From NCBI RefSeq assembly GCF_013407855.1, contig NZ_JACBZH010000001.1, positions 4,092,001 to 4,156,000 of the forward strand: a stretch of 64,000 nucleotides of DNA, given 5' to 3'. This DNA is from Actinopolymorpha rutila. GTDB lineage: Bacteria > Actinomycetota > Actinomycetes > Propionibacteriales > Actinopolymorphaceae. Under the pieces are notes generated by a model that ran no database searches, was not told the DNA's origin, and was given only the letters and a program-made list of their open reading frames with translations. A program made the position numbers and the translations under genes. Below are positions 1-64,000 of the stretch, in pieces (position 1 is the first letter of the stretch; the number at the start of each line of letters is the position of its first letter).

Positions 1-2
1 GG

Positions 3-341
3 GTGCTGGGGCTGCAGTTCCAGGCGTGGTCGGAGTACATCGCCTCCGAGCGGCACCTGGACTACCTGATGTTCCCGCGCGCGAGCGTGCTCGCCGACGT
101 GGCGTGGAACGCCCGGCCGTCGACCAAGGACGCCTCCGACGAAGGGACCGGCGCGCTCGCCGCGCACCTGGACCGGCTGGCCGCGGCCGGCGTGGAGTAC
201 CGCCCGGCGGCCGGCCCGCACCCGTGGCAGGGCGGCGGCACCGGCGACCGGCGCCGCCAGTCCGGCTCGACGATGGCCGCCGAACGCGACCTGCACGAGC
301 GGATCTCCGAGCACGGCGACGTGGACACCGCGTCCACCTGA
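3..341 (+). CDS. beta-N-acetylhexosaminidase (GH20), C-terminal fragment
   Basis: Only the last ~112 residues are present; the gene begins upstream of the window, so position 3 is a boundary and not a start codon. The fragment begins GLQFQAWSEYI and continues with FPRASVLADVAWN. This is the conserved C-terminal end of the GH20 (beta/alpha)8 barrel, where the Trp and Glu/Tyr residues shape the GlcNAc pocket. It ends with the usual HLDRL..GVEYRP helix and a 40-residue polar tail. GH20 enzymes remove terminal beta-GlcNAc/GalNAc from chitin- or glycan-derived oligosaccharides. The N-terminal signal and catalytic Asp-Glu pair are not visible, so localisation is unknown. The MFS gene starts 43 nt downstream on the same strand. 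Confidence 0.75.
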   Translation: MLGLQFQAWSEYIASERHLDYLMFPRASVLADVAWNARPSTKDASDEGTGALAAHLDRLAAAGVEYRPAAGPHPWQGGGTGDRRRQSGSTMAAERDLHERISEHGDVDTAST

Positions 342-384
342 ACGACCCGAACCACCGACCGCACCACCGCGAGGAGTTCCCCCC

Positions 385-1704
385 GTGTCACCCCGCCAGT
401 TCCTGACCGGCGGCCGCCACCCGGTCACCCGGCTGTACCCGTTGACGGTGTTCTTCGCCGCCGACGGCGTGCTGTTCGCCAGTTGGATCGTCCGCATCCC
501 CGAGATCAAGAACCAGGTCGGGGCGTCCGCGACGGCGCTCGGGCTGGCGCTGTTGTGCATGACGGTGAGCTCGGCGGCGTCGATGTACTTCGCGGGCGGA
601 CTGTGCGAACGCCTGGGCACCCGCACGGTGCTCGTCGCGTCGTTCCCGCTGGTGTGTGCCGGGCTGGTCACGCCGGCGCTGGCGCGTTCGGTGGTCGCGC
701 TCGGCGCCATCCTGTTCGTGTTCGGCGCGATCTACGGCGTTCTGCTGGTCGCGCTCAACAGCGCGGCGGTGGAGATCGAGTCGACGTCCGGCCGGGCGAT
801 CATGTCGCCGATGCACGGGCTGTGGAGTGTCGGCGGGCTGGTCGGCGCGGTGATCGGCGGGCTGCTCGCCGCGCACCTCACCGCCGTCGAGCACTTCGCC
901 GTGGTCGCGGTGGCGGGCGTGGTGGTCGCCGTCGGGTTCGCCCGGCCGATGCTGCGCACCGGCACCGATCAGCCCGTACGCACCGACGGCACGGCCGGCC
1001 CGGCCACGGCAGCGCGAGGACAGGAGCAGAAGCAGGAGCAGGAGCAGGAGCAGAAGCAGAAGCAGGAGCAGGAGACGGTACGCCGGACCGCGCGCAGGCC
1101 GATCAGCCTCGCCGTCGTACTGCTCGGCGTGGTCGCGTTGTGTACGGCCTACGGCGAGGGAGCCATCGGCGACTGGGTGGCCCTGCACCTGCGGGAGAAC
1201 CTCGGCGCGGCGGCGGGGGTGGCGGCGTACGGCTTCGGCGTCTACTCGGTGGCGATCGCGACCGGGCGGCTGACCGGTGGGCGGCTGATCGAGCGGCTCG
1301 GCGAGACCTGGGTGCTCAGCGGTGGCGCGGTGCTCGCCGCCGCCGGCGTTCTCACCACCGCGTGGGCGGGCAGCCTCGCGGTCGCCTTCGCCGGGCTGCT
1401 CGCGGTGGGGCTGGGCCTGGCGAACATGTTCCCGGTGGCGATCGCCCGGGCCGGCGCGATCGGCGGGCCCCGCGGCGTCGGCCTGGCCTCCACCATCGGC
1501 AACACCGGGATGCTGGCCGGGCCGCCGCTGATCGGGTTCCTCGCCGACCAGGTGGGGCTGCGGACGGCGTTGAGCACGGTGGCGGTGACGGCTCTGGTCG
1601 CGGCGGTCATCGGACTGGTGCAACGGTCGCTGCGGGTCCGGACCGAAGGCGCGGCCGACTCCCCCGTCGGGACCGTCGCGGCCGAGCCCGCCCACCGGGT
1701 CTGA
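385..1704 (+). CDS. MFS transporter with charged repeat loop
   Basis: A 439-residue major facilitator. The start is GTG at 385, with GAGGAG about 8 nt upstream. About 12 hydrophobic segments form two six-helix halves. The family signature between TM2 and TM3 is seen as CERLGTRTVL (~75-84) and repeated in the second half as LIERLGETWVL. The halves resemble the YbjJ/fucose-permease branch of drug and sugar exporters; the substrate cannot be told. The central cytoplasmic loop (~213-231) is almost pure Gln-Glu-Lys, encoded by a hexanucleotide repeat of cag-gag and cag-aag. It lies just after a probable hexosaminidase and could be co-transcribed with it. Confidence 0.85.
   Translation: MSPRQFLTGGRHPVTRLYPLTVFFAADGVLFASWIVRIPEIKNQVGASATALGLALLCMTVSSAASMYFAGGLCERLGTRTVLVASFPLVCAGLVTPALARSVVALGAILFVFGAIYGVLLVALNSAAVEIESTSGRAIMSPMHGLWSVGGLVGAVIGGLLAAHLTAVEHFAVVAVAGVVVAVGFARPMLRTGTDQPVRTDGTAGPATAARGQEQKQEQEQEQKQKQEQETVRRTARRPISLAVVLLGVVALCTAYGEGAIGDWVALHLRENLGAAAGVAAYGFGVYSVAIATGRLTGGRLIERLGETWVLSGGAVLAAAGVLTTAWAGSLAVAFAGLLAVGLGLANMFPVAIARAGAIGGPRGVGLASTIGNTGMLAGPPLIGFLADQVGLRTALSTVAVTALVAAVIGLVQRSLRVRTEGAADSPVGTVAAEPAHRV
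1021..1077 (+). repeat. CAGGAG/CAGAAG hexanucleotide tract in MFS loop
   Basis: Nine to ten hexamer units of cag-gag or cag-aag encode an uninterrupted Q/E/K run in the central loop of the MFS transporter. Because the unit is 6 bp, copy-number change would lengthen or shorten the loop without a frameshift. Confidence 0.85.
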
Positions 1705-1877
1705 GCCCCAGACCCTCTCCTGGACACATTTCGGTCACGCTGCGTACACTTTTCGGCGTTTCAACCTCGTAGAGTGACGTAGTCGTGAAATCTTCGTCCG
1801 CGTAGGCAGTCGATCTCTTCCCCATTCGGCTCACCGAAGCCGGTACCACCCAGAGGGCTGGTACCAGGAGGAGTGCC

Positions 1878-4800
1878 ATGCGCGCGTCGCGCCGCCGAGC
1901 CGCCCCGACGGGCCGGCTCGCCCGGATGGTCCGAAGGACTGCGCTCGGGCTCGGGCTGCCCGCGGTCGCGATCAGCGGCCTGAACCTGCCGTCGTCGGCC
2001 GTGGCCGCCGAGGAGTCCGCCGGTGAGTCCGCGGACAGACCCGGCTCGGCCGGCGTGCTGGCTCTGGACCGGCCGCGGGGCAGTGAGGACCTCGACGTAC
2101 GCCACGGCCGGCTGACCCCCTCGCCCGCACAGGTACGTGCGGCCCGCCGGCTGGCGGCGACGGTGCGGTGGACGCAGTTCGCCACGCCAGCCGAGCTCAC
2201 CCGGCCGGATGGTCCGCTGGCGACCGGGCTGCCCGGCTCCCGGGTCGAGGTTGCCCGCGGCTTCCTGACCGCCAACCGCGTGCTGTTCCGGATGTCCGCG
2301 GACCGGGTGCGCGACCTCGAGGTGGTCCAGGACGCCGGGCTCACCGACGGCCGGCGATCCGACGCTCCGGCCGTACGGGAAGCGGGCCGGCCGGGTGTGG
2401 TGACCTTCCGGGAGCGGTTCGGCGACCTGCCGGCCGGGGCCGGTGGCCTGGTCACCGTCGCGGCGTCCGGTGACCAGGTCGTCTACGTCACGTCCTCGGC
2501 GTACGGCGACGCCTCTCCCCCGGTGCCCGCCCGCCTGACCCCGGTCCAGGCCTGGCTGCGGGCGGCAGCCGCCGTCGGGCGCGGGGTCGATCCGAGCTCG
2601 GTCGGCGTGCTGGAGCGCCCCCGCGACCCGCGCCTGTGGACGACGTTCACCGTGGTCGGGATGGCGCAGGCACAGCAGACCAGGCTGGTGGCGGTGGGCG
2701 TGCCGCGCCGGGGCGTCCGACCGGCGTACGAGGTGAACGTCGTCGACGTCCAGGGCGGCGAGGCGTACGCCTCCACCTCGTTCGTGGACGCGGTCTCGGG
2801 TGCGGTGCTGGTACGCCAGCACCGGGTCGACCACCTGGGGACCGAGGACGCGGCCCCGGAGGAACTGCGCACAGGGGACGCGGCCACAGGGGCCGGCACA
2901 GGTGTGGCGGAGAACAACGCCGCCCGCACCACGTCCGCGTGGTACGACCTGCTCCGCCCTCCGGCCGGCATCCAGCCCACCGCCACCGGTTCGAGCACCG
3001 GCTTCACCGACAGCTGGCATCGGTCCCGGTGCGCGTCGACGGCGCTCGCGCCCGGCGGCAACGACGTCGGCGCGGCCGTGGCGACTGTCTTCTCCCTGCA
3101 CTCGCGCCTGTACGACTGGACGTACGGACTCGGTTTCGTCGAGGGCCGGGCCAACCTCCAGCAGGTCAACCACGGCACGCGCGGCGGCCTGGACGGCGAC
3201 CGCGAACTCGGGCACGTGCAGACGGCGGCGGTCAGCGGCGGCTTCCCCACCTTCACCGGCCGCAACGGCGCCTACCAGGTGACCCTGCAGGACGGGCTGC
3301 CCGGGATCGCCGGACACTATCTCTTCCAGCCGGTGGCCGCGCGGTGGTACGGCCCGTGCGTGGACGGGGCGTTCGACGCCGGCGTGGTGGCGCACGAGTA
3401 CGCGCACGCGATGGCCAACCGGCTGGTCGGCGGGCCGGACGCCGGCATCACGACCGCCTCCGGCCGGGCGGTCGCGGAGGGATGGGCCGACCTGGTGGCG
3501 GCGGAGTTCCTGGCCGAGACGGGCCGGAGCCCGAGCCCGAGCCCGCAGACCGGTCCGGAGCTCGGCGCGAAGACCGGCCCGACGGTGACGGGCCCGACGG
3601 AGAGCACGGCGATCGGGGCGTACGTCGCGGGCAACGGGTGGCGCGGCGTCCGCAACTACCGGCTCGGCACCGCTCCGCTCAACTACGGCAACGTCGGCTA
3701 CGACCCGGCCGGCGGGCCGGCCGCCGACGGGGAGATCTGGTCGGCGGTCAACTGGGACCTCCGGCGGGCGCTGGTCCGCAAGTACGCAGCCACCGCGCCG
3801 TCCGGCGACCGGGCGCTCCAGCACGCCTGTGCCACCGGCGGGCTGCCCGTGAGCAGGTGCCCGGGCAACCGGCGCTGGATCCAGCTCGTCGTGGACTCGA
3901 TGTCGCTGCAGCAGAGCAGCGTCTCCATGCTGGCCGCCCGCGACGCCCTGCTGGCCGCGGACCGGCTGCGGTTCGGCGGCGTCGACCTGCCCGAGCTGTG
4001 GGAGGCGTTCGCACGGCGCGGGCTCGGCGCCCGGGCCACCGCACCGAGCGGGGACCGTCGCGGCCGGCCCGACTTCACGGTGCCGGGGTTCGTCCGTCCC
4101 GTCACCGCGCACGGGCAGCTGGTGATGGCGGCGATCTCCCGGCCGTACGGCAGACCGGTCGCCGGTGCGCGGATCCACGTCGGGAGGTTCGCCGACCCGT
4201 CCACCCCGGTCGCCGACACCGATCCGGCTACCGCGCGTGGGATGACCGCACGGCTGCTGCCGGGACACTACGAGCTCACCTGGAGCGCGCCGGGCTACGG
4301 CATGGGGCACACGAACGTGACGGTGAACGCCGGCCGCACGCGCTACCTCACCCTCTACCTGAACCCGAACCTTGCCTCGGCGGCCAACGGCGCGCGGGTC
4401 CTGTCAGGCGATCTTCCTCCCGGACGAATGACCGGCGAGGTGTCCGCGCTCGTGGACGACCGGGAGGCCACCGCGTGGTCGGTCACCAACCGGCGGCCGG
4501 CCGCCCGCGGCACGACGGTCACGGTCGACCTGGCCGGTTCGTCACCGCGCTGGGTGCGTTCGGTGCGGGTCAGCGCGGTGACCGCGGACAGGTTCGCGGC
4601 CCTGCGAAGGTTCGCCGTGGAGACCTGCACGCAGGTGCGCGGCGGCTCGCCGTGCACCGGCCGCGGCGGCCGCTGGACCCGGATCTACACGTCTCCGGCC
4701 GGCGCGTTCGCCGCGGCCCGGCCCCGCCCGGTGCGGCCCGACCTCGGCTTCCGTGACTTCGACGTACCCGATCGGCGGGCCACCCACCTGCGACTGGTCG

Positions 4801-4982
4801 TCCTGGACACCCAGTGCACCGGGAACCCGGCCTACCGCGGCGAGCAGGAGGCCGACCCACTGGCCACCTCGGACTGCCTGGCGTCCCCCGAGGTCGGCGA
4901 CGTCGCGGTGGCCGAACTGATGGTGTACGGCGCGGATCGGCACACCCGGCACGCCCCCACCCGGTCGGCGGTGTGGAACTGA
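1878..4982 (+). CDS. secreted M36 (fungalysin-type) metalloprotease
   Basis: A 1034-residue secreted protease. The ATG at 1878 follows GGAGGAG. The N-terminus has an Arg-rich n-region and a hydrophobic core ending near residue 46 (SSAVAAEE), as in a Sec signal peptide. Residues ~60-330 look like the FTP/PepSY propeptide. The zinc site is HEYAH at 506-510, followed by NRLVGG and the third ligand Glu534 in AEGWADLV; this spacing is diagnostic of M36 fungalysins. Residues ~725-830 form a carboxypeptidase-regulatory-like beta sandwich (GRPVAGARIHVG..GHYELTW). Residues ~840-1034 look like a discoidin/F5-8C-type sandwich. A Cys-rich stretch there suggests disulphides. The enzyme probably degrades external protein. 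A strong hairpin follows the gene. Confidence 0.9.
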   Translation: MRASRRRAAPTGRLARMVRRTALGLGLPAVAISGLNLPSSAVAAEESAGESADRPGSAGVLALDRPRGSEDLDVRHGRLTPSPAQVRAARRLAATVRWTQFATPAELTRPDGPLATGLPGSRVEVARGFLTANRVLFRMSADRVRDLEVVQDAGLTDGRRSDAPAVREAGRPGVVTFRERFGDLPAGAGGLVTVAASGDQVVYVTSSAYGDASPPVPARLTPVQAWLRAAAAVGRGVDPSSVGVLERPRDPRLWTTFTVVGMAQAQQTRLVAVGVPRRGVRPAYEVNVVDVQGGEAYASTSFVDAVSGAVLVRQHRVDHLGTEDAAPEELRTGDAATGAGTGVAENNAARTTSAWYDLLRPPAGIQPTATGSSTGFTDSWHRSRCASTALAPGGNDVGAAVATVFSLHSRLYDWTYGLGFVEGRANLQQVNHGTRGGLDGDRELGHVQTAAVSGGFPTFTGRNGAYQVTLQDGLPGIAGHYLFQPVAARWYGPCVDGAFDAGVVAHEYAHAMANRLVGGPDAGITTASGRAVAEGWADLVAAEFLAETGRSPSPSPQTGPELGAKTGPTVTGPTESTAIGAYVAGNGWRGVRNYRLGTAPLNYGNVGYDPAGGPAADGEIWSAVNWDLRRALVRKYAATAPSGDRALQHACATGGLPVSRCPGNRRWIQLVVDSMSLQQSSVSMLAARDALLAADRLRFGGVDLPELWEAFARRGLGARATAPSGDRRGRPDFTVPGFVRPVTAHGQLVMAAISRPYGRPVAGARIHVGRFADPSTPVADTDPATARGMTARLLPGHYELTWSAPGYGMGHTNVTVNAGRTRYLTLYLNPNLASAANGARVLSGDLPPGRMTGEVSALVDDREATAWSVTNRRPAARGTTVTVDLAGSSPRWVRSVRVSAVTADRFAALRRFAVETCTQVRGGSPCTGRGGRWTRIYTSPAGAFAAARPRPVRPDLGFRDFDVPDRRATHLRLVVLDTQCTGNPAYRGEQEADPLATSDCLASPEVGDVAVAELMVYGADRHTRHAPTRSAVWN

Positions 4983-5056
4983 TGACGGACCTGACGATGG
5001 AACCGAGGGTGGACCTGAAGCTGAACCCGAGGGTGAAGCTTCAGCCCCGATAGACG

Positions 5057-5101
5057 CTCCCGGGGCCCTGGCCTGCGCTCGGACGCCCAGGGCCCCGGGA
5101 G
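5057..5101. terminator. bidirectional hairpin between convergent genes
   Basis: CTCCCGGGGCCCTGG (5057-5071) pairs perfectly with CCAGGGCCCCGGGAG (5087-5101), giving a 15-bp stem and a 15-nt loop. It lies between the convergent protease and DsbA-family genes, with no U tract, as is usual in actinomycetes. Confidence 0.8.
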
Positions 5102-5114
5102 GCTCCAAACCAGC

Positions 5115-5744
5115 TCAGTCGAAGACCGGCCCGCGGGTACGGCTGCGCTTCAGCTCGAAGAACCCGTCGGTCCCGGCGACCAGGCGAACGCCGTCCCAGA
5201 GCCGGCCGGCGTCCTCACCGCGCGGAATCGGCGAGACGACCGGGCCGAAGAACGCCGAGCCGGCCACGCTGATCACCGGCGTACCGACCTCGTACCCCAC
5301 CTGGTCCATGCCCTCGGCGTGGCTCTTGCGCAGCGCCTCGTCGTAATCGGTCGACTCGGCGGCCTCGACCAGATCTGCCGGCAGCCCGGCGGCCTCCAGC
5401 GCCTCCTTGTACGTCGCGCGCTCGCGCGGCTTCTTCTCGTGGTGGAAGCGGGTGCCGAGTTCGGTGTAGAGGCTGCCGAGCACCTCGTTCACGTCGGCGC
5501 CCTCCTGCTCGGCCCGCTGCTCCGCCGCGATAGCGATCCGCACCGGTCCCCAGGAGGTGTCCATGGACTTCTTGTAGTCCTCGGACAGGTCCCGGCCGGA
5601 GTTCAGGACGGCCAGGCTCATCACGTGCCAGCGCGTCCGCACCGGCCGTACCTGCTCGACCTCCAGCATCCAACGGGACGTGATCCACGCCCACGGACAG
5701 ATCGGGTCGAACCAGAAGTCAGCGGTCTCGCGCTGCTCGGCCAT
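5115..5744 (-). CDS. DsbA-family mycothiol-dependent oxidoreductase (Rv2466c-like)
   Basis: A 209-residue thioredoxin-fold protein of the DsbA/FrnE group. The ATG at 5744 is chosen because GAGGAGGA lies 6-8 nt upstream; an ORF extension to 5774 lacks that. The N-terminal FWFDPICPWAW corresponds to the active site of the M. tuberculosis mycothiol-dependent nitroreductase Rv2466c. Here the site is CPWA: the resolving Cys is replaced by Ala, leaving a single catalytic Cys. Other family landmarks are WHVMSLAVLN, WGPVRIAIAAEQ, GTPVISVAGSAFFGPV and FFELKRSRT. In mycobacteria the same gene sits beside pepN, as here. It is probably a cytosolic enzyme of thiol redox defence. Confidence 0.85.
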   Translation of the reverse strand: MAEQRETADFWFDPICPWAWITSRWMLEVEQVRPVRTRWHVMSLAVLNSGRDLSEDYKKSMDTSWGPVRIAIAAEQRAEQEGADVNEVLGSLYTELGTRFHHEKKPRERATYKEALEAAGLPADLVEAAESTDYDEALRKSHAEGMDQVGYEVGTPVISVAGSAFFGPVVSPIPRGEDAGRLWDGVRLVAGTDGFFELKRSRTRGPVFD

Positions 5745-5991
5745 GCGTACTCCTCCTCGTGTTCTGCCGATCACGGTGTGCAGCCGGTCGCGGTGTTCTA
5801 CCGTTCTCGGCGACGATCAGCCCCGGACCAACTCAAACCGGCCCGGGCCCGTCGGCATTCCCGGTCGCGCTCGCCTGCCCGGTGTCGGCCACCCCGCCCG
5901 GCCGGAGAGCCGATGGCCAGCCAGCTCCACGTCCGCTCCACGTCCGCTACTCGGTCGCCGCCGCCGCGCCGCGCGTGGAAGGATGGCCGGC

Positions 5992-8547
5992 ATGCCAGGC
6001 ACGAACCTCACCCGCGACGAGGCCCGTGAGCGCGCCCGTCTCCTGTCGGTCGACGGTTACGACGTACACCTCGACCTGACCACCGCCACCGACCAGCAGG
6101 CCAGGACGTACTCGTCCACGACGGTGCTCCGCTTCACCAGCGCCGAGTCCGGCGCGAGCACGTTCGTCGACCTGATCGCCCCCACGGTCCGCGAGGTCAC
6201 CCTCAACGGCCGTTCGCTGGATCCCGCCGAGGTCTACGACGGGTCCCGGATCACGCTGACCGACCTCGCCGCCGAGAACGAGCTGCGGGTGGTCGCCGAC
6301 ACCGCGTACATGAACACCGGTGAGGGACTGCACCGGTTCTTCGACCCGGTGGACGGCGAGGCCTACCTCTACACCCAGTTCGAGGTGCCGGACGCGCGCC
6401 GGATGTACGCGACGTTCGAGCAGCCCGACCTCAAGGGCACGTTCGCGCTGACGGTCACCGCGCCCAGCTCCTGGCGGGTGGTGTCCAACTCACCCACCCC
6501 CGAGCCGGAGGCCGCGGGCGAGGGCGTGGCGGTGTGGCGGTTCGCGGCGACACCGAGGATCTCGACCTACATCACCGCGCTGGTGGCCGGGCCCTACCAC
6601 GTGGTCCGCGACACCTACGCCGGTACGCACGCCGAGATCCCGATGGACGTCTACTGCCGCGCCTCGCTGGCCGAGCACCTGGACGCCGAGGAGATCTTCG
6701 ACGTCACCAAGCGCGGGTTCGCGTTCTTCGAGGAGCTGTTCGACTACCCCTACCCGTTCGCGAAGTACGACCAGCTGTTCGTGCCCGAGTACAACATGGG
6801 CGCGATGGAGAACGCCGGCTGCGTGACGATCCGGGACGAGTACCTGTATCGCAGCCGCACCACCGACGCGTCGTACGAGGCCCGGGCGGTGACGATCCTG
6901 CACGAGCTGGCGCACATGTGGTTCGGCGACCTGGTCACCATGCGCTGGTGGGACGACCTGTGGCTGAACGAGTCGTTCGCGACGTACGCCAGCGTGCTGT
7001 GCCAGGCCGAGGCGACCCGGTGGACGCACGGCTGGACGACGTTCGCCAACACCGACAAGACCTGGGCCTACCGCCAGGACCAGCTCCCCTCGACGCACCC
7101 GATCTCCGCCGACATCCGCGACCTCGAGGACGTCGAGGTCAACTTCGACGGCATCACCTACGCCAAGGGCGCGAGTGTCCTGAAGCAGCTGGTGGCCTGG
7201 GTCGGGCGGGAGGAGTTCTTCGCCGGGCTGCGGCACTACTTCAAGGCGTACGAATGGCGCAACGCCTCGCTCGCCGACCTGCGTGAGGCGCTGGAGGAGA
7301 CCAGCGGCCGCGACCTGGACGCGTGGAGCCGGGAGTGGCTGGAGACGGCCGGCGTCAACACGCTGCGCCCGGAGTTCGACGAGGACGCCGAAGGCCGGTT
7401 CGGCTCGTTCGCGGTGCTGCAGTCCGCGATCGCCGAGCAGCCCACACTGCGCTCGCACCGGGTGGCGGTCGGCCTGTACGACCGCACCGACGAGGGCCTG
7501 GTCCGCCGCGACCGGGTGGAGCTGGACGTCGTGGGCGAGCGCACCGAAGTGCCCCAGCTGGTGGGTGCCCGGCGCCCGGACCTGATCCTGCTCAACGACG
7601 ACGACCTCACCTACGCCAAGATCCGGCTCGACGACCGGTCGCTTTCGACCCTGGTCGACCACATCGGCGACCTGACCGACTCGCTGCCCCGGTCGCTGTG
7701 CTGGACCGCCGCGTGGGACATGACCCGTGACGCGGAGCTGGCGGCCCGCGACTACCTCGCGCTGGTGCTGAGCGGGGTGGGCAAGGAGCCGGACATCAAC
7801 GTCGTCCAGCTGCTGCTGCGCACCGCCGCCACCGCGGTGGAGATGTACACCGCGCCGGACCGGCGGGAGGAGGCGCGCCGGGCGTTCGCCGCTGGCGTGC
7901 TCGCCCTGGCCCAGGACGCCGAGCCCAGTAGCGACCACCAGCTCGCGCTCGTACGATCGTTCGCCTCGGCGGCCATCGACGAGCACGCCGGTTACCTCGG
8001 TGACCTGCTCGAGGGCGCGGTCGTCCTGGACGGCCTGGCCATCGACGCCGAGCTGCGCTGGCTGCTGGTGCAGAACCTCGCCCGGCTCGGTGCCATCGGC
8101 GACGAGCGGATCAACGCCGAACTCGAACGCGACGCCACCATCAAGGGTCAGGAGGCCGCCGCGCACGCCCGGGCCTCGCTGCCCACGGCGGAGGCCAAGG
8201 CCCGCGCCTGGGAGATCGCCGTCGACCGCGACGACGTACCCAACCAGACGCAGTTCCGTACCATCCGCGGTTTCTGGCAGCCCGCCCAGGAGGAGCTGCT
8301 CGCGGAGTACGTCGACCGCTACCTCGACGCGGCCGGCTGGGTCTGGGACCGCAAGGCCAACGAGATGGCGCAGTACGTCCTGATCGGCCTGTTCCCCCGC
8401 CAGCTGGCCACCCAGGACACGGTCGACCGGGTGCGTGCCTGGCTGGAGCAGAAGCAGCCGGTGCCCGCCGTACGCCGGCTGGTCGAGGAGGGCGTCGCCG
8501 ACATCGAGCGGGGCCTGCGGGCGCAGGAGCGCGACGCGCAAGCCTGA
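5992..8547 (+). CDS. pepN: aminopeptidase N (M1 family)
   Basis: An 851-residue zinc aminopeptidase. The start is ATG 5992 because GGAAGGA sits 7 nt upstream; ATG 5983 is in frame but lies on that site. The reading begins MPGTNLTRDEARERARLL, typical of actinobacterial PepN. The substrate-binding GAMEN motif is at 270-274. The zinc site is HELAH (304-308) with Glu327 in LNESFATY, the exact M1 spacing. A long alpha-helical ERAP-like C-terminal domain (~530-851) follows. The cytosolic enzyme trims N-terminal residues from peptides. It is divergent from the DsbA-family gene (248 nt apart) and ends at a 19-bp hairpin. Confidence 0.95.
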   Translation: MPGTNLTRDEARERARLLSVDGYDVHLDLTTATDQQARTYSSTTVLRFTSAESGASTFVDLIAPTVREVTLNGRSLDPAEVYDGSRITLTDLAAENELRVVADTAYMNTGEGLHRFFDPVDGEAYLYTQFEVPDARRMYATFEQPDLKGTFALTVTAPSSWRVVSNSPTPEPEAAGEGVAVWRFAATPRISTYITALVAGPYHVVRDTYAGTHAEIPMDVYCRASLAEHLDAEEIFDVTKRGFAFFEELFDYPYPFAKYDQLFVPEYNMGAMENAGCVTIRDEYLYRSRTTDASYEARAVTILHELAHMWFGDLVTMRWWDDLWLNESFATYASVLCQAEATRWTHGWTTFANTDKTWAYRQDQLPSTHPISADIRDLEDVEVNFDGITYAKGASVLKQLVAWVGREEFFAGLRHYFKAYEWRNASLADLREALEETSGRDLDAWSREWLETAGVNTLRPEFDEDAEGRFGSFAVLQSAIAEQPTLRSHRVAVGLYDRTDEGLVRRDRVELDVVGERTEVPQLVGARRPDLILLNDDDLTYAKIRLDDRSLSTLVDHIGDLTDSLPRSLCWTAAWDMTRDAELAARDYLALVLSGVGKEPDINVVQLLLRTAATAVEMYTAPDRREEARRAFAAGVLALAQDAEPSSDHQLALVRSFASAAIDEHAGYLGDLLEGAVVLDGLAIDAELRWLLVQNLARLGAIGDERINAELERDATIKGQEAAAHARASLPTAEAKARAWEIAVDRDDVPNQTQFRTIRGFWQPAQEELLAEYVDRYLDAAGWVWDRKANEMAQYVLIGLFPRQLATQDTVDRVRAWLEQKQPVPAVRRLVEEGVADIERGLRAQERDAQA

Positions 8548-8607
8548 GTTGACACCCGCGCCGGACGGATTCCTTGCTGGGCTGAGGAGTTCGGGCCGCT
8601 GATCGAA

Positions 8608-8648
8608 CGGAAGGGCCGGTGCCAGGTGACCTGGCACCGGCCCTTCCG
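8608..8648. terminator. 19-bp perfect bidirectional terminator hairpin
   Basis: The arm 8608-8626 pairs without mismatch with 8630-8648 around a TGA loop. It lies between the convergent stop codons of pepN (8547) and the nucleotidyltransferase gene (8651) and probably serves both. Confidence 0.85.
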
Positions 8649-8650
8649 TC

Positions 8651-9526
8651 TCAGGGACGAGCGTCAGGCGCCGAGGTCGCCTCGAGGAAGGAGGGGACCT
8701 CGCGGTCGAAGTACGCGCCGACAGTGCGGTCCAGTTCCTCCGGCCACGGCACTCCGGCGGCGGCCAGAGCCTGCCGCCCGACGTACCGCCAGGCCAGCGC
8801 GGTCGCCCGCATAGCGGTGATCACCGAGGCCGGCTTGTTCGGCGAGGGAGCGGGCAGGCTCTCCAGCACCGCACGCTGTTCCGGGGTGAGCTTCGCGCTC
8901 CACCGCTTGATCCCCATCGGGGGCAGCGGCTGGTTGGCCTGGACGAACACGTCGTACAGCATCTGCTGGGCCTGCTGCACGCCGACACAGCCACACAGCC
9001 AGTCGCCGCGCGCCACCACGGCCGCCGGAAAGATGGCCTGCTGCCGGAAGAACTCCTCGACCAGCCGGGCCATCTGCTCGGTGTCGGGGCCCCGGCCGGG
9101 CTCGCGGGCCGGCACCGCGGCGTCCAGCCCGTCGCGGTCCAGGACGACGAGCCGGCTGCGGTGCGGCGTCTCCGCCAGGCCGGAGACCCGCTCGGTCACC
9201 ACGTCCAGCCGCAGGCAGTCCGTCGTCGTGGAGTAGAAGGCGCCTGGGGCGAACGGCAGTGCCCGGGCGACCAGCGTCGGCGTGATGGTAGCGAGCCAGT
9301 CCCGCCACGACTCGACGAAGGCATCGAAGTCGTCGTCGCGTACGGCGAGGAGAACGTCCAGGTCCGACCCGGCGTCGGCATCACCACGGGCCAGCGACCC
9401 GGACAGCCACATCGCCCGGATCCGTTCGTCGGCATCGGCCACGTGGTACAGCCGCCGGTAGAGATCGGCGTACCCGGCGGGCAGCGGAGCAAGTGCTGAG
9501 GGAATCGACATGCCAGGGGCGACCAT
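8651..9526 (-). CDS. nucleotidyltransferase-fold protein
   Basis: A 291-residue soluble protein. ATG 9526 is favoured because GAGGAG lies 8 nt upstream; an internal ATG at 9511 lacks an SD. Residues ~35-60 contain GSLARGDADAGSDLDVLLAV, the GS..(x)..DxD signature of the minimal nucleotidyltransferase fold (kanamycin-type NTases). A helical C-terminal part of ~150 residues follows (LVEEFFRQQAIFPAAVVARGDW; WSAKLTPEQRAVLESLP). It could transfer a nucleotidyl group to a small molecule or protein; aminoglycoside modification is possible but not shown by any diagnostic motif. It is convergent with pepN. Confidence 0.75.
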   Translation of the reverse strand: MVAPGMSIPSALAPLPAGYADLYRRLYHVADADERIRAMWLSGSLARGDADAGSDLDVLLAVRDDDFDAFVESWRDWLATITPTLVARALPFAPGAFYSTTTDCLRLDVVTERVSGLAETPHRSRLVVLDRDGLDAAVPAREPGRGPDTEQMARLVEEFFRQQAIFPAAVVARGDWLCGCVGVQQAQQMLYDVFVQANQPLPPMGIKRWSAKLTPEQRAVLESLPAPSPNKPASVITAMRATALAWRYVGRQALAAAGVPWPEELDRTVGAYFDREVPSFLEATSAPDARP

Positions 9527-9572
9527 GGGGATGGCTCCTCGCTGGGTCAATCGCGGGGGGGTGAGGCGGATC

Positions 9573-9962
9573 CTACGGCTCGTCGGTGTGCACCGTGCGG
9601 GGGTGGCGAGCGTGGTCGCCGAGCTGCTGTACGCCGGACACCAGGCCACCCACCAGGTCACCGTCGGCGAACGCCGACCGCATACCCAGCACCACCAGCT
9701 GGCAGTCGGTGTCGCGGAGGTGGCGACGGGCTTCCGTGCCGGTCACGATCTCCAGCTGGCGCCGGCCGGGGTCGACCATCACCAGAACGCTGTGTTCGGG
9801 GACCGCGAGCTCGGCGTGCAGGCTTTCGGCGTACCCGCGAGCGGGAGTCTCAGCTGGGCCGACGTAGACGGAGAAGCTCAGGCCGGAGAGTTGCTCGGCG
9901 ACGCGTACCGCGCGTTCGATGTCGGCGCGCTCACGCGGGCTGAGCGTGTCACCACTGGCCAC
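9573..9962 (-). CDS. DUF5130 / TPM-like domain protein (Rv2468c-like)
   Basis: A 129-residue protein beginning LSPRERADIERAVRVAEQ after a short leader. GTG 9962 is chosen because GAGGGGG precedes it by ~6 nt and it overlaps the upstream stop by 14 nt, as expected for translational coupling. The core (LSFSVYVGPAE..GYAESLHAEL..HSVLVMVDPGRRQLEIVTG) matches the actinobacterial DUF5130 family, a TPM-like alpha/beta fold of unknown function. The homologue next to pepN in mycobacteria is Rv2468c. No signal peptide or membrane segment is seen. The partner CtaJ-like gene lies directly upstream. Confidence 0.7.
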   Translation of the reverse strand: MASGDTLSPRERADIERAVRVAEQLSGLSFSVYVGPAETPARGYAESLHAELAVPEHSVLVMVDPGRRQLEIVTGTEARRHLRDTDCQLVVLGMRSAFADGDLVGGLVSGVQQLGDHARHPRTVHTDEP

Positions 9963-10329
9963 CCGCGCCCCCTCGTCCGGCGCCGGTGGGGCCTTCGGGA
10001 CCGCCTGTGGACCGCCCGGTGCGGTCGGCCTCCGCGCTCTCCTCGTCGCCCGGCCGGTCGCCGAACCACTCCGGCTGGCCGCTCCAGGAGGCGCCGGACT
10101 GCACGCGCGAACCACGGATCAGCGACGGCGTCAGCACCAGCAAGGTGATCAGCGCGAACAGCCCGATCGGGATGCCGCCGTAGATGCCGAGCACCTCGAT
10201 CATCGGCATCGGCGGTTCCTTGGTCCAGGTGTCGGGAGTCCCCGCCAGCGCGACAGCCGCCGAACCGACGGCACCGACGGTCGCGAGGGAACCCACGACG
10301 AGAACACGCGGCAAAGCCCGACCGATCAT
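9949..10329 (-). CDS. CtaJ-like small membrane protein (probable aa3 oxidase accessory subunit)
   Basis: A 126-residue protein with two hydrophobic segments: an N-terminal one (~5-30, signal anchor-like) and IYGGIPIGLFALITLLVL (~48-66). A Gly/acidic tail ends in GAGGQW. ATG 10329 follows GAAGGG by ~8 nt. In mycobacteria the gene upstream of Rv2468c encodes CtaJ, a single-helix subunit of the aa3 cytochrome c oxidase in the bcc-aa3 supercomplex, whose C-terminus is also Gly-rich and ends in W. Identification here rests on position, size, helix and tail. The extra N-terminal hydrophobic segment is unlike mycobacterial CtaJ as I recall it. It overlaps the DUF5130 gene by 14 nt. Confidence 0.5.
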   Translation of the reverse strand: MIGRALPRVLVVGSLATVGAVGSAAVALAGTPDTWTKEPPMPMIEVLGIYGGIPIGLFALITLLVLTPSLIRGSRVQSGASWSGQPEWFGDRPGDEESAEADRTGRSTGGPEGPTGAGRGGAGGQW

Positions 10330-10356
10330 CGCCCTACCCTTCGTCACGGAGCACAA

Positions 10357-10638
10357 CCGTACTCACCCTCGCCCGCACTCGCGCGAGTGCCCCGCCGTCG
10401 AACCCCGGGGCACACCACGGCGCAACCATCGGGGCACACCACCGGGCATGGATGGGGCAACCACCTGGCAACCGTCGAACCGGGCGGACCACCCATCCGG
10501 GGACGAACCGCCCGCGAACCGAACCACCTCGTGCGCCCGGGCAACACCCGCCATCACACGGGCTGGTGCCTGTCCGCTCAGGGCACCCTCTTAGGCTCGG
10601 GACGGTCCGACGTCCCCGCGCCACCTGGGAACCCACTG
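10357..10638. other. intergenic region upstream of the CtaJ-like and MscS genes
   Basis: 282 bp between divergent starts. It contains the 12-bp palindrome ACTCGCGCGAGT near 10377-10388 and imperfect repeats of ggggcacaccac. No ORF here has coding character. Confidence 0.5.
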
Positions 10639-11550
10639 ATGTCCCTCGCTCTCACCTGGGAACGATTCACCGCGCTCGCCGACGTGCCCGCACACATCGC
10701 GTTCCTGATCGTGCTGGGTGTCGCCGTCCGGTTCGCCCTTGCCCGGCTGATCGACCGGGTGGTCGGAACGACCGCCGGGCTGCCCAGGCCGAAGAACTTC
10801 CTCGGCAGCCAGAAGGCGGCGGCCCTGCTGGCCAGTCCCGGCGGGCTCTACCACGAGCGCCGGGCCCAGCGCGCGCACGCACTGGGATCGCTGTTCAAGA
10901 GCATCAGCACCGCGGTGATCTTCGGCGTCACCTTCCTGATGGTGCTGGAGCAGCTCGGCTACAACCTCGCGCCGATCATCGCCAGCGCCGGCGTCGTGGG
11001 TGTCGCGATCGGCTTCGGCGCCCAGAACCTCGTCAAGGACTTCATCTCCGGCGTGTTCATGCTGCTGGAGGACCAGTACGGCGTCGGCGACGTCATCGAC
11101 ATGGGCCAGGCCACCGGCACCGTGGAGGGCATCGGCCTGCGGGTGACCCGGCTGCGGGACGGCGACGGTGTGCTGTGGCACGTCCGCAACGGCGAGATCG
11201 TACGCGTGGGCAACAAGAGCCAGGGCTGGTCCAGCCTCGTCCTCGACGTCTCGGTCGCCTACGACGAGGACGTCGCGCAGGTCGAGGAACTCATCAACGA
11301 GACCGCTCGCACGCTCAGCGACGAGGACGAGTTCCGTGACCGGATCCTGGAGGCGCCGCACGTCGTCGGGATCGAGGAGGTCAACGGCGCCGCGCTGACC
11401 CTGCGGGTGATCGGCAAGACCCGGCCCAACGAGCACTTCGGCGTACAGCGGGAACTGCGGCTGCGGCTGAAGGCACTCTTCGACGCCAAGGGCATCCGGG
11501 TGCCCGCGCCGATCTGGCCCGGGCAGCCGGGCCAGGCCGCCGGGGTGTGA
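10639..11550 (+). CDS. MscS-family mechanosensitive channel
   Basis: A 303-residue membrane protein; ATG 10639 begins MSLALTWERFTALAD. There is an N-terminal helix (~18-36), a helix at ~85-105 (AVIFGVTFLMVLEQLGY) and the pore helix IASAGVVGVAIGFGAQNLVKD, the Gly/Ala-packed TM3 typical of MscS. The cytoplasmic beta domain follows (VGDVIDMGQATGTVEGIGLRVTRLRD and ..GEIVRVGNKSQGW) and then the C-terminal alpha/beta domain. It releases solutes on hypo-osmotic shock. A longer ORF extends 720 nt upstream but has non-coding composition. Only a weak SD is seen. It is convergent with osmC. Confidence 0.85.
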   Translation: MSLALTWERFTALADVPAHIAFLIVLGVAVRFALARLIDRVVGTTAGLPRPKNFLGSQKAAALLASPGGLYHERRAQRAHALGSLFKSISTAVIFGVTFLMVLEQLGYNLAPIIASAGVVGVAIGFGAQNLVKDFISGVFMLLEDQYGVGDVIDMGQATGTVEGIGLRVTRLRDGDGVLWHVRNGEIVRVGNKSQGWSSLVLDVSVAYDEDVAQVEELINETARTLSDEDEFRDRILEAPHVVGIEEVNGAALTLRVIGKTRPNEHFGVQRELRLRLKALFDAKGIRVPAPIWPGQPGQAAGV

Positions 11551-11579
11551 CCCCCGGCCGGCCCGTTCCGGTGTGACGT

Positions 11580-12008
11580 TCAGACCAGCGCGGCGTCGAG
11601 GGTGATCTTGGTGCCGGCGAGCGCCTTCGACACCGGGCAGTTCTCCTTGGCGGTCTCGGCCGCGGTCGCGAACCCGTCGGCGTCCAGACCGGGCACGGTG
11701 GCGCGCACGGTCAGGTGGATGCCGGTGATGCCCTCGCCGGGCTGGAACGTCACGTCCGCCTTCGTGTCGACCTTCTCCGGCGGCGTACCCGCACCGGCGA
11801 GCCCGTGCGAGAGAGCCATCGAGTAGCAGGTCGAGTGTGCGGCGGCGATGAGCTCCTCCGGGCTGGTCCGCCCGCTGGCGGCGTTCTCGGCCCGCGACGC
11901 CCAGGTGACGTCGTAGGTGCCGATGCCCGACGAGTCCAGCGAGACTCGGCCGGCCCCCTCCATCAGGGAGCCCTCCCAGTGGGCGTTCGCCGTACGCGTG
12001 GTGGCCAT
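11580..12008 (-). CDS. osmC: OsmC-family peroxiredoxin
   Basis: A 142-residue cytosolic protein. ATG 12008 has GGAGG 6 nt upstream. The two catalytic cysteines of the OsmC/Ohr family are present, Cys61 in AAAHSTCYSMAL and Cys124 in KENCPVSKAL. The spacing and the N-terminal TANAHWEGSLMEGAG fit the OsmC rather than the Ohr branch. OsmC reduces organic hydroperoxides through a dithiol cycle, here probably with lipoyl or mycothiol-linked reductants. It is convergent with the MscS gene (29 nt between stops); both are osmotic-stress related. No operator was recognised. Confidence 0.9.
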   Translation of the reverse strand: MATTRTANAHWEGSLMEGAGRVSLDSSGIGTYDVTWASRAENAASGRTSPEELIAAAHSTCYSMALSHGLAGAGTPPEKVDTKADVTFQPGEGITGIHLTVRATVPGLDADGFATAAETAKENCPVSKALAGTKITLDAALV

Positions 12009-12097
12009 GGATCCTCCGGTCGTTCGGTGGTCGTTCGGGTGGTTTCGTCCTACCACGCCATCCTGCCCTGCGATCGGCCCGTCCCACCCGCGGCCCC

Positions 12098-12149
12098 GCC
12101 GCTGTCATCCGCCGCTGTCATCTGCCGCTGTCATCTGCCGCCGTCATGC
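12098..12149. repeat. four tandem copies of a 13-bp unit
   Basis: The unit gccgctgtcatct is repeated at 12098, 12111 and 12124, with a degenerate fourth copy at 12137. It lies between osmC and the ABC importer operon, in a 375-bp gap that otherwise holds only promoter-type sequence. Confidence 0.85.
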
Positions 12150-12383
12150 GCCGATGGCTCACCGCAGCGTCACTCGCGTTACGGCTCGGTGTCCGATCCG
12201 CCCCGCCCCTTGACCCGGCCCACCGCCGGACGTCAGCATTCGTCGACGATCTTCGTCAGTTACTTGCCTGGCACACAGCTCGGCAGCAACTTTCTTGTGG
12301 GATCGCGTTCGTGACAGCCCACTTCGTGGATCCCGTGCACCGCACCGTCGCGGGGACCCTCGTGGTCGTCTCAGGAGGAGCCC

Positions 12384-14210
12384 ATGCGGACAGTCACCCG
12401 ATCGCGGACGAGAGCCCTCGCCGTCCTGGCGGCGGTGTTCGCCGTGGTCGCGCTCGTACTCCCGGCCGGCGTCGGGCACGCCGAGGAGGCGCCCGCGCAG
12501 AAGCAGCCGAAGCAGCTGGTCGTGGCCGCATCGCAGTCGGTGGACACGTTCAACCCGTTCATGTCGTTCTTCGCGATCGGCTACACCGTCGCCGGGCTGA
12601 CGTACGACTCGCTCATCGACTGGAGTGCGAAGGACTTCAGGCCGATCCCCGGCCTGGCCACGAAGTGGGAGGAGTCGGCGGACCACCTGACCTGGACCTA
12701 CACGATCCGCAAGGGCGTGAAGTTCTCCGACGGCAAGCCGCTGACCGCGCACGACGCGGAGTTCACCTACCGCCTGATGATGACCGACAAGGCGGCCCGG
12801 GCGTCCTCCTCCGACCTGGTGGAGAACTTCGCCAGCGTGAACGCGCCGAACGACACCACCCTGGTCATCAAGCTCAAGCAGCCGACCAACCAGATGCTCG
12901 CACTCGACAACGCGATCGTGCCCGAGCACATCTGGTCCAAGGTGAAGAACATCGGCGACTACAAGAACTTCGACTTCCCGCTGGTCGGGTCCGGGCCGTT
13001 CCAGGTGGTGGAGTTCAAGACCGACCAGTACATCCGGCTGAAGGCGAACAAGGACTATTGGGACGGCGCGCCCGCCTACGACGAACTCGTCTTCCGCTAC
13101 TACAAGACCCCCGACGCCAGTGTGCAGGCGCTGCTCGCCGGTGAGGTCGACCTGGTGAGCGGCCTGACCCCCGCGCAGTACAAGGCGCTGCGGAACAAGC
13201 CCGGGATCACCCTCAACCAGGCGCAGAACCGCCGGTTCGGCTCCATCACGTTCAACGTCGGCGCGCGCACCAAGGACGGCAAGGCGTTCGGTGACGGGCA
13301 CCCCGCACTGAAGGACGCCCGGGTGCGGCAGGCGATCCACCACGCCATCGACAAGGACGAGCTGATCAAGAAGGTCAACGACGGCCTCGCCCAGCCCGGT
13401 GTGAGCTACATCCCGCCGATCTTCAGTACGTACTTCTGGCAGCCCAGTGCGTCGGAGAAGGTGAAGTTCGACATCGCCGAGGCCAACCGGATCCTCGACC
13501 AGGCGGGCTACAAGCGCGGCCCCGACGGCATCCGGCGGATGCCCGGCAACGGCCGGCCGCTGAAGTTCCGCCTGCTCAACCACGCCGACACCCCGTCGGA
13601 GGCCACCGACTCCGAATATCTCAAGGGCTGGTGGAAGCAGATCGGCATCGACACCAAGATCGAGAGCGCGGACTTCACCAAGCTCAACGACCTGCTCTAC
13701 CTCGGCAAGTACGACATCATCTTCTCCGGCTGGGGTGTCGGGCCCGACCCGACGTCGATCCTCAGCCTGCACACGTGCGGGGTGCTCCCCGACGACGCCT
13801 CCGGCACCCAGCGCGACACCGACACGTTCTACTGCAACCCCGCCTACGACAGGCTGCACGAGCAGCAGAAGCGGGAGAGCGACCTCGCCAAGCGGGCGCA
13901 GCTCGTCAGGCAGATGCAGCAGATCCTCTACACCCAGGCGCCGGTCATCACCCTGCGGTACGCCGACACGCTGGAGGCCTACCGCAGCGACCGGTGGACC
14001 GGCTTCGTCAAGCAGCCCGCCAAGCAGGGCATGATCTCCGGCCAGCAGGGCAACTGGGCCTACGTCTCGGCCAAGCCGGTGGTGAAGGAGGAGCAGAAGG
14101 AGTCGCGCACCGGCCTCTACCTCGGCGGCGGAGCGGTCGTCGTCGTGGTCGCCGCGGCCGCCGCGCTGGTCGCGGTGCGCCGCCGCCGGACCGCCGACGA
14201 GCGGGAGTAG
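12384..14210 (+). CDS. ABC transporter substrate-binding protein, SBP_bac_5 family, C-terminally anchored
   Basis: A 608-residue extracytoplasmic binding protein; ATG 12384 follows AGGAGGAG. A Sec signal peptide ends near GHAEEA (~34). The family-5 pattern is clear: PIPGLATKWEES..HLTWTYTIRKGVKFSDGKPLTAHD, VRQAIHHAIDKDELI and ILYTQAPVITLRY. There is no lipobox Cys. Instead, residues ~575-597 (LYLGGGAVVVVVAAAAALVAV) followed by RRRR form a C-terminal membrane anchor. It is first in a five-gene operon with two permeases and two ATPases. The substrate is likely a peptide, opine or other small amine, judged only from family. Confidence 0.88.
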   Translation: MRTVTRSRTRALAVLAAVFAVVALVLPAGVGHAEEAPAQKQPKQLVVAASQSVDTFNPFMSFFAIGYTVAGLTYDSLIDWSAKDFRPIPGLATKWEESADHLTWTYTIRKGVKFSDGKPLTAHDAEFTYRLMMTDKAARASSSDLVENFASVNAPNDTTLVIKLKQPTNQMLALDNAIVPEHIWSKVKNIGDYKNFDFPLVGSGPFQVVEFKTDQYIRLKANKDYWDGAPAYDELVFRYYKTPDASVQALLAGEVDLVSGLTPAQYKALRNKPGITLNQAQNRRFGSITFNVGARTKDGKAFGDGHPALKDARVRQAIHHAIDKDELIKKVNDGLAQPGVSYIPPIFSTYFWQPSASEKVKFDIAEANRILDQAGYKRGPDGIRRMPGNGRPLKFRLLNHADTPSEATDSEYLKGWWKQIGIDTKIESADFTKLNDLLYLGKYDIIFSGWGVGPDPTSILSLHTCGVLPDDASGTQRDTDTFYCNPAYDRLHEQQKRESDLAKRAQLVRQMQQILYTQAPVITLRYADTLEAYRSDRWTGFVKQPAKQGMISGQQGNWAYVSAKPVVKEEQKESRTGLYLGGGAVVVVVAAAAALVAVRRRRTADERE

Positions 14211-14219
14211 CCGCCACGC

Positions 14220-15305
14220 ATGAGCATGGACCCCTCGCTGCTCGCGGAGTCGCCGGGCGCTGCGCCGAACAGCTCGAACGGTAGGAACGACCCGGGCCGC
14301 GGCGGCGCCGGCTTGGGCCCGGCTGCTGCCGGCCGCGGCTTCGCGAAGTACGCCCTGGCCAAACTGGGCGGCGCCGCGGTGTCGCTGCTGATGGTGGTGT
14401 TCTCGGCGTTCTTCCTGTTCCGCATCCTCGGCGGCGATCCCGTCGACGCGCTGACCAGGGACGTGCCGACCACCCCCGCCGAACGCGCCGCGCTGCGGCA
14501 CCGGCTCGGCCTGGACCAGCCGCTGTCCCTGCAGTTCGTGCACTACCTGCAGGGAGTGCTCACCGGAGACCTCGGCCAGTCGTACCAGTACCAACAGCCC
14601 GTCACCTCGCTGATCGGCGCCCGGCTCGGCGCCACGGTGCTGCTCACCGGCACCGCACTCGTGCTGGCCGTGTCGCTCGGGCTGTGGATCGGCACCCGCG
14701 CCGGCTGGCGGCAGGGCAGCACGTTCGACAAGGTGCAGGTGGGCGTGTCGCTCACGCTGTGGTCGGCACCGACGTTCTGGTTCGGGATGATCGTCATCAT
14801 GGTGTTCGCCCGGTACCTCGGGCTGTTCCCCATCAACGGCATGGTCTCCCCGTACACCCCGGACGGCTTCTGGCCGCAGGCCCTCGACACGCTGCACCAC
14901 CTGGTGCTGCCGGTGCTCACCATGACCGCTGTGATCTACGCGCAGTACGTCCTGGTGATGAGGTCGTCGATCCTGGACGAGAAGGACGCCGACTATCTCG
15001 TCACGGCCCGCGCCAAGGGACTGCGGGACGACGACGTCCGCCGCCGGCATGCCGTACCCAACGCACTGCTGCCCACGGTCACCCTCGTCTTCCTCCAGCT
15101 CGGCGGCGTGGTGGGCGGCGCGATCCTCACCGAGACGGTGTTCAGCTGGCCGGGGCTGGGGCTGCTCGCCTACCAGGCGCTGCGCATCCCCGACCTGCCG
15201 CTGCTGCAGGGGACGTTCCTGTTCTTCTCCACGGCGGTGATCCTGGCCAACACCGCGGCCGACGTCGTGTACCGGTTCCTCGACCCGAGGGTGCGCCACT
15301 CATGA
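14220..15305 (+). CDS. ABC transporter permease, DppB-like
   Basis: A 361-residue inner-membrane permease with six predicted helices. After a ~40-residue polar Gly/Asn-rich N-terminus comes the DppB/OppB-type first helix FAKYALAKLGGAAVSLLMVV. The EAA-type cytoplasmic loop is seen as DYLVTARAKGLRDDDVRRRHAVPNA (~253-277), the contact site for the ATPase. The gene starts 9 nt after the binding-protein stop with a weak GGGAG. Its stop overlaps the next start as ATGA, so the operon is translationally coupled. Confidence 0.88.
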   Translation: MSMDPSLLAESPGAAPNSSNGRNDPGRGGAGLGPAAAGRGFAKYALAKLGGAAVSLLMVVFSAFFLFRILGGDPVDALTRDVPTTPAERAALRHRLGLDQPLSLQFVHYLQGVLTGDLGQSYQYQQPVTSLIGARLGATVLLTGTALVLAVSLGLWIGTRAGWRQGSTFDKVQVGVSLTLWSAPTFWFGMIVIMVFARYLGLFPINGMVSPYTPDGFWPQALDTLHHLVLPVLTMTAVIYAQYVLVMRSSILDEKDADYLVTARAKGLRDDDVRRRHAVPNALLPTVTLVFLQLGGVVGGAILTETVFSWPGLGLLAYQALRIPDLPLLQGTFLFFSTAVILANTAADVVYRFLDPRVRHS

Positions 15306-16279
15306 CCACACCTCCCGACACCGGGACACCCGCCGGCTCCGGCGGGATGCCGGCCGACACCGAGGGGACGGGTGCCGGCGCCGGGACGCTGCGCTCGGTG
15401 CGTTCGGTGGTCCGCGATCGCCGCAGGGCCGCCCTGCTCCGGTTCTGGGCCGGCTACCGGCGCCAGCCCGCCGGGCTGGCCGGCCTGGCCGGGATGGCGG
15501 TCATCGTCGTACTCGCCCTGGCCGCTCCCCTGATCACCGACAGCGCCGGGCTGGACGTCACCCAGGCCACCGGCGACCGGCTGCAGCCGCCGAGCGCCGC
15601 GTTCCCGCTGGGCACCGACGAGACCGGCCGTTCGGTACTGCTGCTCACCCTGTGGGGTGCGCGGATCTCGCTCCTGGTCGGGGTGACGGCCACCCTGCTG
15701 GCGATGGGCATCGGCACCCTGGTCGGCATCGCCGCCGGGCACTTCGGCGGCTGGTTCACCGGCCTGCTGATGCGGGTGACCGACTGGTTCATCGTGCTCC
15801 CCCGCCTGGTGCTGGCGATCGCGCTGGCCGCCGTACTCGGTCCGAGCCTGACCACCATCGTGATCGCGATCGGGGTGACGTCCTGGCCGGGGACCGCGCG
15901 ACTGATCCGGGCGCAGACGCTCGCGGTGGAGGCCCGTCCGTACCTCGAACGCGCCCGTGCGCTCGGTGCCGGCCACTGGCACCAGATGACCCGGCACGTG
16001 CTCCCCAATGTCATGCCGCTGGTGCTGGCCAGCACCACGCTGGAGGTCGCCAGTGCCGTGCTGGCCGAGGCCACGCTGTCCTTCCTCGGGCTCGGCGACC
16101 CCGCCCGGGTGTCGTGGGGCAGCATGCTCAGCCGGGCGAACTCCTCCGGCGCGGTGACGTTCGGCGCCTGGTGGTACCTCCTCACCCCCGGCCTGGCCAT
16201 CCTGGTCGTCGTCCTGTGCTTCACGTTGTGCGGGCGCGCGCTGGAAGCGGTGTTCAACCCGAGACTGCGGGGGCGGTAG
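15302..16279 (+). CDS. ABC transporter permease, DppC-like
   Basis: A 325-residue permease. ATG 15302 lies inside the ATGA overlap with the upstream gene; a longer in-frame ORF runs antiparallel to coding composition and is rejected. After a Gly/Thr/Asp-rich N-terminal ~50 residues come the DppC N-helix and five further helices. The EAA loop reads VEARPYLERARALGAGHWHQMTRHVLPN. The segment ATLSFLGLGDPARVSWGSML is typical of DppC/OppC. It would form the heterodimeric channel with the preceding gene. The next gene starts immediately after its stop. Confidence 0.88.
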   Translation: MTTPPDTGTPAGSGGMPADTEGTGAGAGTLRSVRSVVRDRRRAALLRFWAGYRRQPAGLAGLAGMAVIVVLALAAPLITDSAGLDVTQATGDRLQPPSAAFPLGTDETGRSVLLLTLWGARISLLVGVTATLLAMGIGTLVGIAAGHFGGWFTGLLMRVTDWFIVLPRLVLAIALAAVLGPSLTTIVIAIGVTSWPGTARLIRAQTLAVEARPYLERARALGAGHWHQMTRHVLPNVMPLVLASTTLEVASAVLAEATLSFLGLGDPARVSWGSMLSRANSSGAVTFGAWWYLLTPGLAILVVVLCFTLCGRALEAVFNPRLRGR

Positions 16280-17305
16280 ATGTCGCTGCTGGAGATCCGC
16301 GACCTGGCGGTCACCTACCACGGCTCGCGCGGCGACATCCCCGCCGTCCGCGGTGTCAACCTCGCCTTGGCGCCGGGAGAGACGCTGGGCATCGCCGGTG
16401 AGTCCGGATGCGGCAAGTCCAGCCTCGCGCTGGCCATGCTCCGGCTGCTGCCGGCCGGCACGACCGTCGACGGGCAGGTGCTGGTGGACGGCGAGAACGT
16501 GCTGGGCATGTCCTGGGGGAAGCTGCGCGCGGTCCGCTGGGCCGGCGCGTCCATCGTCTTCCAGGGCGCCATGCACGCGCTCAACCCCGTCCACCGGATC
16601 GGCCGGCAGGTCGCCGAACCCATCCTGGTGCACGAGCGCGTCGGCGTGGCGGCCGCGCTGCGCCGCGCGGAGGACCTGCTCACCCAGGTGGGGCTGCCGG
16701 CGTGGCGGGCCCGCAGCTACCCGCACGAACTGTCCGGCGGGCAGCGCCAGCGGGTGATGATCGCCATGGCGCTGGCCTGCTCGCCGCGACTGGTCATCGC
16801 CGACGAGGCGACCACGGCGCTGGACGTGATGATCCAGGCGCAGGTGCTGGAGCTGCTCGGCCGGCTGGTCGCCGAACGCGACATCGCCCTGCTGATGATC
16901 AGCCACGACCTGTCGGTGCTGTCGGCGCACTGCCGGCGGCTCGCGGTGATGTACGCCGGCAAGGTCGTCGAGCTCGGCCCGGCCGGCAGCGTCTTCGCCG
17001 ACCCGCGGCACCCGTACGCCGCCGCGTTGTCCTCGGCGTTCCCCACCGTCGGCGACCTCGCCTCGCGTGGGCGCCCGCGCGGCCTGGGCGGCGACCCGCC
17101 GGACCCGACCGACATCCCCGGCGGCTGCCCGTTCCACCCGCGCTGCCCGGTCGTACTCCCCGAGTGCTCGTCGACGCCGGTGGAGCTGTGGCCGGCCGGG
17201 CCGGAGCGGGCGGCGGCCTGCGTACGCGTCGAGGGGTATCCGGGGGCTCGCGTCTATGTCGACGGGGCCGACGAGGCGGACGAACGTTCGAGGAGAACGC
17301 GATGA
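16280..17305 (+). CDS. oligopeptide-type ABC transporter ATPase, DppD-like
   Basis: A 341-residue ATPase. Walker A is GESGCGKSS (~40-48), the signature is [15 protein letters not shown], Walker B is LVIADEATTALD and the H-loop is ISHDLSVL. The C-terminal Opp/Dpp extension carries the Cys motif CPFHPRCP, which in some homologues binds an Fe-S cluster. ATG 16280 abuts the upstream TAG with no gap. The last bases overlap the next ATG. It would energise the importer as a heterodimer with the following ATPase. Confidence 0.92.
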   Translation: MSLLEIRDLAVTYHGSRGDIPAVRGVNLALAPGETLGIAGESGCGKSSLALAMLRLLPAGTTVDGQVLVDGENVLGMSWGKLRAVRWAGASIVFQGAMHALNPVHRIGRQVAEPILVHERVGVAAALRRAEDLLTQVGLPAWRARSYPHELSGGQRQRVMIAMALACSPRLVIADEATTALDVMIQAQVLELLGRLVAERDIALLMISHDLSVLSAHCRRLAVMYAGKVVELGPAGSVFADPRHPYAAALSSAFPTVGDLASRGRPRGLGGDPPDPTDIPGGCPFHPRCPVVLPECSSTPVELWPAGPERAAACVRVEGYPGARVYVDGADEADERSRRTR

Positions 17306-18372
17306 CCGACCAGGCGGCCGAGCAGCGGTCCGGTCAGCCCGCCGAGCAGCCGGCCGAGCGGCCGGCAGGGCCGGTCCTGTCCGCCCGCGGCCTGCACGTC
17401 GACTTCGGCGTACGCGGCGGCCGCCGGGCCCGGGCCGTGGACGGGGTCGACCTCGACCTCGCGCCCGGGGAGATCCTCGCCCTGGCCGGTGAGTCCGGCT
17501 GCGGCAAGACGACGTTGGCGCGGGCCATGCTCGGCCTGGTCAAACCCAGCGCCGGCACGCTCAGCTACGCCGGTGCGCCGATGGCCACCTCCGGCGCGGG
17601 GCTCAAGGCGTACCGGCGAGCGGTCCAGCTCGTCCTGCAGGACCCGACCGGCGCGCTCAACCCCCGGCACACCGTCTACGAGGCGGTCGCGGAGGGCCTG
17701 CGCATCCACGGCATCACCGACAACGAACGCGACCGGGTCGCACAGGCGCTCTCCCGGTGCGGGCTGCGGCCGGCCGAGCGATTCTTCCTCGCCTACCCCC
17801 ACGAGCTGTCCGGCGGGCAGCGGCAGCGGGTGGTGATCGCCGGGGCGCTCGTCCTCGAGCCGAAGGTGATCATCGCCGACGAGCCGGTGGCCTCCCTGGA
17901 CGCCTCGGTGCGCGGGGAGATCCTGGCGTTGCTGCTGCGGCTGCGGGACGAGTTCGGGCTGGCGGCGCTGGTGGTCACCCACGACCTGGGGCTGGCGTGG
18001 AGCATCGCCGACCGGCTGGCGGTGATGTACCTCGGCCGGATCGTGGAGTCCGGGCCCACCGAGGAGGTCCTGTCCGCGCCGCGCCACCCCTACACGCGGG
18101 CGCTGGTGTCCGTGCTGCCCGACTCGCCGGTCCCGGGACCGATGGTGCTGTCCGGTGAACCGCCGGACGCGACGTCGATCCCCGCGGGGTGCCGGTTCCA
18201 CCCGCGGTGCCCCGCCCTGGCCTCCGGGGCGTCCGAGGCGGCCGGGGTCGCGCCGTCGTGCCTGCGTACTCCCCTGCCGGTGCTCGGCGCCGAGCAGGAC
18301 CGCCATCACGTCGCCTGCCACCTGGCGACTGCCACGCCGCCGCCTGTTGTCACAATGGAACGCGATGAGTGA
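17302..18372 (+). CDS. oligopeptide-type ABC transporter ATPase, DppF-like
   Basis: A 356-residue ATPase. ATG 17302 is preceded by GAGGAGA and overlaps the upstream stop as ATGA. Walker A is GESGCGKTT, the signature is [15 protein letters not shown], Walker B is [12 protein letters not shown] and the H-loop is VTHDLGLA. The DppF tail has CRFHPRCP. The first 25 residues are Gln/Ala/Pro/Glu-rich and poorly conserved-looking. It completes the importer. Its 3' end overlaps the globin start by 8 nt, so glbO may be transcribed with the importer. Confidence 0.92.
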
Positions 18373-18763
18373 GACGTTCTACGAAGCGGTCGGCGGCCAC
18401 GCCACCTTCGAGCGGCTGGTGGCCCGGTTCTACGCCGGGGTGGCGACCGACCCCGAGCTGCGGGCGCTCTACCCCGAGGAGGATCTCGCCGCCGCCGAGG
18501 TGCGGCTGCGGATGTTCCTCGAGCAGTACTGGGGCGGCCCCCGCACCTACTCCGAGCAGCGCGGTCACCCACGGCTGCGGATGCGGCACGTACCGTTCGC
18601 GGTGACCGAGGACGCCCGCGACCGCTGGCTGCGGCACATGCGGACGGCCCTGGACGAGCTGGGCCTGGACCCCGAGCACGAGCACCAGCTGTGGACGTAC
18701 CTCGTGATGGCCGCCAACTCAATGGTCAACACCGTCGAGGGGCAGCGGCCCAACCTGTTCTAG
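18365..18763 (+). CDS. glbO: group II truncated haemoglobin (GlbO)
   Basis: A 132-residue 2-on-2 globin; ATG 18365 overlaps the ATPase stop. The group II landmarks fall at the same residue numbers as in M. tuberculosis trHbO: Tyr36 (CD1), proximal His75 (F8, in MRHVPF) and Trp88 (G8, in RDRWLR). Tyr23 is at B10 and the YWGGP motif is at 55-59. The protein binds O2 and probably detoxifies reactive oxygen or NO at the membrane. In mycobacteria glbO likewise precedes the GH13 glucosidase gene, as here. Confidence 0.93.
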
Positions 18764-18824
18764 GGAGCGCCGCACCCTCGCCTGGCCTTGCCGAAAACCC
18801 TCTCGACCGGGAAGCTACCCCTCC

Positions 18825-20501
18825 ATGAGCAATTCCTCGCCCCACTGGTGGCGTACCGCCGTCATCTACCAGATCTACATCCGCAGCTTCGCCGACGGCA
18901 ACGGCGACGGCATCGGCGACATCGCCGGCATCCGCTCCCGTCTGCCCTATCTCGCAGAGCTGGGGGTGGACGCGATCTGGATCACCCCGTGGTACGTCTC
19001 GCCGATGGCCGACGGCGGGTACGACGTGGCCGACTTCCGCGCGATCGCACCCGAGTTCGGCACCCTCGCCGAGGGCGAGGAGATGATCGCGGAGGCGCAC
19101 CAGCTCGGCCTGCGGGTGATCCTGGACATCGTCCCCAACCACACCTCCGACCAGCACGCGTGGTTCAAGGAGGCGCTGGCCGCCGATCCGGATTCGCCCG
19201 AGCGGGCGCGGTACTGGTTCCGTCCCGGCCACGGGCCCGACGGCGCGTTCCCGCCCAACGACTGGCGTTCGGTCTTCGGCGGTCCGGCGTGGAACCGCCT
19301 GCTGGACGAGGAGGGCGTGCCGGAGGACTGGTACCTCCACCTGTTCGCGCCCGAGCAGCCCGACCTGAACTGGTCCAACCCGGAGGTTCGCCGGGAGTTC
19401 GAGGACATCCTGCGGTTCTGGTTCGACCGGGGCGTGGACGGCTTCCGGATCGACGTCGCGCACGGGATGGACAAGCACCCGGCGCTGCCCGACATCGGCT
19501 GGGACGACGAGGAGCTCCTCGCCGAGCCGGAGCTCGCCGACCACCCGCACTGGGACCGCGACGGCGTGCACGAGATCTACCGCTCCTGGCGGGCCGTGGC
19601 CGAGTCCTACGCCGGCACCCCGGAAGGTGCTCGGGTGTTCGTCGCCGAGGCCTGGGTGCGTACGGAGGCCAACCGGCTGGCGCGCTACCTGCGCCCGGAC
19701 GAGCTGCACACCGCGTTCAACTTCGACTTCCTCAAGCGCGGCTGGGACGCCGCCCAGATGCGTGCCTCCATCGACCACACGCTTGGCTCGCTCAGCGAGG
19801 TCGGCGCGCCGCCCACCTGGGTGCTGTCCAACCACGACGTCATCCGGCACGTGACCCGCTACGGCCGGGCGGCCGCGGACATCGCCAAGCCGGCCGGCAC
19901 CGTTCCGGTCGACCTCGAGCTGGGACGCGCGCGGGCCCGGGCCGCCACGCTGCTGATGCTGAGCCTGCCCGGCGGCGCGTACGTCTACCAGGGTGAGGAA
20001 CTCGGCCTGGCGGAGGTGGAGGACCTCCCGATCGCGTCGCTGCAGGACCCGATCTGGGAGCGGTCCGGAAACAAGCACCGCGGCCGCGACGGCTGCCGGG
20101 TCCCGCTGCCCTGGAGCGGCGAGGGACCCGCGCTCGGCTTCGGTGACGCGCAGCCGTGGCTGCCCCAGCCGACCGAGTGGAAGGAGTTCAGCGTGCAGGC
20201 ACAGACCGGCGACCCGAACTCCGTCCTCTCGCTCTACCGCGAGGCGTTGTCGGTGCGGCGTTCGCTGCCCGAGCTGTCCGGGCTGTCCGGGCCTCGCGAG
20301 ACCGAGGCCGAGCTGGTGTGGCGCGACAGCGACGCCGACGTGCTGATGTTCGACCGTGGCTCCTCGTTCCGGTGCGTGGTCAACCTCGGCCAGGAGCCGG
20401 TGGAGTTGCCCGCGGGCGCGGAGGTTCTGCTGGCCAGTGCCCCGCTGCCGGACGGCAAGCTGCCCACCGACACCTCGGTGTGGTTGCGCCTGTCCTCCTG
20501 A
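18825..20501 (+). CDS. aglA: GH13 alpha-glucosidase
   Basis: A 558-residue cytosolic enzyme; ATG 18825 follows GGGAAG. The N-terminal WWRTAVIYQIYIRSFADGNG and the four GH13 regions are intact: DIVPNHTS (I), GFRIDVAHG with nucleophile Asp210 (II), VAEAW with acid/base Glu275 (III) and SNHD with Asp338 (IV). There is no signal peptide. The size and the short beta C-terminal domain fit the oligo-1,6-/alpha-1,4-glucosidase subfamily, and it corresponds in position to Rv2471 of mycobacteria. It hydrolyses alpha-glucosidic ends of maltose, isomaltose or trehalose-like sugars. A hairpin terminator follows. Confidence 0.9.
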   Translation: MSNSSPHWWRTAVIYQIYIRSFADGNGDGIGDIAGIRSRLPYLAELGVDAIWITPWYVSPMADGGYDVADFRAIAPEFGTLAEGEEMIAEAHQLGLRVILDIVPNHTSDQHAWFKEALAADPDSPERARYWFRPGHGPDGAFPPNDWRSVFGGPAWNRLLDEEGVPEDWYLHLFAPEQPDLNWSNPEVRREFEDILRFWFDRGVDGFRIDVAHGMDKHPALPDIGWDDEELLAEPELADHPHWDRDGVHEIYRSWRAVAESYAGTPEGARVFVAEAWVRTEANRLARYLRPDELHTAFNFDFLKRGWDAAQMRASIDHTLGSLSEVGAPPTWVLSNHDVIRHVTRYGRAAADIAKPAGTVPVDLELGRARARAATLLMLSLPGGAYVYQGEELGLAEVEDLPIASLQDPIWERSGNKHRGRDGCRVPLPWSGEGPALGFGDAQPWLPQPTEWKEFSVQAQTGDPNSVLSLYREALSVRRSLPELSGLSGPRETEAELVWRDSDADVLMFDRGSSFRCVVNLGQEPVELPAGAEVLLASAPLPDGKLPTDTSVWLRLSS

Positions 20502-20520
20502 CAGCTCGCGTGACGCGACG

Positions 20521-20564
20521 GCCGCCGGGCGGTGGTTCCCACGGGGACTTCACCGCCCGGCGGC
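20521..20564 (+). terminator. hairpin after the GH13 gene
   Basis: GCCGCCGGGCGGTG (20521-20534) pairs with CACCGCCCGGCGGC (20551-20564), a 14-bp perfect stem with a 16-nt loop, 20 nt past the aglA stop. Confidence 0.8.
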
Positions 20565-20611
20565 TTCGTTTCGCCTGTCCTACTTCGCTCATCACGAGTG
20601 ACGCTCTCTTC

Positions 20612-20641
20612 CTGACACGACCGAAATCGCGGAGGTACGAT
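20612..20641 (+). promoter_or_regulatory. candidate sigma-70-type promoter for the GH95 gene
   Basis: CTGACA (20612-20617) and TACGAT (20636-20641) are separated by 18 nt, 50 nt before the GH95 ribosome binding site. This is a pattern match only. Confidence 0.4.
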
Positions 20642-20691
20642 CAAGGACTAGCTCGAGCCCGTTCCCGACCTCAACCGTCAGGAGGCTCGCC

Positions 20692-23061
20692 ATCACGTCC
20701 TCACGATCGGCTGCCGACCCCTCGATTCCCGATGCCGTCGACGCGTCGACGCTGTGGTACGAAGCGCCGGCCGACGACTGGGAGCGCGAGTCGCTGCCGA
20801 TCGGCAACGGCGGTCTTGCCGCGTCGGTGTTCGGCGGAGTCGCCACCGAACGCCTTGCCCTGAACGAGAAGTCGTTGTGGACCGGCGGACCGGGCGCGGT
20901 CGACGACGGCCGGCCCTACCGCTTCGGCCTGTGGGAGCAGCCCCGTCCCGACGCGCTGAACGAAGTGCGCCGGGAGATCGCCGCCTCCGGGGCGGTCGAG
21001 CCCGCTCGGCTCGCGGCCGCACTCGGCCAGCACGCCACGGCGTTCGGCGCGTTCCAGCCGTTCGGCACCCTCGTGCTCGACCTGCACGATCCGGGCGCGG
21101 CTCCGCTCGACTACCGGCGAGGTCTCAGCCTGTCCGAGGGAGTCGCCTGGGTCGACTACCACCTGGACGGCGTGCACTTCACCCGCGAGCACTTCGCCAG
21201 TTATCCCGCCGACGTGCTGGTCACCAGACTGCGCGCGAGCGAGCCGCGCAACCTGTCGTTGACAGTGTGCCTGGAGTCGCCGCATCCGGGTGCGCACGTG
21301 CGGGTGCACAACGGCCGGATCACCGTCCGCGGTTCACTTCCCGACAACCAGCTCGGCTACGAGGCGCAGGTGCTGGTCATCGCCGAGGACGGAATGCTCT
21401 TCGACTGCGAGGAATCCGTGCTCGTCCGGGAGGCGCACGCGGTCACCGTCATCCTCGGCGCCGGCACGTCGTACTCCCCCACGTTTCCCGACTATCGCCG
21501 CCGCGACCCGCACCGTCGGCTCACCCGCCGGGTCAACGCCGCCGCCGCACAGCCGTACGCGAGTCTGCGCGCCGCACACGTCGCCGACCACGCGAACCTC
21601 TTCGGCCGCGTACACCTCGATCTCGGCCAGCCCGCGCGCTCACCGATGCCCACCGACGAACTCCTCGCCCGCTACGACGGAAGCGGTCCGGACGCCCGCG
21701 AGCTGGAGACGTTGTTCTTCCAGTACGGCAGATATCTGCTGATCGCCTCGTCCCGGCCGGGTTCGCTGCCGGCCAACCTGCAGGGCGGCTGGAACACCTC
21801 GACCACACCGCCGTGGAACAGCGACTACCACGTCAACATCAACCTGCAGATGAACTACTGGCCGGCCCACGTCACCAACCTCGCCGAAACCGTCGGGCCG
21901 CTGGTGGACTACATCGACGGCCTGCGGCCCCCTGGCCGGGAGGCTGCGCGCCGGATCTGCGGCGTCGGCGGCTGGATGGTCCAGAACCAGACGAACGTCT
22001 GGGGATTCACCGGCGTGCACGACTGGCCGACGGCGTTCTGGTTTCCCGAAGCCGGCGCGTGGCTGTGCCGCCATCTGTGGGAGCACTACGAGTTCGGTGG
22101 CGACGTGGAGTTCCTGCGCGAACGCGCCTACCCGGTCATGGCCGAGGCGGCGCGGTTCTGGCTCGGGTTCCTCGTCGAGGACGCCGACGGGACGCTGGTC
22201 GTGTCCCCGAGCTACTCACCCGAGCACGGTCCGGTGACTGCCGGCGCGTCGATGTCGCAGCAAATCGTGTGGGACCTGCTGACGAACACAGCTGCAGCCG
22301 CGCAGGTGCTGGACACCGACGACGAACTCCGTCAACGCCTGGTTGACACTCTGGCCCGCCTCGATCCCGGCCTGCGGGTCGGCTCCTGGGGACAGCTGCA
22401 GGAGTGGAAGGGCGACCTGGACGTCGCCACCGACGACCACCGGCACGTATCCCATCTCTACGCGCTGCACCCGGGCGGTCAGGTGTCCCCGCTCACCACA
22501 CCGGAGCTCGCCAAGGCGGCGCAGGTGTCCCTGCGCGCCCGTGGAGACGGCGGCACCGGCTGGAGCAAGGCCTGGAAGGTCAACTTCTGGGCGCGCCTGC
22601 TCGACGGTGACCACGCCCACCTGATGCTGCGCGAACTCCTGCGCAACTCCACCTTGCCCAACCTGTGGGACACCCATCCGCCGTTCCAGATCGACGGCAA
22701 CCTCGGTGCCACGGCCGGGGTGGCCGAGATGTTGCTGCAGAGCAGGCTGGAAGGCCGGACGGCGTTCGTGCACGTGCTTCCGGCCCTGCCCGCGGTGTGG
22801 TCCCGAGGGCGGGTGTGCGGGCTGCGGGCCCGTGGTGACATCACCGTGGACGCCACCTGGGTGGACTGCCGGGCGGATCGCATCGACCTGTTGCCCGGGC
22901 AGACCCGCGACCTGCGCCTGTCCACGAACCTCGTGGGTGCGGCGTACTCCCTGTGCGACCGCACCACCGGCGAGGTCGTGCCGCACAGCCGCGACGGTGT
23001 CGACGACGTGATCGGCTTCACCGCACAGGCCGGCCACCGTTACCGGCTGCGGGCCGCCTGA
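20692..23061 (+). CDS. GH95 alpha-L-fucosidase, apparent ATC start
   Basis: A 789-residue glycoside hydrolase. The conserved GH95 N-terminus [20 protein letters not shown] lies upstream of every ATG, GTG or TTG in the frame; the next in-frame candidate, GTG 20827, would delete it. The frame is open from 20602. A perfect AGGAGG (20680-20685) sits 6 nt before ATC at 20692, so ATC is the only well-placed initiation codon. Other family features are [52 protein letters not shown] and [19 protein letters not shown]. No signal peptide is seen, which suggests intracellular hydrolysis of fucosyl oligosaccharides. It may act with the downstream oxidoreductase. Confidence 0.88.
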
Positions 23062-23101
23062 CCCCTGGCCCGCAGCCTCGACTTCCTTCGCTGCGGCGGG
23101 G

Positions 23102-24550
23102 TTACCTCGACTCTGCTCCGCCGCTGGGGAACGCCACGAGGTCGGCGATCTCGACCGGAGCTCCGGTGGCGAACGAACGGTTGGCGGCCGCGCCGACGAG
23201 CATCGCGTACGCCCCGTCGACGTGGGTGGCCGCGCGGCCCAGCGGGTCCGCCTCGGCGTCGCCGAGCAGGTCGTTCAGCAGCCGCCGGTCGCCGCCACCA
23301 TGGCCGCCGCTGCCCTCCTCGACCTCCACCCGGCGGGGGACGTCCCACAGCGGACGTAGCGTCAGCCGCGCCGCGTCGATCGGCTTGACCGGCGGCCTGT
23401 CCGCGCTCTGCTCGGGGTTCGTCGGGTCGGTGTCGTCCGCGCCACCGGCACCCGGCTTGTTCGGATCCTGCGCGGCGCCGCTGACGTAGGAGCGTTCCTC
23501 CACGTCGAGTTCGAGCCGGCCCCTGGTGCCGTTGAACATGACGCGGTAGCCCTCCCACGGCGAGTACGCCGTGAGGTGGTAGGTCAGAGTTGCGCCGGAG
23601 CGGTACTTCACCAGCACCGCCATGTCGTCCTCGATGCTGATGCCGTCGGTGAAGACACTGCGGTCACGGATGTAGCCGTCCTCGTGCTCGGCGTCGAGGT
23701 AGAGCGCGCGCAGCGTCGGTTCTCCGGCGATGTCGATCGCCCACGGGTCGGATTCCAGGTCGGGGCTTCCGTGGCTGCGGTAGGGGCGGGGCGCCTCGCC
23801 GCGGCTCTCGGCATTGTCACGGCCGTAGAACTTCAGGTCGCCGAAACCGAAGACGGTCCGCGGGGTCTCGCCCAGCCACCAGTTGACCAGGTCGAAGTGG
23901 TGGCTGGCCTTGTGGATCATCAGGCCGCCGGAGTTGCGCTTGTCGCGGTGCCAGCGACGGAAGTAGTCCGCTCCGTGCTTCGTGTCCAGCACCCACTCGA
24001 AGTGGACGGACAGGACGTCGCCGATAGCGCCGGACTGGATGATTTCCTTGACCGCGGAGTTGCGCGGCGCGTAGCGGTAGTTGAACGAGACGGTCAGCTT
24101 GCGGCCGGTGCGCGCCTGGGTGTCAAGGATGCGTTGGCACTTGTCGGCGTCGGTGGTCAGCGGCTTCTCGCTGATGACGTCGCAGCCGTTCTCCATGGCG
24201 GTGACGATGTAGTGGTCGTGCGTACGGTCCATCGACGTCACGATCACCACGTCCACGCGTTGCTCGGCAAGCATCGAGACGAACTCGTCCGGACGGTACG
24301 TCGGGATCGGCTGGGTGCCGTGCTCATCGGCGAACGACTTGTTGTGGAAGCTCATCCGCGTCTCGTTCGGGTCACACAGGGCCACCAGCTCGCCCCGGTC
24401 CCGGTACTCGGTGAGCAGCGCGGTGGTGAACATCCGCGAGCGCGAGCCCAGCCCGACCACGGCGTATCTGGTCCGCCCGCCGCCGGACCCGGCCATGGTG
24501 GTTCCGGCGGCGACGGCGCTCTCCTCGGTGGACGGCTGCTCCGTGGTCAT
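23102..24550 (-). CDS. Gfo/Idh/MocA family oxidoreductase
   Basis: A 482-residue NAD(P)-dependent dehydrogenase; ATG 24550 has GAGGGAG upstream. The Rossmann motif VVGLGSRSR is at ~30, followed by the family EKPL motif (CDVISEKPLTTD), which carries the catalytic-region Lys. The C-terminal alpha/beta domain includes RWHRDKRNSGGLMIHKASHHFDLVNWW. An Asp/Pro-rich insertion (~365-400) is unusual in length. Such proteins oxidise or reduce sugar hydroxyls or open glycosidic bonds. The substrate is unknown, though convergent placement with the GH95 fucosidase suggests sugar catabolism. A LacI-type palindrome lies upstream. Confidence 0.85.
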   Translation of the reverse strand: MTTEQPSTEESAVAAGTTMAGSGGGRTRYAVVGLGSRSRMFTTALLTEYRDRGELVALCDPNETRMSFHNKSFADEHGTQPIPTYRPDEFVSMLAEQRVDVVIVTSMDRTHDHYIVTAMENGCDVISEKPLTTDADKCQRILDTQARTGRKLTVSFNYRYAPRNSAVKEIIQSGAIGDVLSVHFEWVLDTKHGADYFRRWHRDKRNSGGLMIHKASHHFDLVNWWLGETPRTVFGFGDLKFYGRDNAESRGEAPRPYRSHGSPDLESDPWAIDIAGEPTLRALYLDAEHEDGYIRDRSVFTDGISIEDDMAVLVKYRSGATLTYHLTAYSPWEGYRVMFNGTRGRLELDVEERSYVSGAAQDPNKPGAGGADDTDPTNPEQSADRPPVKPIDAARLTLRPLWDVPRRVEVEEGSGGHGGGDRRLLNDLLGDAEADPLGRAATHVDGAYAMLVGAAANRSFATGAPVEIADLVAFPSGGAESR

Positions 24551-24687
24551 CGAGACTCCCTCTCGGCGGTCTGCACTACACCTGCTCGGCGAAACTACCC
24601 GGCGAACTGCTGGCGATCCACGCCAGCCGAACGGCGCTCCTGCCGGCCCGGGCACCTGCCTTCGCGGCAGGGGCGTTCGGGCAGGCG

Positions 24688-24701
24688 GGTAAGCGCTTGC
24701 T
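24688..24701. promoter_or_regulatory. candidate LacI-family operator
   Basis: The palindrome AAGCGCTT (24691-24698) with flanks ggt and gct resembles LacI/GalR operators with a central CG. It lies ~140 nt upstream of the Gfo/Idh start. No LacI-family gene is in the window. Confidence 0.4.
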
Positions 24702-24826
24702 CGGAACGTAGACCACGGCGGCGGCGAGTGGCAAGGCGACGTCGGCCTGCGGACGTACGGAGTCCGGACTCTGCCGCCCGGTAGGCAATCGCCCGTGATC
24801 GGCGGGCCAGACCCTAAACTTGCGCC

Positions 24827-25486
24827 GTGAGCCAGCTTCCCGAACCCACCGGCCCGAGCCACCTGCGGGCCTCGGACGCCGACCGGCAGCGTGTCGCCGA
24901 CGTCCTCCGCGACGCCGCCGGGGAGGGCCGCCTCACCCTGGACGAACTCGACGAGCGACTAGAGGGCGTCTACGCGGCCAAGACCTACGCCGAGCTTGAA
25001 CGCTTCACCACCGACCTGCCCGGCGTGGGGTCGACCGTCGAGCACCCGCCCCGGCCGGCCTCGGCCCCCTCGGGTCTCGACTCGCGGATCACCGGCGGCG
25101 CCGCCGGCCAGTCGTTCTCGATCGCGGTGCTGTCGGGAGCCACCCGGCGCGGCGCCTGGCTGGTGCCGCCCGCCTACACCGCGTTCGCCATGATGGGCGG
25201 CGTCCAGCTCGACCTGCGCGAGGCGCGGTTCACCCAGCAGGAGACGACGATCCGGGCCTTCGCGGTGATGGGCGGCATCGAGATCGTCGTCCCCGATGAC
25301 GTCGCGGTCATCATCGACGGCGTGGGCATCATGGGCGGATTCGACGGCACCTCCCAGCACGCCGATCCGCAGGATGGCAGGCCGATCGTCCGCGTCACCG
25401 GGTTCGCGTTCTGGGGCGGGATCGACGTGAAGCAGAAGCGCCGCAAGGGCGGCGACCCGCAGCGCGCCGAGGCCGAGCCGGCGTAG
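24827..25486 (+). CDS. DUF1707 domain protein with LiaF-like C-terminus
   Basis: A 219-residue protein starting at GTG 24827 (MSQLPEPTGPSHLRASDADR). Residues ~13-65 match DUF1707 (LRASDADRQRVADVLRDAAGEGRL..DELDERL), a short actinobacterial helical domain. Residues ~100-205 contain the repeated MMGGVQLDLREA and VMGGIEIVVP strands of the cell-wall-active antibiotic response (LiaF-like) beta domain. There are no membrane helices. TAAACT lies close upstream of the GTG, so a leaderless mRNA is plausible. The role is unknown; related proteins respond to envelope stress. Confidence 0.8.
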   Translation: MSQLPEPTGPSHLRASDADRQRVADVLRDAAGEGRLTLDELDERLEGVYAAKTYAELERFTTDLPGVGSTVEHPPRPASAPSGLDSRITGGAAGQSFSIAVLSGATRRGAWLVPPAYTAFAMMGGVQLDLREARFTQQETTIRAFAVMGGIEIVVPDDVAVIIDGVGIMGGFDGTSQHADPQDGRPIVRVTGFAFWGGIDVKQKRRKGGDPQRAEAEPA

Positions 25487-25505
25487 GGCCTGTCCTAGGG
25501 CCCTC

Positions 25506-25928
25506 TTACCCCGTCGGCGCGGCGTCGTCGCGGAACTTCTCCAGCCAGGCGCGCTCGGGGTCGTTCAGCCGGCGGGCGTGGCCGGCCTTCGCGTCGTAGG
25601 CGGCGAGCACACTGCGCGCCTCGGCGTACACCAGGTCGTAGTTCCTGACCTCGTAGCGCAGCGAGCAGGACGAGTTCCGGATGTCGGTCACCCAGGTCTC
25701 GACCACGATCGGCTCGGGCCCGAACACGAGCGGGCGGCGGTAGTCGATCTCGTGCCGGACGACGACGAGCTCTCCCTCGAACGTGCTCACACCGGCGGTC
25801 CGCGCGCCCTCGAAGAACATCGCGACCCGCGCCTCCTCCAGGTAGCGGAGGTAGACCACGTTGTTCACATGCCCGTATGCGTCCATGTCGGACCAGCGCA
25901 GCGGGCAGCGGAAGAGGAAGCGACTCAC
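25506..25928 (-). CDS. hotdog-fold acyl-CoA thioesterase
   Basis: A 140-residue single-domain thioesterase of the 4-hydroxybenzoyl-CoA/YbgC group. GTG 25928 is chosen because AGAGGA precedes it and the upstream part of the longer ORF has no coding character. The active-site segment is RWSDMDAYGHVNNVVYLRYLEEAR, with the catalytic Asp in DMDAYGHVNN. It probably hydrolyses short or aromatic acyl-CoA esters. Rv2475c in the syntenic mycobacterial region is of the same type. It is convergent with the DUF1707 gene. Confidence 0.85.
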   Translation of the reverse strand: MSRFLFRCPLRWSDMDAYGHVNNVVYLRYLEEARVAMFFEGARTAGVSTFEGELVVVRHEIDYRRPLVFGPEPIVVETWVTDIRNSSCSLRYEVRNYDLVYAEARSVLAAYDAKAGHARRLNDPERAWLEKFRDDAAPTG

Positions 25929-26129
25929 GGTAGCGATCCTCTCAGGCCACCGGCAGGCCGGGTCTGCCCGGTCCACGCCGGGCGCTTGGTCCACGCACGG
26001 GCCCGGGGCCCCGCGTATGGCACTCGCTCCACGTAGGGCGCCGCGCCTGCTCCCGACCGGTTCGGCTGACCCGCGCGCCGGTGGACAGCCCAGCGCCGAG
26101 TACGCACGCAAGTACTGAAGACGAGCAAC

Positions 26130-26158
26130 GGGTGGCTCGAGCAATACCCGAGCCACCC
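26130..26158 (-). terminator. terminator hairpin of the YceI gene
   Basis: GGGTGGCTCG (26130-26139) pairs with CGAGCCACCC (26149-26158), a 10-bp perfect stem with a 9-nt loop, about 30 nt past the YceI stop. Confidence 0.7.
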
Positions 26159-26188
26159 CGCTGCTGCCGTGGGACGTACGGGCCGTGC

Positions 26189-26740
26189 TTACTTCTGCAG
26201 GACCGCCTGGACCGAGAGCTGGACGGCGATCTCGTTGCCGATCAGGAACTTCTCACCGCCGAGCGGGACGTTGGCGTCGACGCCGAAGTCCTTGCGGTTG
26301 ATGGTCGTGCTGGCGTCGAACCCCGCGCGGGTGTTGCCGTAGGCGTCGTCCTCGACACCGAGGTACTCGCCGACCAGCTCGACCTGCTTGGTGACGCCCT
26401 TGACGGTGAGGTCACCGACCAGGACGAATCCGTCGTCGTGCGGACGCACGCCGGTGGACACGAAGGTCATCGTCGGGAACTTCTCGATGTCGAAGAAGTC
26501 ACCGGAGCGAACGTGGTCGTCGCGCTGCTGGTTTCCGGTGTCGATCGAGGCCAGCTGGACCTGAACGTTGACCTTGGACACGGCCGCGTCGCCGGCGATC
26601 TCGAGGTTTCCTTCGAAGTCGCGGAACGAACCACGCACCTTGGTCATGAGGTGACGGACAGTGAAGCCGACCTCGGAGTGAACGGGGTCGATGGTCCAGG
26701 TGCCGGCGGTCAGCTCGGTCGGGGTCGTCAGGGTGCTCAT
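26189..26740 (-). CDS. YceI-family lipid-binding protein
   Basis: A 183-residue protein; ATG 26740 follows GGAGGG by 7 nt. The YceI pattern is complete: AGTWTIDPVHSEVGFTVRHLMTKVRGSF, then SIDTGNQQRDDHVRSGDFFD and DLTVKGVTKQVEL. YceI proteins are beta barrels that bind isoprenoid or amphiphilic chains. No signal peptide is seen, so it is probably cytosolic. It is divergent from a MarR gene, with operator-like inverted repeats between them. Confidence 0.9.
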   Translation of the reverse strand: MSTLTTPTELTAGTWTIDPVHSEVGFTVRHLMTKVRGSFRDFEGNLEIAGDAAVSKVNVQVQLASIDTGNQQRDDHVRSGDFFDIEKFPTMTFVSTGVRPHDDGFVLVGDLTVKGVTKQVELVGEYLGVEDDAYGNTRAGFDASTTINRKDFGVDANVPLGGEKFLIGNEIAVQLSVQAVLQK

Positions 26741-26763
26741 GGGATAGCCCTCCACAGCAGTAT

Positions 26764-26825
26764 GTTGAAGGTTCAACCTTCCTACGTCCGCCATGATGCC
26801 AGGATGGTGGTTGAAATGTCAACCA
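26764..26825. promoter_or_regulatory. two MarR-type inverted repeats between yceI and marR
   Basis: GTTGAA-GG-TTCAAC (26764-26777) and TGGTTGA-AATG-TCAACCA (26808-26825) are both inverted repeats with a TTGAA/TTGA half-site, placed between the divergent starts (26740 and 26843). A related agtatgctgaac lies just before the marR ATG. These are likely binding sites for the adjacent MarR protein, repressing both genes. Confidence 0.65.
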
Positions 26826-26842
26826 TCCAGTATGCTGAACGC

Positions 26843-27418
26843 ATGGGATCAACGAAGTGGCTCAGCGCTGATCAGCAGCGAGCCTGGCGCGCCTACCTCC
26901 TCGGAAGCGCGCAGTTGATGGAGCGCATCGACCGCGATCTGCGGGTTCTGGGGCTGTCGATGCCGGAGTACGAGATCTTGGTTCGGCTGTCGGAGTCACC
27001 GGGGCGCACTCTCCGGATGGCCGAGCTCGCCCAGTCGGTGCATCACTCCCGAAGCCGGCTCACGCACACCATCGCCCGGATGGAGTCAGCTGGCATGGTC
27101 GAGCGCGAGGCCTGCCCGTCCGACCGGCGCGGTGTCCTGGCCCGGCTCACGGACAAGGGCTACGCCCGGCTGGTGGAGACTGCCCCGCACCACGTGGCAG
27201 GTGTGCGGGACGGGCTGATCGACCTGGTGAGTGAGGATGATCTGGCGGCGCTCGGCCGGGTGTTCGCCGCGGTGAGCGCCCGGAACACGGCGGCGTTGGC
27301 AGGCAAGCCGCGCGACCGTGTGAATGACGTGGCTGCGGCATACCCGGGCGAGGAAAACGACAACGGGGTGGCCGATGCCGATGCACCTGCCACCCCGGAG
27401 ACGTCAACAGCTGACTGA
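26843..27418 (+). CDS. MarR-family transcriptional regulator
   Basis: A 191-residue winged-helix regulator; ATG 26843 begins MGSTKWLSADQQRAWRAYL. The DNA-binding region reads MAELAQSVHHSRSRLTHTIARMESAGMVERE, followed by the wing CPSDRRGVLARLTDKG. A disordered Asp/Ala/Pro tail of ~40 residues is present. It probably represses itself and yceI through the repeats in the shared 102-bp promoter region, released by a hydrophobic or phenolic ligand. Confidence 0.88.
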   Translation: MGSTKWLSADQQRAWRAYLLGSAQLMERIDRDLRVLGLSMPEYEILVRLSESPGRTLRMAELAQSVHHSRSRLTHTIARMESAGMVEREACPSDRRGVLARLTDKGYARLVETAPHHVAGVRDGLIDLVSEDDLAALGRVFAAVSARNTAALAGKPRDRVNDVAAAYPGEENDNGVADADAPATPETSTAD

Positions 27419-27482
27419 GCCCGGGCCGCCCGGAACAGCGCGCGGCCTGGGCAATCGCGCCGCGATCACGAGAGGGCCGCTG

Positions 27483-27513
27483 TCAGCCCGTCACTCACCG
27501 AGTGACGGGCTGA
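27483..27513. terminator. bidirectional terminator between marR and ettA
   Basis: TCAGCCCGTCACTC (27483-27496) and GAGTGACGGGCTGA (27500-27513) form a 14-bp perfect stem with an ACC loop between the convergent stops. Confidence 0.85.
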
Positions 27514-27526
27514 CTGCCTGACCACG

Positions 27527-29209
<1,683 letters not shown>

Positions 29210-29391
29210 GCGATTCCACCTCGGGGTCGGGGGCAAACAAGACAACTACCATCCTGCAACACCGACGACGTGGGGGTGCTGCCGGGCGGCGTCCGGGGGC
29301 ACGTCCGCGGTGGGGGGTGGGTTACACCGCGAGCGAGGTCGCCGCCCGGCAGCTAGAGAGGCGGGCACTCAGGAAGCCCGCACCCTCTGCT

Positions 29392-29415
29392 GGCGGGCTG
29401 GTCAGGCAGCCCGCC
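29392..29415 (-). terminator. hairpin overlapping the ssb stop
   Basis: GGCGGGCTG (29392-29400) pairs with CAGCCCGCC (29407-29415). The stem straddles the ssb stop codon (29402-29404) and could attenuate read-through into ettA. Confidence 0.5.
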
Positions 29416-30019
29416 GATCGGCGCCGTCCGAGGTGGCGGCATCGGCCAGGGGGCTTTGGCCGCTGCCGCGCCGGCGCGTGGGCATCGCGCCGTCCTCGGG
29501 GTGATCGACGCCGACGTCTGTGTGCCCGTCGGGGCGGTCGGTGTCGCCGGATGTCGCTTCCTCGCCTGCCGCGTCGGAGCCGTCGGCGGTCTCGCCGGTG
29601 TCCCAGCTCCTGGCCAGTTCCTCGGCCAGCGAGGTGTCGGAGGTGACCTCACGCTGCTCGCGGCGGGTTCGCCGGAACGCCGAGGTCCCCCTCGACAGAT
29701 CGTGACCGAGCGCCTGGGCCTCGATCTCGACGGTCGTGCCCGTCTTGCCGTCGCGCTCCCAGTTCTCCACCCGGAGCCGGCCGAAGACGACCACCGGGTC
29801 TCCCTTGTGGAGGCTGCCCGCGACGTTCTCGGCGAGGGTGCGCCAGCACACGACCGTGACGTAGGTCGTTTGGCCGTCCACCCAGCCGCCCTGGTTGCGG
29901 TCGTACCGCCGCGGGGTCGATGCGAGCCGGAAGGACACGAGCGACGTGCCGCGGTCTGAGCGGACGAAGCGCAGCTCGGTGGCGACGTTGCCGGCGATGG
30001 TGATCATCGTCTCGTTCAT
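29402..30019 (-). CDS. ssb: single-stranded DNA-binding protein paralogue (SsbB type)
   Basis: A 205-residue protein; ATG 30019 has AAGAAGGG 7 nt upstream. Residues 1-110 form the OB fold (MITIAGNVATELRFVRSDRG, FRLASTPRRYDR, TYVTVVCWRTLAENVAGSLHKGDPVVVFGRL). The tail is acidic and polar but lacks the conserved DDDIPF-type tip, ending DRRAA. Helicase and repair partners that bind that tip would therefore not be recruited in the usual way. This fits the second, non-essential SSB of actinomycetes, associated with recombination or sporulation-related segregation. It is encoded upstream of ettA. Confidence 0.85.
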   Translation of the reverse strand: MNETMITIAGNVATELRFVRSDRGTSLVSFRLASTPRRYDRNQGGWVDGQTTYVTVVCWRTLAENVAGSLHKGDPVVVFGRLRVENWERDGKTGTTVEIEAQALGHDLSRGTSAFRRTRREQREVTSDTSLAEELARSWDTGETADGSDAAGEEATSGDTDRPDGHTDVGVDHPEDGAMPTRRRGSGQSPLADAATSDGADRRAA

Positions 30020-30234
30020 GGGGCGACCCTTCTTCGTGATCTGTGGTCACCACCTTGGCCCGGATCGCCGGCGGCTCGACCCGCCCAAACCCCGCCTGTG
30101 GACAAAGGCGCCGAACCGCGACCTGTGGACAGAAAACTGGCACGCCCGAGGCGGGTACTAGTCTGTCCGCGTCCGGCATGGCCACTACGCTCTTGCCGCG
30201 ACGAAGTAGCACGCGGTCATATGCACGCAGACCA

Positions 30235-30311
30235 GCGCCCGTAGCTCAGCGGATAGAGCACCGGACTTCTAATCCGGGTTGTCGGAGGTTCGAATCCTCC
30301 CGGGCGCACCA
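30235..30311 (+). tRNA. tRNA-Arg (anticodon UCU)
   Basis: The acceptor GCGCCCG (30235-30241) pairs with CGGGCGC (30301-30307). Discriminator A and an encoded CCA follow (30309-30311). The anticodon stem CCGGA/TCCGG encloses loop CTTCTAA with anticodon TCT at 30268-30270. The T arm reads CGGAGGTTCGAATCCTCCG. The D loop contains AGCTCAGCGGATAGAG. Its 3' 45 nt recur three times downstream, marking it as an integration site. Confidence 0.95.
30266..30310 (+). repeat. attachment-site core, copy 1 (within tRNA-Arg)
   Basis: The 45 nt from the anticodon loop to the 3' end of tRNA-Arg form the reference copy of the direct repeat found at 32968, 42035 and 63659. The homology runs on for ~20 nt past the tRNA as tctgacctgc. 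Confidence 0.85.
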
Positions 30312-30392
30312 TCTGACCTGCAGATATGCAACTCTGAAGCCTTCCAAGTGGCCTGCACTCTCGGCCTCTAGACATCCCACGGCTCTTAGCTG

Positions 30393-31254
30393 TCAAGCGG
30401 CGATGGTTTCTTGGGTTGGCCAGGCGGTGGTCTCGTTGTAGCTGGTGCGGTGGGTGGGGCATCCGTGGAGGATGCCGACGAGCCGGTTGGCCAGCGTCGC
30501 CAGCCCGCGCGGGGCAGCGTGGCGCCCGATCGCTGCGACCAGGCCGGCGTGGGCGTCGGAGGTCACCAGGGCCACACCGGACAGGCCGCGGGCGACCAGA
30601 CCGCGCAGGAACCCCAGCCAGCCGGCACCGTCTTCGGCGCTAGTGGCGTCGACGCCGAGGATCTCCCGGTGTCCGTCGGCGTTGACACCGGGTGGCAACG
30701 AGTGCGTGCACGCTGACGACCCGGCCGCCCTCTCTGACCTTCAGTACGAGGGCGTCCATCTCGACGAACGTGTACGGGTCGGCGTCCAGGGGCCGGGTGC
30801 GGAACGCATCCACCTGCTCATCCAGCTCCGCTGCCATGACGCTGACCTGGGACTTGCACAGGCGGGTGATGCCGAGTTGTTCGACGAGTTTCTTCATCGC
30901 CGGGTCGACGCCCTGAGCAGGTACCAGGTCGCCACCGCTGATGTCAGGGCCCGTTCAGCCCGGCTGCGCCGCTCCAGCGACCAGTCCGGGAAGTACGAAC
31001 CCGAACGGAGCTTGGGGGAAAGCCAGGTCGATCGTGCCCGCACGAGTGCTGAAGTCACGGTGGCTGTAGCCGTTGCGCTGATTCGTCCGGTCCGGGCTGG
31101 ACGCCCCGTACGGTGCGCCGCAGACCGCGTCGGCTTCCGCCGACATCAGCGCGTAGATGAACGTGGTCAGCGGTTTGCGCAGCAAGTTCCGCGACGCGGC
31201 CGACAGCTGTTCGTGCAGGAACCGGCCAGGGGTCATACTGGTCGTGGCGGTCAC
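30393..31254 (-). pseudogene. IS256/IS110-type transposase remnants
   Basis: A decayed transposase read right to left in at least three frames. The N-terminal piece (31254 to ~30960) begins MTATTSMTPGRFLHEQLSAA and contains ALMSAEADAVCG. A middle piece (~30897-30690) reads MKKLVEQLGITRLCKSQVS. Then comes DGHREILGVDATSAEDGAGW..LVTSDAHAGLVAAIG, the catalytic-core region of IS256-family (Mutator-type) enzymes. At ~30530 the text switches to RGLATLANRLVGILHGC..YNETTAW, which resembles the C-terminus of IS110-family transposases. So two unrelated IS fragments are fused. No terminal repeats were seen. It sits directly 3' of the tRNA attachment site. Confidence 0.75.
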
Positions 31255-31439
31255 CGCGTAGGTCTCCTTGAGCTTGAGCGGAACTCAGTCGAAGGATCAC
31301 GCGATGACCGCACTACGTCTACCACACGCCCTTAACGAGCGCCTGCGGTACACCACTTTGATGAACGCCACTCTGGCCTCGCGCTTGTTCACTAAACTAT
31401 CCGCATCCTGACCGTGTACAAGATTCCGGGGGAAGAGCC

Positions 31440-32291
31440 GTGGCAACTGCCATAGAAGTCATCTGCGTGCTGGTCACGGTCATTACCGTGCTCCGAGTAG
31501 AACACCTCTTCGCCTCCAACGTGTGGATCGCGCGACACGGCCCAGAATTCATACGCAAGCTGAGAAAAAAGGATCAGGCTTTTATCGACGATCCAACTCG
31601 CGTCTGGCCGCTCTATCTAAGTTGTGGAGCGCACAATGTCTTCCTATTCTTCGGGATCAAATCGTACCTACTGCTGTACTGGTCAATCCAGTCCGGGCCG
31701 TTCGGAAAGCGCGTACGCGCTTTCACTGCCAGGACGGTTCGATTTTGGTGGAGGTACTTCGTGTATCCAGTTGTCCTGTCAGCCGCGATCTCTGTATTCG
31801 CCCTTTTTCCTGAGGCGGCTCCCTACCGGTCGTTCATGCTTACGATCGCTTTCCTGCTTAACCTGGGAAGCATTGCGATCGCTGCGGAGTCAGTCCTTTC
31901 GGCGCAAAAGATGGATACCTGGGCCAACTGGTATCACCGGTGGCCGGAGAAGCCGCACAAGAAGGCCGAAAAACGGCGAACCTCGGAACTAAAGGTCTAC
32001 GTTGGCAGCGGACTGATATCCCTATTCAGCGCTTTCGCGCTCATAGTGCTGGTTGGAACACAATTCTCCGGATTTCGAGACTTTCCCGCTCGTCCACAAT
32101 CCGGACTGACCGCCGGATATATCGTGGACGTTTATGTCGTGGGATTGCGATCGACAATTCTAAGCTTTCTCAGTATCGCATTGAATGAGCCGACCGGCAC
32201 TATCGGATCGTTGACAATCATACTTGTCGGACTAATCGAATTCTCCTATGTAACGTTCGCTTTTACTATTGTGGGCAGATTGTGGTCATGA
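31440..32291 (+). CDS. lower-GC polytopic membrane protein of unknown function
   Basis: A 283-residue protein with about six hydrophobic segments (~4-22, 58-82, 108-128, 134-155, 190-210, 225-280). GTG 31440 follows GGGGGAAGAG. I do not recognise the family. Basic, Trp-rich linkers (WANWYHRWPEKPHKKAEKRR) lie between helices 4 and 5 and are probably cytoplasmic. Base use is clearly different from the neighbours: many A/T third positions, aaaaaa runs and rare codons such as ata and aga. This marks recent acquisition. It is the only intact gene of the first tRNA-bounded island. Confidence 0.6.
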   Translation: MATAIEVICVLVTVITVLRVEHLFASNVWIARHGPEFIRKLRKKDQAFIDDPTRVWPLYLSCGAHNVFLFFGIKSYLLLYWSIQSGPFGKRVRAFTARTVRFWWRYFVYPVVLSAAISVFALFPEAAPYRSFMLTIAFLLNLGSIAIAAESVLSAQKMDTWANWYHRWPEKPHKKAEKRRTSELKVYVGSGLISLFSAFALIVLVGTQFSGFRDFPARPQSGLTAGYIVDVYVVGLRSTILSFLSIALNEPTGTIGSLTIILVGLIEFSYVTFAFTIVGRLWS

Positions 32292-32749
32292 GAAACTTGC
32301 CGGTCGCGTCAAGGCGGTTACCTGAGACCGGCCGCGCCCTCCGGGGACTCCGCACGAGGTGCAGGGCGACTTCTCAGGTGATCGGTCGAGGCGGGTGCGT
32401 GTCTGGTGAACGACGTGTCTGGTGGACTCGCCGACCCCAGCTACTCGCTGATCCAGTGACCGGTCACCCCCGGCCGGCCCACGAACGAGACGCAGCTACG
32501 GCCGCCATCTCCGCTGCTCGCTACCTCCGACAACCTGTGGTGCATACGCGTCCACGACGTCAGGTCGACAATGGACGCGATCAACGTCGCCGTCTGACTC
32601 GGGCAGTTCGCCAAGCGAGCGTGACCGCTTCGCAGTGGTGAGGGCTGTGCGAGTAGGCCGACCAGGCCCGTGCGCTCCTAGTGCCTGCGCCCCACCGGCT
32701 CCGCATCTCCACGCTGGTGCCCGTGAGGAGTCGCAGTTCGGCAAAGGCT
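32292..32749. other. 458 bp without a supported gene
   Basis: Several short ORFs overlap here on both strands, but none shows recognisable motifs, a good start context or consistent GC3 bias. It looks like decayed island DNA. Confidence 0.5.
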
Positions 32750-32854
32750 TTCCCAGCACACGGCAGCTCGGAAGGGATGCTCGTTCGTCACAATGCGGTT
32801 GACCAGGTTGCCGCCGTAGCTGTGCCCGATCACATAGGCCCGTTCCAGGTCGAC
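32750..32854 (-). pseudogene. alpha/beta-hydrolase (S9 peptidase-like) fragment
   Basis: About 35 residues reading VDLERAYVIGHSYGGNLVNR..HPFRAAVCWE match the nucleophile elbow (GHSYGG) and following helix of prolyl-oligopeptidase/dienelactone-hydrolase-type enzymes. Nothing before or after continues the domain. The fragment abuts the conserved arm of the attachment repeat. Confidence 0.5.
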
Positions 32855-32865
32855 CAGGCCGGTTT

Positions 32866-33040
32866 CGGGGTGCCGGACGGGGTGCGAAACGACGTCCACC
32901 ACTGCTCGCCGAGGGGCTGGGGAGGGTAAAGATGCAGGTGAGGGCGCTGTAGACGCTGCGTGTGATTCTTCTAGTCCGGGTTGTCGGAGGTTCGAATCCT
33001 CCCGGGACACTCCCGGGCGCACCCGCTCTGATCTGCGGAT
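32866..33040 (+). repeat. attachment repeat block, copy 2 (arm plus core)
   Basis: An arm (ggggtgcc..gtgcgaaac..tgctcgccgaggggctgg..gtgagggcgctgtaga) is followed by the tRNA-derived core at 32968-33019 (cttctagtccgggttgtcgg...). The core has one A-to-G change and a ~10-bp internal duplication (cccgggacactcccgggcgc). It lacks the 5' half of the tRNA, so it is not a functional tRNA gene. Confidence 0.85.
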
Positions 33041-33133
33041 ATGTCATCCGAGCCATGTGCACCAGATCTCCGAGGCGAAGCCCGCGGTTCACTCGCGCTC
33101 ACTGCGGTGTGGCCGCTGACCGGCGTGGTTGTC

Positions 33134-33658
33134 CTACGTGGCAGGCGGCTGGATGGTCAGTTGCCGTTGGTGGAAGTCGAAGTGCTGGGTACCGAAGTGG
33201 TAGACGTCGAACAGCCTCATCTTGTCTGCGAAGAACGGGTCCCAGTCGACGGGGAAGTGCGTGCCCCGCGCCAGGGCGTCGTCGGTCTCGTGGTCGAGGT
33301 TGCGGTGTAGCACCGCCACCGTTCGATCGAACTTCCTGGTCAGGCGCGTGCCGCGGAACACCAGCGCGCCGCCACAGGAGCCGAGGTAGTTCACGGCGTG
33401 GAAGGGTTTCGTGGTGGCGTTGAGTATCCAGGCGAACCGTCGGCTGAACCCGACCGGTAGACGTCCGAACGCCCGTACCAGCGGCAGAAGTCTGCGGACG
33501 ATCATGTAACCGAACAGCATGTGGAACAGCAACTGCTGGTTCGTCCACCGGGTGCCCTCCGAGGCGCGTTCGAGGGCGGCCGGCGACGCCTGCGACACCA
33601 GCGCGTGGAAGGTCATGCGGGCCTGCTCCATCTCCGCATGTATTGCCTGCCGGTCCAT
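33134..33658 (-). CDS. DinB/DUF1569-like protein
   Basis: About 174 residues; ATG 33658 (MDRQAIHAEMEQARM) or GTG 33673 could be the start, and neither has a strong SD. The four-helix DinB pattern is suggested by TRWTNQQLLFHMLFGYMIV and the C-terminal HFGTQHFDFHQRQL, whose His residues would bind a divalent metal. DinB-fold proteins in actinomycetes often transfer or isomerise with mycothiol or bacillithiol. It is the first gene of the arsenic island, and no function is assigned. Confidence 0.65.
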   Translation of the reverse strand: MDRQAIHAEMEQARMTFHALVSQASPAALERASEGTRWTNQQLLFHMLFGYMIVRRLLPLVRAFGRLPVGFSRRFAWILNATTKPFHAVNYLGSCGGALVFRGTRLTRKFDRTVAVLHRNLDHETDDALARGTHFPVDWDPFFADKMRLFDVYHFGTQHFDFHQRQLTIQPPAT

Positions 33659-33750
33659 CTGCGGCTCACGCACCCATCAGGTCCAAGCCCCGCCGGCCGC
33701 AGGGCTGACCTCAGTCTGCGCCGGCGGGCTGCAGTGTCAAGCGCCCTCGG

Positions 33751-34125
33751 TCAGGCGGTGACCGGGGCGAGGATGGCGGCGAGGCCGGTCAGGGCGTCGC
33801 TCACCACTCGGTAGTAGGTGAAGTTGCCGACCCGTCGTTCGGGGACGACCAGGCCCGCCGCGGTGAGCTTGCGCAGGTGGTGGGTGATCGTCGGCTGGGT
33901 CAGCCCGAGGGGTTCGGTCAGGTCGCAGGTGCATGCCTGCATGCCCGGGCTGGCCAGCATCAGGGACAGCAGCCGTAGCCGGGTCGGATCCGCGATCGCC
34001 TTCAGCCGTACGGCGAGATCCTCGGCCTGCTCGGCGGTCAGCGGCGCGTCGGCGAGCGGGGCGCAGCAGGCGCCTCCGGCAGACGCCAACTCGATCACGG
34101 GCAGCGGCTTCGGCATGCCACCCAT
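33751..34125 (-). CDS. arsR: ArsR-family arsenite-responsive repressor 1
   Basis: A 124-residue winged helix; ATG 34125 begins MGGMPKPLPVIE. ATG 34116 is also possible. The recognition region is CTCDLTEPLGLTQPTITHHLRKL; the CTCDL pair corresponds to the As(III)-binding CxCDL motif of ArsR. An additional Cys pair near the N-terminus (GGACCAPL) could provide a third ligand. The wing reads RRVGNFTYYRV. It is divergent from a small ORF and arsI, and a GATAG-N8-CTATC repeat lies 11 nt before its start. Confidence 0.9.
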   Translation of the reverse strand: MGGMPKPLPVIELASAGGACCAPLADAPLTAEQAEDLAVRLKAIADPTRLRLLSLMLASPGMQACTCDLTEPLGLTQPTITHHLRKLTAAGLVVPERRVGNFTYYRVVSDALTGLAAILAPVTA

Positions 34126-34135
34126 AGTGCCACGA

Positions 34136-34253
34136 GATAGGCGGCTGTCTATCAACCCTGGCTTGACGACCCCGGGCACCCCCGGCGTCAGATCAGCAGA
34201 GGAAAGTTCAGATAGATACTTGTCAATGCGCTTCGCATAGACCATCATCTATC
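34136..34253. promoter_or_regulatory. GATAG-based operators between arsR1 and arsI
   Basis: GATAG-N8-CTATC spans 34136-34153 next to the arsR1 start. GATAGAT (34211-34217) and ATCTATC (34247-34253) form a wider inverted pair with the same half-site. They lie in the shared divergent promoter region, so ArsR1 probably represses both directions. Confidence 0.6.
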
Positions 34254-34298
34254 TCGTGGCCACCGGGACGGTCCGGCGGACGATGGAGGAGAAGGCTC

Positions 34299-34511
34299 AT
34301 GCACCCGATCATGATCGAAGCAGTGGCACAGGCCCACCGGGACGATCTGCTCCGCGCCGCGGAGGCTCGGCGCCGCGCAGCACACCACGCCCGTCGCGAC
34401 GGTTACCTCCTTGCCGGGTACGCCGGGGCTGTGAGCGGCCTCCTGCAGGCCGTGGCGGCACGACCGCACCGGTCCTCGGTAGCCGGAAAGTCCCCCGCCC
34501 CCTGCTGCTGA
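34299..34511 (+). CDS. small Cys-terminated protein upstream of arsI
   Basis: A 70-residue ORF with an excellent start: GGAGGAG 8 nt before ATG 34299. The protein MHPIMIEAVAQAHRDDLLRA is helical and Arg/Ala-rich, and ends in CC. It lies between the ArsR1 operator region and arsI on the same strand, 55 nt upstream of arsI. The terminal Cys pair could bind metalloid. I do not recognise the family. Confidence 0.55.
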   Translation: MHPIMIEAVAQAHRDDLLRAAEARRRAAHHARRDGYLLAGYAGAVSGLLQAVAARPHRSSVAGKSPAPCC

Positions 34512-34566
34512 CGCCAACGGCGTTCACCAGTTCGGCCGACCTTGCCGACCTCACTCAGGAGGATTC

Positions 34567-35112
34567 ATGTCTCGTCTTCAGCTGGCCCTCAACGTCGCCG
34601 ACATCGACGCGGCCGTGGAGTTCTACTCCACGCTGTTCGACACCCAGCCGGCCAAGCGCCGTCCTGGGTACGCCAACTTCGCGGTCGACAACCCGCCGCT
34701 GAAGCTGGTGCTGTTCGAGAACCCCGAAGCCACCGGCACCCTCAACCACCTCGGCGTCGAACGGGAGTCGATGGAGGAGGTCGAGGCGCAGGCCAACCGG
34801 CTCGAGGCCGCGGGCCTGACCCTGGACACCGAAGGCGACGTCGTTTGCTGCTACGCCCGGCAGGACAAGCACTGGGTCACCGGCCCGGACGGGCAGCGCT
34901 GGGAGAACTACGTCGTTCTCGCCGACGCCGGAGCCGAACTGGAGGGCAAGACGACGGACGACCTCGCTTCCGGCGACCGGGCCGCTGAGGCGGCCGAGCC
35001 GCTCAAGGCAGGCGACGGCGGTTGTTGTGGCGGTGTCGGCAATACCTCCAAAACCGAAGGCCAGTTGGCCGTTGCGCCGGCCGGCGGCGCCGGAGCGTGC
35101 TGCGCCGGCTAG
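34567..35112 (+). CDS. arsI: ArsI/CadI-family C-As lyase-type dioxygenase
   Basis: A 181-residue vicinal-oxygen-chelate protein; ATG 34567 follows AGGAGG. The fold shows LQLALNVADIDAAVEFYSTLF, then NHLGVE with the metal-binding His, VVCCYARQDKHWV with the vicinal Cys pair of ArsI, and DPDGQRWENYVV-type metal-binding Glu. ArsI cleaves the C-As bond of trivalent methyl- and phenyl-arsenicals using Fe(II) and O2. The C-terminal 40 residues carry two further Cys pairs (GGCCGG and GACCAG), a tail common in actinobacterial members. It is controlled with the ArsR1 promoter. Confidence 0.88.
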   Translation: MSRLQLALNVADIDAAVEFYSTLFDTQPAKRRPGYANFAVDNPPLKLVLFENPEATGTLNHLGVERESMEEVEAQANRLEAAGLTLDTEGDVVCCYARQDKHWVTGPDGQRWENYVVLADAGAELEGKTTDDLASGDRAAEAAEPLKAGDGGCCGGVGNTSKTEGQLAVAPAGGAGACCAG

Positions 35113-35214
35113 CGTCTCGGATCGGCTCCTCGTAGTCGACCGCCAAGCCACAACGGGTCTGCCTCCCGCGAGGTGGGCCCGTTGTCTGCGTCAAGCTCGC
35201 ACCACGACCGGCGG

Positions 35215-35535
35215 TCAGCAGGGCCGCTTACGGGTCAGCGCGGCGTCGGCGTGGGCCGCGAGCTGGGCCACTTCGCCGGCCAGGGCGTGCAGCACCTCAG
35301 GGCGCAGCCGGTAGTAGGTGAACCGGCCGCAGGGTTCGGTCTCGACGACCCCGGCCTCCCTAAGCAACCGAAGGGCGTTGCTGATCGTCGTCTGGCCGGC
35401 ACCTGTCTCCTCGACCAGGTGGCAGGTGCACAACTGCTCCCGCGCGAGCAGGTCGACGATGCGGCGGCGCAGCGGATCGGCCAGCACCTTGAACAGCGGG
35501 CCGACCGAGGTATCAGTGCTTGGTGATGTCATCAT
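35215..35535 (-). CDS. arsR: ArsR-family repressor 2
   Basis: A 106-residue ArsR/SmtB repressor starting at ATG 35535 (or 35532). There is no SD, so translation may be near-leaderless. The As-binding site reads LCTCHLVEETGAGQTTISNALRLL (CxCH pattern), the wing GRFTYYRL. The last residue is Cys. It is divergent from acr3, 52 nt apart, with an ATCA-N5-TGAT repeat overlapping its start. Confidence 0.88.
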   Translation of the reverse strand: MMTSPSTDTSVGPLFKVLADPLRRRIVDLLAREQLCTCHLVEETGAGQTTISNALRLLREAGVVETEPCGRFTYYRLRPEVLHALAGEVAQLAAHADAALTRKRPC

Positions 35536-35543
35536 CGGTTGAT
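35531..35543. promoter_or_regulatory. ArsR2 operator, ATCA-N5-TGAT
   Basis: ATCA-tcggt-TGAT overlaps the arsR2 start codons in the 52-bp gap to acr3. An identical arrangement occurs before arsC (36811-36823), which supports a common regulator. Confidence 0.65.
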
Positions 35544-35587
35544 ATGTTATCGGCCGCCGACCGGCTCGCCAAGCGCTGAGGAGAACG

Positions 35588-36697
35588 ATGAGCCAGCCTT
35601 CTACCGCCATCGACGCACGTTCGACGGGCGCCGCCCCGCATGGGGTGGTGGGCGGGCTGTCTCGTCTGGACCGGTTCCTGCCGGTCTGGATCGGGTTCGC
35701 GATGGTCGCGGGTCTCCTGCTCGGACGGTGGGTGCCCGGCATCGCCGGCGTCCTGGACGCCATCAAGGTGAGCTCGGTGTCGCTGCCGATCGCACTGGGC
35801 CTGCTGGTGATGATGTATCCCGTACTCGCGAAGGTCCGCTATGACGAGGTGGGCCACGTCGCCCGCGACCGGCGCACGATGGTCTTGTCGCTGGTGCTCA
35901 ACTGGGTGGTCGGTCCGGCGCTGATGTTCGCCCTGGCCTGGACGTTCCTCGCCGATCTTCCGGAGTACCGAACGGGTCTGATCGTCGTCGGCCTCGCCCG
36001 CTGTATCGCCATGGTGATCATCTGGAACGACCTGGCGTGCGGTGATCGCGAAGCCGCGGCGGTCCTGGTGGCGTTGAACTCCGTCTTCCAGGTCCTGGCG
36101 TTCGGACTGCTCGGCTGGTTCTACCTGAACCTGCTCCCCGGGCTGCTCGGCCTGGACACCACCGGCATCGACGTGTCCCCGGGGCAGATCGCCGGCAGTG
36201 TCGTCGTCTTCCTCGGCATCCCACTGCTCGCCGGCTACCTGACCCGCCGATTGGGCGAGCGCCGTCGAGGCCGCGAGTGGTACGAGTCACGGCTGCTCCC
36301 CCGGCTGGGACCATGGGCGCTGTACGGGCTGCTCTTCACCATCGTCATCCTGTTCGCGCTCCAGGGCCGGGCGATCACCTCCGAACCCCTCGACGTCGCC
36401 CGCATCGCCATACCCCTCGTGGTGTACTTCGCGCTCACGTGGGGTGGGTCCATGGTCATCTCCCGCACCGTCGGCCTGGGCTACAGCCGTTCCACCACCG
36501 TGGCGTTCACCGCCGCCGGCAACAACTTCGAACTCGCCATCGCGGTCGCGATCGCGGTGTTCGGCGTGACCAGCGGCCAGGCTCTCGCCGGAGTCGTCGG
36601 ACCGCTGATCGAGGTTCCGGTCCTGGTCGGCCTGGTCTACGTGAGCCTGTGGGCACGCCGATACTTTCCCGACCAGACCCCCGAGCCGGGAGCGTAG
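35588..36697 (+). CDS. acr3: ACR3-family arsenite efflux permease
   Basis: A 369-residue membrane protein with ten predicted helices; ATG 35588 has GAGGAG 6 nt upstream. It contains the ACR3 hallmark GLARCIAMVIIWNDLACGD, whose first Cys is essential for arsenite transport in studied members. TAAGNNFELAIAVAIAVFG is the conserved late helix. It exports arsenite with proton exchange. It is repressed by the divergent ArsR2 and followed 148 nt later by arsC. Confidence 0.95.
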   Translation: MSQPSTAIDARSTGAAPHGVVGGLSRLDRFLPVWIGFAMVAGLLLGRWVPGIAGVLDAIKVSSVSLPIALGLLVMMYPVLAKVRYDEVGHVARDRRTMVLSLVLNWVVGPALMFALAWTFLADLPEYRTGLIVVGLARCIAMVIIWNDLACGDREAAAVLVALNSVFQVLAFGLLGWFYLNLLPGLLGLDTTGIDVSPGQIAGSVVVFLGIPLLAGYLTRRLGERRRGREWYESRLLPRLGPWALYGLLFTIVILFALQGRAITSEPLDVARIAIPLVVYFALTWGGSMVISRTVGLGYSRSTTVAFTAAGNNFELAIAVAIAVFGVTSGQALAGVVGPLIEVPVLVGLVYVSLWARRYFPDQTPEPGA

Positions 36698-36810
36698 GGA
36701 TGTCATCGTCGATGCCGGGTGACCGCCGCCGTGAGCCGGGCCGGCGTGTTCACCTGGCGTTCCGAAACCGGTCGCCAAGGCGCCACCCACTGGCGGTAGC
36801 GTCCAGACGC

Positions 36811-36823
36811 ATCAGCGTTTGAT
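36811..36823. promoter_or_regulatory. second ATCA-N5-TGAT operator, upstream of arsC
   Basis: ATCA-gcgtt-TGAT has the same half-sites and spacing as the repeat at 35531 and lies 22 nt before the arsC start. The arsC pair probably has its own ArsR2-controlled promoter. Confidence 0.55.
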
Positions 36824-36845
36824 GATGAATCAGGATGAGCTGCCG

Positions 36846-37502
36846 ATGACGACCGTTGACCCACCCGCGCACGATGAGCGACTTGATGCGGCGCTGAAGG
36901 ATCTGGCCGCGGAGTTCGCCGGCGTTTTCGGTTCGGAGACTGTCGGGGCGTGTCTGACTGACAGCTACCGCGCTCTGCTTCCGGCCCGAATCCACGGCTA
37001 CCTGCCCGTACTGGCGTACCGGTTCGCCCGCGAACGGCTCACGGCCGCCGCGCGAGCAGTGGCCCCTGAAGCGCACCCGCAGCCACTGGTGCTGTTCGTG
37101 TGCACCGGTAACTCCGGCCGTTCGATCATGGCCGCGGCCCTCATGGCGCAGGCCGCCTCTGGCCGGGTCCACGCTGTGTCCGCCGGCACCAGCCCGGCAG
37201 CCGAGGTTCAGCCCGAGGTGCTCACCGCGCTGCAGGAACTGGGAGCAGGCGCGGGTGAGGCGTTCCCGAAACCTCTGTCCGATGAGGTGGTCACCAACGC
37301 CGACATCGTGGTCACCATGGGTTGTGGCGATTCCTGTCCCGTGGTGCCCGGCCGCCGCTACCTCGACTGGGACGTCGCCGACCCGGCAGGGCACGACCTG
37401 CAGACCATCCGAAGCATCCGCGACGACATCGCCCACCGCGTCACCGCGCTCCTGGCCGAACTCGTCGACGGCCCAAGCCACACGACGATCCGCGAACAGT
37501 GA
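36846..37502 (+). CDS. arsC: arsenate reductase with N-terminal helical domain
   Basis: A 218-residue protein. ATG 36846 follows AGGATGAG by 6 nt; earlier ATGs at 36822/36825 lack an SD. Residues ~1-75 form a three-helix domain (LKDLAAEFAGVFG..LARIHGYLPVLAYRFARERL type), as in corynebacterial ArsC1'-like enzymes. The low-molecular-weight phosphatase fold follows, with the P-loop VCTGNSGRS (CX5R) and the second redox region MGCGDSCPVVPGRRYLDWDVADP. Reduction of arsenate to arsenite is likely mycothiol- or thioredoxin-coupled. It is ten bases upstream of a second arsC. Confidence 0.9.
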   Translation: MTTVDPPAHDERLDAALKDLAAEFAGVFGSETVGACLTDSYRALLPARIHGYLPVLAYRFARERLTAAARAVAPEAHPQPLVLFVCTGNSGRSIMAAALMAQAASGRVHAVSAGTSPAAEVQPEVLTALQELGAGAGEAFPKPLSDEVVTNADIVVTMGCGDSCPVVPGRRYLDWDVADPAGHDLQTIRSIRDDIAHRVTALLAELVDGPSHTTIREQ

Positions 37503-37512
37503 AGGAAGCCGC

Positions 37513-37950
37513 ATGAACGACCGTCCCCAGATCGTGTTCGCGTGCGTGCGCAACGGCGGCCGGTCCGTCGCGGCCCGGGTGCTCACCGAGCACTACGCGG
37601 CCGGCCGCGTCACCGCCGTTTCGGCCGGTACCCAGCCCGGCGAGCACATCCACCCCGAGGTCGCCGACGTCCTCAACAAGCTCGGGCTGGACACCTCCAA
37701 GGAGCACCCCAAGCTGCTCACCCGCGAGACGATCGCCGCCAGCGATCTGGCCATCACCCTCGGATGCGGGGAGGAATGCCCCTACGTACCAGGGGTGAAG
37801 TACGTCGACTGGCCCGTCGACGACCCCGGCGGCCAGGACGAGGCCACCGTTCGCCGTATCGTCGCCGACCTCGACTCTCGCGTCCGCGCCCTGCTTGTGG
37901 AGCTCGTCCCCGACATCGAACTGCCGCCGTCGGTACTCAAGACCAGCTGA
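37513..37950 (+). CDS. arsC: arsenate reductase/arsenate-mycothiol transferase, second copy
   Basis: A 145-residue LMW-PTP-fold protein; ATG 37513 follows GAAGGA. The P-loop is CVRNGGRS (CX5R). The later Cys pair is in LGCGEECPYVPGVKYVDWPVDDPGG. There is no N-terminal helical domain, unlike the upstream paralogue. ACVRNGGRS resembles actinobacterial ArsC2-type enzymes. It is probably co-translated with the first arsC. Confidence 0.9.
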   Translation: MNDRPQIVFACVRNGGRSVAARVLTEHYAAGRVTAVSAGTQPGEHIHPEVADVLNKLGLDTSKEHPKLLTRETIAASDLAITLGCGEECPYVPGVKYVDWPVDDPGGQDEATVRRIVADLDSRVRALLVELVPDIELPPSVLKTS

Positions 37951-38046
37951 CAGGTCGGCGGAATGGGCCGGCCGATCGCCGGGCCCAGGCCCCCACCGCC
38001 AAACCCGATGGTGTGGGTGTGCCGGTTCGCGATGGATCTGTTCTGG

Positions 38047-39126
38047 TCAGAGGCTGCCGGCGGCAGCAGCGCCCTGGACGTGCGCAGCCAGTGGGGCCAT
38101 CACGTAGTCGGCGTCTCGGCTCGCCCCTCGCAGCGTGTTGGACGAGAAGGACCTCTGGAACTCCAACCCCACATAGACCAGCCCGGGGTGCGTGAGGGAG
38201 ATTCCGCCGCTGTGCACAGGCATACCGTTCGGGTCGAACGCGCCGAGCCCTCTCAGGTACTCAAGGCTCGGCCGGTACCCGGTCGCGAACAGCACCACGT
38301 CGACCCGTTCCCGTGTTCCGTCGGCCCACACGATGCGGTCGCCGTCGAGGGTGGCGAACATGGGGCGCCGATCGAGCCGGCCGGAGTCGAAGGCGGCTTG
38401 GTAGCGGCCGGTGTCCAGCACCAGAGGTCCGGTGACGATGCGGGCCAACCATGCCGGTGGAAGGTCGTCGAACCCCAGGGTCCGCAGCCAGTAGTGCAGG
38501 TCCTTGCCCCGTGTGCGTTGCGGGAGGAACGTCAACGGAGCACGCGTGGCGAGGGTGACGGTCGCGACCTCGGACAGCTCGTAACCGACCTGGACGCCGG
38601 AGTTGCCGCCGCCCACGACAACCACCCGCCGGCCGGCGTACGGCTTGGGATTGCGGTAGTCGGCCACGTGCAGAACTTCTCCGCCGAAGCCCTCCAGCCC
38701 CGGGAGTTCGGGGACGTACGGGCGGGAGAAGGAACCACTCGCCGCGACCACGCCGGCCGCGTCGATGCGCCGGCCGTCCGCGGTCTGGACGGTGAAGCCA
38801 TGCTCGCCGGCTTCCACGCTCTGAACGGTTGTGTTGGTTCGGATCTCCACGTCGAGGCCGGCCGCGTAGCGCTCCAGGTAGGCCACGGTCTCGTCGCGGG
38901 TCGGATACCTGTCCGGATCGCCCCCGAAGGGCATACCGGGCATCGAGCTGTAACCGGCCGGAGAGAAGACCGTGAGGCTGTCGTAGTAGTGAGGCCAGGA
39001 CCCCGCCGGCCGGTCGCCGGCCTCCAGGACCAGAGGACGCAGGCCGCAGTCGCGGGCCGCACGGGCCGCGGCGAGGCCGGACTGGCCGCCGCCGACGATG
39101 ACAACAGGTTCTGTGGTGTTCGACAT
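38047..39126 (-). CDS. arsO: ArsO-type flavin-dependent monooxygenase
   Basis: A 359-residue protein starting at ATG 39126. The FAD site is VVIVGGGQSGLAAA (~8-21), the NADPH site is VVVVGGGNSGVQVG (~170) and the third motif is FATGYRP (~281). The early LVLEAGDRPAGSWPHYYDSL and PGMPFGGDPDRYPTRDE are typical of the ArsO/YhiN-like single-component monooxygenases found in ars operons. ArsO members are thought to act on organoarsenicals or thio-arsenicals; the exact reaction is not settled. It is divergent from ArsR3, 78 nt apart. Confidence 0.85.
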   Translation of the reverse strand: MSNTTEPVVIVGGGQSGLAAARAARDCGLRPLVLEAGDRPAGSWPHYYDSLTVFSPAGYSSMPGMPFGGDPDRYPTRDETVAYLERYAAGLDVEIRTNTTVQSVEAGEHGFTVQTADGRRIDAAGVVAASGSFSRPYVPELPGLEGFGGEVLHVADYRNPKPYAGRRVVVVGGGNSGVQVGYELSEVATVTLATRAPLTFLPQRTRGKDLHYWLRTLGFDDLPPAWLARIVTGPLVLDTGRYQAAFDSGRLDRRPMFATLDGDRIVWADGTRERVDVVLFATGYRPSLEYLRGLGAFDPNGMPVHSGGISLTHPGLVYVGLEFQRSFSSNTLRGASRDADYVMAPLAAHVQGAAAAGSL

Positions 39127-39204
39127 GAAGGCAACGTATCATCAGTTCGAGATATGACAATACGTCGATAGGTGCTAGGTTGAGGCCGGAACGGGAGGAG
39201 GAGC

Positions 39205-39558
39205 ATGGCCAAGCAGGCGACCGTCCCCGACGACGACCTCCCCGGTGCCCGGACGACATGTGCGGCGAGCGAGGTCGAGATCGCGGCGGCCACACATGAG
39301 TTCCTGAAGGCACTCGCCAGCCCGACGCGTCAGCGAATCATGCTGCTCTTCGCCCGGGGGGCGGAACTGTCGGTGAACGAGATCGCCGAACGTGCCGGCG
39401 TCGGCCAATCGACCGCTTCCCAACAGCTCACTCTCCTACGGCGCGGAGGGATCGTGACCTCCCGACGTGAAGGGAAGGTTGTGCTCTACCGCGCCGACCG
39501 CGAAGGGACCCTCGCGGCCCTGGCCGACCTGCAGGCATACCTCGAGAACTGCTGTTGA
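39205..39558 (+). CDS. arsR: ArsR-family repressor 3
   Basis: A 117-residue ArsR/SmtB protein; ATG 39205 follows GGGAGGAGGAG. The helix-turn-helix is VNEIAERAGVGQSTASQQLTLLRRGGIV. It has no CxC in the recognition region, unlike ArsR1 and ArsR2. Candidate ligands are Cys19 and the terminal Cys-Cys pair, so the inducer may differ. It is divergent from arsO and probably controls it. Confidence 0.88.
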   Translation: MAKQATVPDDDLPGARTTCAASEVEIAAATHEFLKALASPTRQRIMLLFARGAELSVNEIAERAGVGQSTASQQLTLLRRGGIVTSRREGKVVLYRADREGTLAALADLQAYLENCC

Positions 39559-39662
39559 CCGGCGACGCCGTAGCGCGACCAGCTGCAGGCACCTTCCCGG
39601 AACCGGGTCGGCGCCACCAGAGTTCGCGACGACGGCTCAGACCGCAGCGGCGCGATGTACCG

Positions 39663-40421
39663 CTAGAGGCCAGCCAGGAAGAGGGCACCGGCTGCGAGTA
39701 GGCCGAATTCGACAAGGACGATGAAAGCACGGTCACTGATCCGGCCAACAATCTTCTTGCCCACCCATGCGCCCGCCAGAGTGGCTGGGGTCAGCGCGGC
39801 TCCATAGAGCAGTACGCGGGGCGTGAGAAGGTCGCCGGCACCGTAGGCGGCGATCTTGGTCAGATGCATGGTGAGGGCGCTGGCAGCCTCGGTGCCGATG
39901 TAGGCGGAGCGCGTCAGGCCGTAGGCGAGGAAGAACGGTGCGGTCAACGGGCCGACTGACCCGAGCAGCGCCGACCCCAGGCCGGAGGCCGCGCCGACGC
40001 CGGCGAACGCGGGGTCGCTGGGTTTGAACGGGTGCGGGTTGGCTCGCCGCCACACCACCACGCCGATGAGGAAGACACCGAGCAGGCGCTGGAGTGGCCC
40101 GAGAGGAGCCCGCGCCAACATCAGCCCCCCGGCGAACGCCAACGGCACCGCTCCGGCGGCGAACCAGCCGATCAGTGGCCATCGCAGATCCACGCGGTTC
40201 AACCACACGCGTGCGGCGTTGCTCGACAGTTGGGTCAGCGTAAGCATCGGAATGGCCACGCGTAGCCCGAACAGGAGCGTGAACACCGGCAACAACAAGA
40301 CCCCACCGCCGAACCCCGCCACAGCCGACAGCAGAGCCAGAGCAAACGCCGCAGCCGAGGCCACCGCCAGCGTGCCCAACAAACCAGAAGTCACCCGTCC
40401 AGCCTGACGTAGACAATCCAT
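39663..40421 (-). CDS. TauE/SafE-family membrane exporter
   Basis: A 252-residue protein with about eight helices. ATG 40421 is used; GTG 40424 is adjacent. Two repeats carry the family signature: SAVAGFGGGVLLLPV (~34-48) and, in the second half, GLGSALLGSVGPLTAPFFLAYG. The family exports sulfite, taurine-derived or other organosulfur anions. In an ars/metal island it might export a thio-anion or arsenical, but this is only positional inference. Confidence 0.85.
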   Translation of the reverse strand: MDCLRQAGRVTSGLLGTLAVASAAAFALALLSAVAGFGGGVLLLPVFTLLFGLRVAIPMLTLTQLSSNAARVWLNRVDLRWPLIGWFAAGAVPLAFAGGLMLARAPLGPLQRLLGVFLIGVVVWRRANPHPFKPSDPAFAGVGAASGLGSALLGSVGPLTAPFFLAYGLTRSAYIGTEAASALTMHLTKIAAYGAGDLLTPRVLLYGAALTPATLAGAWVGKKIVGRISDRAFIVLVEFGLLAAGALFLAGL

Positions 40422-40658
40422 CACCCCCGCTCAGGGGCTTACTGCGAGACCAAACCCAAGATCCCCGGGAGGAGAGCGACCACTAGATGGGCGCCCGTCC
40501 TCGGGCTTGCCGGGCGGGTTGGCTGTTGCCCGCGCGAGGCGGAATCTGCCCCTGTGCGGCAGGGCCCGAGGACCCTGCTCCCGCTGATACGGGCTGCCTA
40601 GCGTCGACAGCGGAAAGGTGTGACAGAAACACCCGAAGCAACGTCCGAAGGACCTGTT

Positions 40659-40931
40659 ATGTGCGGATGGGGTGGCTGCGGATGGGGCGGCATGGGCGGG
40701 AGCGGCTGGCTCGTAATGTCGCTCTTCTGGCTGGTACTCATCGTTGTGATCGTGTGGGCTGTGACCCGGCTCGTCCATCCCGCAGGGGGACGGGGTGAGG
40801 TCGGGCCCGCGCGCCGGGAGGAATCTCCGCAGGAGATCCTCGACCGCCGGCTCGCCAGCGGGGAGATCGACACCGCCACCTACGACGAGTTGAAAGCACG
40901 TCTACCCGGACGGCGGCAGGAACCCCAATGA
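40659..40931 (+). CDS. SHOCT-domain membrane protein
   Basis: A 90-residue protein. ATG 40659 is preferred because GAAGGA lies 6 nt upstream; the longer GTG 40620 reading has poorer spacing. It starts MCGWGGCGWGGMGGSGW, a Gly/Trp/Cys-rich head, then one helix (~19-38). A C-terminal SHOCT motif follows (SPQEILDRRLASGEIDTATYDELKARL). SHOCT proteins are short oligomerising adaptors common in metal-stress operons. It overlaps the next gene by 4 nt (ATGA). Confidence 0.8.
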   Translation: MCGWGGCGWGGMGGSGWLVMSLFWLVLIVVIVWAVTRLVHPAGGRGEVGPARREESPQEILDRRLASGEIDTATYDELKARLPGRRQEPQ

Positions 40932-41731
40932 GCAGCTGGGTTCGGGATCGGCGGCTTCCCCTGGTCGTGCTCGTGGCCGCGGTGGTCGCGCTCCTGGCAT
41001 CGATCCTGTGGGTAGGCGTTGGCGCTTACGGTCACGCCGGCGCGTCGGGTCCCGGCGCCCCTGGCTACGGCCGGATGCATGACCACGGCTGGATGCACGG
41101 CGACGACCACGGCTGGATGCACGGCGACGACCACGGCTGGATGCACCGGATGCACGGACCGGGCTACGGGATGATGTATCTGACGCCCGGGACCGGCCCG
41201 GTGGCTGACATGGCCGCCGCCCGACGAGCCGCGCAACGGGCCGCCGGTCCGTTGGGGCTTCGGGTCGGGGAGATCATGCAGTTCAGCAACGGCTACTACG
41301 CCGAGTTCCTCACCTCGACTGGCCGGCGGGCGACCGAGGTACTCATCGACCCCAGCGGCGCGGTCCACATCGAGTACGGCCCGGCCATGATGTGGAACAC
41401 CACGTACGGCATGAACATGATGATGCGCCCCGGCGGCATGCCCGGGGATATGCCGCCAGGCCCGCCGGGCACCGGGTCGACCACGGCCTCGGTCAGTCCG
41501 AGCCAAGCGCGGCGTCTGGCTGACCTGTGGCTCCAGCAACACCAGACGGGCCTGCGGGCCGGTGATCCCGAAGCGTTCCCCGGCTACTACACCCTCCACA
41601 CCCAGCGCGGCGACCGCATCGTGGGGATGCTGTCGGTCAACGCGCAGTCAGGCGCGGTCTGGTACCACACCTGGCACGGCCAGTTTCTGCGCACGCAAGA
41701 ACCAGCCAGAACCTCCGCCAAGGGACGTTGA
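40928..41731 (+). CDS. His/Met-rich membrane-anchored protein, probable metal binder
   Basis: A 267-residue protein with a single N-terminal helix (~10-34) and an extracytoplasmic body. Residues ~49-82 carry three near-perfect repeats of DHGWMHGD followed by MHGPGYGMMY, a likely Cu(I)/Ag(I) site. A second Met cluster (MMWNTTYGMNMMMRPGGM) lies near 155-175. Two PepSY-like segments appear (ADMAAARRAAQRAAGPLGLRVGEIMQF; SQARRLADLWLQQHQ). It is translationally coupled to the SHOCT gene. It probably buffers or senses periplasmic metal. Confidence 0.7.
   Translation: MSSWVRDRRLPLVVLVAAVVALLASILWVGVGAYGHAGASGPGAPGYGRMHDHGWMHGDDHGWMHGDDHGWMHRMHGPGYGMMYLTPGTGPVADMAAARRAAQRAAGPLGLRVGEIMQFSNGYYAEFLTSTGRRATEVLIDPSGAVHIEYGPAMMWNTTYGMNMMMRPGGMPGDMPPGPPGTGSTTASVSPSQARRLADLWLQQHQTGLRAGDPEAFPGYYTLHTQRGDRIVGMLSVNAQSGAVWYHTWHGQFLRTQEPARTSAKGR
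41081..41147 (+). repeat. 24-bp tandem repeat encoding the His/Met motif
   Basis: Two identical units of gaccacggctggatgcacgg+cgac at 41081 and 41105 and a partial third at 41129. They are in frame (8 residues per unit). Confidence 0.85.
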
Positions 41732-41920
41732 GGAGTCTGCGCCAGCTACGCCAACCAGCCAGCCAGCCAACCACGGCACCGAAGCAGTGCATCGATCAAG
41801 CAGGGCTCTGGGTCAAAAGCGCCGGCTTGGGCCGACGAGAGGATCTCCGCTCGCTTAAGTCCGAAGGTCCACACTTCGTCCGCGGGCCGGGTGGCCAGCC
41901 GGACCTCCCACAGGCTCGTC

Positions 41921-42095
41921 CGGGGTGCGGGATGGGGTGCGAAATGCCGTCTGCCGCTGTTCGCCATGGGGCTGGAGGGGGTGATCTTGGTGGTAAAGCT
42001 GCTGGTGAGGGCGTTGTAGACGCTGCGTGTGATTCTTCTAATCCGGGTTGTCGGAGGTTCGAATCCTCCCGGGCGCACCCGCTCTGACCTGCGGA
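41921..42095 (+). repeat. attachment repeat block, copy 3 (arm plus core)
   Basis: The arm (41921-42034) contains gtgatcttggtggtaaagct and gtgagggcgttgtagacgct. The core 42035-42079 matches the 3' 45 nt of tRNA-Arg(UCU) exactly, and tctgacctgcgg follows. Most of the 675-bp gap 41732-42406 is this block and non-coding flank. Confidence 0.9.
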
Positions 42096-42406
42096 AGCGC
42101 CGTCTGCCGACCCGTGAGGGATCTGCGAGCGGAGCCGCGAACCTGTGGGCGTGCCCGGCTAGCCGCCGACCGAAGGCCTTCGCCGCCAGCAATTCGTTCA
42201 CTGCACGCCATGCCATCGCCCAATCCGTCCACCGAACGCGGCGAGGGCCGCCGACGTGCCGCGCATGTCTTCGACGAACGCGTCGATGACATCGCGAGGT
42301 CGGTGTTGCGGCCGGACTGGCTGGCCGCGAACCAACAGACCTCGTGGGCAGGCCACCGGTACTGGCCGTCGCCGATGGACAGCCGCGACTGCTCATTCGT
42401 CGCCGC

Positions 42407-42575
42407 TCAGCCGACGTGGACGTGCGGGCGGCGGGAGGGGTCGGGTTCGGCGCCGCGGAGGACTTCGCGGGTGACGGGGGCCACCTCGCCGACGCCGAAG
42501 AGGAAGAAGCGCAGGAAGTGCGTGACCGGATTGCCTTCGGTCCACTCGAAGTGGATGTGGGCCCTGACGGCAGGA
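42407..42575 (-). pseudogene. APC-type permease C-terminus, inverted fragment
   Basis: Read on the minus strand, the segment gives [19 protein letters not shown], then [17 protein letters not shown] and RRPHVHVG before TGA at 42407-42409. This is the typical C-terminal tail of APC-family transporters of the kind whose body lies on the plus strand at 42577. The part missing from the 3' end of that body starts where this fragment begins, so the two look like pieces of one gene separated by inversion. Confidence 0.55.
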
Positions 42576-42576
42576 T

Positions 42577-43511
42577 CAGGGGTACAGGAAGCTGCTGACC
42601 ACCGCGGCGCTGATCATGAGCGCCTTCCTCGTCACCAGCAGTGTCGTCACCACACTGCTGATTCCCGCCAAGGACTTCCAGCCCGGCGGGCCGGCCAACG
42701 GCCGGGCGCTTGCCTACCTCGCCCACGAACACCACGGCAGCGCGTTCGGCTCCGCCTACGACTGTCGACGGTCGCGATCTTGTGGTTCGCGGGTGCGTCG
42801 GCGATGGCCGGGCTGCTGAACCTGCTGCCGCGCTACCTGCCGCGGTACGGCATGGCGCCGCACTGGGCACGTGCCACGCGTCCGATGGTGCTGGTCCTCA
42901 CGGCGGTGGCGTTCCTGGCGGTGATGATCGCCGCGCGCCGGGCACGGGAGCATCGCTGGACGATCGCAATCGGGGTCATCGCTGCCGTGTTCGTCTACAC
43001 CACCTTGGCTAACGTCGTCGAACGCCCCGACGGGGTGAAGATCGGGGCGTGTTTCATCGCGGCGATCATCGTCGTGTCGTTCCTGTCCCGGTTCGCGCGG
43101 GCCTTCGAGCTGCGGGTGACCGACGTCGTTTTGGACGAGACGGCGCAGCGGTTCGTCCGTGACCGCGCTCGCCGCCGGGTGCGCCTGATCGCCAACGAGC
43201 CCGATGCGCGTGACCCGGCGGAGTACCGCGACAAGATCCGCCAGATGCGCGAGGACCACGATCTCCCCGACACCGACGACCTCATCTTCGCCGAGGTCGT
43301 CGTCGGTGACCCGTCACAGTTCGAGTCCGAACTGCGCGTACACGGCGAGGTGCTGCACAACCGTTACCGCGTCCTGAGGATGGAAAGCTCCACCGTCCCC
43401 AACGCGCTGGCCGCCCTCGTTCTCCACATCCGCGACCAGACCGGAACCCGACCGGTTGAGCACAGTCATAGTTCCTCACCGACCGGCTTGGTGAAACGTT
43501 ACTTGCCGTAA
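42577..43511 (+). pseudogene. APC-family permease, truncated and frameshifted
   Basis: Two plus-strand frames make one protein: [51 protein letters not shown] to ~42765, then [36 protein letters not shown] onward in another frame. It continues through three helices and the cytosolic domain (VVLDETAQRFVRDRARRRVRL.., LIFAEVVVGDPSQFESEL) to HIRDQTGTRP at ~43450. The N-terminal half is absent and the true C-terminus is replaced. The frame at 43451-43511 is read-through. Confidence 0.7.
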
Positions 43512-44770
43512 TGGTCGTGCCAGGACTGCGAGTACAAGAAGACCAGCCTGCGGACACCGGCCGAACGCGCCGCCTGTCCTGCCGGTCTTCGATGGCGAAT
43601 CGTCGAGGACATCCAAAACAGGCTGTACCGGGTCCGGCGCACGTCACCGCCCGCACGGTCACCCGGACGTGGATCGCGGACGTGCTCTACGCGGCTATCG
43701 GCACGGGCCGGTATGAGATCGTGCAACGGGGCGTATGGAGTACACCGTTGACCTGGTGCTCGCGCGGATCGAGGACGGCACGTTGAGTCGTGGGCGGCTG
43801 GTGAACCAGTGTGAGGGGTTACGGAGTTCTTCGGCCTCTCCTGATATGCATCCCGCGCATACGCGGGTGTCTCCGGGGACCTAGATGTTTCTGGATCACA
43901 TCTAGCTCTGAAGGCCCGCGGTGCGCACCGGTGTGCGAGTGGGGCACCGAACCTGTCGGCACCGCAGTCAACGTGGCGGCGCCAAGCGAAGGGATCGGGA
44001 CGACGTCCGCACGAGATTCGCGCCGATGGTGATGGTGTGGCTCGGTGAGCGTGAGGTCGCGGTCGACCCTGACATCGAGACGGGCACCGGGGGTCTTGGC
44101 AGCGGCCGCAGAAGCAGGCACCGACGCGGCGTTGATGCGGTCGCTGATGACGCATGGTGACACCCCCGCCGAGATCAGCGGCGCATTGTGCGAGTTGTAC
44201 CAGGAATACTGACCGGCAGCGGGGGGTAGGTATGCGCGCATGGTCATTTTCGTCGTGGTGGTCGTGGTCGCTTTGGTGGCTGGGGTGGCCGCCTACATCT
44301 GACCGTAGATCTTTCGTTTCCGCCCGTGTACGCGGCGCCTCGGTCTGCTAGGCGCCCAGACCTTCGGACACGGCGGCTTGGGAGGGGCTCCATCGGATTC
44401 GCCGACGCTTGACCGCCACGATCGCTTTGGTCGAGCACGTCCCAGTAGAAGTCAGCCACGGTGGTTGTCACATAGGACAAGACAATGTTCTCCTCCACTC
44501 GCTGTGAAGGTCGTCGTTGCCGGCGTCACTGTTCGCCCGGGCTCCCGCAGGCGCGAGCTGAGACCGGTCGTTCCTGCGTGAACGGCGGGCGCGAAACGGA
44601 CGAATGAGACGGATGCCTGCCAGCCGACTCGTTGTCCCTCGACTGCATCACGGTGCGAGTATGGAAGAAGCGAGGCTGGCTCATGCAAGTCTCGCCCTCG
44701 CGTACCCCGGTGGCGGGACCTCACAAAGCGACCAGTTCGGCGGCGTGGCCGCAGGGAAGGCAATGTCAGG
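43512..44770. other. 1.26 kb of decayed sequence without a supported intact gene
   Basis: Short coding-like stretches are visible on the plus strand: TWIADVLYAAIGTGRYEIVQ at ~43663-43722, followed out of frame by VDLVLARIEDGTLSRGRLV, and EAGTDAALMRSLMTHGD ending in a TGA near 44211. On the minus strand ENIVLSYVTTTVADFYWDV lies at ~44498. None forms a complete recognisable gene. Confidence 0.5.
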
Positions 44771-45373
44771 ATGGCGCTCTTGTACAAGTTCGAACTGTCC
44801 ATCCAGAGTGCCGAGACCTACGACCACCTCCTCCTAATGCTGGAGGAGGCCGGCGCGGGCTCTCCCCCGGGCCGCCTCTACCACGTCGCCTACGGGCCTA
44901 AGGACCGGCTGAAGGTTGTCGACATCTGGGATACACCGCCCGCCATCGACCGGGGGCAATTCCAGGAATTCGCCGAAACACTCGTTCCCGCTCTCAAGGA
45001 ACTCGGAATCGTGCTGTACGAACCCGACGTCCACCAAGTACACACCATCATCAAATCTAAACGGACAGCCACTGAGCCGCGGCGACGTCTCTTGGTCAAG
45101 TTCGATCCGCCCGGGATGACCGCTGCACAGTGCTACCAGATCGCCGAGTCCCTCGATGAAGCAGGCCTGGGGGCACCGGCCGAGCGGCTCTACCACGTCT
45201 GCTACCGCGAGGGCGACGAACTCCGCATCATCTCCGTCTGGGAAGCCGAAGAAGCGCTCCGAGCCTACTTCGACCAACTTGTCCGTACCGCGGTCGATCT
45301 CGGGCTCACTGAGGTTGCGCAAACGGAGCCCGTGATCGAAGAGGTCTACCACATCATCGACGGGTCACACTGA
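44771..45373 (+). CDS. duplicated ABM-like (dimeric alpha/beta barrel) protein
   Basis: A 200-residue soluble protein; ATG 44771 with GGAAGG ~10 nt upstream. It is an internal duplication: residues 1-95 and 105-198 share the pattern AETYDHLLLMLEEAGAGSPPGRLYHVAYG / AQCYQIAESLDEAGLGAPAERLYHVCY. A strand and VDIWDTPPAI / ISVWEAEEAL follow in the two halves. This resembles antibiotic-biosynthesis-monooxygenase-type ferredoxin-like folds, which normally dimerise; the tandem copy would make an intramolecular dimer. No catalytic residues are diagnostic. Confidence 0.65.
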   Translation: MALLYKFELSIQSAETYDHLLLMLEEAGAGSPPGRLYHVAYGPKDRLKVVDIWDTPPAIDRGQFQEFAETLVPALKELGIVLYEPDVHQVHTIIKSKRTATEPRRRLLVKFDPPGMTAAQCYQIAESLDEAGLGAPAERLYHVCYREGDELRIISVWEAEEALRAYFDQLVRTAVDLGLTEVAQTEPVIEEVYHIIDGSH

Positions 45374-45697
45374 CCGCTCCTGTTTACATCCGCCTCCCAA
45401 CCAGCCGGATTGAAAGCCCGAGCGGAGCGGTCATGGGTCACGCGGAGCGACGCCGCCGGCGCCACGTCACTGCTCGTCGGCCTCTCGCCTCGAGGTTCCG
45501 CGCAGCCGGGCAGGCAGCTGGGACCCATTGCGACCACTCCACTCTGGTGGCGGGTCGCCATCCCCACCACGACGCAGCCTGTCTCACGGAGTCCGAGTGT
45601 CGCCTTCCGGGTGAAGGTGGTGCATGTAGGCGTTGGTCAGCCCGTCGGAGGCGAGCAGGGTGACAACCAAAGCTGGCGTGAGGCTTGGGGTCCGTGC
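45374..45697. other. 324 bp without a supported gene
   Basis: The sequence lies between convergent genes. Overlapping short ORFs have no recognisable domain, and no strong hairpin was seen. Confidence 0.5.
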
Positions 45698-46327
45698 TCA
45701 GTCTCCGGCCGGCGAAGTGTCGTCGAGTGGGTTGCCCGCCATCCTCCCGTCGAGGTCGGCCCGGATCGAGGCTGCGGGCGGGCCGTCAGGTTTGCGCTCA
45801 GCCTGGTCGTGATAGAGCGTCAGGAACTCCTCGACGAAGCCGAGCCGGGGGTGACGCTGGAGCACGTCGGCCCTGAAACCGGACGGGATCTCCTCCGCGT
45901 GCCGGCCGGTGATCTCCACCCCGGCCGCCCGCGCTAGGAGGAAGCCCTGGGGATCCCCGGACTCCTCCACCCGGTCCCCACAGATGTGCCGGAAGATCAG
46001 CTGCGACAGGTGTTCCCGGCGGTCCACGGGCCAGCCCGCGCCGGCCGCGAACACACCGGCCACATGGCCGCCCGCCTTCTCGAACGAGATGGTGTGGCTG
46101 TCGAACTCCGGCACCAGGCCGAAGTCGTGGAACATCGACGCCACGTACAGCAGTTCGGGGTCGAAACGGATGTCCCGCGCCGCGCCGAGGGCCGATGCCC
46201 ACAGGTAGACCCGTACCGAATGGTTGAGCAGTGCGGGCGAGAAGTAGGCGGACGCCATCTCCAGTGCGGCGTCCGACGTCTCGGTGTTCGACGGCACCGC
46301 GAGGCCGTCGAAGGTCACATCAGCCAT
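45698..46327 (-). CDS. HD-domain protein
   Basis: A 209-residue protein starting at ATG 46327. The metal-binding HD core is visible: LLNHSVRVYLWASALG (first His), YVASMFHDFGL (HD pair) and a late HxxD-type region EEFLTLYHDQAERKPDGP. It resembles the cyanamide-hydratase-like HD proteins of soil bacteria and fungi, though nucleotide phosphohydrolase activity is equally possible. It is the last gene of a minus-strand series with the aquaporin and NmrA-like genes. Confidence 0.75.
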   Translation of the reverse strand: MADVTFDGLAVPSNTETSDAALEMASAYFSPALLNHSVRVYLWASALGAARDIRFDPELLYVASMFHDFGLVPEFDSHTISFEKAGGHVAGVFAAGAGWPVDRREHLSQLIFRHICGDRVEESGDPQGFLLARAAGVEITGRHAEEIPSGFRADVLQRHPRLGFVEEFLTLYHDQAERKPDGPPAASIRADLDGRMAGNPLDDTSPAGD

Positions 46328-46333
46328 ACTCGT

Positions 46334-47191
46334 CTACCCCCTGTGTCCTGATCGGCGTTCGTCCTGCACGGCATCAGTGCTGCGTCGTGGTCCACACAGC
46401 CGATGTGTCAGCAACCTGCATCGATGGAACCGGCCGAGCAGCACCGCGGCCACGACCGCGCCGACCATCGGCGCGATCAGGTAGGTGGCAAGGAAGTCCG
46501 ACTGGCCCGCGAGGACGGCGGGCCCGAACTGACGGGCTGGGTTGACGCACGGCCCGGTGACAGTCCCGAGGCCGACAATGCCTACGCCTATGAGGCCGCC
46601 GACCAGCCACGGCACGCGCGGAGCCAACCGAGGTGCGGAAAGGAAGGCTCCCACCAGCACGACGATCACGGCCATGCTCGCGGTCTCCGCCGCGAACAGC
46701 GACGCGTTGGACCAGCCAGGTGCGGGCCTGAGGGCGGAGTATGCGACAGGCGGTCTCGCGACCGGAGCGCCCCACACCAGACGGGCCAGCACTACACCCA
46801 GAACGGAACCCGCCAGCTGAGCCGCCCAGTAGGGCAGAACGCCCCGGCCCGGGAAGACTCCGAAGGGCCACATGGCCAGCGATATCGCAGGGTTCATGTG
46901 CCCGCCGGAGGCCCTCCCCAGCGGGCTGAGAATCAGCCCGGACAGCAGGAGACCCACCGCGACGCCGACCACGACCAGTTTGAGGTGAATATCGGGAACC
47001 GCCCGGGACACCGGTGACTCGCCGATGACCCAGCGCACGACGGTCGCCACACCGAACATCAGGACCATGGTCAGCCCCGCTTCGTAGGTGCTGTACTGCC
47101 ACAGGTGACCCACCGGCGAGTCCTGAGGATCCGGCCGCGTCCGGTCAGCCGCGGAGGTCATCGGCGGGGCTATCGCTGCTTCGAGAGCCAC
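46334..47191 (-). CDS. MIP-family aquaporin/glycerol facilitator
   Basis: Up to 285 residues. GTG 47191 overlaps the upstream stop by 22 nt; ATG 47161 (MTSAADRTRPD) is an alternative, and neither has a clear SD. There are six helices and both half-helix NPA motifs: GGHMNPAISLAM (~100) and GPCVNPARQFGP (~214). The residue before the second NPA is Val, next to Cys, as in some aquaporins where Hg blocks the pore. The arsenic connection of some aquaglyceroporins is worth noting, but this gene lies in the next island. The HD gene follows 6 nt downstream. Confidence 0.88.
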   Translation of the reverse strand: MALEAAIAPPMTSAADRTRPDPQDSPVGHLWQYSTYEAGLTMVLMFGVATVVRWVIGESPVSRAVPDIHLKLVVVGVAVGLLLSGLILSPLGRASGGHMNPAISLAMWPFGVFPGRGVLPYWAAQLAGSVLGVVLARLVWGAPVARPPVAYSALRPAPGWSNASLFAAETASMAVIVVLVGAFLSAPRLAPRVPWLVGGLIGVGIVGLGTVTGPCVNPARQFGPAVLAGQSDFLATYLIAPMVGAVVAAVLLGRFHRCRLLTHRLCGPRRSTDAVQDERRSGHRG

Positions 47192-47922
47192 TCATCGAAG
47201 GTGGTCGGCGTGATGCGGGCGTCCTCACCGGGCAGGAGTACGTCTCCGGCCATCTCCGGGCCGAGCAGCGACGACCAGGTGGGCTCGAGCCTGACCGGGT
47301 GGCCGCGCGCTTCGTTGGTACGCCTGGCCATGTCCACCAGGTCCTGTGGCTCCGGCCCGGCGATCTCGCGGTAGCGTCCCTGCGGCGCGCCCGTGGCTAT
47401 CTCGGCGAGGACCTCGGCCACTTCCTCGGGGGCGATCGGCTGTACGAGCAGCGGTGGGATCGCGGCGACGCCGTCCTGCTCGGTCCAGCTCCTCATCGTC
47501 GCGGCGAAGTCGTAGAACTGGGTGGCCGGCACGATGGTCCACGGCACCGGCCCCTCGGTCACGATGCACTCCTGCTCACGCTTGCCGGCGTAGTGCGCGT
47601 TGCCGTCCACCCGATCCACCCCAGCGATCGAGAGCAGTACGTGGTGGCGGACACCGGCGCGTTCCTCAGCGGCGAGCAGGTTCCGGGTGGCCGTGCCGAA
47701 GAACGCCACTGTCTCCTCCCGGCCCGGCGCCATGTAGTTCGTCACGTCCACAACGGCATCCACCCCGGTCAGGGCGGCGTCGAGGCCCCCAGCCGTCGCC
47801 AGGTCCACCCCGAGCGAACGGCTGATACGGACGACGTCATGTCCACGTCGTGCCAGGGCCGCAACGGTCAGCGCGCCGATGTTCCCGGTCGCTCCCGCGA
47901 CAGCGATTCGCATGGTGCCCAC
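47170..47922 (-). CDS. NmrA/atypical SDR-family NAD(P)-binding protein
   Basis: A 250-residue Rossmann protein. GTG 47922 is chosen because GGAAGG precedes it by 6 nt; ATG 47913 is an alternative. The dinucleotide motif is IAVAGATGNIGALT (~6-19). There is no YxxxK catalytic pair of classical SDRs. Instead, HVLLSIAGVDRVDGNAHYAGKREQE and VPWTIVPATQFYDF are typical of atypical NmrA-like members, which act as redox sensors or quinone/azo reductases. It heads the NmrA-aquaporin-HD series. Confidence 0.85.
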   Translation of the reverse strand: MGTMRIAVAGATGNIGALTVAALARRGHDVVRISRSLGVDLATAGGLDAALTGVDAVVDVTNYMAPGREETVAFFGTATRNLLAAEERAGVRHHVLLSIAGVDRVDGNAHYAGKREQECIVTEGPVPWTIVPATQFYDFAATMRSWTEQDGVAAIPPLLVQPIAPEEVAEVLAEIATGAPQGRYREIAGPEPQDLVDMARRTNEARGHPVRLEPTWSSLLGPEMAGDVLLPGEDARITPTTFDEWLSKQR

Positions 47923-47993
47923 GGTGATCCTTCCTCCTCAGTCGTACTGGCCGTCCGCTGGCTCGCCCAACTCAGGCACCCCCTGCTGGGCAC

Positions 47994-48455
47994 CTACGAC
48001 CCCGGGTCGTCGACCTTGAGTTTGTCCCCGGTGTTCGAGACGAAGACGACCAGGAGCTTGGCCGGTTCAGTCCGGCTGGTGTTCTCGGTGAGGACGTGGT
48101 GGCTGCCCGGCGGCTCGACCCAGTTCTCGCCCTCGCGGTAGGTCTTCGCGGGCTTGCCGGCGAGTTCGCTGCGAACGACGCCTTCGAGCACGTACGCGTA
48201 CACGAACGCCTCGCCGTGCCGGTGCGGCTTCGCACGCGCATCTGGCGGGAAGGAAACGATCACCGAGGTGAACGCCTTACCTTTGACATTCGGGAGGCGC
48301 TGCTCGAGCAGTGGCTTGAGACTTTCCGTCGGCCGCTTCGATGCCACGACGGCAGTCGACATCTTCGCGTTGGCGGGCTCGTCCGTGGGGCAGGCCGCGA
48401 CTCCGGTCAGCGTGACAACGGCCAGCACGCCGGCGGCGACCCTCGTCCCAATCAT
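47994..48455 (-). CDS. cupin-domain lipoprotein
   Basis: A 153-residue exported protein; ATG 48455 follows AGGAG by 7 nt. The signal peptide ends in the lipobox LTGVAAC (Cys22). The cupin core has PHRHGEAFVYAYVLEG (metal-binding His-x-His and Glu) and WVEPPGSHHVLTENTS (second motif His). Such lipoproteins bind metal or a small ligand at the outer face of the membrane. No enzymatic reaction can be assigned. Confidence 0.8.
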   Translation of the reverse strand: MIGTRVAAGVLAVVTLTGVAACPTDEPANAKMSTAVVASKRPTESLKPLLEQRLPNVKGKAFTSVIVSFPPDARAKPHRHGEAFVYAYVLEGVVRSELAGKPAKTYREGENWVEPPGSHHVLTENTSRTEPAKLLVVFVSNTGDKLKVDDPGS

Positions 48456-48551
48456 GACTGGTCTCCTGTTCGCTCTGCCGTCGCGCGGAGGTTCTTTTGC
48501 TGGTGACGCTGCGGGGCCGGCCGTAGCCGTACGACTCCCCTACCCGCGCTC

Positions 48552-49640
48552 CTAGCTCGGCCCGCAGACGACATCAGCGGCCATACGAGCGCCTGCCCGA
48601 CACCGACATGGCTCACTACCCACCACGCTGGCTGCGAAGCGACGAAGGCAGGAGGGGATCATGGCAGCCGGTACTGGGGCCCAAACGTCCATCCAGGGAC
48701 CGGGCACGTCACCTGGCGGTTGGCGCGGTTCGGGTGGCTGGCGGGGTGCGTCGGTGAGGGAGGTGGCGGCCCAGGTCGGGGTCTCTGGCCAGTCGGTGCA
48801 TACGCGGGTGGGCCGGTATCTGAGTGAGGGCGTCGCCGGGTTGGCTGGTCGGTCGTCTCGGCCGGCTTCGTGTCCGCATCGGGCGCCGGAGCGGGTGGAG
48901 CGAGATAGTTCGCGCAACGGAACGCCGTCGGCGTCAGGGGGCTCCGGTGGCCTGTACCCAGGGGTTCGACGCGTCTCGACGAGTTCTATCGCCACATCTC
49001 GCAGCTTGACGTTGGCCTGGGACGACACACGGACGAGCACGTTGAAGGCCTGATCCGCCGTGAACCGATATCTCTCCATCAATATGCCCTGCGCCTGCGC
49101 GATCACCGTTCTGGTATCCAAGGCGACGCTCAGTTGATCGATCCTCTGCGCACCGACGACCGCCACCGCAGCATGCGCTGCCAGCGCCTGACCCTGCTCT
49201 ACGTCATCCCTGCCGAACGCATTGCGGGAGCGGGCGTAGAGGTTCAAAGCTCCGACGGTATGGGCGTAGGTGAACAGGCGAAGACACATCATGCTGCGGA
49301 TTCCGGTTTCCTAGGCGACACGGCTGCCCCACTGAGACCAGCGGGTGTCCGTCGCGAGATCTGGTGCGAGCACGAGCTCTTCCTTGCGGATCGCGTCAAG
49401 ACACGGCCCCTGGTCCAGCTCCTACTGCAGTTTGTCGACCCTGCGCTCCACGTCGCTGGTGGCGGCCGGGGTATATATTCGGCCGCCACGGTGCACCAGC
49501 GAGATCGCTGCCTCTTCGGCGGCGCCTACCAGGCGCACCGCCAGTCCGACAGCTTTGTCCAAGGTGGCCTGCGCGTCGGTCTCATCCTGCAGCTCTCGGG
49601 CTGCGTCCGCGATGTGGCGGGAGAGCGGACCGGTTTCCAT
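48552..49640 (-). pseudogene. GAF-ANTAR regulator with two in-frame TAG codons
   Basis: One continuous frame from ATG 49640 (METGPLSRHIADAAREL) encodes a GAF domain and then an ANTAR RNA-binding domain (TRTVIAQAQGILMERYRF..AFNVLVRVSSQANVKLRD). It is interrupted by TAG at 49424-49422 (after VDKLQ, before ELDQGPCLDAI) and TAG at 49313-49311 (after GSRVA, before ETGIRSM). Both flanks are normal GAF sequence, so each is a point nonsense change. Domain homology stops near 48953, and the frame reads into an antisense IS481 fragment to 48552, so the natural stop is lost as well. It lies 105 nt downstream of kaiC. Confidence 0.8.
48700..48905 (+). mobile_element. IS481-family transposase N-terminal remnant
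   Basis: Plus-strand translation gives ASVREVAAQVGVSGQSVHT, then VGRYLSEGVAGLAGRSSRPAS and PHRAPERVE, the helix-turn-helix head of IS481-family transposases. The catalytic part is absent. The insertion abuts the 3' end of the GAF-ANTAR pseudogene. Confidence 0.7.
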
Positions 49641-49744
49641 CGTTGCCCCACAAAGGCTTAACCGGCGCCCCCCGCCATGCCGGTCCTCCCCCTGGCGCAC
49701 CCGGATCGGAGGACCCCCATCTTGGAAGTCGTCGGGTGCGCACT

Positions 49745-51220
49745 TCACATCCCGCCCTCGTTGGGCAGGAGGTGGGCGGTGTGTGGGAGTGGGTCGCCGA
49801 TCCGCATCCCTTGTCCGGCTTCCATGGTGACCTGGCGTACGGCGGAGTCGTGGCCGGATCCACGGGTTTGCAGGATGGCGATGGCGCGCTGGATGTTGCC
49901 GGCGTGTTCGACGTAGCGGATGTTGATTCCTACGTCGGCCAGGCTTGTGCTTTCCAGCGCGATGGCGGGGGTGATGGTGGAGGTGAAGCGGCCAGATGGT
50001 GCGGATGTCAGCAACGTGGTGATCTCGCGCTCCCGTAGCACCGCGCCCAGTGCTATCACGAAGTCCAGGAGTCCTCGGGGAGTGACGATGCGCTCCAGCG
50101 CCGACAGGGTGTCGATGACCAGCCGGTTCGGCGAGAATTCTTCGACGTTCCTACGCAGGCTGAGGAAGTGGTCCTCCAGCGAGGCTGCCTCAGGGTAGAC
50201 CGAGACCACTCGCAGCAGGCCGGACTCCTCCATAGTCGTCAGGTCGAGGCCCCACCCTGCCGCACTTCGTACCAGCCGGTCACGTGGCTCGTCGTAGGTG
50301 TAGAACAAGCACCGCTCTCCGCTTGCGTAGGCGGCCCGGGCGAACATGAGTCCGGTGAGTGTCTTGCCGGCGCCGGTGGGACCGGTGAGCAAGATCACGG
50401 CATCTTTGAAGACGCCTCCCTCGCACATCTGGTCCAAGTCGGGTGTCCCTGTCGAAACCCGGACTGCGGACGCCTCCTCGCGGGGCGCCAGGAAAGCGAG
50501 CGGGATGATCACCAGACCTTCGCCCGGGTCGATGGTGAACAGCCACTCCCCCGTCCGGTGCCGGGCACCGCGGAACTTCACGATCTCGATCGTGCGGCGA
50601 CGCCGCTCGGCATGCAGCAGGTTTCGCAGAACGATCACGTTGTCCACGACGTACTCCTCGGTGCCGAGAAGAGAAACCCCGTCGTGTTCCTCCCGCCGCT
50701 CGGCTGTAAGGACCGACGTGACATCGAGTTCCTTCAAGCTGGACACGAACCGCAGAAGTTCTCCCCGTACGGTCGCCACATCCGGATACCTGGCCAGGAT
50801 CGCCCCGATGGAGTCCAGCGAAACGCGGGCGGCGCTGATCCGTCGAATGGCGCTGGACACGCGGCTGACCAGGGCGGCGTAGTTGTAGGTGCCGGACGTG
50901 ACTGTTTCGGTCGCGAGATGATCGGAGCCGTCGACGAAGGCCCACAAGCCCTCCCGCTCCCACTCATCGATCGGGAAGCCGAACCTCCTGGCGTTCCGGC
51001 GGATGTCCTCGGCCTTCTCCTCGAACGTCACGTACACACCTGGCTGGGAGTAGTCGGCCACGCCGCGGGCCAGGAACTCGATCGCGAACAACGTCTTCCC
51101 GGTACCTGTCGTGCCGGTGACCAGGGTGGAACTGCCGCGCGGCAGACCTCCAAGGGCGATCGGATCCAGACCGCTGATCCCCGTAGGGACTTTCTCGGCG
51201 GGTTCACTGTCAATTGTCAC
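49745..51220 (-). CDS. kaiC: KaiC-family ATPase
   Basis: A 491-residue double-RecA protein; GTG 51220 has AAAGGAGG 8 nt upstream. In CI, Walker A is GTTGTGKT (36-43) and the catalytic Glu pair is TFEE (67-68). In CII, Walker A is GPTGAGKT (280-287); the Glu pair position reads YDEP (Asp310-Glu311). Aligning RYVEH to the cyanobacterial QYVEI places Thr425-Ser426 at the autophosphorylation pair Ser431-Thr432, so both phosphorylatable residues are kept in reversed order. KaiC hydrolyses ATP and autophosphorylates as a hexamer. It overlaps kaiB by 11 nt; no kaiA is present. Confidence 0.92.
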   Translation of the reverse strand: MTIDSEPAEKVPTGISGLDPIALGGLPRGSSTLVTGTTGTGKTLFAIEFLARGVADYSQPGVYVTFEEKAEDIRRNARRFGFPIDEWEREGLWAFVDGSDHLATETVTSGTYNYAALVSRVSSAIRRISAARVSLDSIGAILARYPDVATVRGELLRFVSSLKELDVTSVLTAERREEHDGVSLLGTEEYVVDNVIVLRNLLHAERRRRTIEIVKFRGARHRTGEWLFTIDPGEGLVIIPLAFLAPREEASAVRVSTGTPDLDQMCEGGVFKDAVILLTGPTGAGKTLTGLMFARAAYASGERCLFYTYDEPRDRLVRSAAGWGLDLTTMEESGLLRVVSVYPEAASLEDHFLSLRRNVEEFSPNRLVIDTLSALERIVTPRGLLDFVIALGAVLREREITTLLTSAPSGRFTSTITPAIALESTSLADVGINIRYVEHAGNIQRAIAILQTRGSGHDSAVRQVTMEAGQGMRIGDPLPHTAHLLPNEGGM

Positions 51221-51554
51221 CGGACCGCCTCCTTTCCAGCGGGTCAAGCGGTGCGGGGAACCCGAGCGCCGCGGCCGTCCGCGCGTCGTCCGACAGGTCG
51301 CCGATCACCCGGAACTGAGGCAGTGGCTGGGTGCGCACAACGGTCGGCGTCACGAAGATCCCGAACTCCTCAGCAAGCTCAGGGTCTTCTCCCACGTCCA
51401 CGACCTCAAGGCGGTACTGGCCGCCGACAAGTTCATCGCACAGCCTGCGCAGATGGGTCGCAGCCCGCCTGGAGGACTCGTCCGGACCAAAGACGAACAA
51501 CGTCAGTACGTACGGTGTCCAGGGAGGGAGCGCGTCCTTGGTGTCCTCATTCAC
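51210..51554 (-). CDS. kaiB: KaiB-family protein
   Basis: About 114 residues from GTG 51554; the SD is weak, so the start is provisional. The thioredoxin-like KaiB fold shows YVLTLFVFGPDESSRRA, then YRLEVVDVGEDPELAEEFGI, the cis-Pro region FVTPTVVRTQPLPQ and RVIGDLSD. The RVIGDLSD motif is characteristic of KaiB. The gene overlaps kaiC, so the two are coupled. In cyanobacteria KaiB binds phosphorylated KaiC; here, without KaiA, it may work in an hourglass-type or stress circuit. Confidence 0.88.
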   Translation of the reverse strand: MNEDTKDALPPWTPYVLTLFVFGPDESSRRAATHLRRLCDELVGGQYRLEVVDVGEDPELAEEFGIFVTPTVVRTQPLPQFRVIGDLSDDARTAAALGFPAPLDPLERRRSGDN

Positions 51555-52470
51555 AGGCTTTGTCCCATCGGTGCCTGCCCGCGGATTCTGGCCTCCTCCG
51601 ACGAGTGAGGGGACTCCCACAAATCTATTCCGAGGGCTGGCAGATGGGGACAGCTTCCGCTCACGCTGAAGGCTCCGACGGCGCGGTTGAGCCAGCCGCG
51701 TATTGGGAACGGGGCAGACAGGTTGGCCAGCTCCCCAACGTCCCTGTCCGGCGGAGGGTCCTCCGACGCGAAGGCCCTCCGCCACGCTAAGCCGGGCGCA
51801 AATTGCCCGGAGAGATCTGAGCAAAAGTCCTGCGGCCAGGCCGGTTTGGCCGTACGGTTGCCCCCTTTGGCACCTCGAACCACCGGGATGCAGTCCGAGA
51901 GCAGAGCCGGAACCTTCGCTCAGGGCCTGGACCTCGACCCGTCATGGACTTCTGATGTCCGTCCACATTGCCTTCCCCCGTGTGCATCTCCAGCCGCCGG
52001 GCGACTACCTCAGTAGCTGTACCGGTGAGGAGAAATGGGCGTGCGCCCCGTCCGCCATGGCGTCGCCCAGCTGTTGCAGGGCGACGCCATACCCGTCGAC
52101 GTCCGCCAGGAGCCCGCCGATTACAGCAGGGCTGCCGAGTTGTCGCGACAGGCCGACGAGGCCATCAAAGGTCTTGACTACGTCGGAGCACTGCGGCCTG
52201 CCGGTTGCGCGCGGCCGCACTGCTCGGCATGTGCAGGATCGTCGGCCGAACCATCGGAATCGACACCCCCCGGTGGCAGCAGGCCGGTGATCTGCCACGT
52301 CTGTGACTGGACGCCGTAGTAGCGTGGGACGGCCGCCGCGGACTGCAGGGTGTGTGATGCCGGTCAGGATCGAGTCCGTGGCCGGCATCGCAAGGTGTGC
52401 GTCATGCCATCTCGGGTCGGCAGGGGCAGACGACAGTTGCTGGCGTTTTTGTACTTCGCTGCTGTCGGAC
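51555..52470. other. kaiB upstream region with one possible gene remnant
   Basis: No intact gene is supported in ~0.9 kb. On the minus strand 52005 to ~52190 a GC3-biased stretch reads VVKTFDGLVGLSRQLGSP..VIGGLLADVDGYGVAL before a TAG. It looks like the end of a real protein, but the 5' part has no coding character. The kaiBC promoter should lie here; I saw no clear -10/-35. Confidence 0.4.
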
Positions 52471-53082
52471 CTATTCATCGGTGAGTGGTGAGCTGTGCCA
52501 CTTCCAGGTGGGCCCTACAGGTGTTAGCCCTGGCAGCGGGGTGCGACCGGTGGCCCATCTCAGAGCTGACCAGGGATCGACGTTCGTAACGTCGGCTGCC
52601 TCGAGTTCAGCATGGCGGTCGGGGAACATCCTGGCGAGGACCCAAGCACAGGTGTCTGCGGGGGGTTGGAACGGCAGATTGAGCCCTGTCGCGATGTCTC
52701 CGGTGTGGACGAGCAACTCGATGCATCCCATACCCGCCGTCCCCTCAGCGTCTGCCGCGCCGAAGGGATGAAAGCCGCGATCGGTTGGCTCCGCGCCTCG
52801 AACCACAGCGGATAGAAGATGACCGCTCACCTCGAGCAGTTCGAGCACGTCCGACGGCGTTGCGTCCTCCAGGGCTCGGGAGAAGAAGCTCACGTAGTGC
52901 GTCTGCGTCATACTCGCGAGCTGGAGCGCGTACAGCTGCATGCAGTGTGCGGTGTGATCGGCGGTGAACCGGCAGGTCCAATCCAGGGGCCCGGCCGTTC
53001 TCTGCCAGTCTTCGATCGTTCCCTGTTGTAGGGCGGCGACGGCGCTGCCGATTGCCCGGTCGAGATGATCGGTTGCCTCCAC
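52471..53082 (-). CDS. maleylpyruvate-isomerase-like mycothiol-dependent protein (DinB fold)
   Basis: A 203-residue protein. GTG 53082 has GGAGAG 6 nt upstream. The fold shows DHLDRAIGSAVAAL..DWTCRFTADHTAHCMQLYALQ (first metal His), a central helix, and MGCIELLVHTGDIATGL with the E..H..D pattern of the mycothiol-dependent maleylpyruvate isomerase family. Members use mycothiol for isomerisation or detoxification. It lies between kaiBC and the MASE1 gene on the same strand. Confidence 0.75.
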   Translation of the reverse strand: MEATDHLDRAIGSAVAALQQGTIEDWQRTAGPLDWTCRFTADHTAHCMQLYALQLASMTQTHYVSFFSRALEDATPSDVLELLEVSGHLLSAVVRGAEPTDRGFHPFGAADAEGTAGMGCIELLVHTGDIATGLNLPFQPPADTCAWVLARMFPDRHAELEAADVTNVDPWSALRWATGRTPLPGLTPVGPTWKWHSSPLTDE

Positions 53083-53196
53083 AGTGACTCTCCGAATCGA
53101 TACGCTCGGCCCATCCCTCTGACCTTTGCCCCTCTTCATGACACTTACGCGGCGTCAACAGGCTGGTCAGATGGTGGGAAGCAAGCCGCCAAGTCT

Positions 53197-54381
53197 CTAT
53201 CTGTGGGGATGGCCACCGTGACCACGAGCTGCTTGGCTGGCGGCCGGTCGGCGACGAGCGGCCCGCCGGCCCGCCGGCCCGCCGGCCCGCCGGCCCGCCG
53301 GCCCGCCGGCCCGCCGGCCAACAGCATGGTCAGTGTCCGGCTCTCCAAGGAGATGGCCGCTCTGTTCGTGTGTCCTGTGCGCGTTCTGCCCAATGCCCGA
53401 GGATGTTTGTTCTGTCGGCCGCATCGCTTGATCAAGGTGGTTGATGACCTCTCCGAGTCGGCTGCACGTCCGTTCGAGTTCTGCGCGCGATCGCTGGCGC
53501 TCGACGAGAGCTACGGAGAGGAGCAGTGCGACCAGCGCAACCGAGCCGTTGAACATTTGGAGGATCACCATTCTCTCGGCCAGGCTGTGCCCGGCGAAGA
53601 CCCCTGTCCCGCGCAGGGCAGCGGTGATGGCCACGGTCGAGGCGAGTAGTCCGACGGGTGCGGCCCCGGGAAGGTGGAACCGCCACGCCACCCAGACGAT
53701 CAGCGGGAAAGTGAGGAACAGGATCCCGAACACCGCTTCGGTGATGATGACGAGCACGAAGGTGACCGCGAGCAAGGCAATAATCTCGGTCGATTTCAAC
53801 GTATCGACGTCGCGTGTCCATGGGAGCTTCACGAGGGTAAGCAGCAGGGGCGTAACCAGCAGGACACCCATCGCGTCACCGGTCCACCAGGTCAACCACG
53901 TCGCGAGGAAGTCGCTAGCCCGTATGTCACCCCCGAGCATGAGCAGCGTGGTTCCGATGGTGGAACTGATGAGCATCGCACCGAAAGCGGCGAGGAACAC
54001 CAGCGCAAGCGCGTCTTTCAGCCGGTCGAGTTCGGTCCGGAAGTGGATCTTGCGCAGTGCCCAGTACGCGCACGGGCAGGCGAGGGTGGTTCCGATCGCG
54101 GTGGGAATGTTCGCAGCTGGAGGGCTTGTGAACCCGTTGGCCGCCATCGAGCCCAGCATGATCCCGGGCCACATCCAAAACCCGAGGAGCAGGAGGGCAG
54201 CCAACCCGAGGCCGGTGGGCGGCCAGATGGGGCTGGCCTCCCCTGGCTCCACCCCCACCAGGAGCCCGAGTCGTGCCGTCAGCAACGAGGTGACGGCGAG
54301 CCCAAGGTTCAGCGCACCGACCACCAGGGAGCGTCGGAGCCTGCGGGAATCCCCAATACGACTTGACGCTAGCTCGGACAC
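53197..54381 (-). CDS. MASE1-domain sensor with repeat-encoded tail
   Basis: A 394-residue protein from GTG 54381, with about eight to nine helices in the first 300 residues. ARLGLLVGVEPGEASPIWPPTGLGLAALLLLG is the MASE1 signature, and LATWLTWWTGDAMGVLLVTPLLL the later conserved helix. A short coiled segment (VERQRSRAELERTCSRLGEVINHLD) follows. There is no kinase, GGDEF or SpoIIE output domain. The tail (~350-394) is encoded by an 8-bp tandem repeat, read as GRRAGGPA repeats. A different tail becomes in-frame if the repeat number changes by one. Confidence 0.8.
   Translation of the reverse strand: MSELASSRIGDSRRLRRSLVVGALNLGLAVTSLLTARLGLLVGVEPGEASPIWPPTGLGLAALLLLGFWMWPGIMLGSMAANGFTSPPAANIPTAIGTTLACPCAYWALRKIHFRTELDRLKDALALVFLAAFGAMLISSTIGTTLLMLGGDIRASDFLATWLTWWTGDAMGVLLVTPLLLTLVKLPWTRDVDTLKSTEIIALLAVTFVLVIITEAVFGILFLTFPLIVWVAWRFHLPGAAPVGLLASTVAITAALRGTGVFAGHSLAERMVILQMFNGSVALVALLLSVALVERQRSRAELERTCSRLGEVINHLDQAMRPTEQTSSGIGQNAHRTHEQSGHLLGEPDTDHAVGRRAGGPAGRRAGGPAGRRAARRRPAASQAARGHGGHPHR
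53261..53319. repeat. 8-bp tandem repeat, seven GCCCGCCG units
   Basis: Seven perfect copies of gcccgccg plus gcc. The unit is not a multiple of three and lies inside the MASE1 reading frame, so slippage would change the C-terminal tail. Confidence 0.95.
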
Positions 54382-54460
54382 CCAGTCACGCTGCCGATGC
54401 CAGGCAGGGTGACAATAAGGTTCAGACCGGAACGGTGCGACAAGGAGCAGATGGGCGGCG

Positions 54461-55600
54461 TCTAGTTGTTGTGGCTCATGAGGTTGTTGACGGTAGCCAG
54501 GGTGTGAACGAGGGGTAGATCGCCCGACGGCAGGATGGAAGTGCGACCAACCGTCCTGCTCACCGAAAGGGATCTACCCCTCGTGTCCCACGCTAGCGCC
54601 CCGTTGACTCCTGCCGGCCGGCTGCGTCTTGTTACCCGGTGCCAGACCCGTCCGATCGCACACGTGGCTGCGGAGGCCGGTGTGTCACGTCAGTGCCTGT
54701 CGAGATGGGTGAACCGCTACCGGTCCAGCGGCGACGCCGGCCTGCTCGACCGCTCCTCGGCCCCGCATTCCTCCCCGTCACAGACACCGGATGAGGTGGT
54801 GGAGCTGATCGAGAGCTGGCGGCGAGAGCACAAGTGGTCCGCCCGCACGATCGCCGCCGAGCTCACCCACCGCGGCCACCGGGTCTCGGTCGCCACCGTA
54901 GGCCGGTGGCTGGTCCGCCTGGGCATCAACCGGCGCCGTGACCTGGACCCGTCCGGTGCGTCGAACCGGCGGCCGGAGCGGATCACTGCCCGCTATCCGG
55001 GGCACATGGTGCACCTGGATGTGAAGAAGGTCGGCCGGATCCCCGATGGTGGCGGCTGGCGGGCCCACGGGCGCGGCAGTGACGCCGACCGGGCCGCCCA
55101 ACGCGCCAAAGCCAAGAAGAAGGGTGGTGCCAAGGCGGGCTACGTCTACCTGCACTCAGCCGTCGACGGGTTCTCCCGGCTGGCCTACACCGAGCACCTA
55201 ACCGATGAGACCGCCAAGACGACCATCGGCTTCTTCCACCGGGCACGAGCGTTCTTCGCAGCCCACGGCATCGTCCGGATCACTCGCCTGGTCACCGACA
55301 ATGGTGCGAACTACCGGGCCGGGGCGTTCGTGCGCACAGCGACAGCCTTCGCCTCGCGCCACCAGCGCACCCGTCCCTACACACCCCGCCACAACGGCAA
55401 GGCCGAGCGCTACCAGCGCACCCTGGCTGAGGAACTCCTCTACGCCCGCGTGTGGACCAGCGAAGGCCAACGCGCACGAGCGATCCAGGTGTGGAACATC
55501 CACTACAACTACCATCGAGCCCACACCGCCGCCGGCGACCAACCACCCGCCTCACGCCTCCACCAGACCGTCACCAACGTCACGACCCGCAACATCTAGT
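54461..55600 (+). mobile_element. complete IS481-type insertion sequence with 6-bp target duplication
   Basis: The element runs 54467-55594 (1128 bp). The left end TGTTGTGGCTCATGAGGTTG matches the complement of the right end TGTTGCGGGTCGTGACGTTG over ~28 bp with a few mismatches. TCTAGT flanks both sides (54461-54466 and 55595-55600), matching the NCTAGN target duplication described for IS481. Perfect duplications suggest a recent insertion. Confidence 0.85.
54583..55599 (+). CDS. IS481-family DDE transposase
   Basis: About 338 residues from GTG 54583 (reading SHASAPLTPAGRLRLVTRC); the frame is open further upstream to 54535. The helix-turn-helix is AHVAAEAGVSRQCLSRWVNRYR. A second helical region is WSARTIAAELTHRGHRVSVATVGRWL. 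The catalytic DDE residues are in MVHLDVKKVG, LVTDNGANYR and NGKAERYQRTLAEEL. The stop codon TAG (55597-55599) is not in the element but in the duplicated target CTAG, so the coding frame is closed only after insertion. Confidence 0.9.
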   Translation: MSHASAPLTPAGRLRLVTRCQTRPIAHVAAEAGVSRQCLSRWVNRYRSSGDAGLLDRSSAPHSSPSQTPDEVVELIESWRREHKWSARTIAAELTHRGHRVSVATVGRWLVRLGINRRRDLDPSGASNRRPERITARYPGHMVHLDVKKVGRIPDGGGWRAHGRGSDADRAAQRAKAKKKGGAKAGYVYLHSAVDGFSRLAYTEHLTDETAKTTIGFFHRARAFFAAHGIVRITRLVTDNGANYRAGAFVRTATAFASRHQRTRPYTPRHNGKAERYQRTLAEELLYARVWTSEGQRARAIQVWNIHYNYHRAHTAAGDQPPASRLHQTVTNVTTRNI

Positions 55601-55790
55601 GCCTTCCGAACCTTTCCGGTAGGGCTCTGTGTATCGCCACAGCTGGGTCACGACGAGCCCGGTGCCGATCGCCTTGAGTTGTCGATGGCCTGCCCCGTTA
55701 CCCGTGTTCTTTGCGAGCATCATGTCCGTGTCTGGTAGGCGCTCGAAGGTCACGGGCATCTGGACAATCGCAAAGTCCGTCGGGAGCGGG

Positions 55791-56177
55791 TCAGTCGGCG
55801 GTCTGGTCACGCAGGTCGGCGATCCGTTCGCGTTCGTCGGCGATCCGTTCGCGTTCGTCGGCGATCCGTTCACGTTCGTCGGCTCGGTCCGCCCGCTGGT
55901 CGGCGGCGCGTTCTCGTTGGTCGATAAGCCGTTCTCGCTTGTCTGGGCCTAGCCGCCACTGATACGACGCTTCGTCGCGCATCCTTGCGCTCTTCGCGCG
56001 AAGTTCCGCCTCGGCCATCCGAACTTCTTTGGCATCGCGGCGGGCCTCGGCGGCTCGCTCCCGCTGAATGGCGGCAAGTTCGCGTAGATCTTGAGCCTCT
56101 TCAAGCCGTCGAGCCGAGCCTCTGCATGCCGGCTCATCGGTTGCGTCGTCCGAGCCCATATCGTCCATGGTAGGCAT
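55791..56177 (-). CDS. RERxAD-repeat coiled-coil protein 1
   Basis: About 128 residues from ATG 56177 (MPTMDDMGSDDATDE); ATG 56168 is equally possible. Nearly the whole protein is charged helix: EEAQDLRELAAIQRERAAEAR.. and then RADERERIADERERIADERE, ending DLRDQTAD. The 3' part is encoded by three 21-bp direct repeats. No domain is recognised. A similar protein is encoded on the other strand at 57308. Such Arg/Glu/Ala coils occur near GAF-ANTAR and other stress-signalling genes in actinomycetes. Confidence 0.6.
   Translation of the reverse strand: MPTMDDMGSDDATDEPACRGSARRLEEAQDLRELAAIQRERAAEARRDAKEVRMAEAELRAKSARMRDEASYQWRLGPDKRERLIDQRERAADQRADRADERERIADERERIADERERIADLRDQTAD
55821..55883. repeat. 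three 21-bp in-frame direct repeats
   Basis: gatccgttcgcgttcgtcgg+c occurs at 55821 and 55842, with one change at 55863. It encodes the seven-residue helical unit ADERERI on the minus strand. Confidence 0.9.
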
Positions 56178-56444
56178 CATGCCGCCTACCAGGGGGAACG
56201 CATTGGCCAACCGCACCTTATTGACGCACTTTGGCTACAGGGTCCGGAACCTGCGCCAATCACCTGCTTTGTCACAGTCGAGTTCCCTTCAGGCCAGGAG
56301 TCGGTGACATGCTTGCCCGTCTCCCCTGGCAGCATCAGTGGCTGTGGCCTCACGGCGCCGAGTGCCATCGCCCAGTTTCCGGGGGCCAATCGGGCCGACG
56401 AGACACTCGGTAGAAATGTCCAGTCGTGCAAGAGGGCAATGCCG

Positions 56445-56978
56445 TCACGCGTTCGCGTCCAGGCCGGCCCGCATTCGTCGGGACTCCTGCCCCGGAGGAA
56501 CGTCGGTAGGCGGAGACGCTGGCGGATTATGGCTAACCCTGGCGAGGATCTCCTGGGCAGGTACGGCGCATGCCTGGCCCGCTGCCATGACCATCGCTGC
56601 CTCGGCCCGTACGGGATCGGTGTCAAAGGGGATGATCAGGAGATGGACGTTGGGAAGCTCGGGGAAGGTCGCCGTGAGCATGGCGCCCGGCTGAGTGGTG
56701 TACCAGCCGACCCTGACCACCCGACCGCGCACCCGGATGCGCACTGACCGGTCCTCCCAGCCGTGCGGGGCGAGCATGAGGCAGATGGCTGCGTCACCGC
56801 ACCATTCGTCCACATTGACGATCAGCCCCGGCAGTTCGATGAGAGGGTCGTTCGACCGCGGCCACCAAGCGCCATGAACCAGCGCGCGGCGCGAGAGGGA
56901 CGGCCCCCATCTCAGGCGTGGACTGACGATCGACGGCTCCGCTTCGAAGGAGCGGGAACTACTGGTCATCCAAGCCAC
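56445..56978 (-). CDS. DUF5994-family protein
   Basis: A 177-residue protein. GTG 56978 is used because AAAGGAG lies 5-6 nt upstream; ATG 56969 is too far from it. The core reads RLRWGPSLSRRALVHGAWWPRSNDPLIELPGL, then RVRGRVVRVGWYTTQPGAM and NVHLLIIPFDTDPVRAEAAM, matching the actinobacterial DUF5994 family. Its members are small, often found beside GAF-ANTAR and anti-sigma factor genes; the biochemical role is unknown. No membrane segment is present. Confidence 0.75.
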   Translation of the reverse strand: MAWMTSSSRSFEAEPSIVSPRLRWGPSLSRRALVHGAWWPRSNDPLIELPGLIVNVDEWCGDAAICLMLAPHGWEDRSVRIRVRGRVVRVGWYTTQPGAMLTATFPELPNVHLLIIPFDTDPVRAEAAMVMAAGQACAVPAQEILARVSHNPPASPPTDVPPGQESRRMRAGLDANA

Positions 56979-57307
56979 GAGGGCTCCTTTCGCTGCCGGC
57001 GGGTGACATCGCCATCAGGTCGAGCCACTTCCGGCAGCGACCATGCCCGGAGGCATCCAGCAGATCGCTGGCCAACGCCGAGATCCGACGTCTGGATCGA
57101 TGAGGAGGAGCTAGGGCGGCAGACATGTGGACTCCAAGTCGACTTTCGCCGCCCGGAATACAGCGACCCTACGCTGACCCGTCCCCCGATGGCCAGGCTC
57201 GTCTGGGCAGACTCCGCCAAGGACGCTCGCAGGCCGGACGGACCGGCTGATTGCGCAGCACTCCGTCAGTTTCAGACCTAGCTCTACCTTGCGCTTACAC
57301 TCAGGCC
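56979..57307. other. divergent intergenic region, 329 bp
   Basis: It lies between the DUF5994 gene and the second RERxAD gene. It contains a 9-bp inverted pair (cgctgccgg near 56992 and ccggcagcg near 57030) but no ORF with coding character. Confidence 0.4.
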
Positions 57308-57748
57308 ATGGACTCAGGCCAGTACGGCGACGATTTCATCGACATCGACATGGCCGTCCTCAGTCGACAGCAGGACGCCGAACGGCGTCGCCAGGCCACC
57401 ACGGAGCGAGAGACCGCGGCACAGGAGCGCGCCGAATACGAACGCACCCGCAAGCTCGCGGCGATCGTACGAAGGCACTCGGCCGAGCGACGTCTCCGCC
57501 TCGCCGACCCGCAGCGTTCCCGCCTCGGTGGTCAAGTTCACGCCGTGAGTTGTCCGGCGCCGGACGCAGCCCGCGACGCCTACGAGCGGCGTCAGATGGC
57601 CGATGCCCGCGACGCGGCAGCCGACGAACGTGAACGTCGCGCAGACAAACGCGAGGCCGCCGCAGACGAGCGGGACCGCCTCGGGGACCTTCGCGAGGCC
57701 TGGCTGGATGAGCGTGAACGCGGCCTTGACATGGCCGCAGGGACGTAG
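57308..57748 (+). CDS. RERxAD-repeat coiled-coil protein 2
   Basis: A 146-residue protein from ATG 57308 (MDSGQYGDDFIDIDMAVLSR). The composition and repeat are like the protein at 55791: RQQDAERRRQATTERETAAQERAEYERT, then ADARDAAADERERRADKREA and DERDRLGDLREAWLDERERG. A short non-helical centre (~78-92) contains the only Cys. No known domain. The two paralogues flank the DUF5994 gene in opposite orientation. Confidence 0.55.
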   Translation: MDSGQYGDDFIDIDMAVLSRQQDAERRRQATTERETAAQERAEYERTRKLAAIVRRHSAERRLRLADPQRSRLGGQVHAVSCPAPDAARDAYERRQMADARDAAADERERRADKREAAADERDRLGDLREAWLDERERGLDMAAGT

Positions 57749-58233
57749 CACGTCCGGGGCCCGGCCGCGGTCATGCTGCCCTGCGCCAGTGCGCTGCGCG
57801 AGCGTACTGACCCCGGAGCGCGGGCGCGCGTGTTTGGTGGACCCCAGGTCGAGGTTGATAGGCGTACACGACGGGCCCGGGCGGCCCCGCGAGAGCAAGC
57901 GACCATCAGAACCAAAGGCGATGATCACCTTCAGCCCCTAGCTGACCTGCGGCGATGCTGGCCGAAACGCTGTCTGAAGTGTCATCCGGGGCCGCGTACA
58001 CCTGTTGTTCATTGACAGAGCCATTGACAGCCGGCGGGCGCGTCCAGCGGGCCTCGCGGAGTGTTGTCCCCTCGCTGAGCGACGCGCTACGAGTGGGTTC
58101 TCGTGTGCAGGTCGTCGTCCGACCGGGGATCCGCTGAGCGTGGTTCGGTGATGGTAGGTGCTGGGCATTGACGGCTGGCGAAGGCCCTTCGGAGGCATAT
58201 GAGGGGCATCGCCCGCCCAGCTAGGGTCGTCGC
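57749..58233. other. 485 bp without a supported gene
   Basis: Short ORFs overlap on both strands without recognisable motifs or good starts. Confidence 0.5.
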
Positions 58234-58380
58234 ATGAGCGTGCCCGAGATTGGCGAGCCGGTGAGTTTTCGGATGCGCAAGTGGGACGGGTCACCGCACC
58301 GGCAGATGATGATGGTGTATCTGGGGTTGGATGCGTACGGGCGCTGGGCCTCTATCCCGACCGGTGTCAGGGTGTTCGGG
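58234..58380 (+). pseudogene. DUF402-like N-terminal fragment
   Basis: ATG 58234 opens MSVPEIGEPVSFRMRKWDGS..MVYLGLDAYGRWASIPTG, resembling the first ~45 residues of DUF402 (nucleoside-diphosphate phosphatase-like) proteins. The domain breaks off at about 58380, and the frame runs into the next gene. Confidence 0.5.
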
Positions 58381-58417
58381 TCCCCGGGCCGGGAAGCGCG
58401 GAGAGGAAACAAGTGGG

Positions 58418-59095
58418 ATGGAGAGCGGAGGTCAACGGGGTCTGCTGAGCATCCTGGCAGGCCTATTGGGTGCCGCAGTCCTCACCTTGCTTGCCATCGG
58501 ACTCGCCTATGACAGTCATGTCCTGGCTACGCGGGGACAGGTCGCGGATGCAGTCGTCCTCGACAAAACCCTGCCCAAGACCTCGAAGGAGGCCGCGAGG
58601 ATCACGGTGCGCTTCACCACCAAGGACGGCCACCAGGTCGAGGACTGGACCGAATCGTTCGTCGACCACGACCCGTCAGTGCACAAGGGCGACACGATCC
58701 AGGTGATTTACGACCCCGACGACCTGAAGCGCCCCGGGTCTCGTGGAGGCTCTGCCCTGAGACCCAGGGCGATTCAGGGTCACGGGGTTGCCACGTCCCC
58801 GATCTGGTTGTGGACCGGCCCCGTCCTCGCCGTCCTCATCCCAGAGCTGACGGACCAGCGCCAGCTCCCGGCAGTCTCCTACCGCCGCTTGGCCCGCACC
58901 CGTGCCCGCACATCCGGCGATGACCCTCCCGACCACCAAAGGGTTCGCCGAATCCGAAGGACACCGCCGCCGACTCAGCCGCGGAAAGTCCGGACGTCCG
59001 GAGTCCGGCGTCCGAGTGGTGAATCGCCTTATTTTTCAGGGGATTACCCTGCCTTCGCCGCAGCGTGCGGGCCGCGGCGATGGACCGTTCGATGA
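58418..59095 (+). CDS. DUF3592-like membrane protein with IS-derived tail
   Basis: ATG 58418 (MESGGQRGLLSILAG). One N-terminal helix (~8-30) is followed by a beta-rich extracytoplasmic stretch, RGQVADAVVLDKTLPKTSKEAARITVRF..VHKGDTIQVIYDPDD, typical of DUF3592, and a second helix (~126-142). The remaining ~80 residues are Arg/Pro-rich and lie antisense to an IS3 fragment from ~58975, so the original 3' end is lost or displaced. The function of the family is unknown. Confidence 0.6.
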   Translation: MESGGQRGLLSILAGLLGAAVLTLLAIGLAYDSHVLATRGQVADAVVLDKTLPKTSKEAARITVRFTTKDGHQVEDWTESFVDHDPSVHKGDTIQVIYDPDDLKRPGSRGGSALRPRAIQGHGVATSPIWLWTGPVLAVLIPELTDQRQLPAVSYRRLARTRARTSGDDPPDHQRVRRIRRTPPPTQPRKVRTSGVRRPSGESPYFSGDYPAFAAACGPRRWTVR

Positions 59096-59280
59096 CCGCG
59101 GACCGCTTGGACGTTGAGATTTCCAACCGCCGACACCCCGGCGAACGCGTCGACGACGAAGGCCGTGTAGACGAAGCCGCTGATCAGGAGGACGTAGGTG
59201 AAATCCGCCACGAACAACGTGTTCGGAGCCTGGGCGCCGAACTGCCGGTTGACCAGGTTCCGGTGCCTGGGGGCCGCCAC
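58975..59280 (-). mobile_element. IS3-family transposase fragment, frameshifted
   Basis: The minus strand reads LVNRQFGAQAPNTLFVADFTYV..SGFVYTAFVVDAFAG (first catalytic Asp region of IS3 OrfB), then in another frame STSKRSAVIERSIAAA and IHHSDAG (second Asp region). The C-terminal Glu region and both ends are missing. Confidence 0.75.
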
Positions 59281-59599
59281 ATAAGCCGCGAGCCGCTGCG
59301 CGAAACCGGGTGGACATGGCCGGGACTGCGCAGATTTCGCAACAAATCGGGGTTACAAGTTGTCGCCATACGGTTCCGCTCGGCCCCGGTGAAGGTATAC
59401 GTTCCCGATCATCAAACGTTCCCGGTGCGAATCCGTACGGGGAGCACGTCGGCGAACCCGCATCTCTGTATGGATAAGTGACGGCTCTGCTGCGCAGTGT
59501 GCGCGTGTGTCGTCGGGTCCTCGTTCTAGTACCTCTGAAGAATCGCTAGGCAGAACCCTCCTAGCGCGGCATTGATCACTTGATTGATGGGAGGAACTG
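59281..59599. other. 319 bp upstream of the Tat lipoprotein gene
   Basis: It holds no supported ORF. The last 30 nt are AT-richer and end with GGGAGGA before ATG 59600; the promoter probably lies here. Confidence 0.4.
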
Positions 59600-61438
59600 A
59601 TGAACGCAACACCAGGCCCGTTCGGCCCCGAGCTCTCCCGGCGACGGGTGCTCGAGATCTTCGGCCTCGGCGCCGCGGGGGCCGCCGTGCTGGCAGCCTG
59701 TGGCGAGCACAGCGGCAACGGCGGTGGCGGCGGAGGGGGCGGTGGCGGCGGAGAGGCCGTCTTCAACGGCGCCTGGCCCTACCAGGTGCCGCCGAAGGGC
59801 CACTTCAACCTGATGGCGGGCGTCACCGACTCGATCAACCCCGGCGCCTACTTCGACCTCATCTTCCTGCCCGGTGGCATGTACTACTGGGACGCGAAGA
59901 AGTGGGAGCCGATGCTCGCCGAGAAGTGGGGCTTCGACGAGGTGGCCAAGACCTTCACCTACACCCTGCGCAAGGGCGTCAAGTGGAGCGACGGCAAGGA
60001 TGTCACCAGCCAGGACGTGATCAGTACGTTCTTGTGCCGGCGGGTGATGCGCCAGACCGAGTGGCAGTTCCTCTCCAAGGTCGAGGCGAAGGACGACCAG
60101 ACGGTCGTCTTCACGATGAACAACCCCTCGAGCGTAGTCGAGCGTTACATCGTCCGCGCGAACATCCTGAGCTCCGCGACCTACGGCGACTTCGGCAAGC
60201 GGGCCGAGCAACTGTTCACCTCCGGCAAGGACCTCGACAGCGCCGAAGGCAAGAAGCTCAACGAGGAACTCCAGGCCTGGCGGCCCAAGAACGCGCAGAA
60301 CGAGGTCGTCACCAACGGTCCGTTCACCTACGACTACAACAGCATCACCAACGCGCAGCTCACCCTGGTCAAGAACAAGAAGGGCTGGGCCGCGGACAAG
60401 GTCAAGTTCGACAAGATCACCCTCTACAACGGCGAGACTCCGACCATCACACCTCTGGTCCTGGCCAAGAAAGTCGAGTACGCCACGCACGGCTTCCCGG
60501 TGGCCACCGAGAAGCAGTTCATCGCGAAGGGCATCCGGATCCTGCGGCCCCCGGTCTATTCCGGTCCGGCGATCTTCTTCAACATGGGCAAGCAGCCCGA
60601 GTTCAAGGACGTCCGGGTCCGCCGGGCGTTCGCCCACGCGATCAAGCGGGACGAGGTGGGCAAGGTTTCCCTCTCCGACTCCGGCGTCGCGGTGAAGTTC
60701 ATGGCGGGCTTCTCCGACATCCAGGTACCGGACTGGCTGAGCTCGGAGGACCAGGGCAAGCTCAACCACTACGAATACGACGAGAAGAAGGCCACCGACC
60801 TGCTCACCCAGGCCGGCTGGAAGAAGCAGGGCAAGTCGTGGATGAAGCCCGACGGGACTCCGGCCAAGTACGAACTCACCTTCCCCTCGGAGTACGCCGA
60901 CTGGTCCGCCACAGGCGCCAACGTGGCCCAGCAGTTGTCGGACTTCGGGCTCGGCGTCACCGGCAGAGGGGTGACGTTCACCCAGCAGCCGATCGACGTC
61001 GACAAGGGGAACTTCCAGCTGGCGATCCAGGGCTGGGGATCCTCGAGCAGTCCGCACCCCCACTTCGCCTTCGTCGCGGACCTGTTCACCCACAACATCC
61101 CGGTCGCGGCGAACCAGGGCGGCAAGGGGATGGACTTCCCGCTCAAGCAGGACACCGACACGCTCGGGAAGGTCGACCTGGAGAAGGCTGTCACGAACGC
61201 CGGTGAAGGTCTCGACCAGGAAGCTCAGAAAAAGAACGTGGCGACTGCCGCCGTGGCGTTCAACGAGCTGTTGCCGATCGTGCCTTTGTACGAGCGGTAC
61301 GGCAACAACGCGGCGCTCGAGGACCACATCGAAGGCTTCCCGGCCGACGATGACCCGATCCTCAAGAACTCACCGTACGCGGACAACTTCGTGATCATGC
61401 TGATGTTCCAGGGGAAGATCCGCCCGAAGAACTCATGA
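59600..61438 (+). CDS. Tat-dependent SBP_bac_5 substrate-binding lipoprotein, orphan
   Basis: A 612-residue protein; ATG 59600 follows GGGAGGA. The signal peptide is SRRRVLEIFGLGAAGAAVLAAC: twin Arg and a lipobox Cys at ~35. An 11-residue Gly run then tethers the domain. Family-5 features are EKWGFDEVAKTFTYTLRKGVKWSDGKDVTSQD, DVRVRRAFAHAIKRDEV and FNELLPIVPLYERYG. The substrate may be a peptide or oligosaccharide. No permease or ATPase is adjacent; the one complete importer in the window lies 45 kb away. A strong terminator follows. Confidence 0.9.
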   Translation: MNATPGPFGPELSRRRVLEIFGLGAAGAAVLAACGEHSGNGGGGGGGGGGGEAVFNGAWPYQVPPKGHFNLMAGVTDSINPGAYFDLIFLPGGMYYWDAKKWEPMLAEKWGFDEVAKTFTYTLRKGVKWSDGKDVTSQDVISTFLCRRVMRQTEWQFLSKVEAKDDQTVVFTMNNPSSVVERYIVRANILSSATYGDFGKRAEQLFTSGKDLDSAEGKKLNEELQAWRPKNAQNEVVTNGPFTYDYNSITNAQLTLVKNKKGWAADKVKFDKITLYNGETPTITPLVLAKKVEYATHGFPVATEKQFIAKGIRILRPPVYSGPAIFFNMGKQPEFKDVRVRRAFAHAIKRDEVGKVSLSDSGVAVKFMAGFSDIQVPDWLSSEDQGKLNHYEYDEKKATDLLTQAGWKKQGKSWMKPDGTPAKYELTFPSEYADWSATGANVAQQLSDFGLGVTGRGVTFTQQPIDVDKGNFQLAIQGWGSSSSPHPHFAFVADLFTHNIPVAANQGGKGMDFPLKQDTDTLGKVDLEKAVTNAGEGLDQEAQKKNVATAAVAFNELLPIVPLYERYGNNAALEDHIEGFPADDDPILKNSPYADNFVIMLMFQGKIRPKNS

Positions 61439-61481
61439 GGGCCGAGTTGCCCGGTCCGAAGAGCCGGACAGTACGTGAATG

Positions 61482-61508
61482 GGGGCCCCGCGACAGTCGC
61501 GGGGCCCC
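61482..61508 (+). terminator. 12-bp GC hairpin after the Tat lipoprotein gene
   Basis: GGGGCCCCGCGA (61482-61493) pairs perfectly with TCGCGGGGCCCC (61497-61508) around a CAG loop, 44 nt past the stop. Confidence 0.8.
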
Positions 61509-61635
61509 AGCGTTTCACGCCCTGCCCCGCCACCTCCGCGCGTCTCTCCTCCGAGCGCAGGTCGAGCACCGCCGGGGTGCGGTCCCCGCCGGCAGCGCTG
61601 CCCTGTGCGAGGCGCACATCTCACTACCCCGCCCG

Positions 61636-62205
61636 CTAACGGTGCAGGAGCTCGCGCCTCATCACTGGTCGGGTCGGGTAGGTACGTCCGATCTCGGCAA
61701 ACCCGGCCCGTCGGAACATGGCGAGAGTACCCGTGAAGACTGCGGAAGGGGACGGGATGCGGGCGAGCCCGTCGGTGTCAACTGGGTGGCCGTCGAGTAC
61801 CGACGCACCGTGCTGCGCCGCCCAGTCCACGGCAGCCTCGAGCAGAGCGACTCCGATGCCGCTGCCCCGATGCTCGCGGCGAACCACGAAGCAGGAGACC
61901 CACCACGCGTCAAGGTCTTCATCAAGGATGCGGGCAAGTGCCCGGTGCTCGGTTATCCCAGGCAGCGTCGACCGCGGCACCGCTCGCGTCCAGCCGACCA
62001 CGTCGCCATTGAGGTAGGCCAACAGACCGACCGGAGGATCTGCTTGGTGGATCTCACGCTGCAGCGCGTCCCGGTTTGTGGGCTCGTCGTGCCGACGAAA
62101 GCGTTGACACCAGCACGATGTGGGGTTCTTCTCCCGGGGGCCGAAGACCCGTCCGAGTTGTGGCCATCTCGCAGCAGTCGCCGGCACCACACGCACTGTG
62201 GTCAT
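61636..62205 (-). CDS. GNAT-family N-acetyltransferase
   Basis: A 189-residue protein; ATG 62205 lies after AGGAGGG (spacing ~10). The acetyl-CoA loop is VVRREHRGSGIGVALLEAAV (R-x-x-G-x-G/A), and the C-terminal MFRRAGFAEIGR is the last helix-strand of the fold. The N-terminal half contains the paired Cys motif SCWCQRF, seen in a subgroup of bacterial GNAT proteins. The substrate is unknown. It is convergent with the Tat lipoprotein gene. Confidence 0.85.
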   Translation of the reverse strand: MTTVRVVPATAARWPQLGRVFGPREKNPTSCWCQRFRRHDEPTNRDALQREIHQADPPVGLLAYLNGDVVGWTRAVPRSTLPGITEHRALARILDEDLDAWWVSCFVVRREHRGSGIGVALLEAAVDWAAQHGASVLDGHPVDTDGLARIPSPSAVFTGTLAMFRRAGFAEIGRTYPTRPVMRRELLHR

Positions 62206-62531
62206 CGGTTCGGATCCCTCCTGCTGCACCAGCATCTCTGTCCGTCGTTCTGCATCGACTGACCAAGACGCTAGACCTCGACGATGACAGGCGCCTCGAA
62301 TCAGGTGCCCTCGCTGAGCTGGGTGACTCCCGGCGAGGGGGATCGCGCTGTAGACACTCTCATGCCGCTGTCAGTACGTCATCCGCGGTGACCGCTCGTG
62401 CCACGATGCCCCGGTCGTGCCTGACGAGCGGTTCCCGCCGATCCGGTTGTGGGATCATTCCGGGCGCAGATCGTCCGGAATGGCTCGTAGCCTCCGAGGC
62501 GGGAGCCACGAAGCGAAGGAATGGACGACCT
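62206..62531. other. divergent intergenic region, 326 bp
   Basis: It lies between the GNAT and cupin-TPR genes. No ORF with coding support or obvious operator was seen. Confidence 0.4.
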
Positions 62532-63176
62532 ATGGCTGGCTACGCAATCAATCATCTGGACGAGATTGAAGAGCTCGAGGACGCGGGTAGCCATTACCGG
62601 CCGATCCGACACCACTTGGGCATCACGGCCTTCGGGGCGACGGCGTGGACCGCCCATGCGGCGGGTGACGTGGTCATCATCGAACACGACGAGGACGATC
62701 CGACCGCGGACCAGGAGCTGTTCGTCGTCCTCAATGGCCGGGCGGTGTTCGAAGTCGACGGTGACCGGCTCGACGCGCCTCCCGGCACTCTCGTCTTCGT
62801 CTCTCCCCGGACATCGCGGAGGGCCACAGCCACGGAGGCCGGGACGACCATCCTCGCGCTGGAAGGCACACCCGGGAACGCGTATGTGGCTCGGGGCTGG
62901 GAGCTGTGGGCTCCACTCGCCCGTCTGTACGGAGCGGGCGAGTACGCCGAGGTCGCTGATCGCCTAGGTGCGCTGGTTGCGACCAATCCGCAGTACCCCA
63001 TGTTGGTCTTCAATCTCGCCTGCTGCGAGAGCCAGTGCGGTCGGACGAGCGAGGCCCTCGCCCACCTTCGGCACGCCATCGGGATGTCGGACGAGTTCCG
63101 GGACGCGGCAAGGGTGGATTCAGACCTGGATCCTCTCCGTGACGAGCCGGCCTTCAAGCGCCTGATTGGGCGCTAG
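62532..63176 (+). CDS. cupin-TPR protein
   Basis: A 214-residue cytosolic protein from ATG 62532 (MAGYAINHLDEIEELEDAG); AAGGA lies ~12 nt upstream. Residues ~30-115 are a cupin barrel (GDVVIIEHDEDDPTADQELFVVLNGRA..DGDRLDAPPGTLVFV). The first metal motif is degenerate: Asp/Glu instead of the His pair. Residues ~130-205 form one to two TPR-like helix pairs (LYGAGEYAEVADRLGALVATNPQYPMLVFNLACCES..RTSEALAHLRHAI). Similar cupin-TPR proteins are widespread in actinomycetes and have no assigned function. Confidence 0.75.
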   Translation: MAGYAINHLDEIEELEDAGSHYRPIRHHLGITAFGATAWTAHAAGDVVIIEHDEDDPTADQELFVVLNGRAVFEVDGDRLDAPPGTLVFVSPRTSRRATATEAGTTILALEGTPGNAYVARGWELWAPLARLYGAGEYAEVADRLGALVATNPQYPMLVFNLACCESQCGRTSEALAHLRHAIGMSDEFRDAARVDSDLDPLRDEPAFKRLIGR

Positions 63177-63544
63177 AAGTCCCCCAGGCTTGCCTGGTGG
63201 CGTCCGACTGCGACACCAGCAGTTCAACAACGGAACCGCACTCAACTGCCGCGATCAGTACGTGCCCCGCCGGCTGGGACCGATACGAAGCTGCACGATG
63301 GTGGGCACTGTCCCGGTGGCTGCGCGACCATCCTGGCGATGACCGCGCGCCCCGGGTCCGAGCAGCCCGTGACAGCGGACAACGCCACCACCTCACCTGG
63401 GGACGACGCTGCACGGGCTGGGGCGTTTCCGTCCTCCAACCCGGCGGGCGTTGATCTCCCGGCACGCTGAAGCACCGCCCGCCGCTCCCCGCCGCACCAG
63501 GCCGTTCTCGCGCCACACCCGCACCTCGGCCAACGACATCGCCG
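63177..63544. other. 368 bp without a supported gene
   Basis: Overlapping ORFs on both strands lack recognisable motifs. This is the right margin of the third island. Confidence 0.5.
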
Positions 63545-63720
63545 CGGGGTGCGGGACTGGGTGCGAAACGCCGTCTGCCAGTGCTCGCCAAGGGGCTGGT
63601 GAGGGTGATCTTGGTGGTAAAGCTGCTGGTGAGGGCGGTGTAGAAGATGCGTGTGATTCTTCTAATCCGATGGTCGGAGGTTCGAATCCTCCCGGGCGCA
63701 CTCTGACCTGCGAATATGCA
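63545..63720 (+). repeat. attachment repeat block, copy 4 (arm plus core)
   Basis: The arm is nearly identical to the one at 41921, including gtgatcttggtggtaaagct. The core 63659-63701 reads cttctaatccgatggtcgga... and differs from the tRNA only where gggttg has become atgg. It is followed by tctgacctgcgaatatgca, which matches the sequence just 3' of the tRNA-Arg gene. Confidence 0.85.
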
Positions 63721-64000
63721 GTGCCTGGCCGGGCTTGTGCGGGCCACAGGTGCGAAATGCTCAAGGTCCCGACGTAGGCGAGGATGATTCGGCAGCGCCA
63801 AGATGCCGATCGGTCGAGTAGCGCGGGCCCGTGGTAGCAGGGTTTCCTTCAGGTCGGTGCAGGTAGCGCAGCCATAGGTCGGCAGGCTTGCCACGACCGT
63901 GGCTGCTGCGACGACGAGCCGTACTTGGTCAACTCTGAGGGGGTAGGTGCCCGTTGCGCTTGGTGATACAGAGCACGACGCCGTCGGCGCTAGCGCCGAC
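63721..64000. other. window end, right of the last attachment copy
   Basis: 280 bp with no supported gene. Whether this is chromosome or a further island cannot be decided here. Confidence 0.4.

Follow-up and report, generated by a model that had tools for sequence, protein, structure and literature searches.

The window analysed here, a 64,000-nucleotide stretch of the Actinopolymorpha rutila genome, lies in a single 6.95-Mb contig and carries a kaiB-kaiC pair, given below with the KaiC residues on which most of the argument turns.

49745..51220, minus strand: kaiC, 491 residues, GTG start at 51220 and stop at 49745, with CI and CII RecA-like domains (PF06745)
51210..51554, minus strand: kaiB, 114 residues, GTG start at 51554 (PF07689, 72.3 bits)
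51017..51022, minus strand: CI catalytic pair Glu67-Glu68 (E77-E78 of S. elongatus), in a TFEE motif, from sequence and alignment
50288..50293, minus strand: Asp310-Glu311 of CII, in the position of the catalytic pair E318-E319, from sequence and alignment
49943..49948, minus strand: Thr425-Ser426, at the place of the phosphosites S431-T432, from sequence and alignment

Both frames are uninterrupted, and the stop end of kaiB overlaps the start of kaiC by 11 nt (51210-51220), as the initial annotation of this DNA had stated. The Pfam KaiC match (335 bits) falls in two stretches that cover both halves of the protein, and the broad NCBIfam KaiC model PRK09302.1 is passed with 506.8 bits against a cut-off of 408; having both RecA-like domains, the CI Walker A motif and a catalytic Glu pair, the protein belongs to the two-domain KaiC family. 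The KaiB scored well above its Pfam cut-off (72.3 bits against 27) and could be aligned with 8fwj and 4kso. The kaiBC pair is real. The cyanobacterial clock equivalogs gave scores below their cut-offs, with 419 bits for circ_KaiC (TIGR02655; cut-off 546) and 55.7 bits for circ_KaiB (cut-off 145.3). An AlphaFold model of the KaiC built from a 45-row alignment had a mean pLDDT of 84.7 and a pTM of 0.72, and Foldseek matched it throughout to KaiC chains at a TM of ~0.9 (0.90-0.91 to the S. elongatus chains); the model was weakest in the phosphosite loop, where residues 410-420 had pLDDT values below 50. Scans of 49000-52600 gave nothing promoter-like and a single terminator-like site, where 1.1 were expected.

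A search with PF07688 found no KaiA in any of six Actinopolymorpha genomes while matching the S. elongatus positive control, which bears out the earlier description of kaiBC without kaiA. By comparison, kaiB is present in all six genomes, with nine kaiBC pairs in total. Three of these pairs are in the A. rutila genome; the two beyond the window are also intact and were absent from the initial annotation. Histidine-kinase ATPase domains matched 47 times in the genome and not once in the window, in agreement with the claim that the window holds no SasA-like output. More widely, of 396 genomes drawn across the phylum, 22 had KaiB matches above the Pfam threshold (53 at an E-value of 0.001 or better, many of these matches being weak and partial), and 13 of 394 genomes drawn across the class had a full-length KaiC either of this type or related to it (E-value of 1e-60 or less); two of the 13 (G000 and G706) were placed by the tree described below in the clade of the window KaiC.

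The assignment of Thr425-Ser426 to the place of Ser431-Thr432 is consistent between a pairwise phmmer alignment to 8zn5/8jon and two MAFFT alignments, and the alignment is free of gaps from the phosphosite to Asp435. At position T426 the residue assigned to the window KaiC varies with the placement of gaps, being Ile in the multiple alignment and Thr in the phmmer pair. The residues named in the initial annotation, i.e., the TFEE pair in CI, the Asp-Glu pair in CII and a Thr-Ser pair at the phosphosite, are therefore as described; where a clock KaiC has Ser431-Thr432 and a catalytic Glu318, the window KaiC has Thr-Ser and Asp. What had been made of these residues, namely that a phosphorylatable pair was kept in reversed order, was not supported by comparison with relatives, and the CII Asp-Glu proved to be no local oddity.

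These relatives were collected by scanning named genomes with a nine-row alignment (A1) of the KaiCs of the genus, and the best 80 of 554 confirmed loci were kept; a single-protein scan of genome contigs with the window KaiC had given 36 pattern matches and no confirmed relatives. In a tree of 65 KaiCs, built with the trait columns removed, the window KaiC fell within a clade of 31 actinomycete KaiCs with a bootstrap of 100 (not fully settled) and an SH-aLRT of 99. Neither the tree nor the clade counts included L086 (from the same genome as L022), L119 (a partial KaiC) or L148-L157 (longer copies of loci already counted), and only every third of the non-actinomycete KaiCs L051-L107 entered the tree. 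The sister of the clade (100/99) consists of two proteins from Actinomycetota metagenome-assembled genomes (MAGs) with the ordinary Ser-Thr and Glu-Glu. For residue counts we used a comparison set of 61 KaiCs from the same scan, representing 59 loci (two with two kaiC each), among which L048 and L050 are Actinomycetota MAGs. A plasmid-borne origin of the clade was considered and found no support, the only plasmid records being three, all non-actinomycete and 42-44% identical.

At positions 431-432 (S. elongatus numbering) all 61 comparison KaiCs keep both phosphosites (Ser-Thr in 55, Ser-Ser in 6), and all 61 have Glu-Glu as the CII pair. The clade, in contrast, has Ala-Ser in 14 members, Ala-Gly in five, two each of Ala-Arg, Asp-Ser, Thr-Ser and Ser-Ser, and single cases of Asn-Ser, Ala-Ala, Thr-Gly and Ala-Asn, so that position 431 is Ala in 23/31 and position 432 is Ser in 21/31. 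The Actinopolymorpha copy at L019 is one of those with Ala-Ser, and Streptosporangium amethystogenes (L034) one of those with Ala-Gly. Counted as Ser or Thr at the two sites, nine members have none, 18 have one and four, including the window KaiC, have two; put differently, 27 of the 31 lack the full pair of hydroxyl residues. The CII catalytic pair of the clade is Asp-Glu in 25, Asp-Gly in three, and Asp-Asp, Asp-Val and Glu-Glu in one each, making Asp318 (30/31) a rule of the clade. Lys457 is replaced by Gln in 30/31 and His429 by Glu in 22/31, and the loop 415-430 is rebuilt in the multiple alignment. Kept in all 31 are the Walker A residues Lys294 and Thr295, Asp378, Arg459 and Asp435, while the CI catalytic pair E77-E78 is Glu-Glu in 27 and Asp-Glu in four. 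Among columns at least 93% conserved in the comparison set, 10 of 84 in CI and 25 of 97 in CII are kept in fewer than half of the clade (Fisher p 0.023, a moderate contrast between columns that are not independent). The CII phospho-switch is thus eroded across this actinomycete clade, with the nucleotide-binding residues and the CI pair kept.

Because Thr at 431 is a minority state (3/31: the window KaiC, Saccharopolyspora elongata and Actinopolymorpha pittospori), the Thr-Ser of the window KaiC is a variant of the eroded site and not a mirrored canonical pair. The same Thr-Ser occurs in Saccharopolyspora elongata, and the neighbours of the window KaiC in its own subclade have Ala-Ser (three) and Thr-Gly (one). 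A remnant of the orthologous kaiC in the sister species G004 (91% identical) also carries Thr-Ser, which rules out a sequencing slip or a very recent change; since this dead orthologue retains the pair, Thr-Ser must date back to the split from G004 or earlier. In S. elongatus, Glu318 is the catalytic base that activates Thr432 and Ser431, Lys457 and Arg459 keep the phosphates of ATP in place, and the rhythm is abolished by E318D (PMC2777353); because of this last effect, a canonical two-site phosphorylation cycle is unlikely in the window KaiC.

The survey of actinomycete KaiBC neighbours that had been proposed showed two constant partners. Directly upstream of kaiC is kaiB in 31/31 clade members, and directly downstream is a PAS-sensor gene in 21 of the 22 clade loci outside Actinopolymorpha. 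A PAS-kinase profile, itself built from 14 of the matching loci, matched all 20 named loci L028-L047 and also L121, and found nothing in the ~1.4 kb downstream of kaiC at L114. All nine clade members without Ser or Thr at either site have both kaiB and the PAS gene. Pfam searches of five of the downstream PAS proteins gave PAS-HisKA-HATPase_c for L031, L028 and L039, and a terminal SpoIIE phosphatase domain for the two Streptomyces proteins (L032:6472-7572 and L038:2261-3355); since these five share PAS and vary in what follows it, PAS is the domain that stays constant, and it is the output module that changes. Upstream, a divergent response regulator was matched by profile at 11 of the 20 named loci, some of the stretches ending at contig ends, and the one at L034 is Response_reg plus GerE by Pfam.

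Within Actinopolymorpha, a sensor protein lies downstream of four of the nine kaiBC pairs and none lies downstream of the other five, the window pair among them. At L018, L021 and L024 it is a ~562-residue protein in which Pfam found GAF domains only (L018 and L021 scanned), and at L020 it is a PAS-GAF protein with HisKA_3 below threshold. The C-terminus of the GAF protein (L018:8547-10235 and L021:9218-10915) aligns with a histidine-kinase-like region in which Pfam reports no kinase domain; this large protein behind the second Actinopolymorpha kaiBC is possibly a pseudokinase. A search of Actinopolymorpha for a copy of the PAS kinase in trans gave general kinase matches only, except for the PAS part in the kaiBC locus of G001 itself.

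The surroundings of the window pair are those of an island next to a tRNA gene.

30235..30311, plus strand: tRNA-Arg(TCT), the likely attachment gene of the island
32968-33006: further partial copy of the tRNA-Arg 3' end
42035..42079, plus strand: exact 45-bp copy of the 3' part of tRNA-Arg, to the left of kaiBC
48552..49640, minus strand: GAF-ANTAR pseudogene downstream of kaiC, with two in-frame TAG codons, from a single-frame reading
48661..49053, plus strand: open reading frame with an IS481-type transposase fragment, overlapping the end of the GAF-ANTAR frame
53197-54381, minus strand: MASE1 sensor frame with no output domain
54535..55599, plus strand: IS481-type transposase
63673..63720, plus strand: imperfect copy (~48 bp, 92%) of the tRNA-Arg 3' end, to the right of kaiBC

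The kaiBC pair lies between the tRNA-Arg 3'-end repeats at 42035 and 63673, as expected of the island that had been claimed. Copies of this 3' end also occur downstream of the window and in several congeners, suggesting that elements have stacked up at an integration hot spot common to the genus. The tyrosine integrase family PF00589 has 10 matches in the genome and none in the window; the G+C content is mostly 0.70-0.75 to the left of the tRNA and mostly 0.62-0.69 to its right; and the distance from the ssb-tRNA anchor is 20 kb to kaiBC in the window and 79 kb to the G004 remnant, with side and orientation unchanged between the two. Together with the tRNA-Arg repeats these features support an old, eroded integration hot spot. 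The MASE1 frame looks like a truncated gene, its tail crossing an 8-bp repeat of 7.6 copies (53259-53319).

The GAF-ANTAR gene has a stop-free copy in G004 that is 97% identical in protein. Readthrough of the two TAG codons is not favoured; because the frame is otherwise intact and so similar to the stop-free copy, recent loss of the gene is simpler. With this gene broken and the MASE1 frame lacking an output domain, the functional link to these neighbours that had been suggested is weak; at other loci it is the PAS-sensor gene that is constant, and KaiBC without KaiA is described as ordinary outside cyanobacteria (PMC5520375). In G004 it is the orthologous kaiBC that is broken, its kaiB and first ~313 kaiC codons being lost (window 50282-51731 has no counterpart there, and the flanks abut) and the remainder of kaiC frameshifted, so that one locus has decayed reciprocally in the two species. 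A second truncated KaiC in G004 (L144:9001-9996; 307 residues matched, 74% identical to the window KaiC) adjoins a putative transposase gene, so labelled from reading its translation.

Such decay raises the possibility that the window copy is itself simply dying, i.e., that it is a redundant, non-functional third kaiBC in an island and that its residues mean nothing. The broken adjoining gene, the IS481 remnants, the two dead kaiC in G004 and the two other intact pairs in the genome all fit this explanation. The intact kaiC and kaiB frames argue against it, however, as does a dN/dS of ~0.25 between the window copy and its nearest paralogue L019, which is much the same as the 0.24 between L019 and L023. 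Of the 89 columns at which the other 30 clade members do not vary, two have an odd residue in the window KaiC, which is no excess, its branch in the tree is of similar length to those of its sisters, and the phosphosite erosion extends over the clade and is not limited to this copy. We therefore consider a dying copy rather unlikely, if the best of the alternatives. Though intact and under constraint, the window kaiBC lacks a PAS partner, and its GAF-ANTAR neighbour is broken; it is therefore probably an orphan paralogue, and whatever activity it has would depend on shared hexamers or on a partner belonging to another copy.

Among characterized systems, the KaiBC of R. sphaeroides (KaiC2 group) resembles the window in having a kaiB-kaiC operon without kaiA, and its operon is reported to include a histidine kinase/PAS protein (PMC5520375, PMC6627678). 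Its KaiB is reported to bind the ADP-state CI ring largely regardless of phosphorylation; what decides binding is the post-hydrolysis state of CI, with phosphorylation contributing only marginally (PMC10076222). Unlike the window KaiC, the R. sphaeroides KaiC autophosphorylates at Ser413-Ser414 and has a C-terminal coiled coil of ~50 residues. The window KaiC has neither the Ser-Ser pair nor the ~50-residue C-terminal extension of the KaiC2 group; it has Thr-Ser and ends at residue 491, 33 residues after the RGSxHD motif, compared with 49-52 in the five comparison KaiCs listed, and it sits in a clade with altered CII catalytic residues. The window pair shares with S. elongatus KaiABC the two-domain KaiC fold (42% identity), the KaiB family and the CI catalytic pair, and differs in the absence of KaiA from the genus, in E318D and K457Q, in having Thr-Ser in place of Ser-Thr and in not reaching the circ_KaiC and circ_KaiB cut-offs. 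The KaiC3/KaiB3 proteins of Synechocystis and relatives are similarly KaiA-independent, paired with KaiB and found as several kaiBC per genome, but according to PMC5520375 they keep Ser-Thr (or Ser-Tyr) and the catalytic glutamates. Many myxobacterial KaiCs, like those of the clade, have one or no phosphosite at 431/432 (PMC11832031); by the same account few myxobacteria have kaiB and their KaiCs are without the B-loop for KaiB, whereas 31/31 clade KaiCs are behind kaiB.

We propose, at a probability of roughly 0.55, that this clade represents a KaiB-KaiC switch set by nucleotide state, for which two-site phosphorylation of CII has become dispensable. In the observed residue changes and pattern of retention, the parts that appear to have been dismantled are those of the CII autokinase and phospho-switch (Glu318 to Asp, Lys457 to Gln, the phosphosite loop and most phosphosites), and the parts kept are the ATPase residues of CI, nucleotide binding by CII, KaiB and, outside Actinopolymorpha, the PAS-sensor gene. 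For the wiring of the switch, we infer that KaiC would form an ATP-dependent hexamer whose CI ring slowly hydrolyses ATP, that KaiB would bind the ADP (post-hydrolysis) CI ring, and that the ATP:ADP ratio and the time elapsed could thus be read from KaiB occupancy with no need of two-site phosphorylation in CII, which itself would serve as a nucleotide-bound structural or allosteric ring. The PAS protein would then read this state and pass it to the histidine kinase, SpoIIE phosphatase or GAF protein. Since KaiB binding in R. sphaeroides depends on the CI state, a KaiBC relying on that state alone may by analogy be able to drop its phosphosites, and it is on this precedent that a CI-driven, nucleotide-responsive KaiB switch read by the PAS protein is proposed. 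We put forward the fuller version, in which a widespread actinomycete KaiB-KaiC-PAS module has given up the CII phospho-switch for a phosphorylation-independent, CI-ATPase-driven KaiB switch read by PAS and coupled to an exchangeable output (histidine kinase, SpoIIE phosphatase or GAF), more tentatively and at slightly less than even odds; against the PAS reading, five of the nine Actinopolymorpha pairs lack a PAS or other sensor neighbour, and what ties PAS to KaiBC is gene order.

Residual phosphorylation at one site is possible, given Ser432 in 21/31 and the Thr and Ser of the window KaiC; some kinases can use Asp as a base. The main biochemical rival remains a lineage that moved to Ser432 as its single phosphosite and still gates KaiB binding with it. 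Ser is found at 432 in eight of the nine Actinopolymorpha pairs, many myxobacterial KaiCs have one site, and a single Ser431 can suffice for a circadian period according to work cited in PMC11832031. On the other hand, position 432 is Gly, Arg, Asn or Ala in 10/31, in nine of these ten neither position has a hydroxyl, although kaiB and the PAS gene are retained, and the kinase residues are changed in all clade members but one; we thus find a one-site switch unlikely. Least probable, and distinctly doubtful, is the reading of the initial annotation, a canonical KaiBC hourglass with Thr425 and Ser426 autophosphorylated in order and merely swapped in side chain: the window KaiC does have hydroxyls at both positions, and Thr-Ser is preserved in the G004 remnant and recurs in Saccharopolyspora elongata, but its CII has the Asp of the arrhythmic S. 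elongatus mutant (PMC2777353) and Gln for Lys457, its loop 415-430 is rebuilt, and a two-site cycle is impossible at these positions in 27/31 relatives.

The value of the finding is in the clade and not in the order of two residues. If the nucleotide-state switch is correct, the clade would be a natural experiment in KaiBC timing or energy sensing with no need for KaiC phosphorylation, which in the best-known bacterial clock is both readout and regulator. It allows one to ask directly whether KaiBC function requires phosphorylation or whether phosphorylation was added later to a more ancient nucleotide-state switch. That phosphosites are mostly lost while KaiB and the sensor gene are usually kept suggests that a KaiB-KaiC pair can work without the CII phosphate switch. 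In the open-access literature, as distinct from subscription papers and preprints, we found no paper on actinomycete KaiBC and none on KaiB-linked KaiC without phosphosites; phosphosite-poor KaiCs as such are not new, as one-site and no-site KaiCs, mostly without KaiB, are reported from myxobacteria (PMC11832031). The clade includes genera with cultured strains (Microbispora, Streptosporangium, Herbidospora, Saccharopolyspora, Streptomyces and Actinopolymorpha), and its proteins should be amenable to the types of assay established for other KaiCs (ATPase, KaiB pull-down and phosphate).

Altered sites were also seen outside the clade, in KaiCs that were kept in the tree: L126 has Ala-Thr, L130 has Ala-Ser with Glu-Glu in CII, and L127 and L128 have Leu-Ala with Asp-Gln and Asp-Arg, respectively. 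No kaiB match was found in the stretch around kaiC at L126-L128, and L127 and L128 (genomes G653 and G641) represent a second, separate loss.
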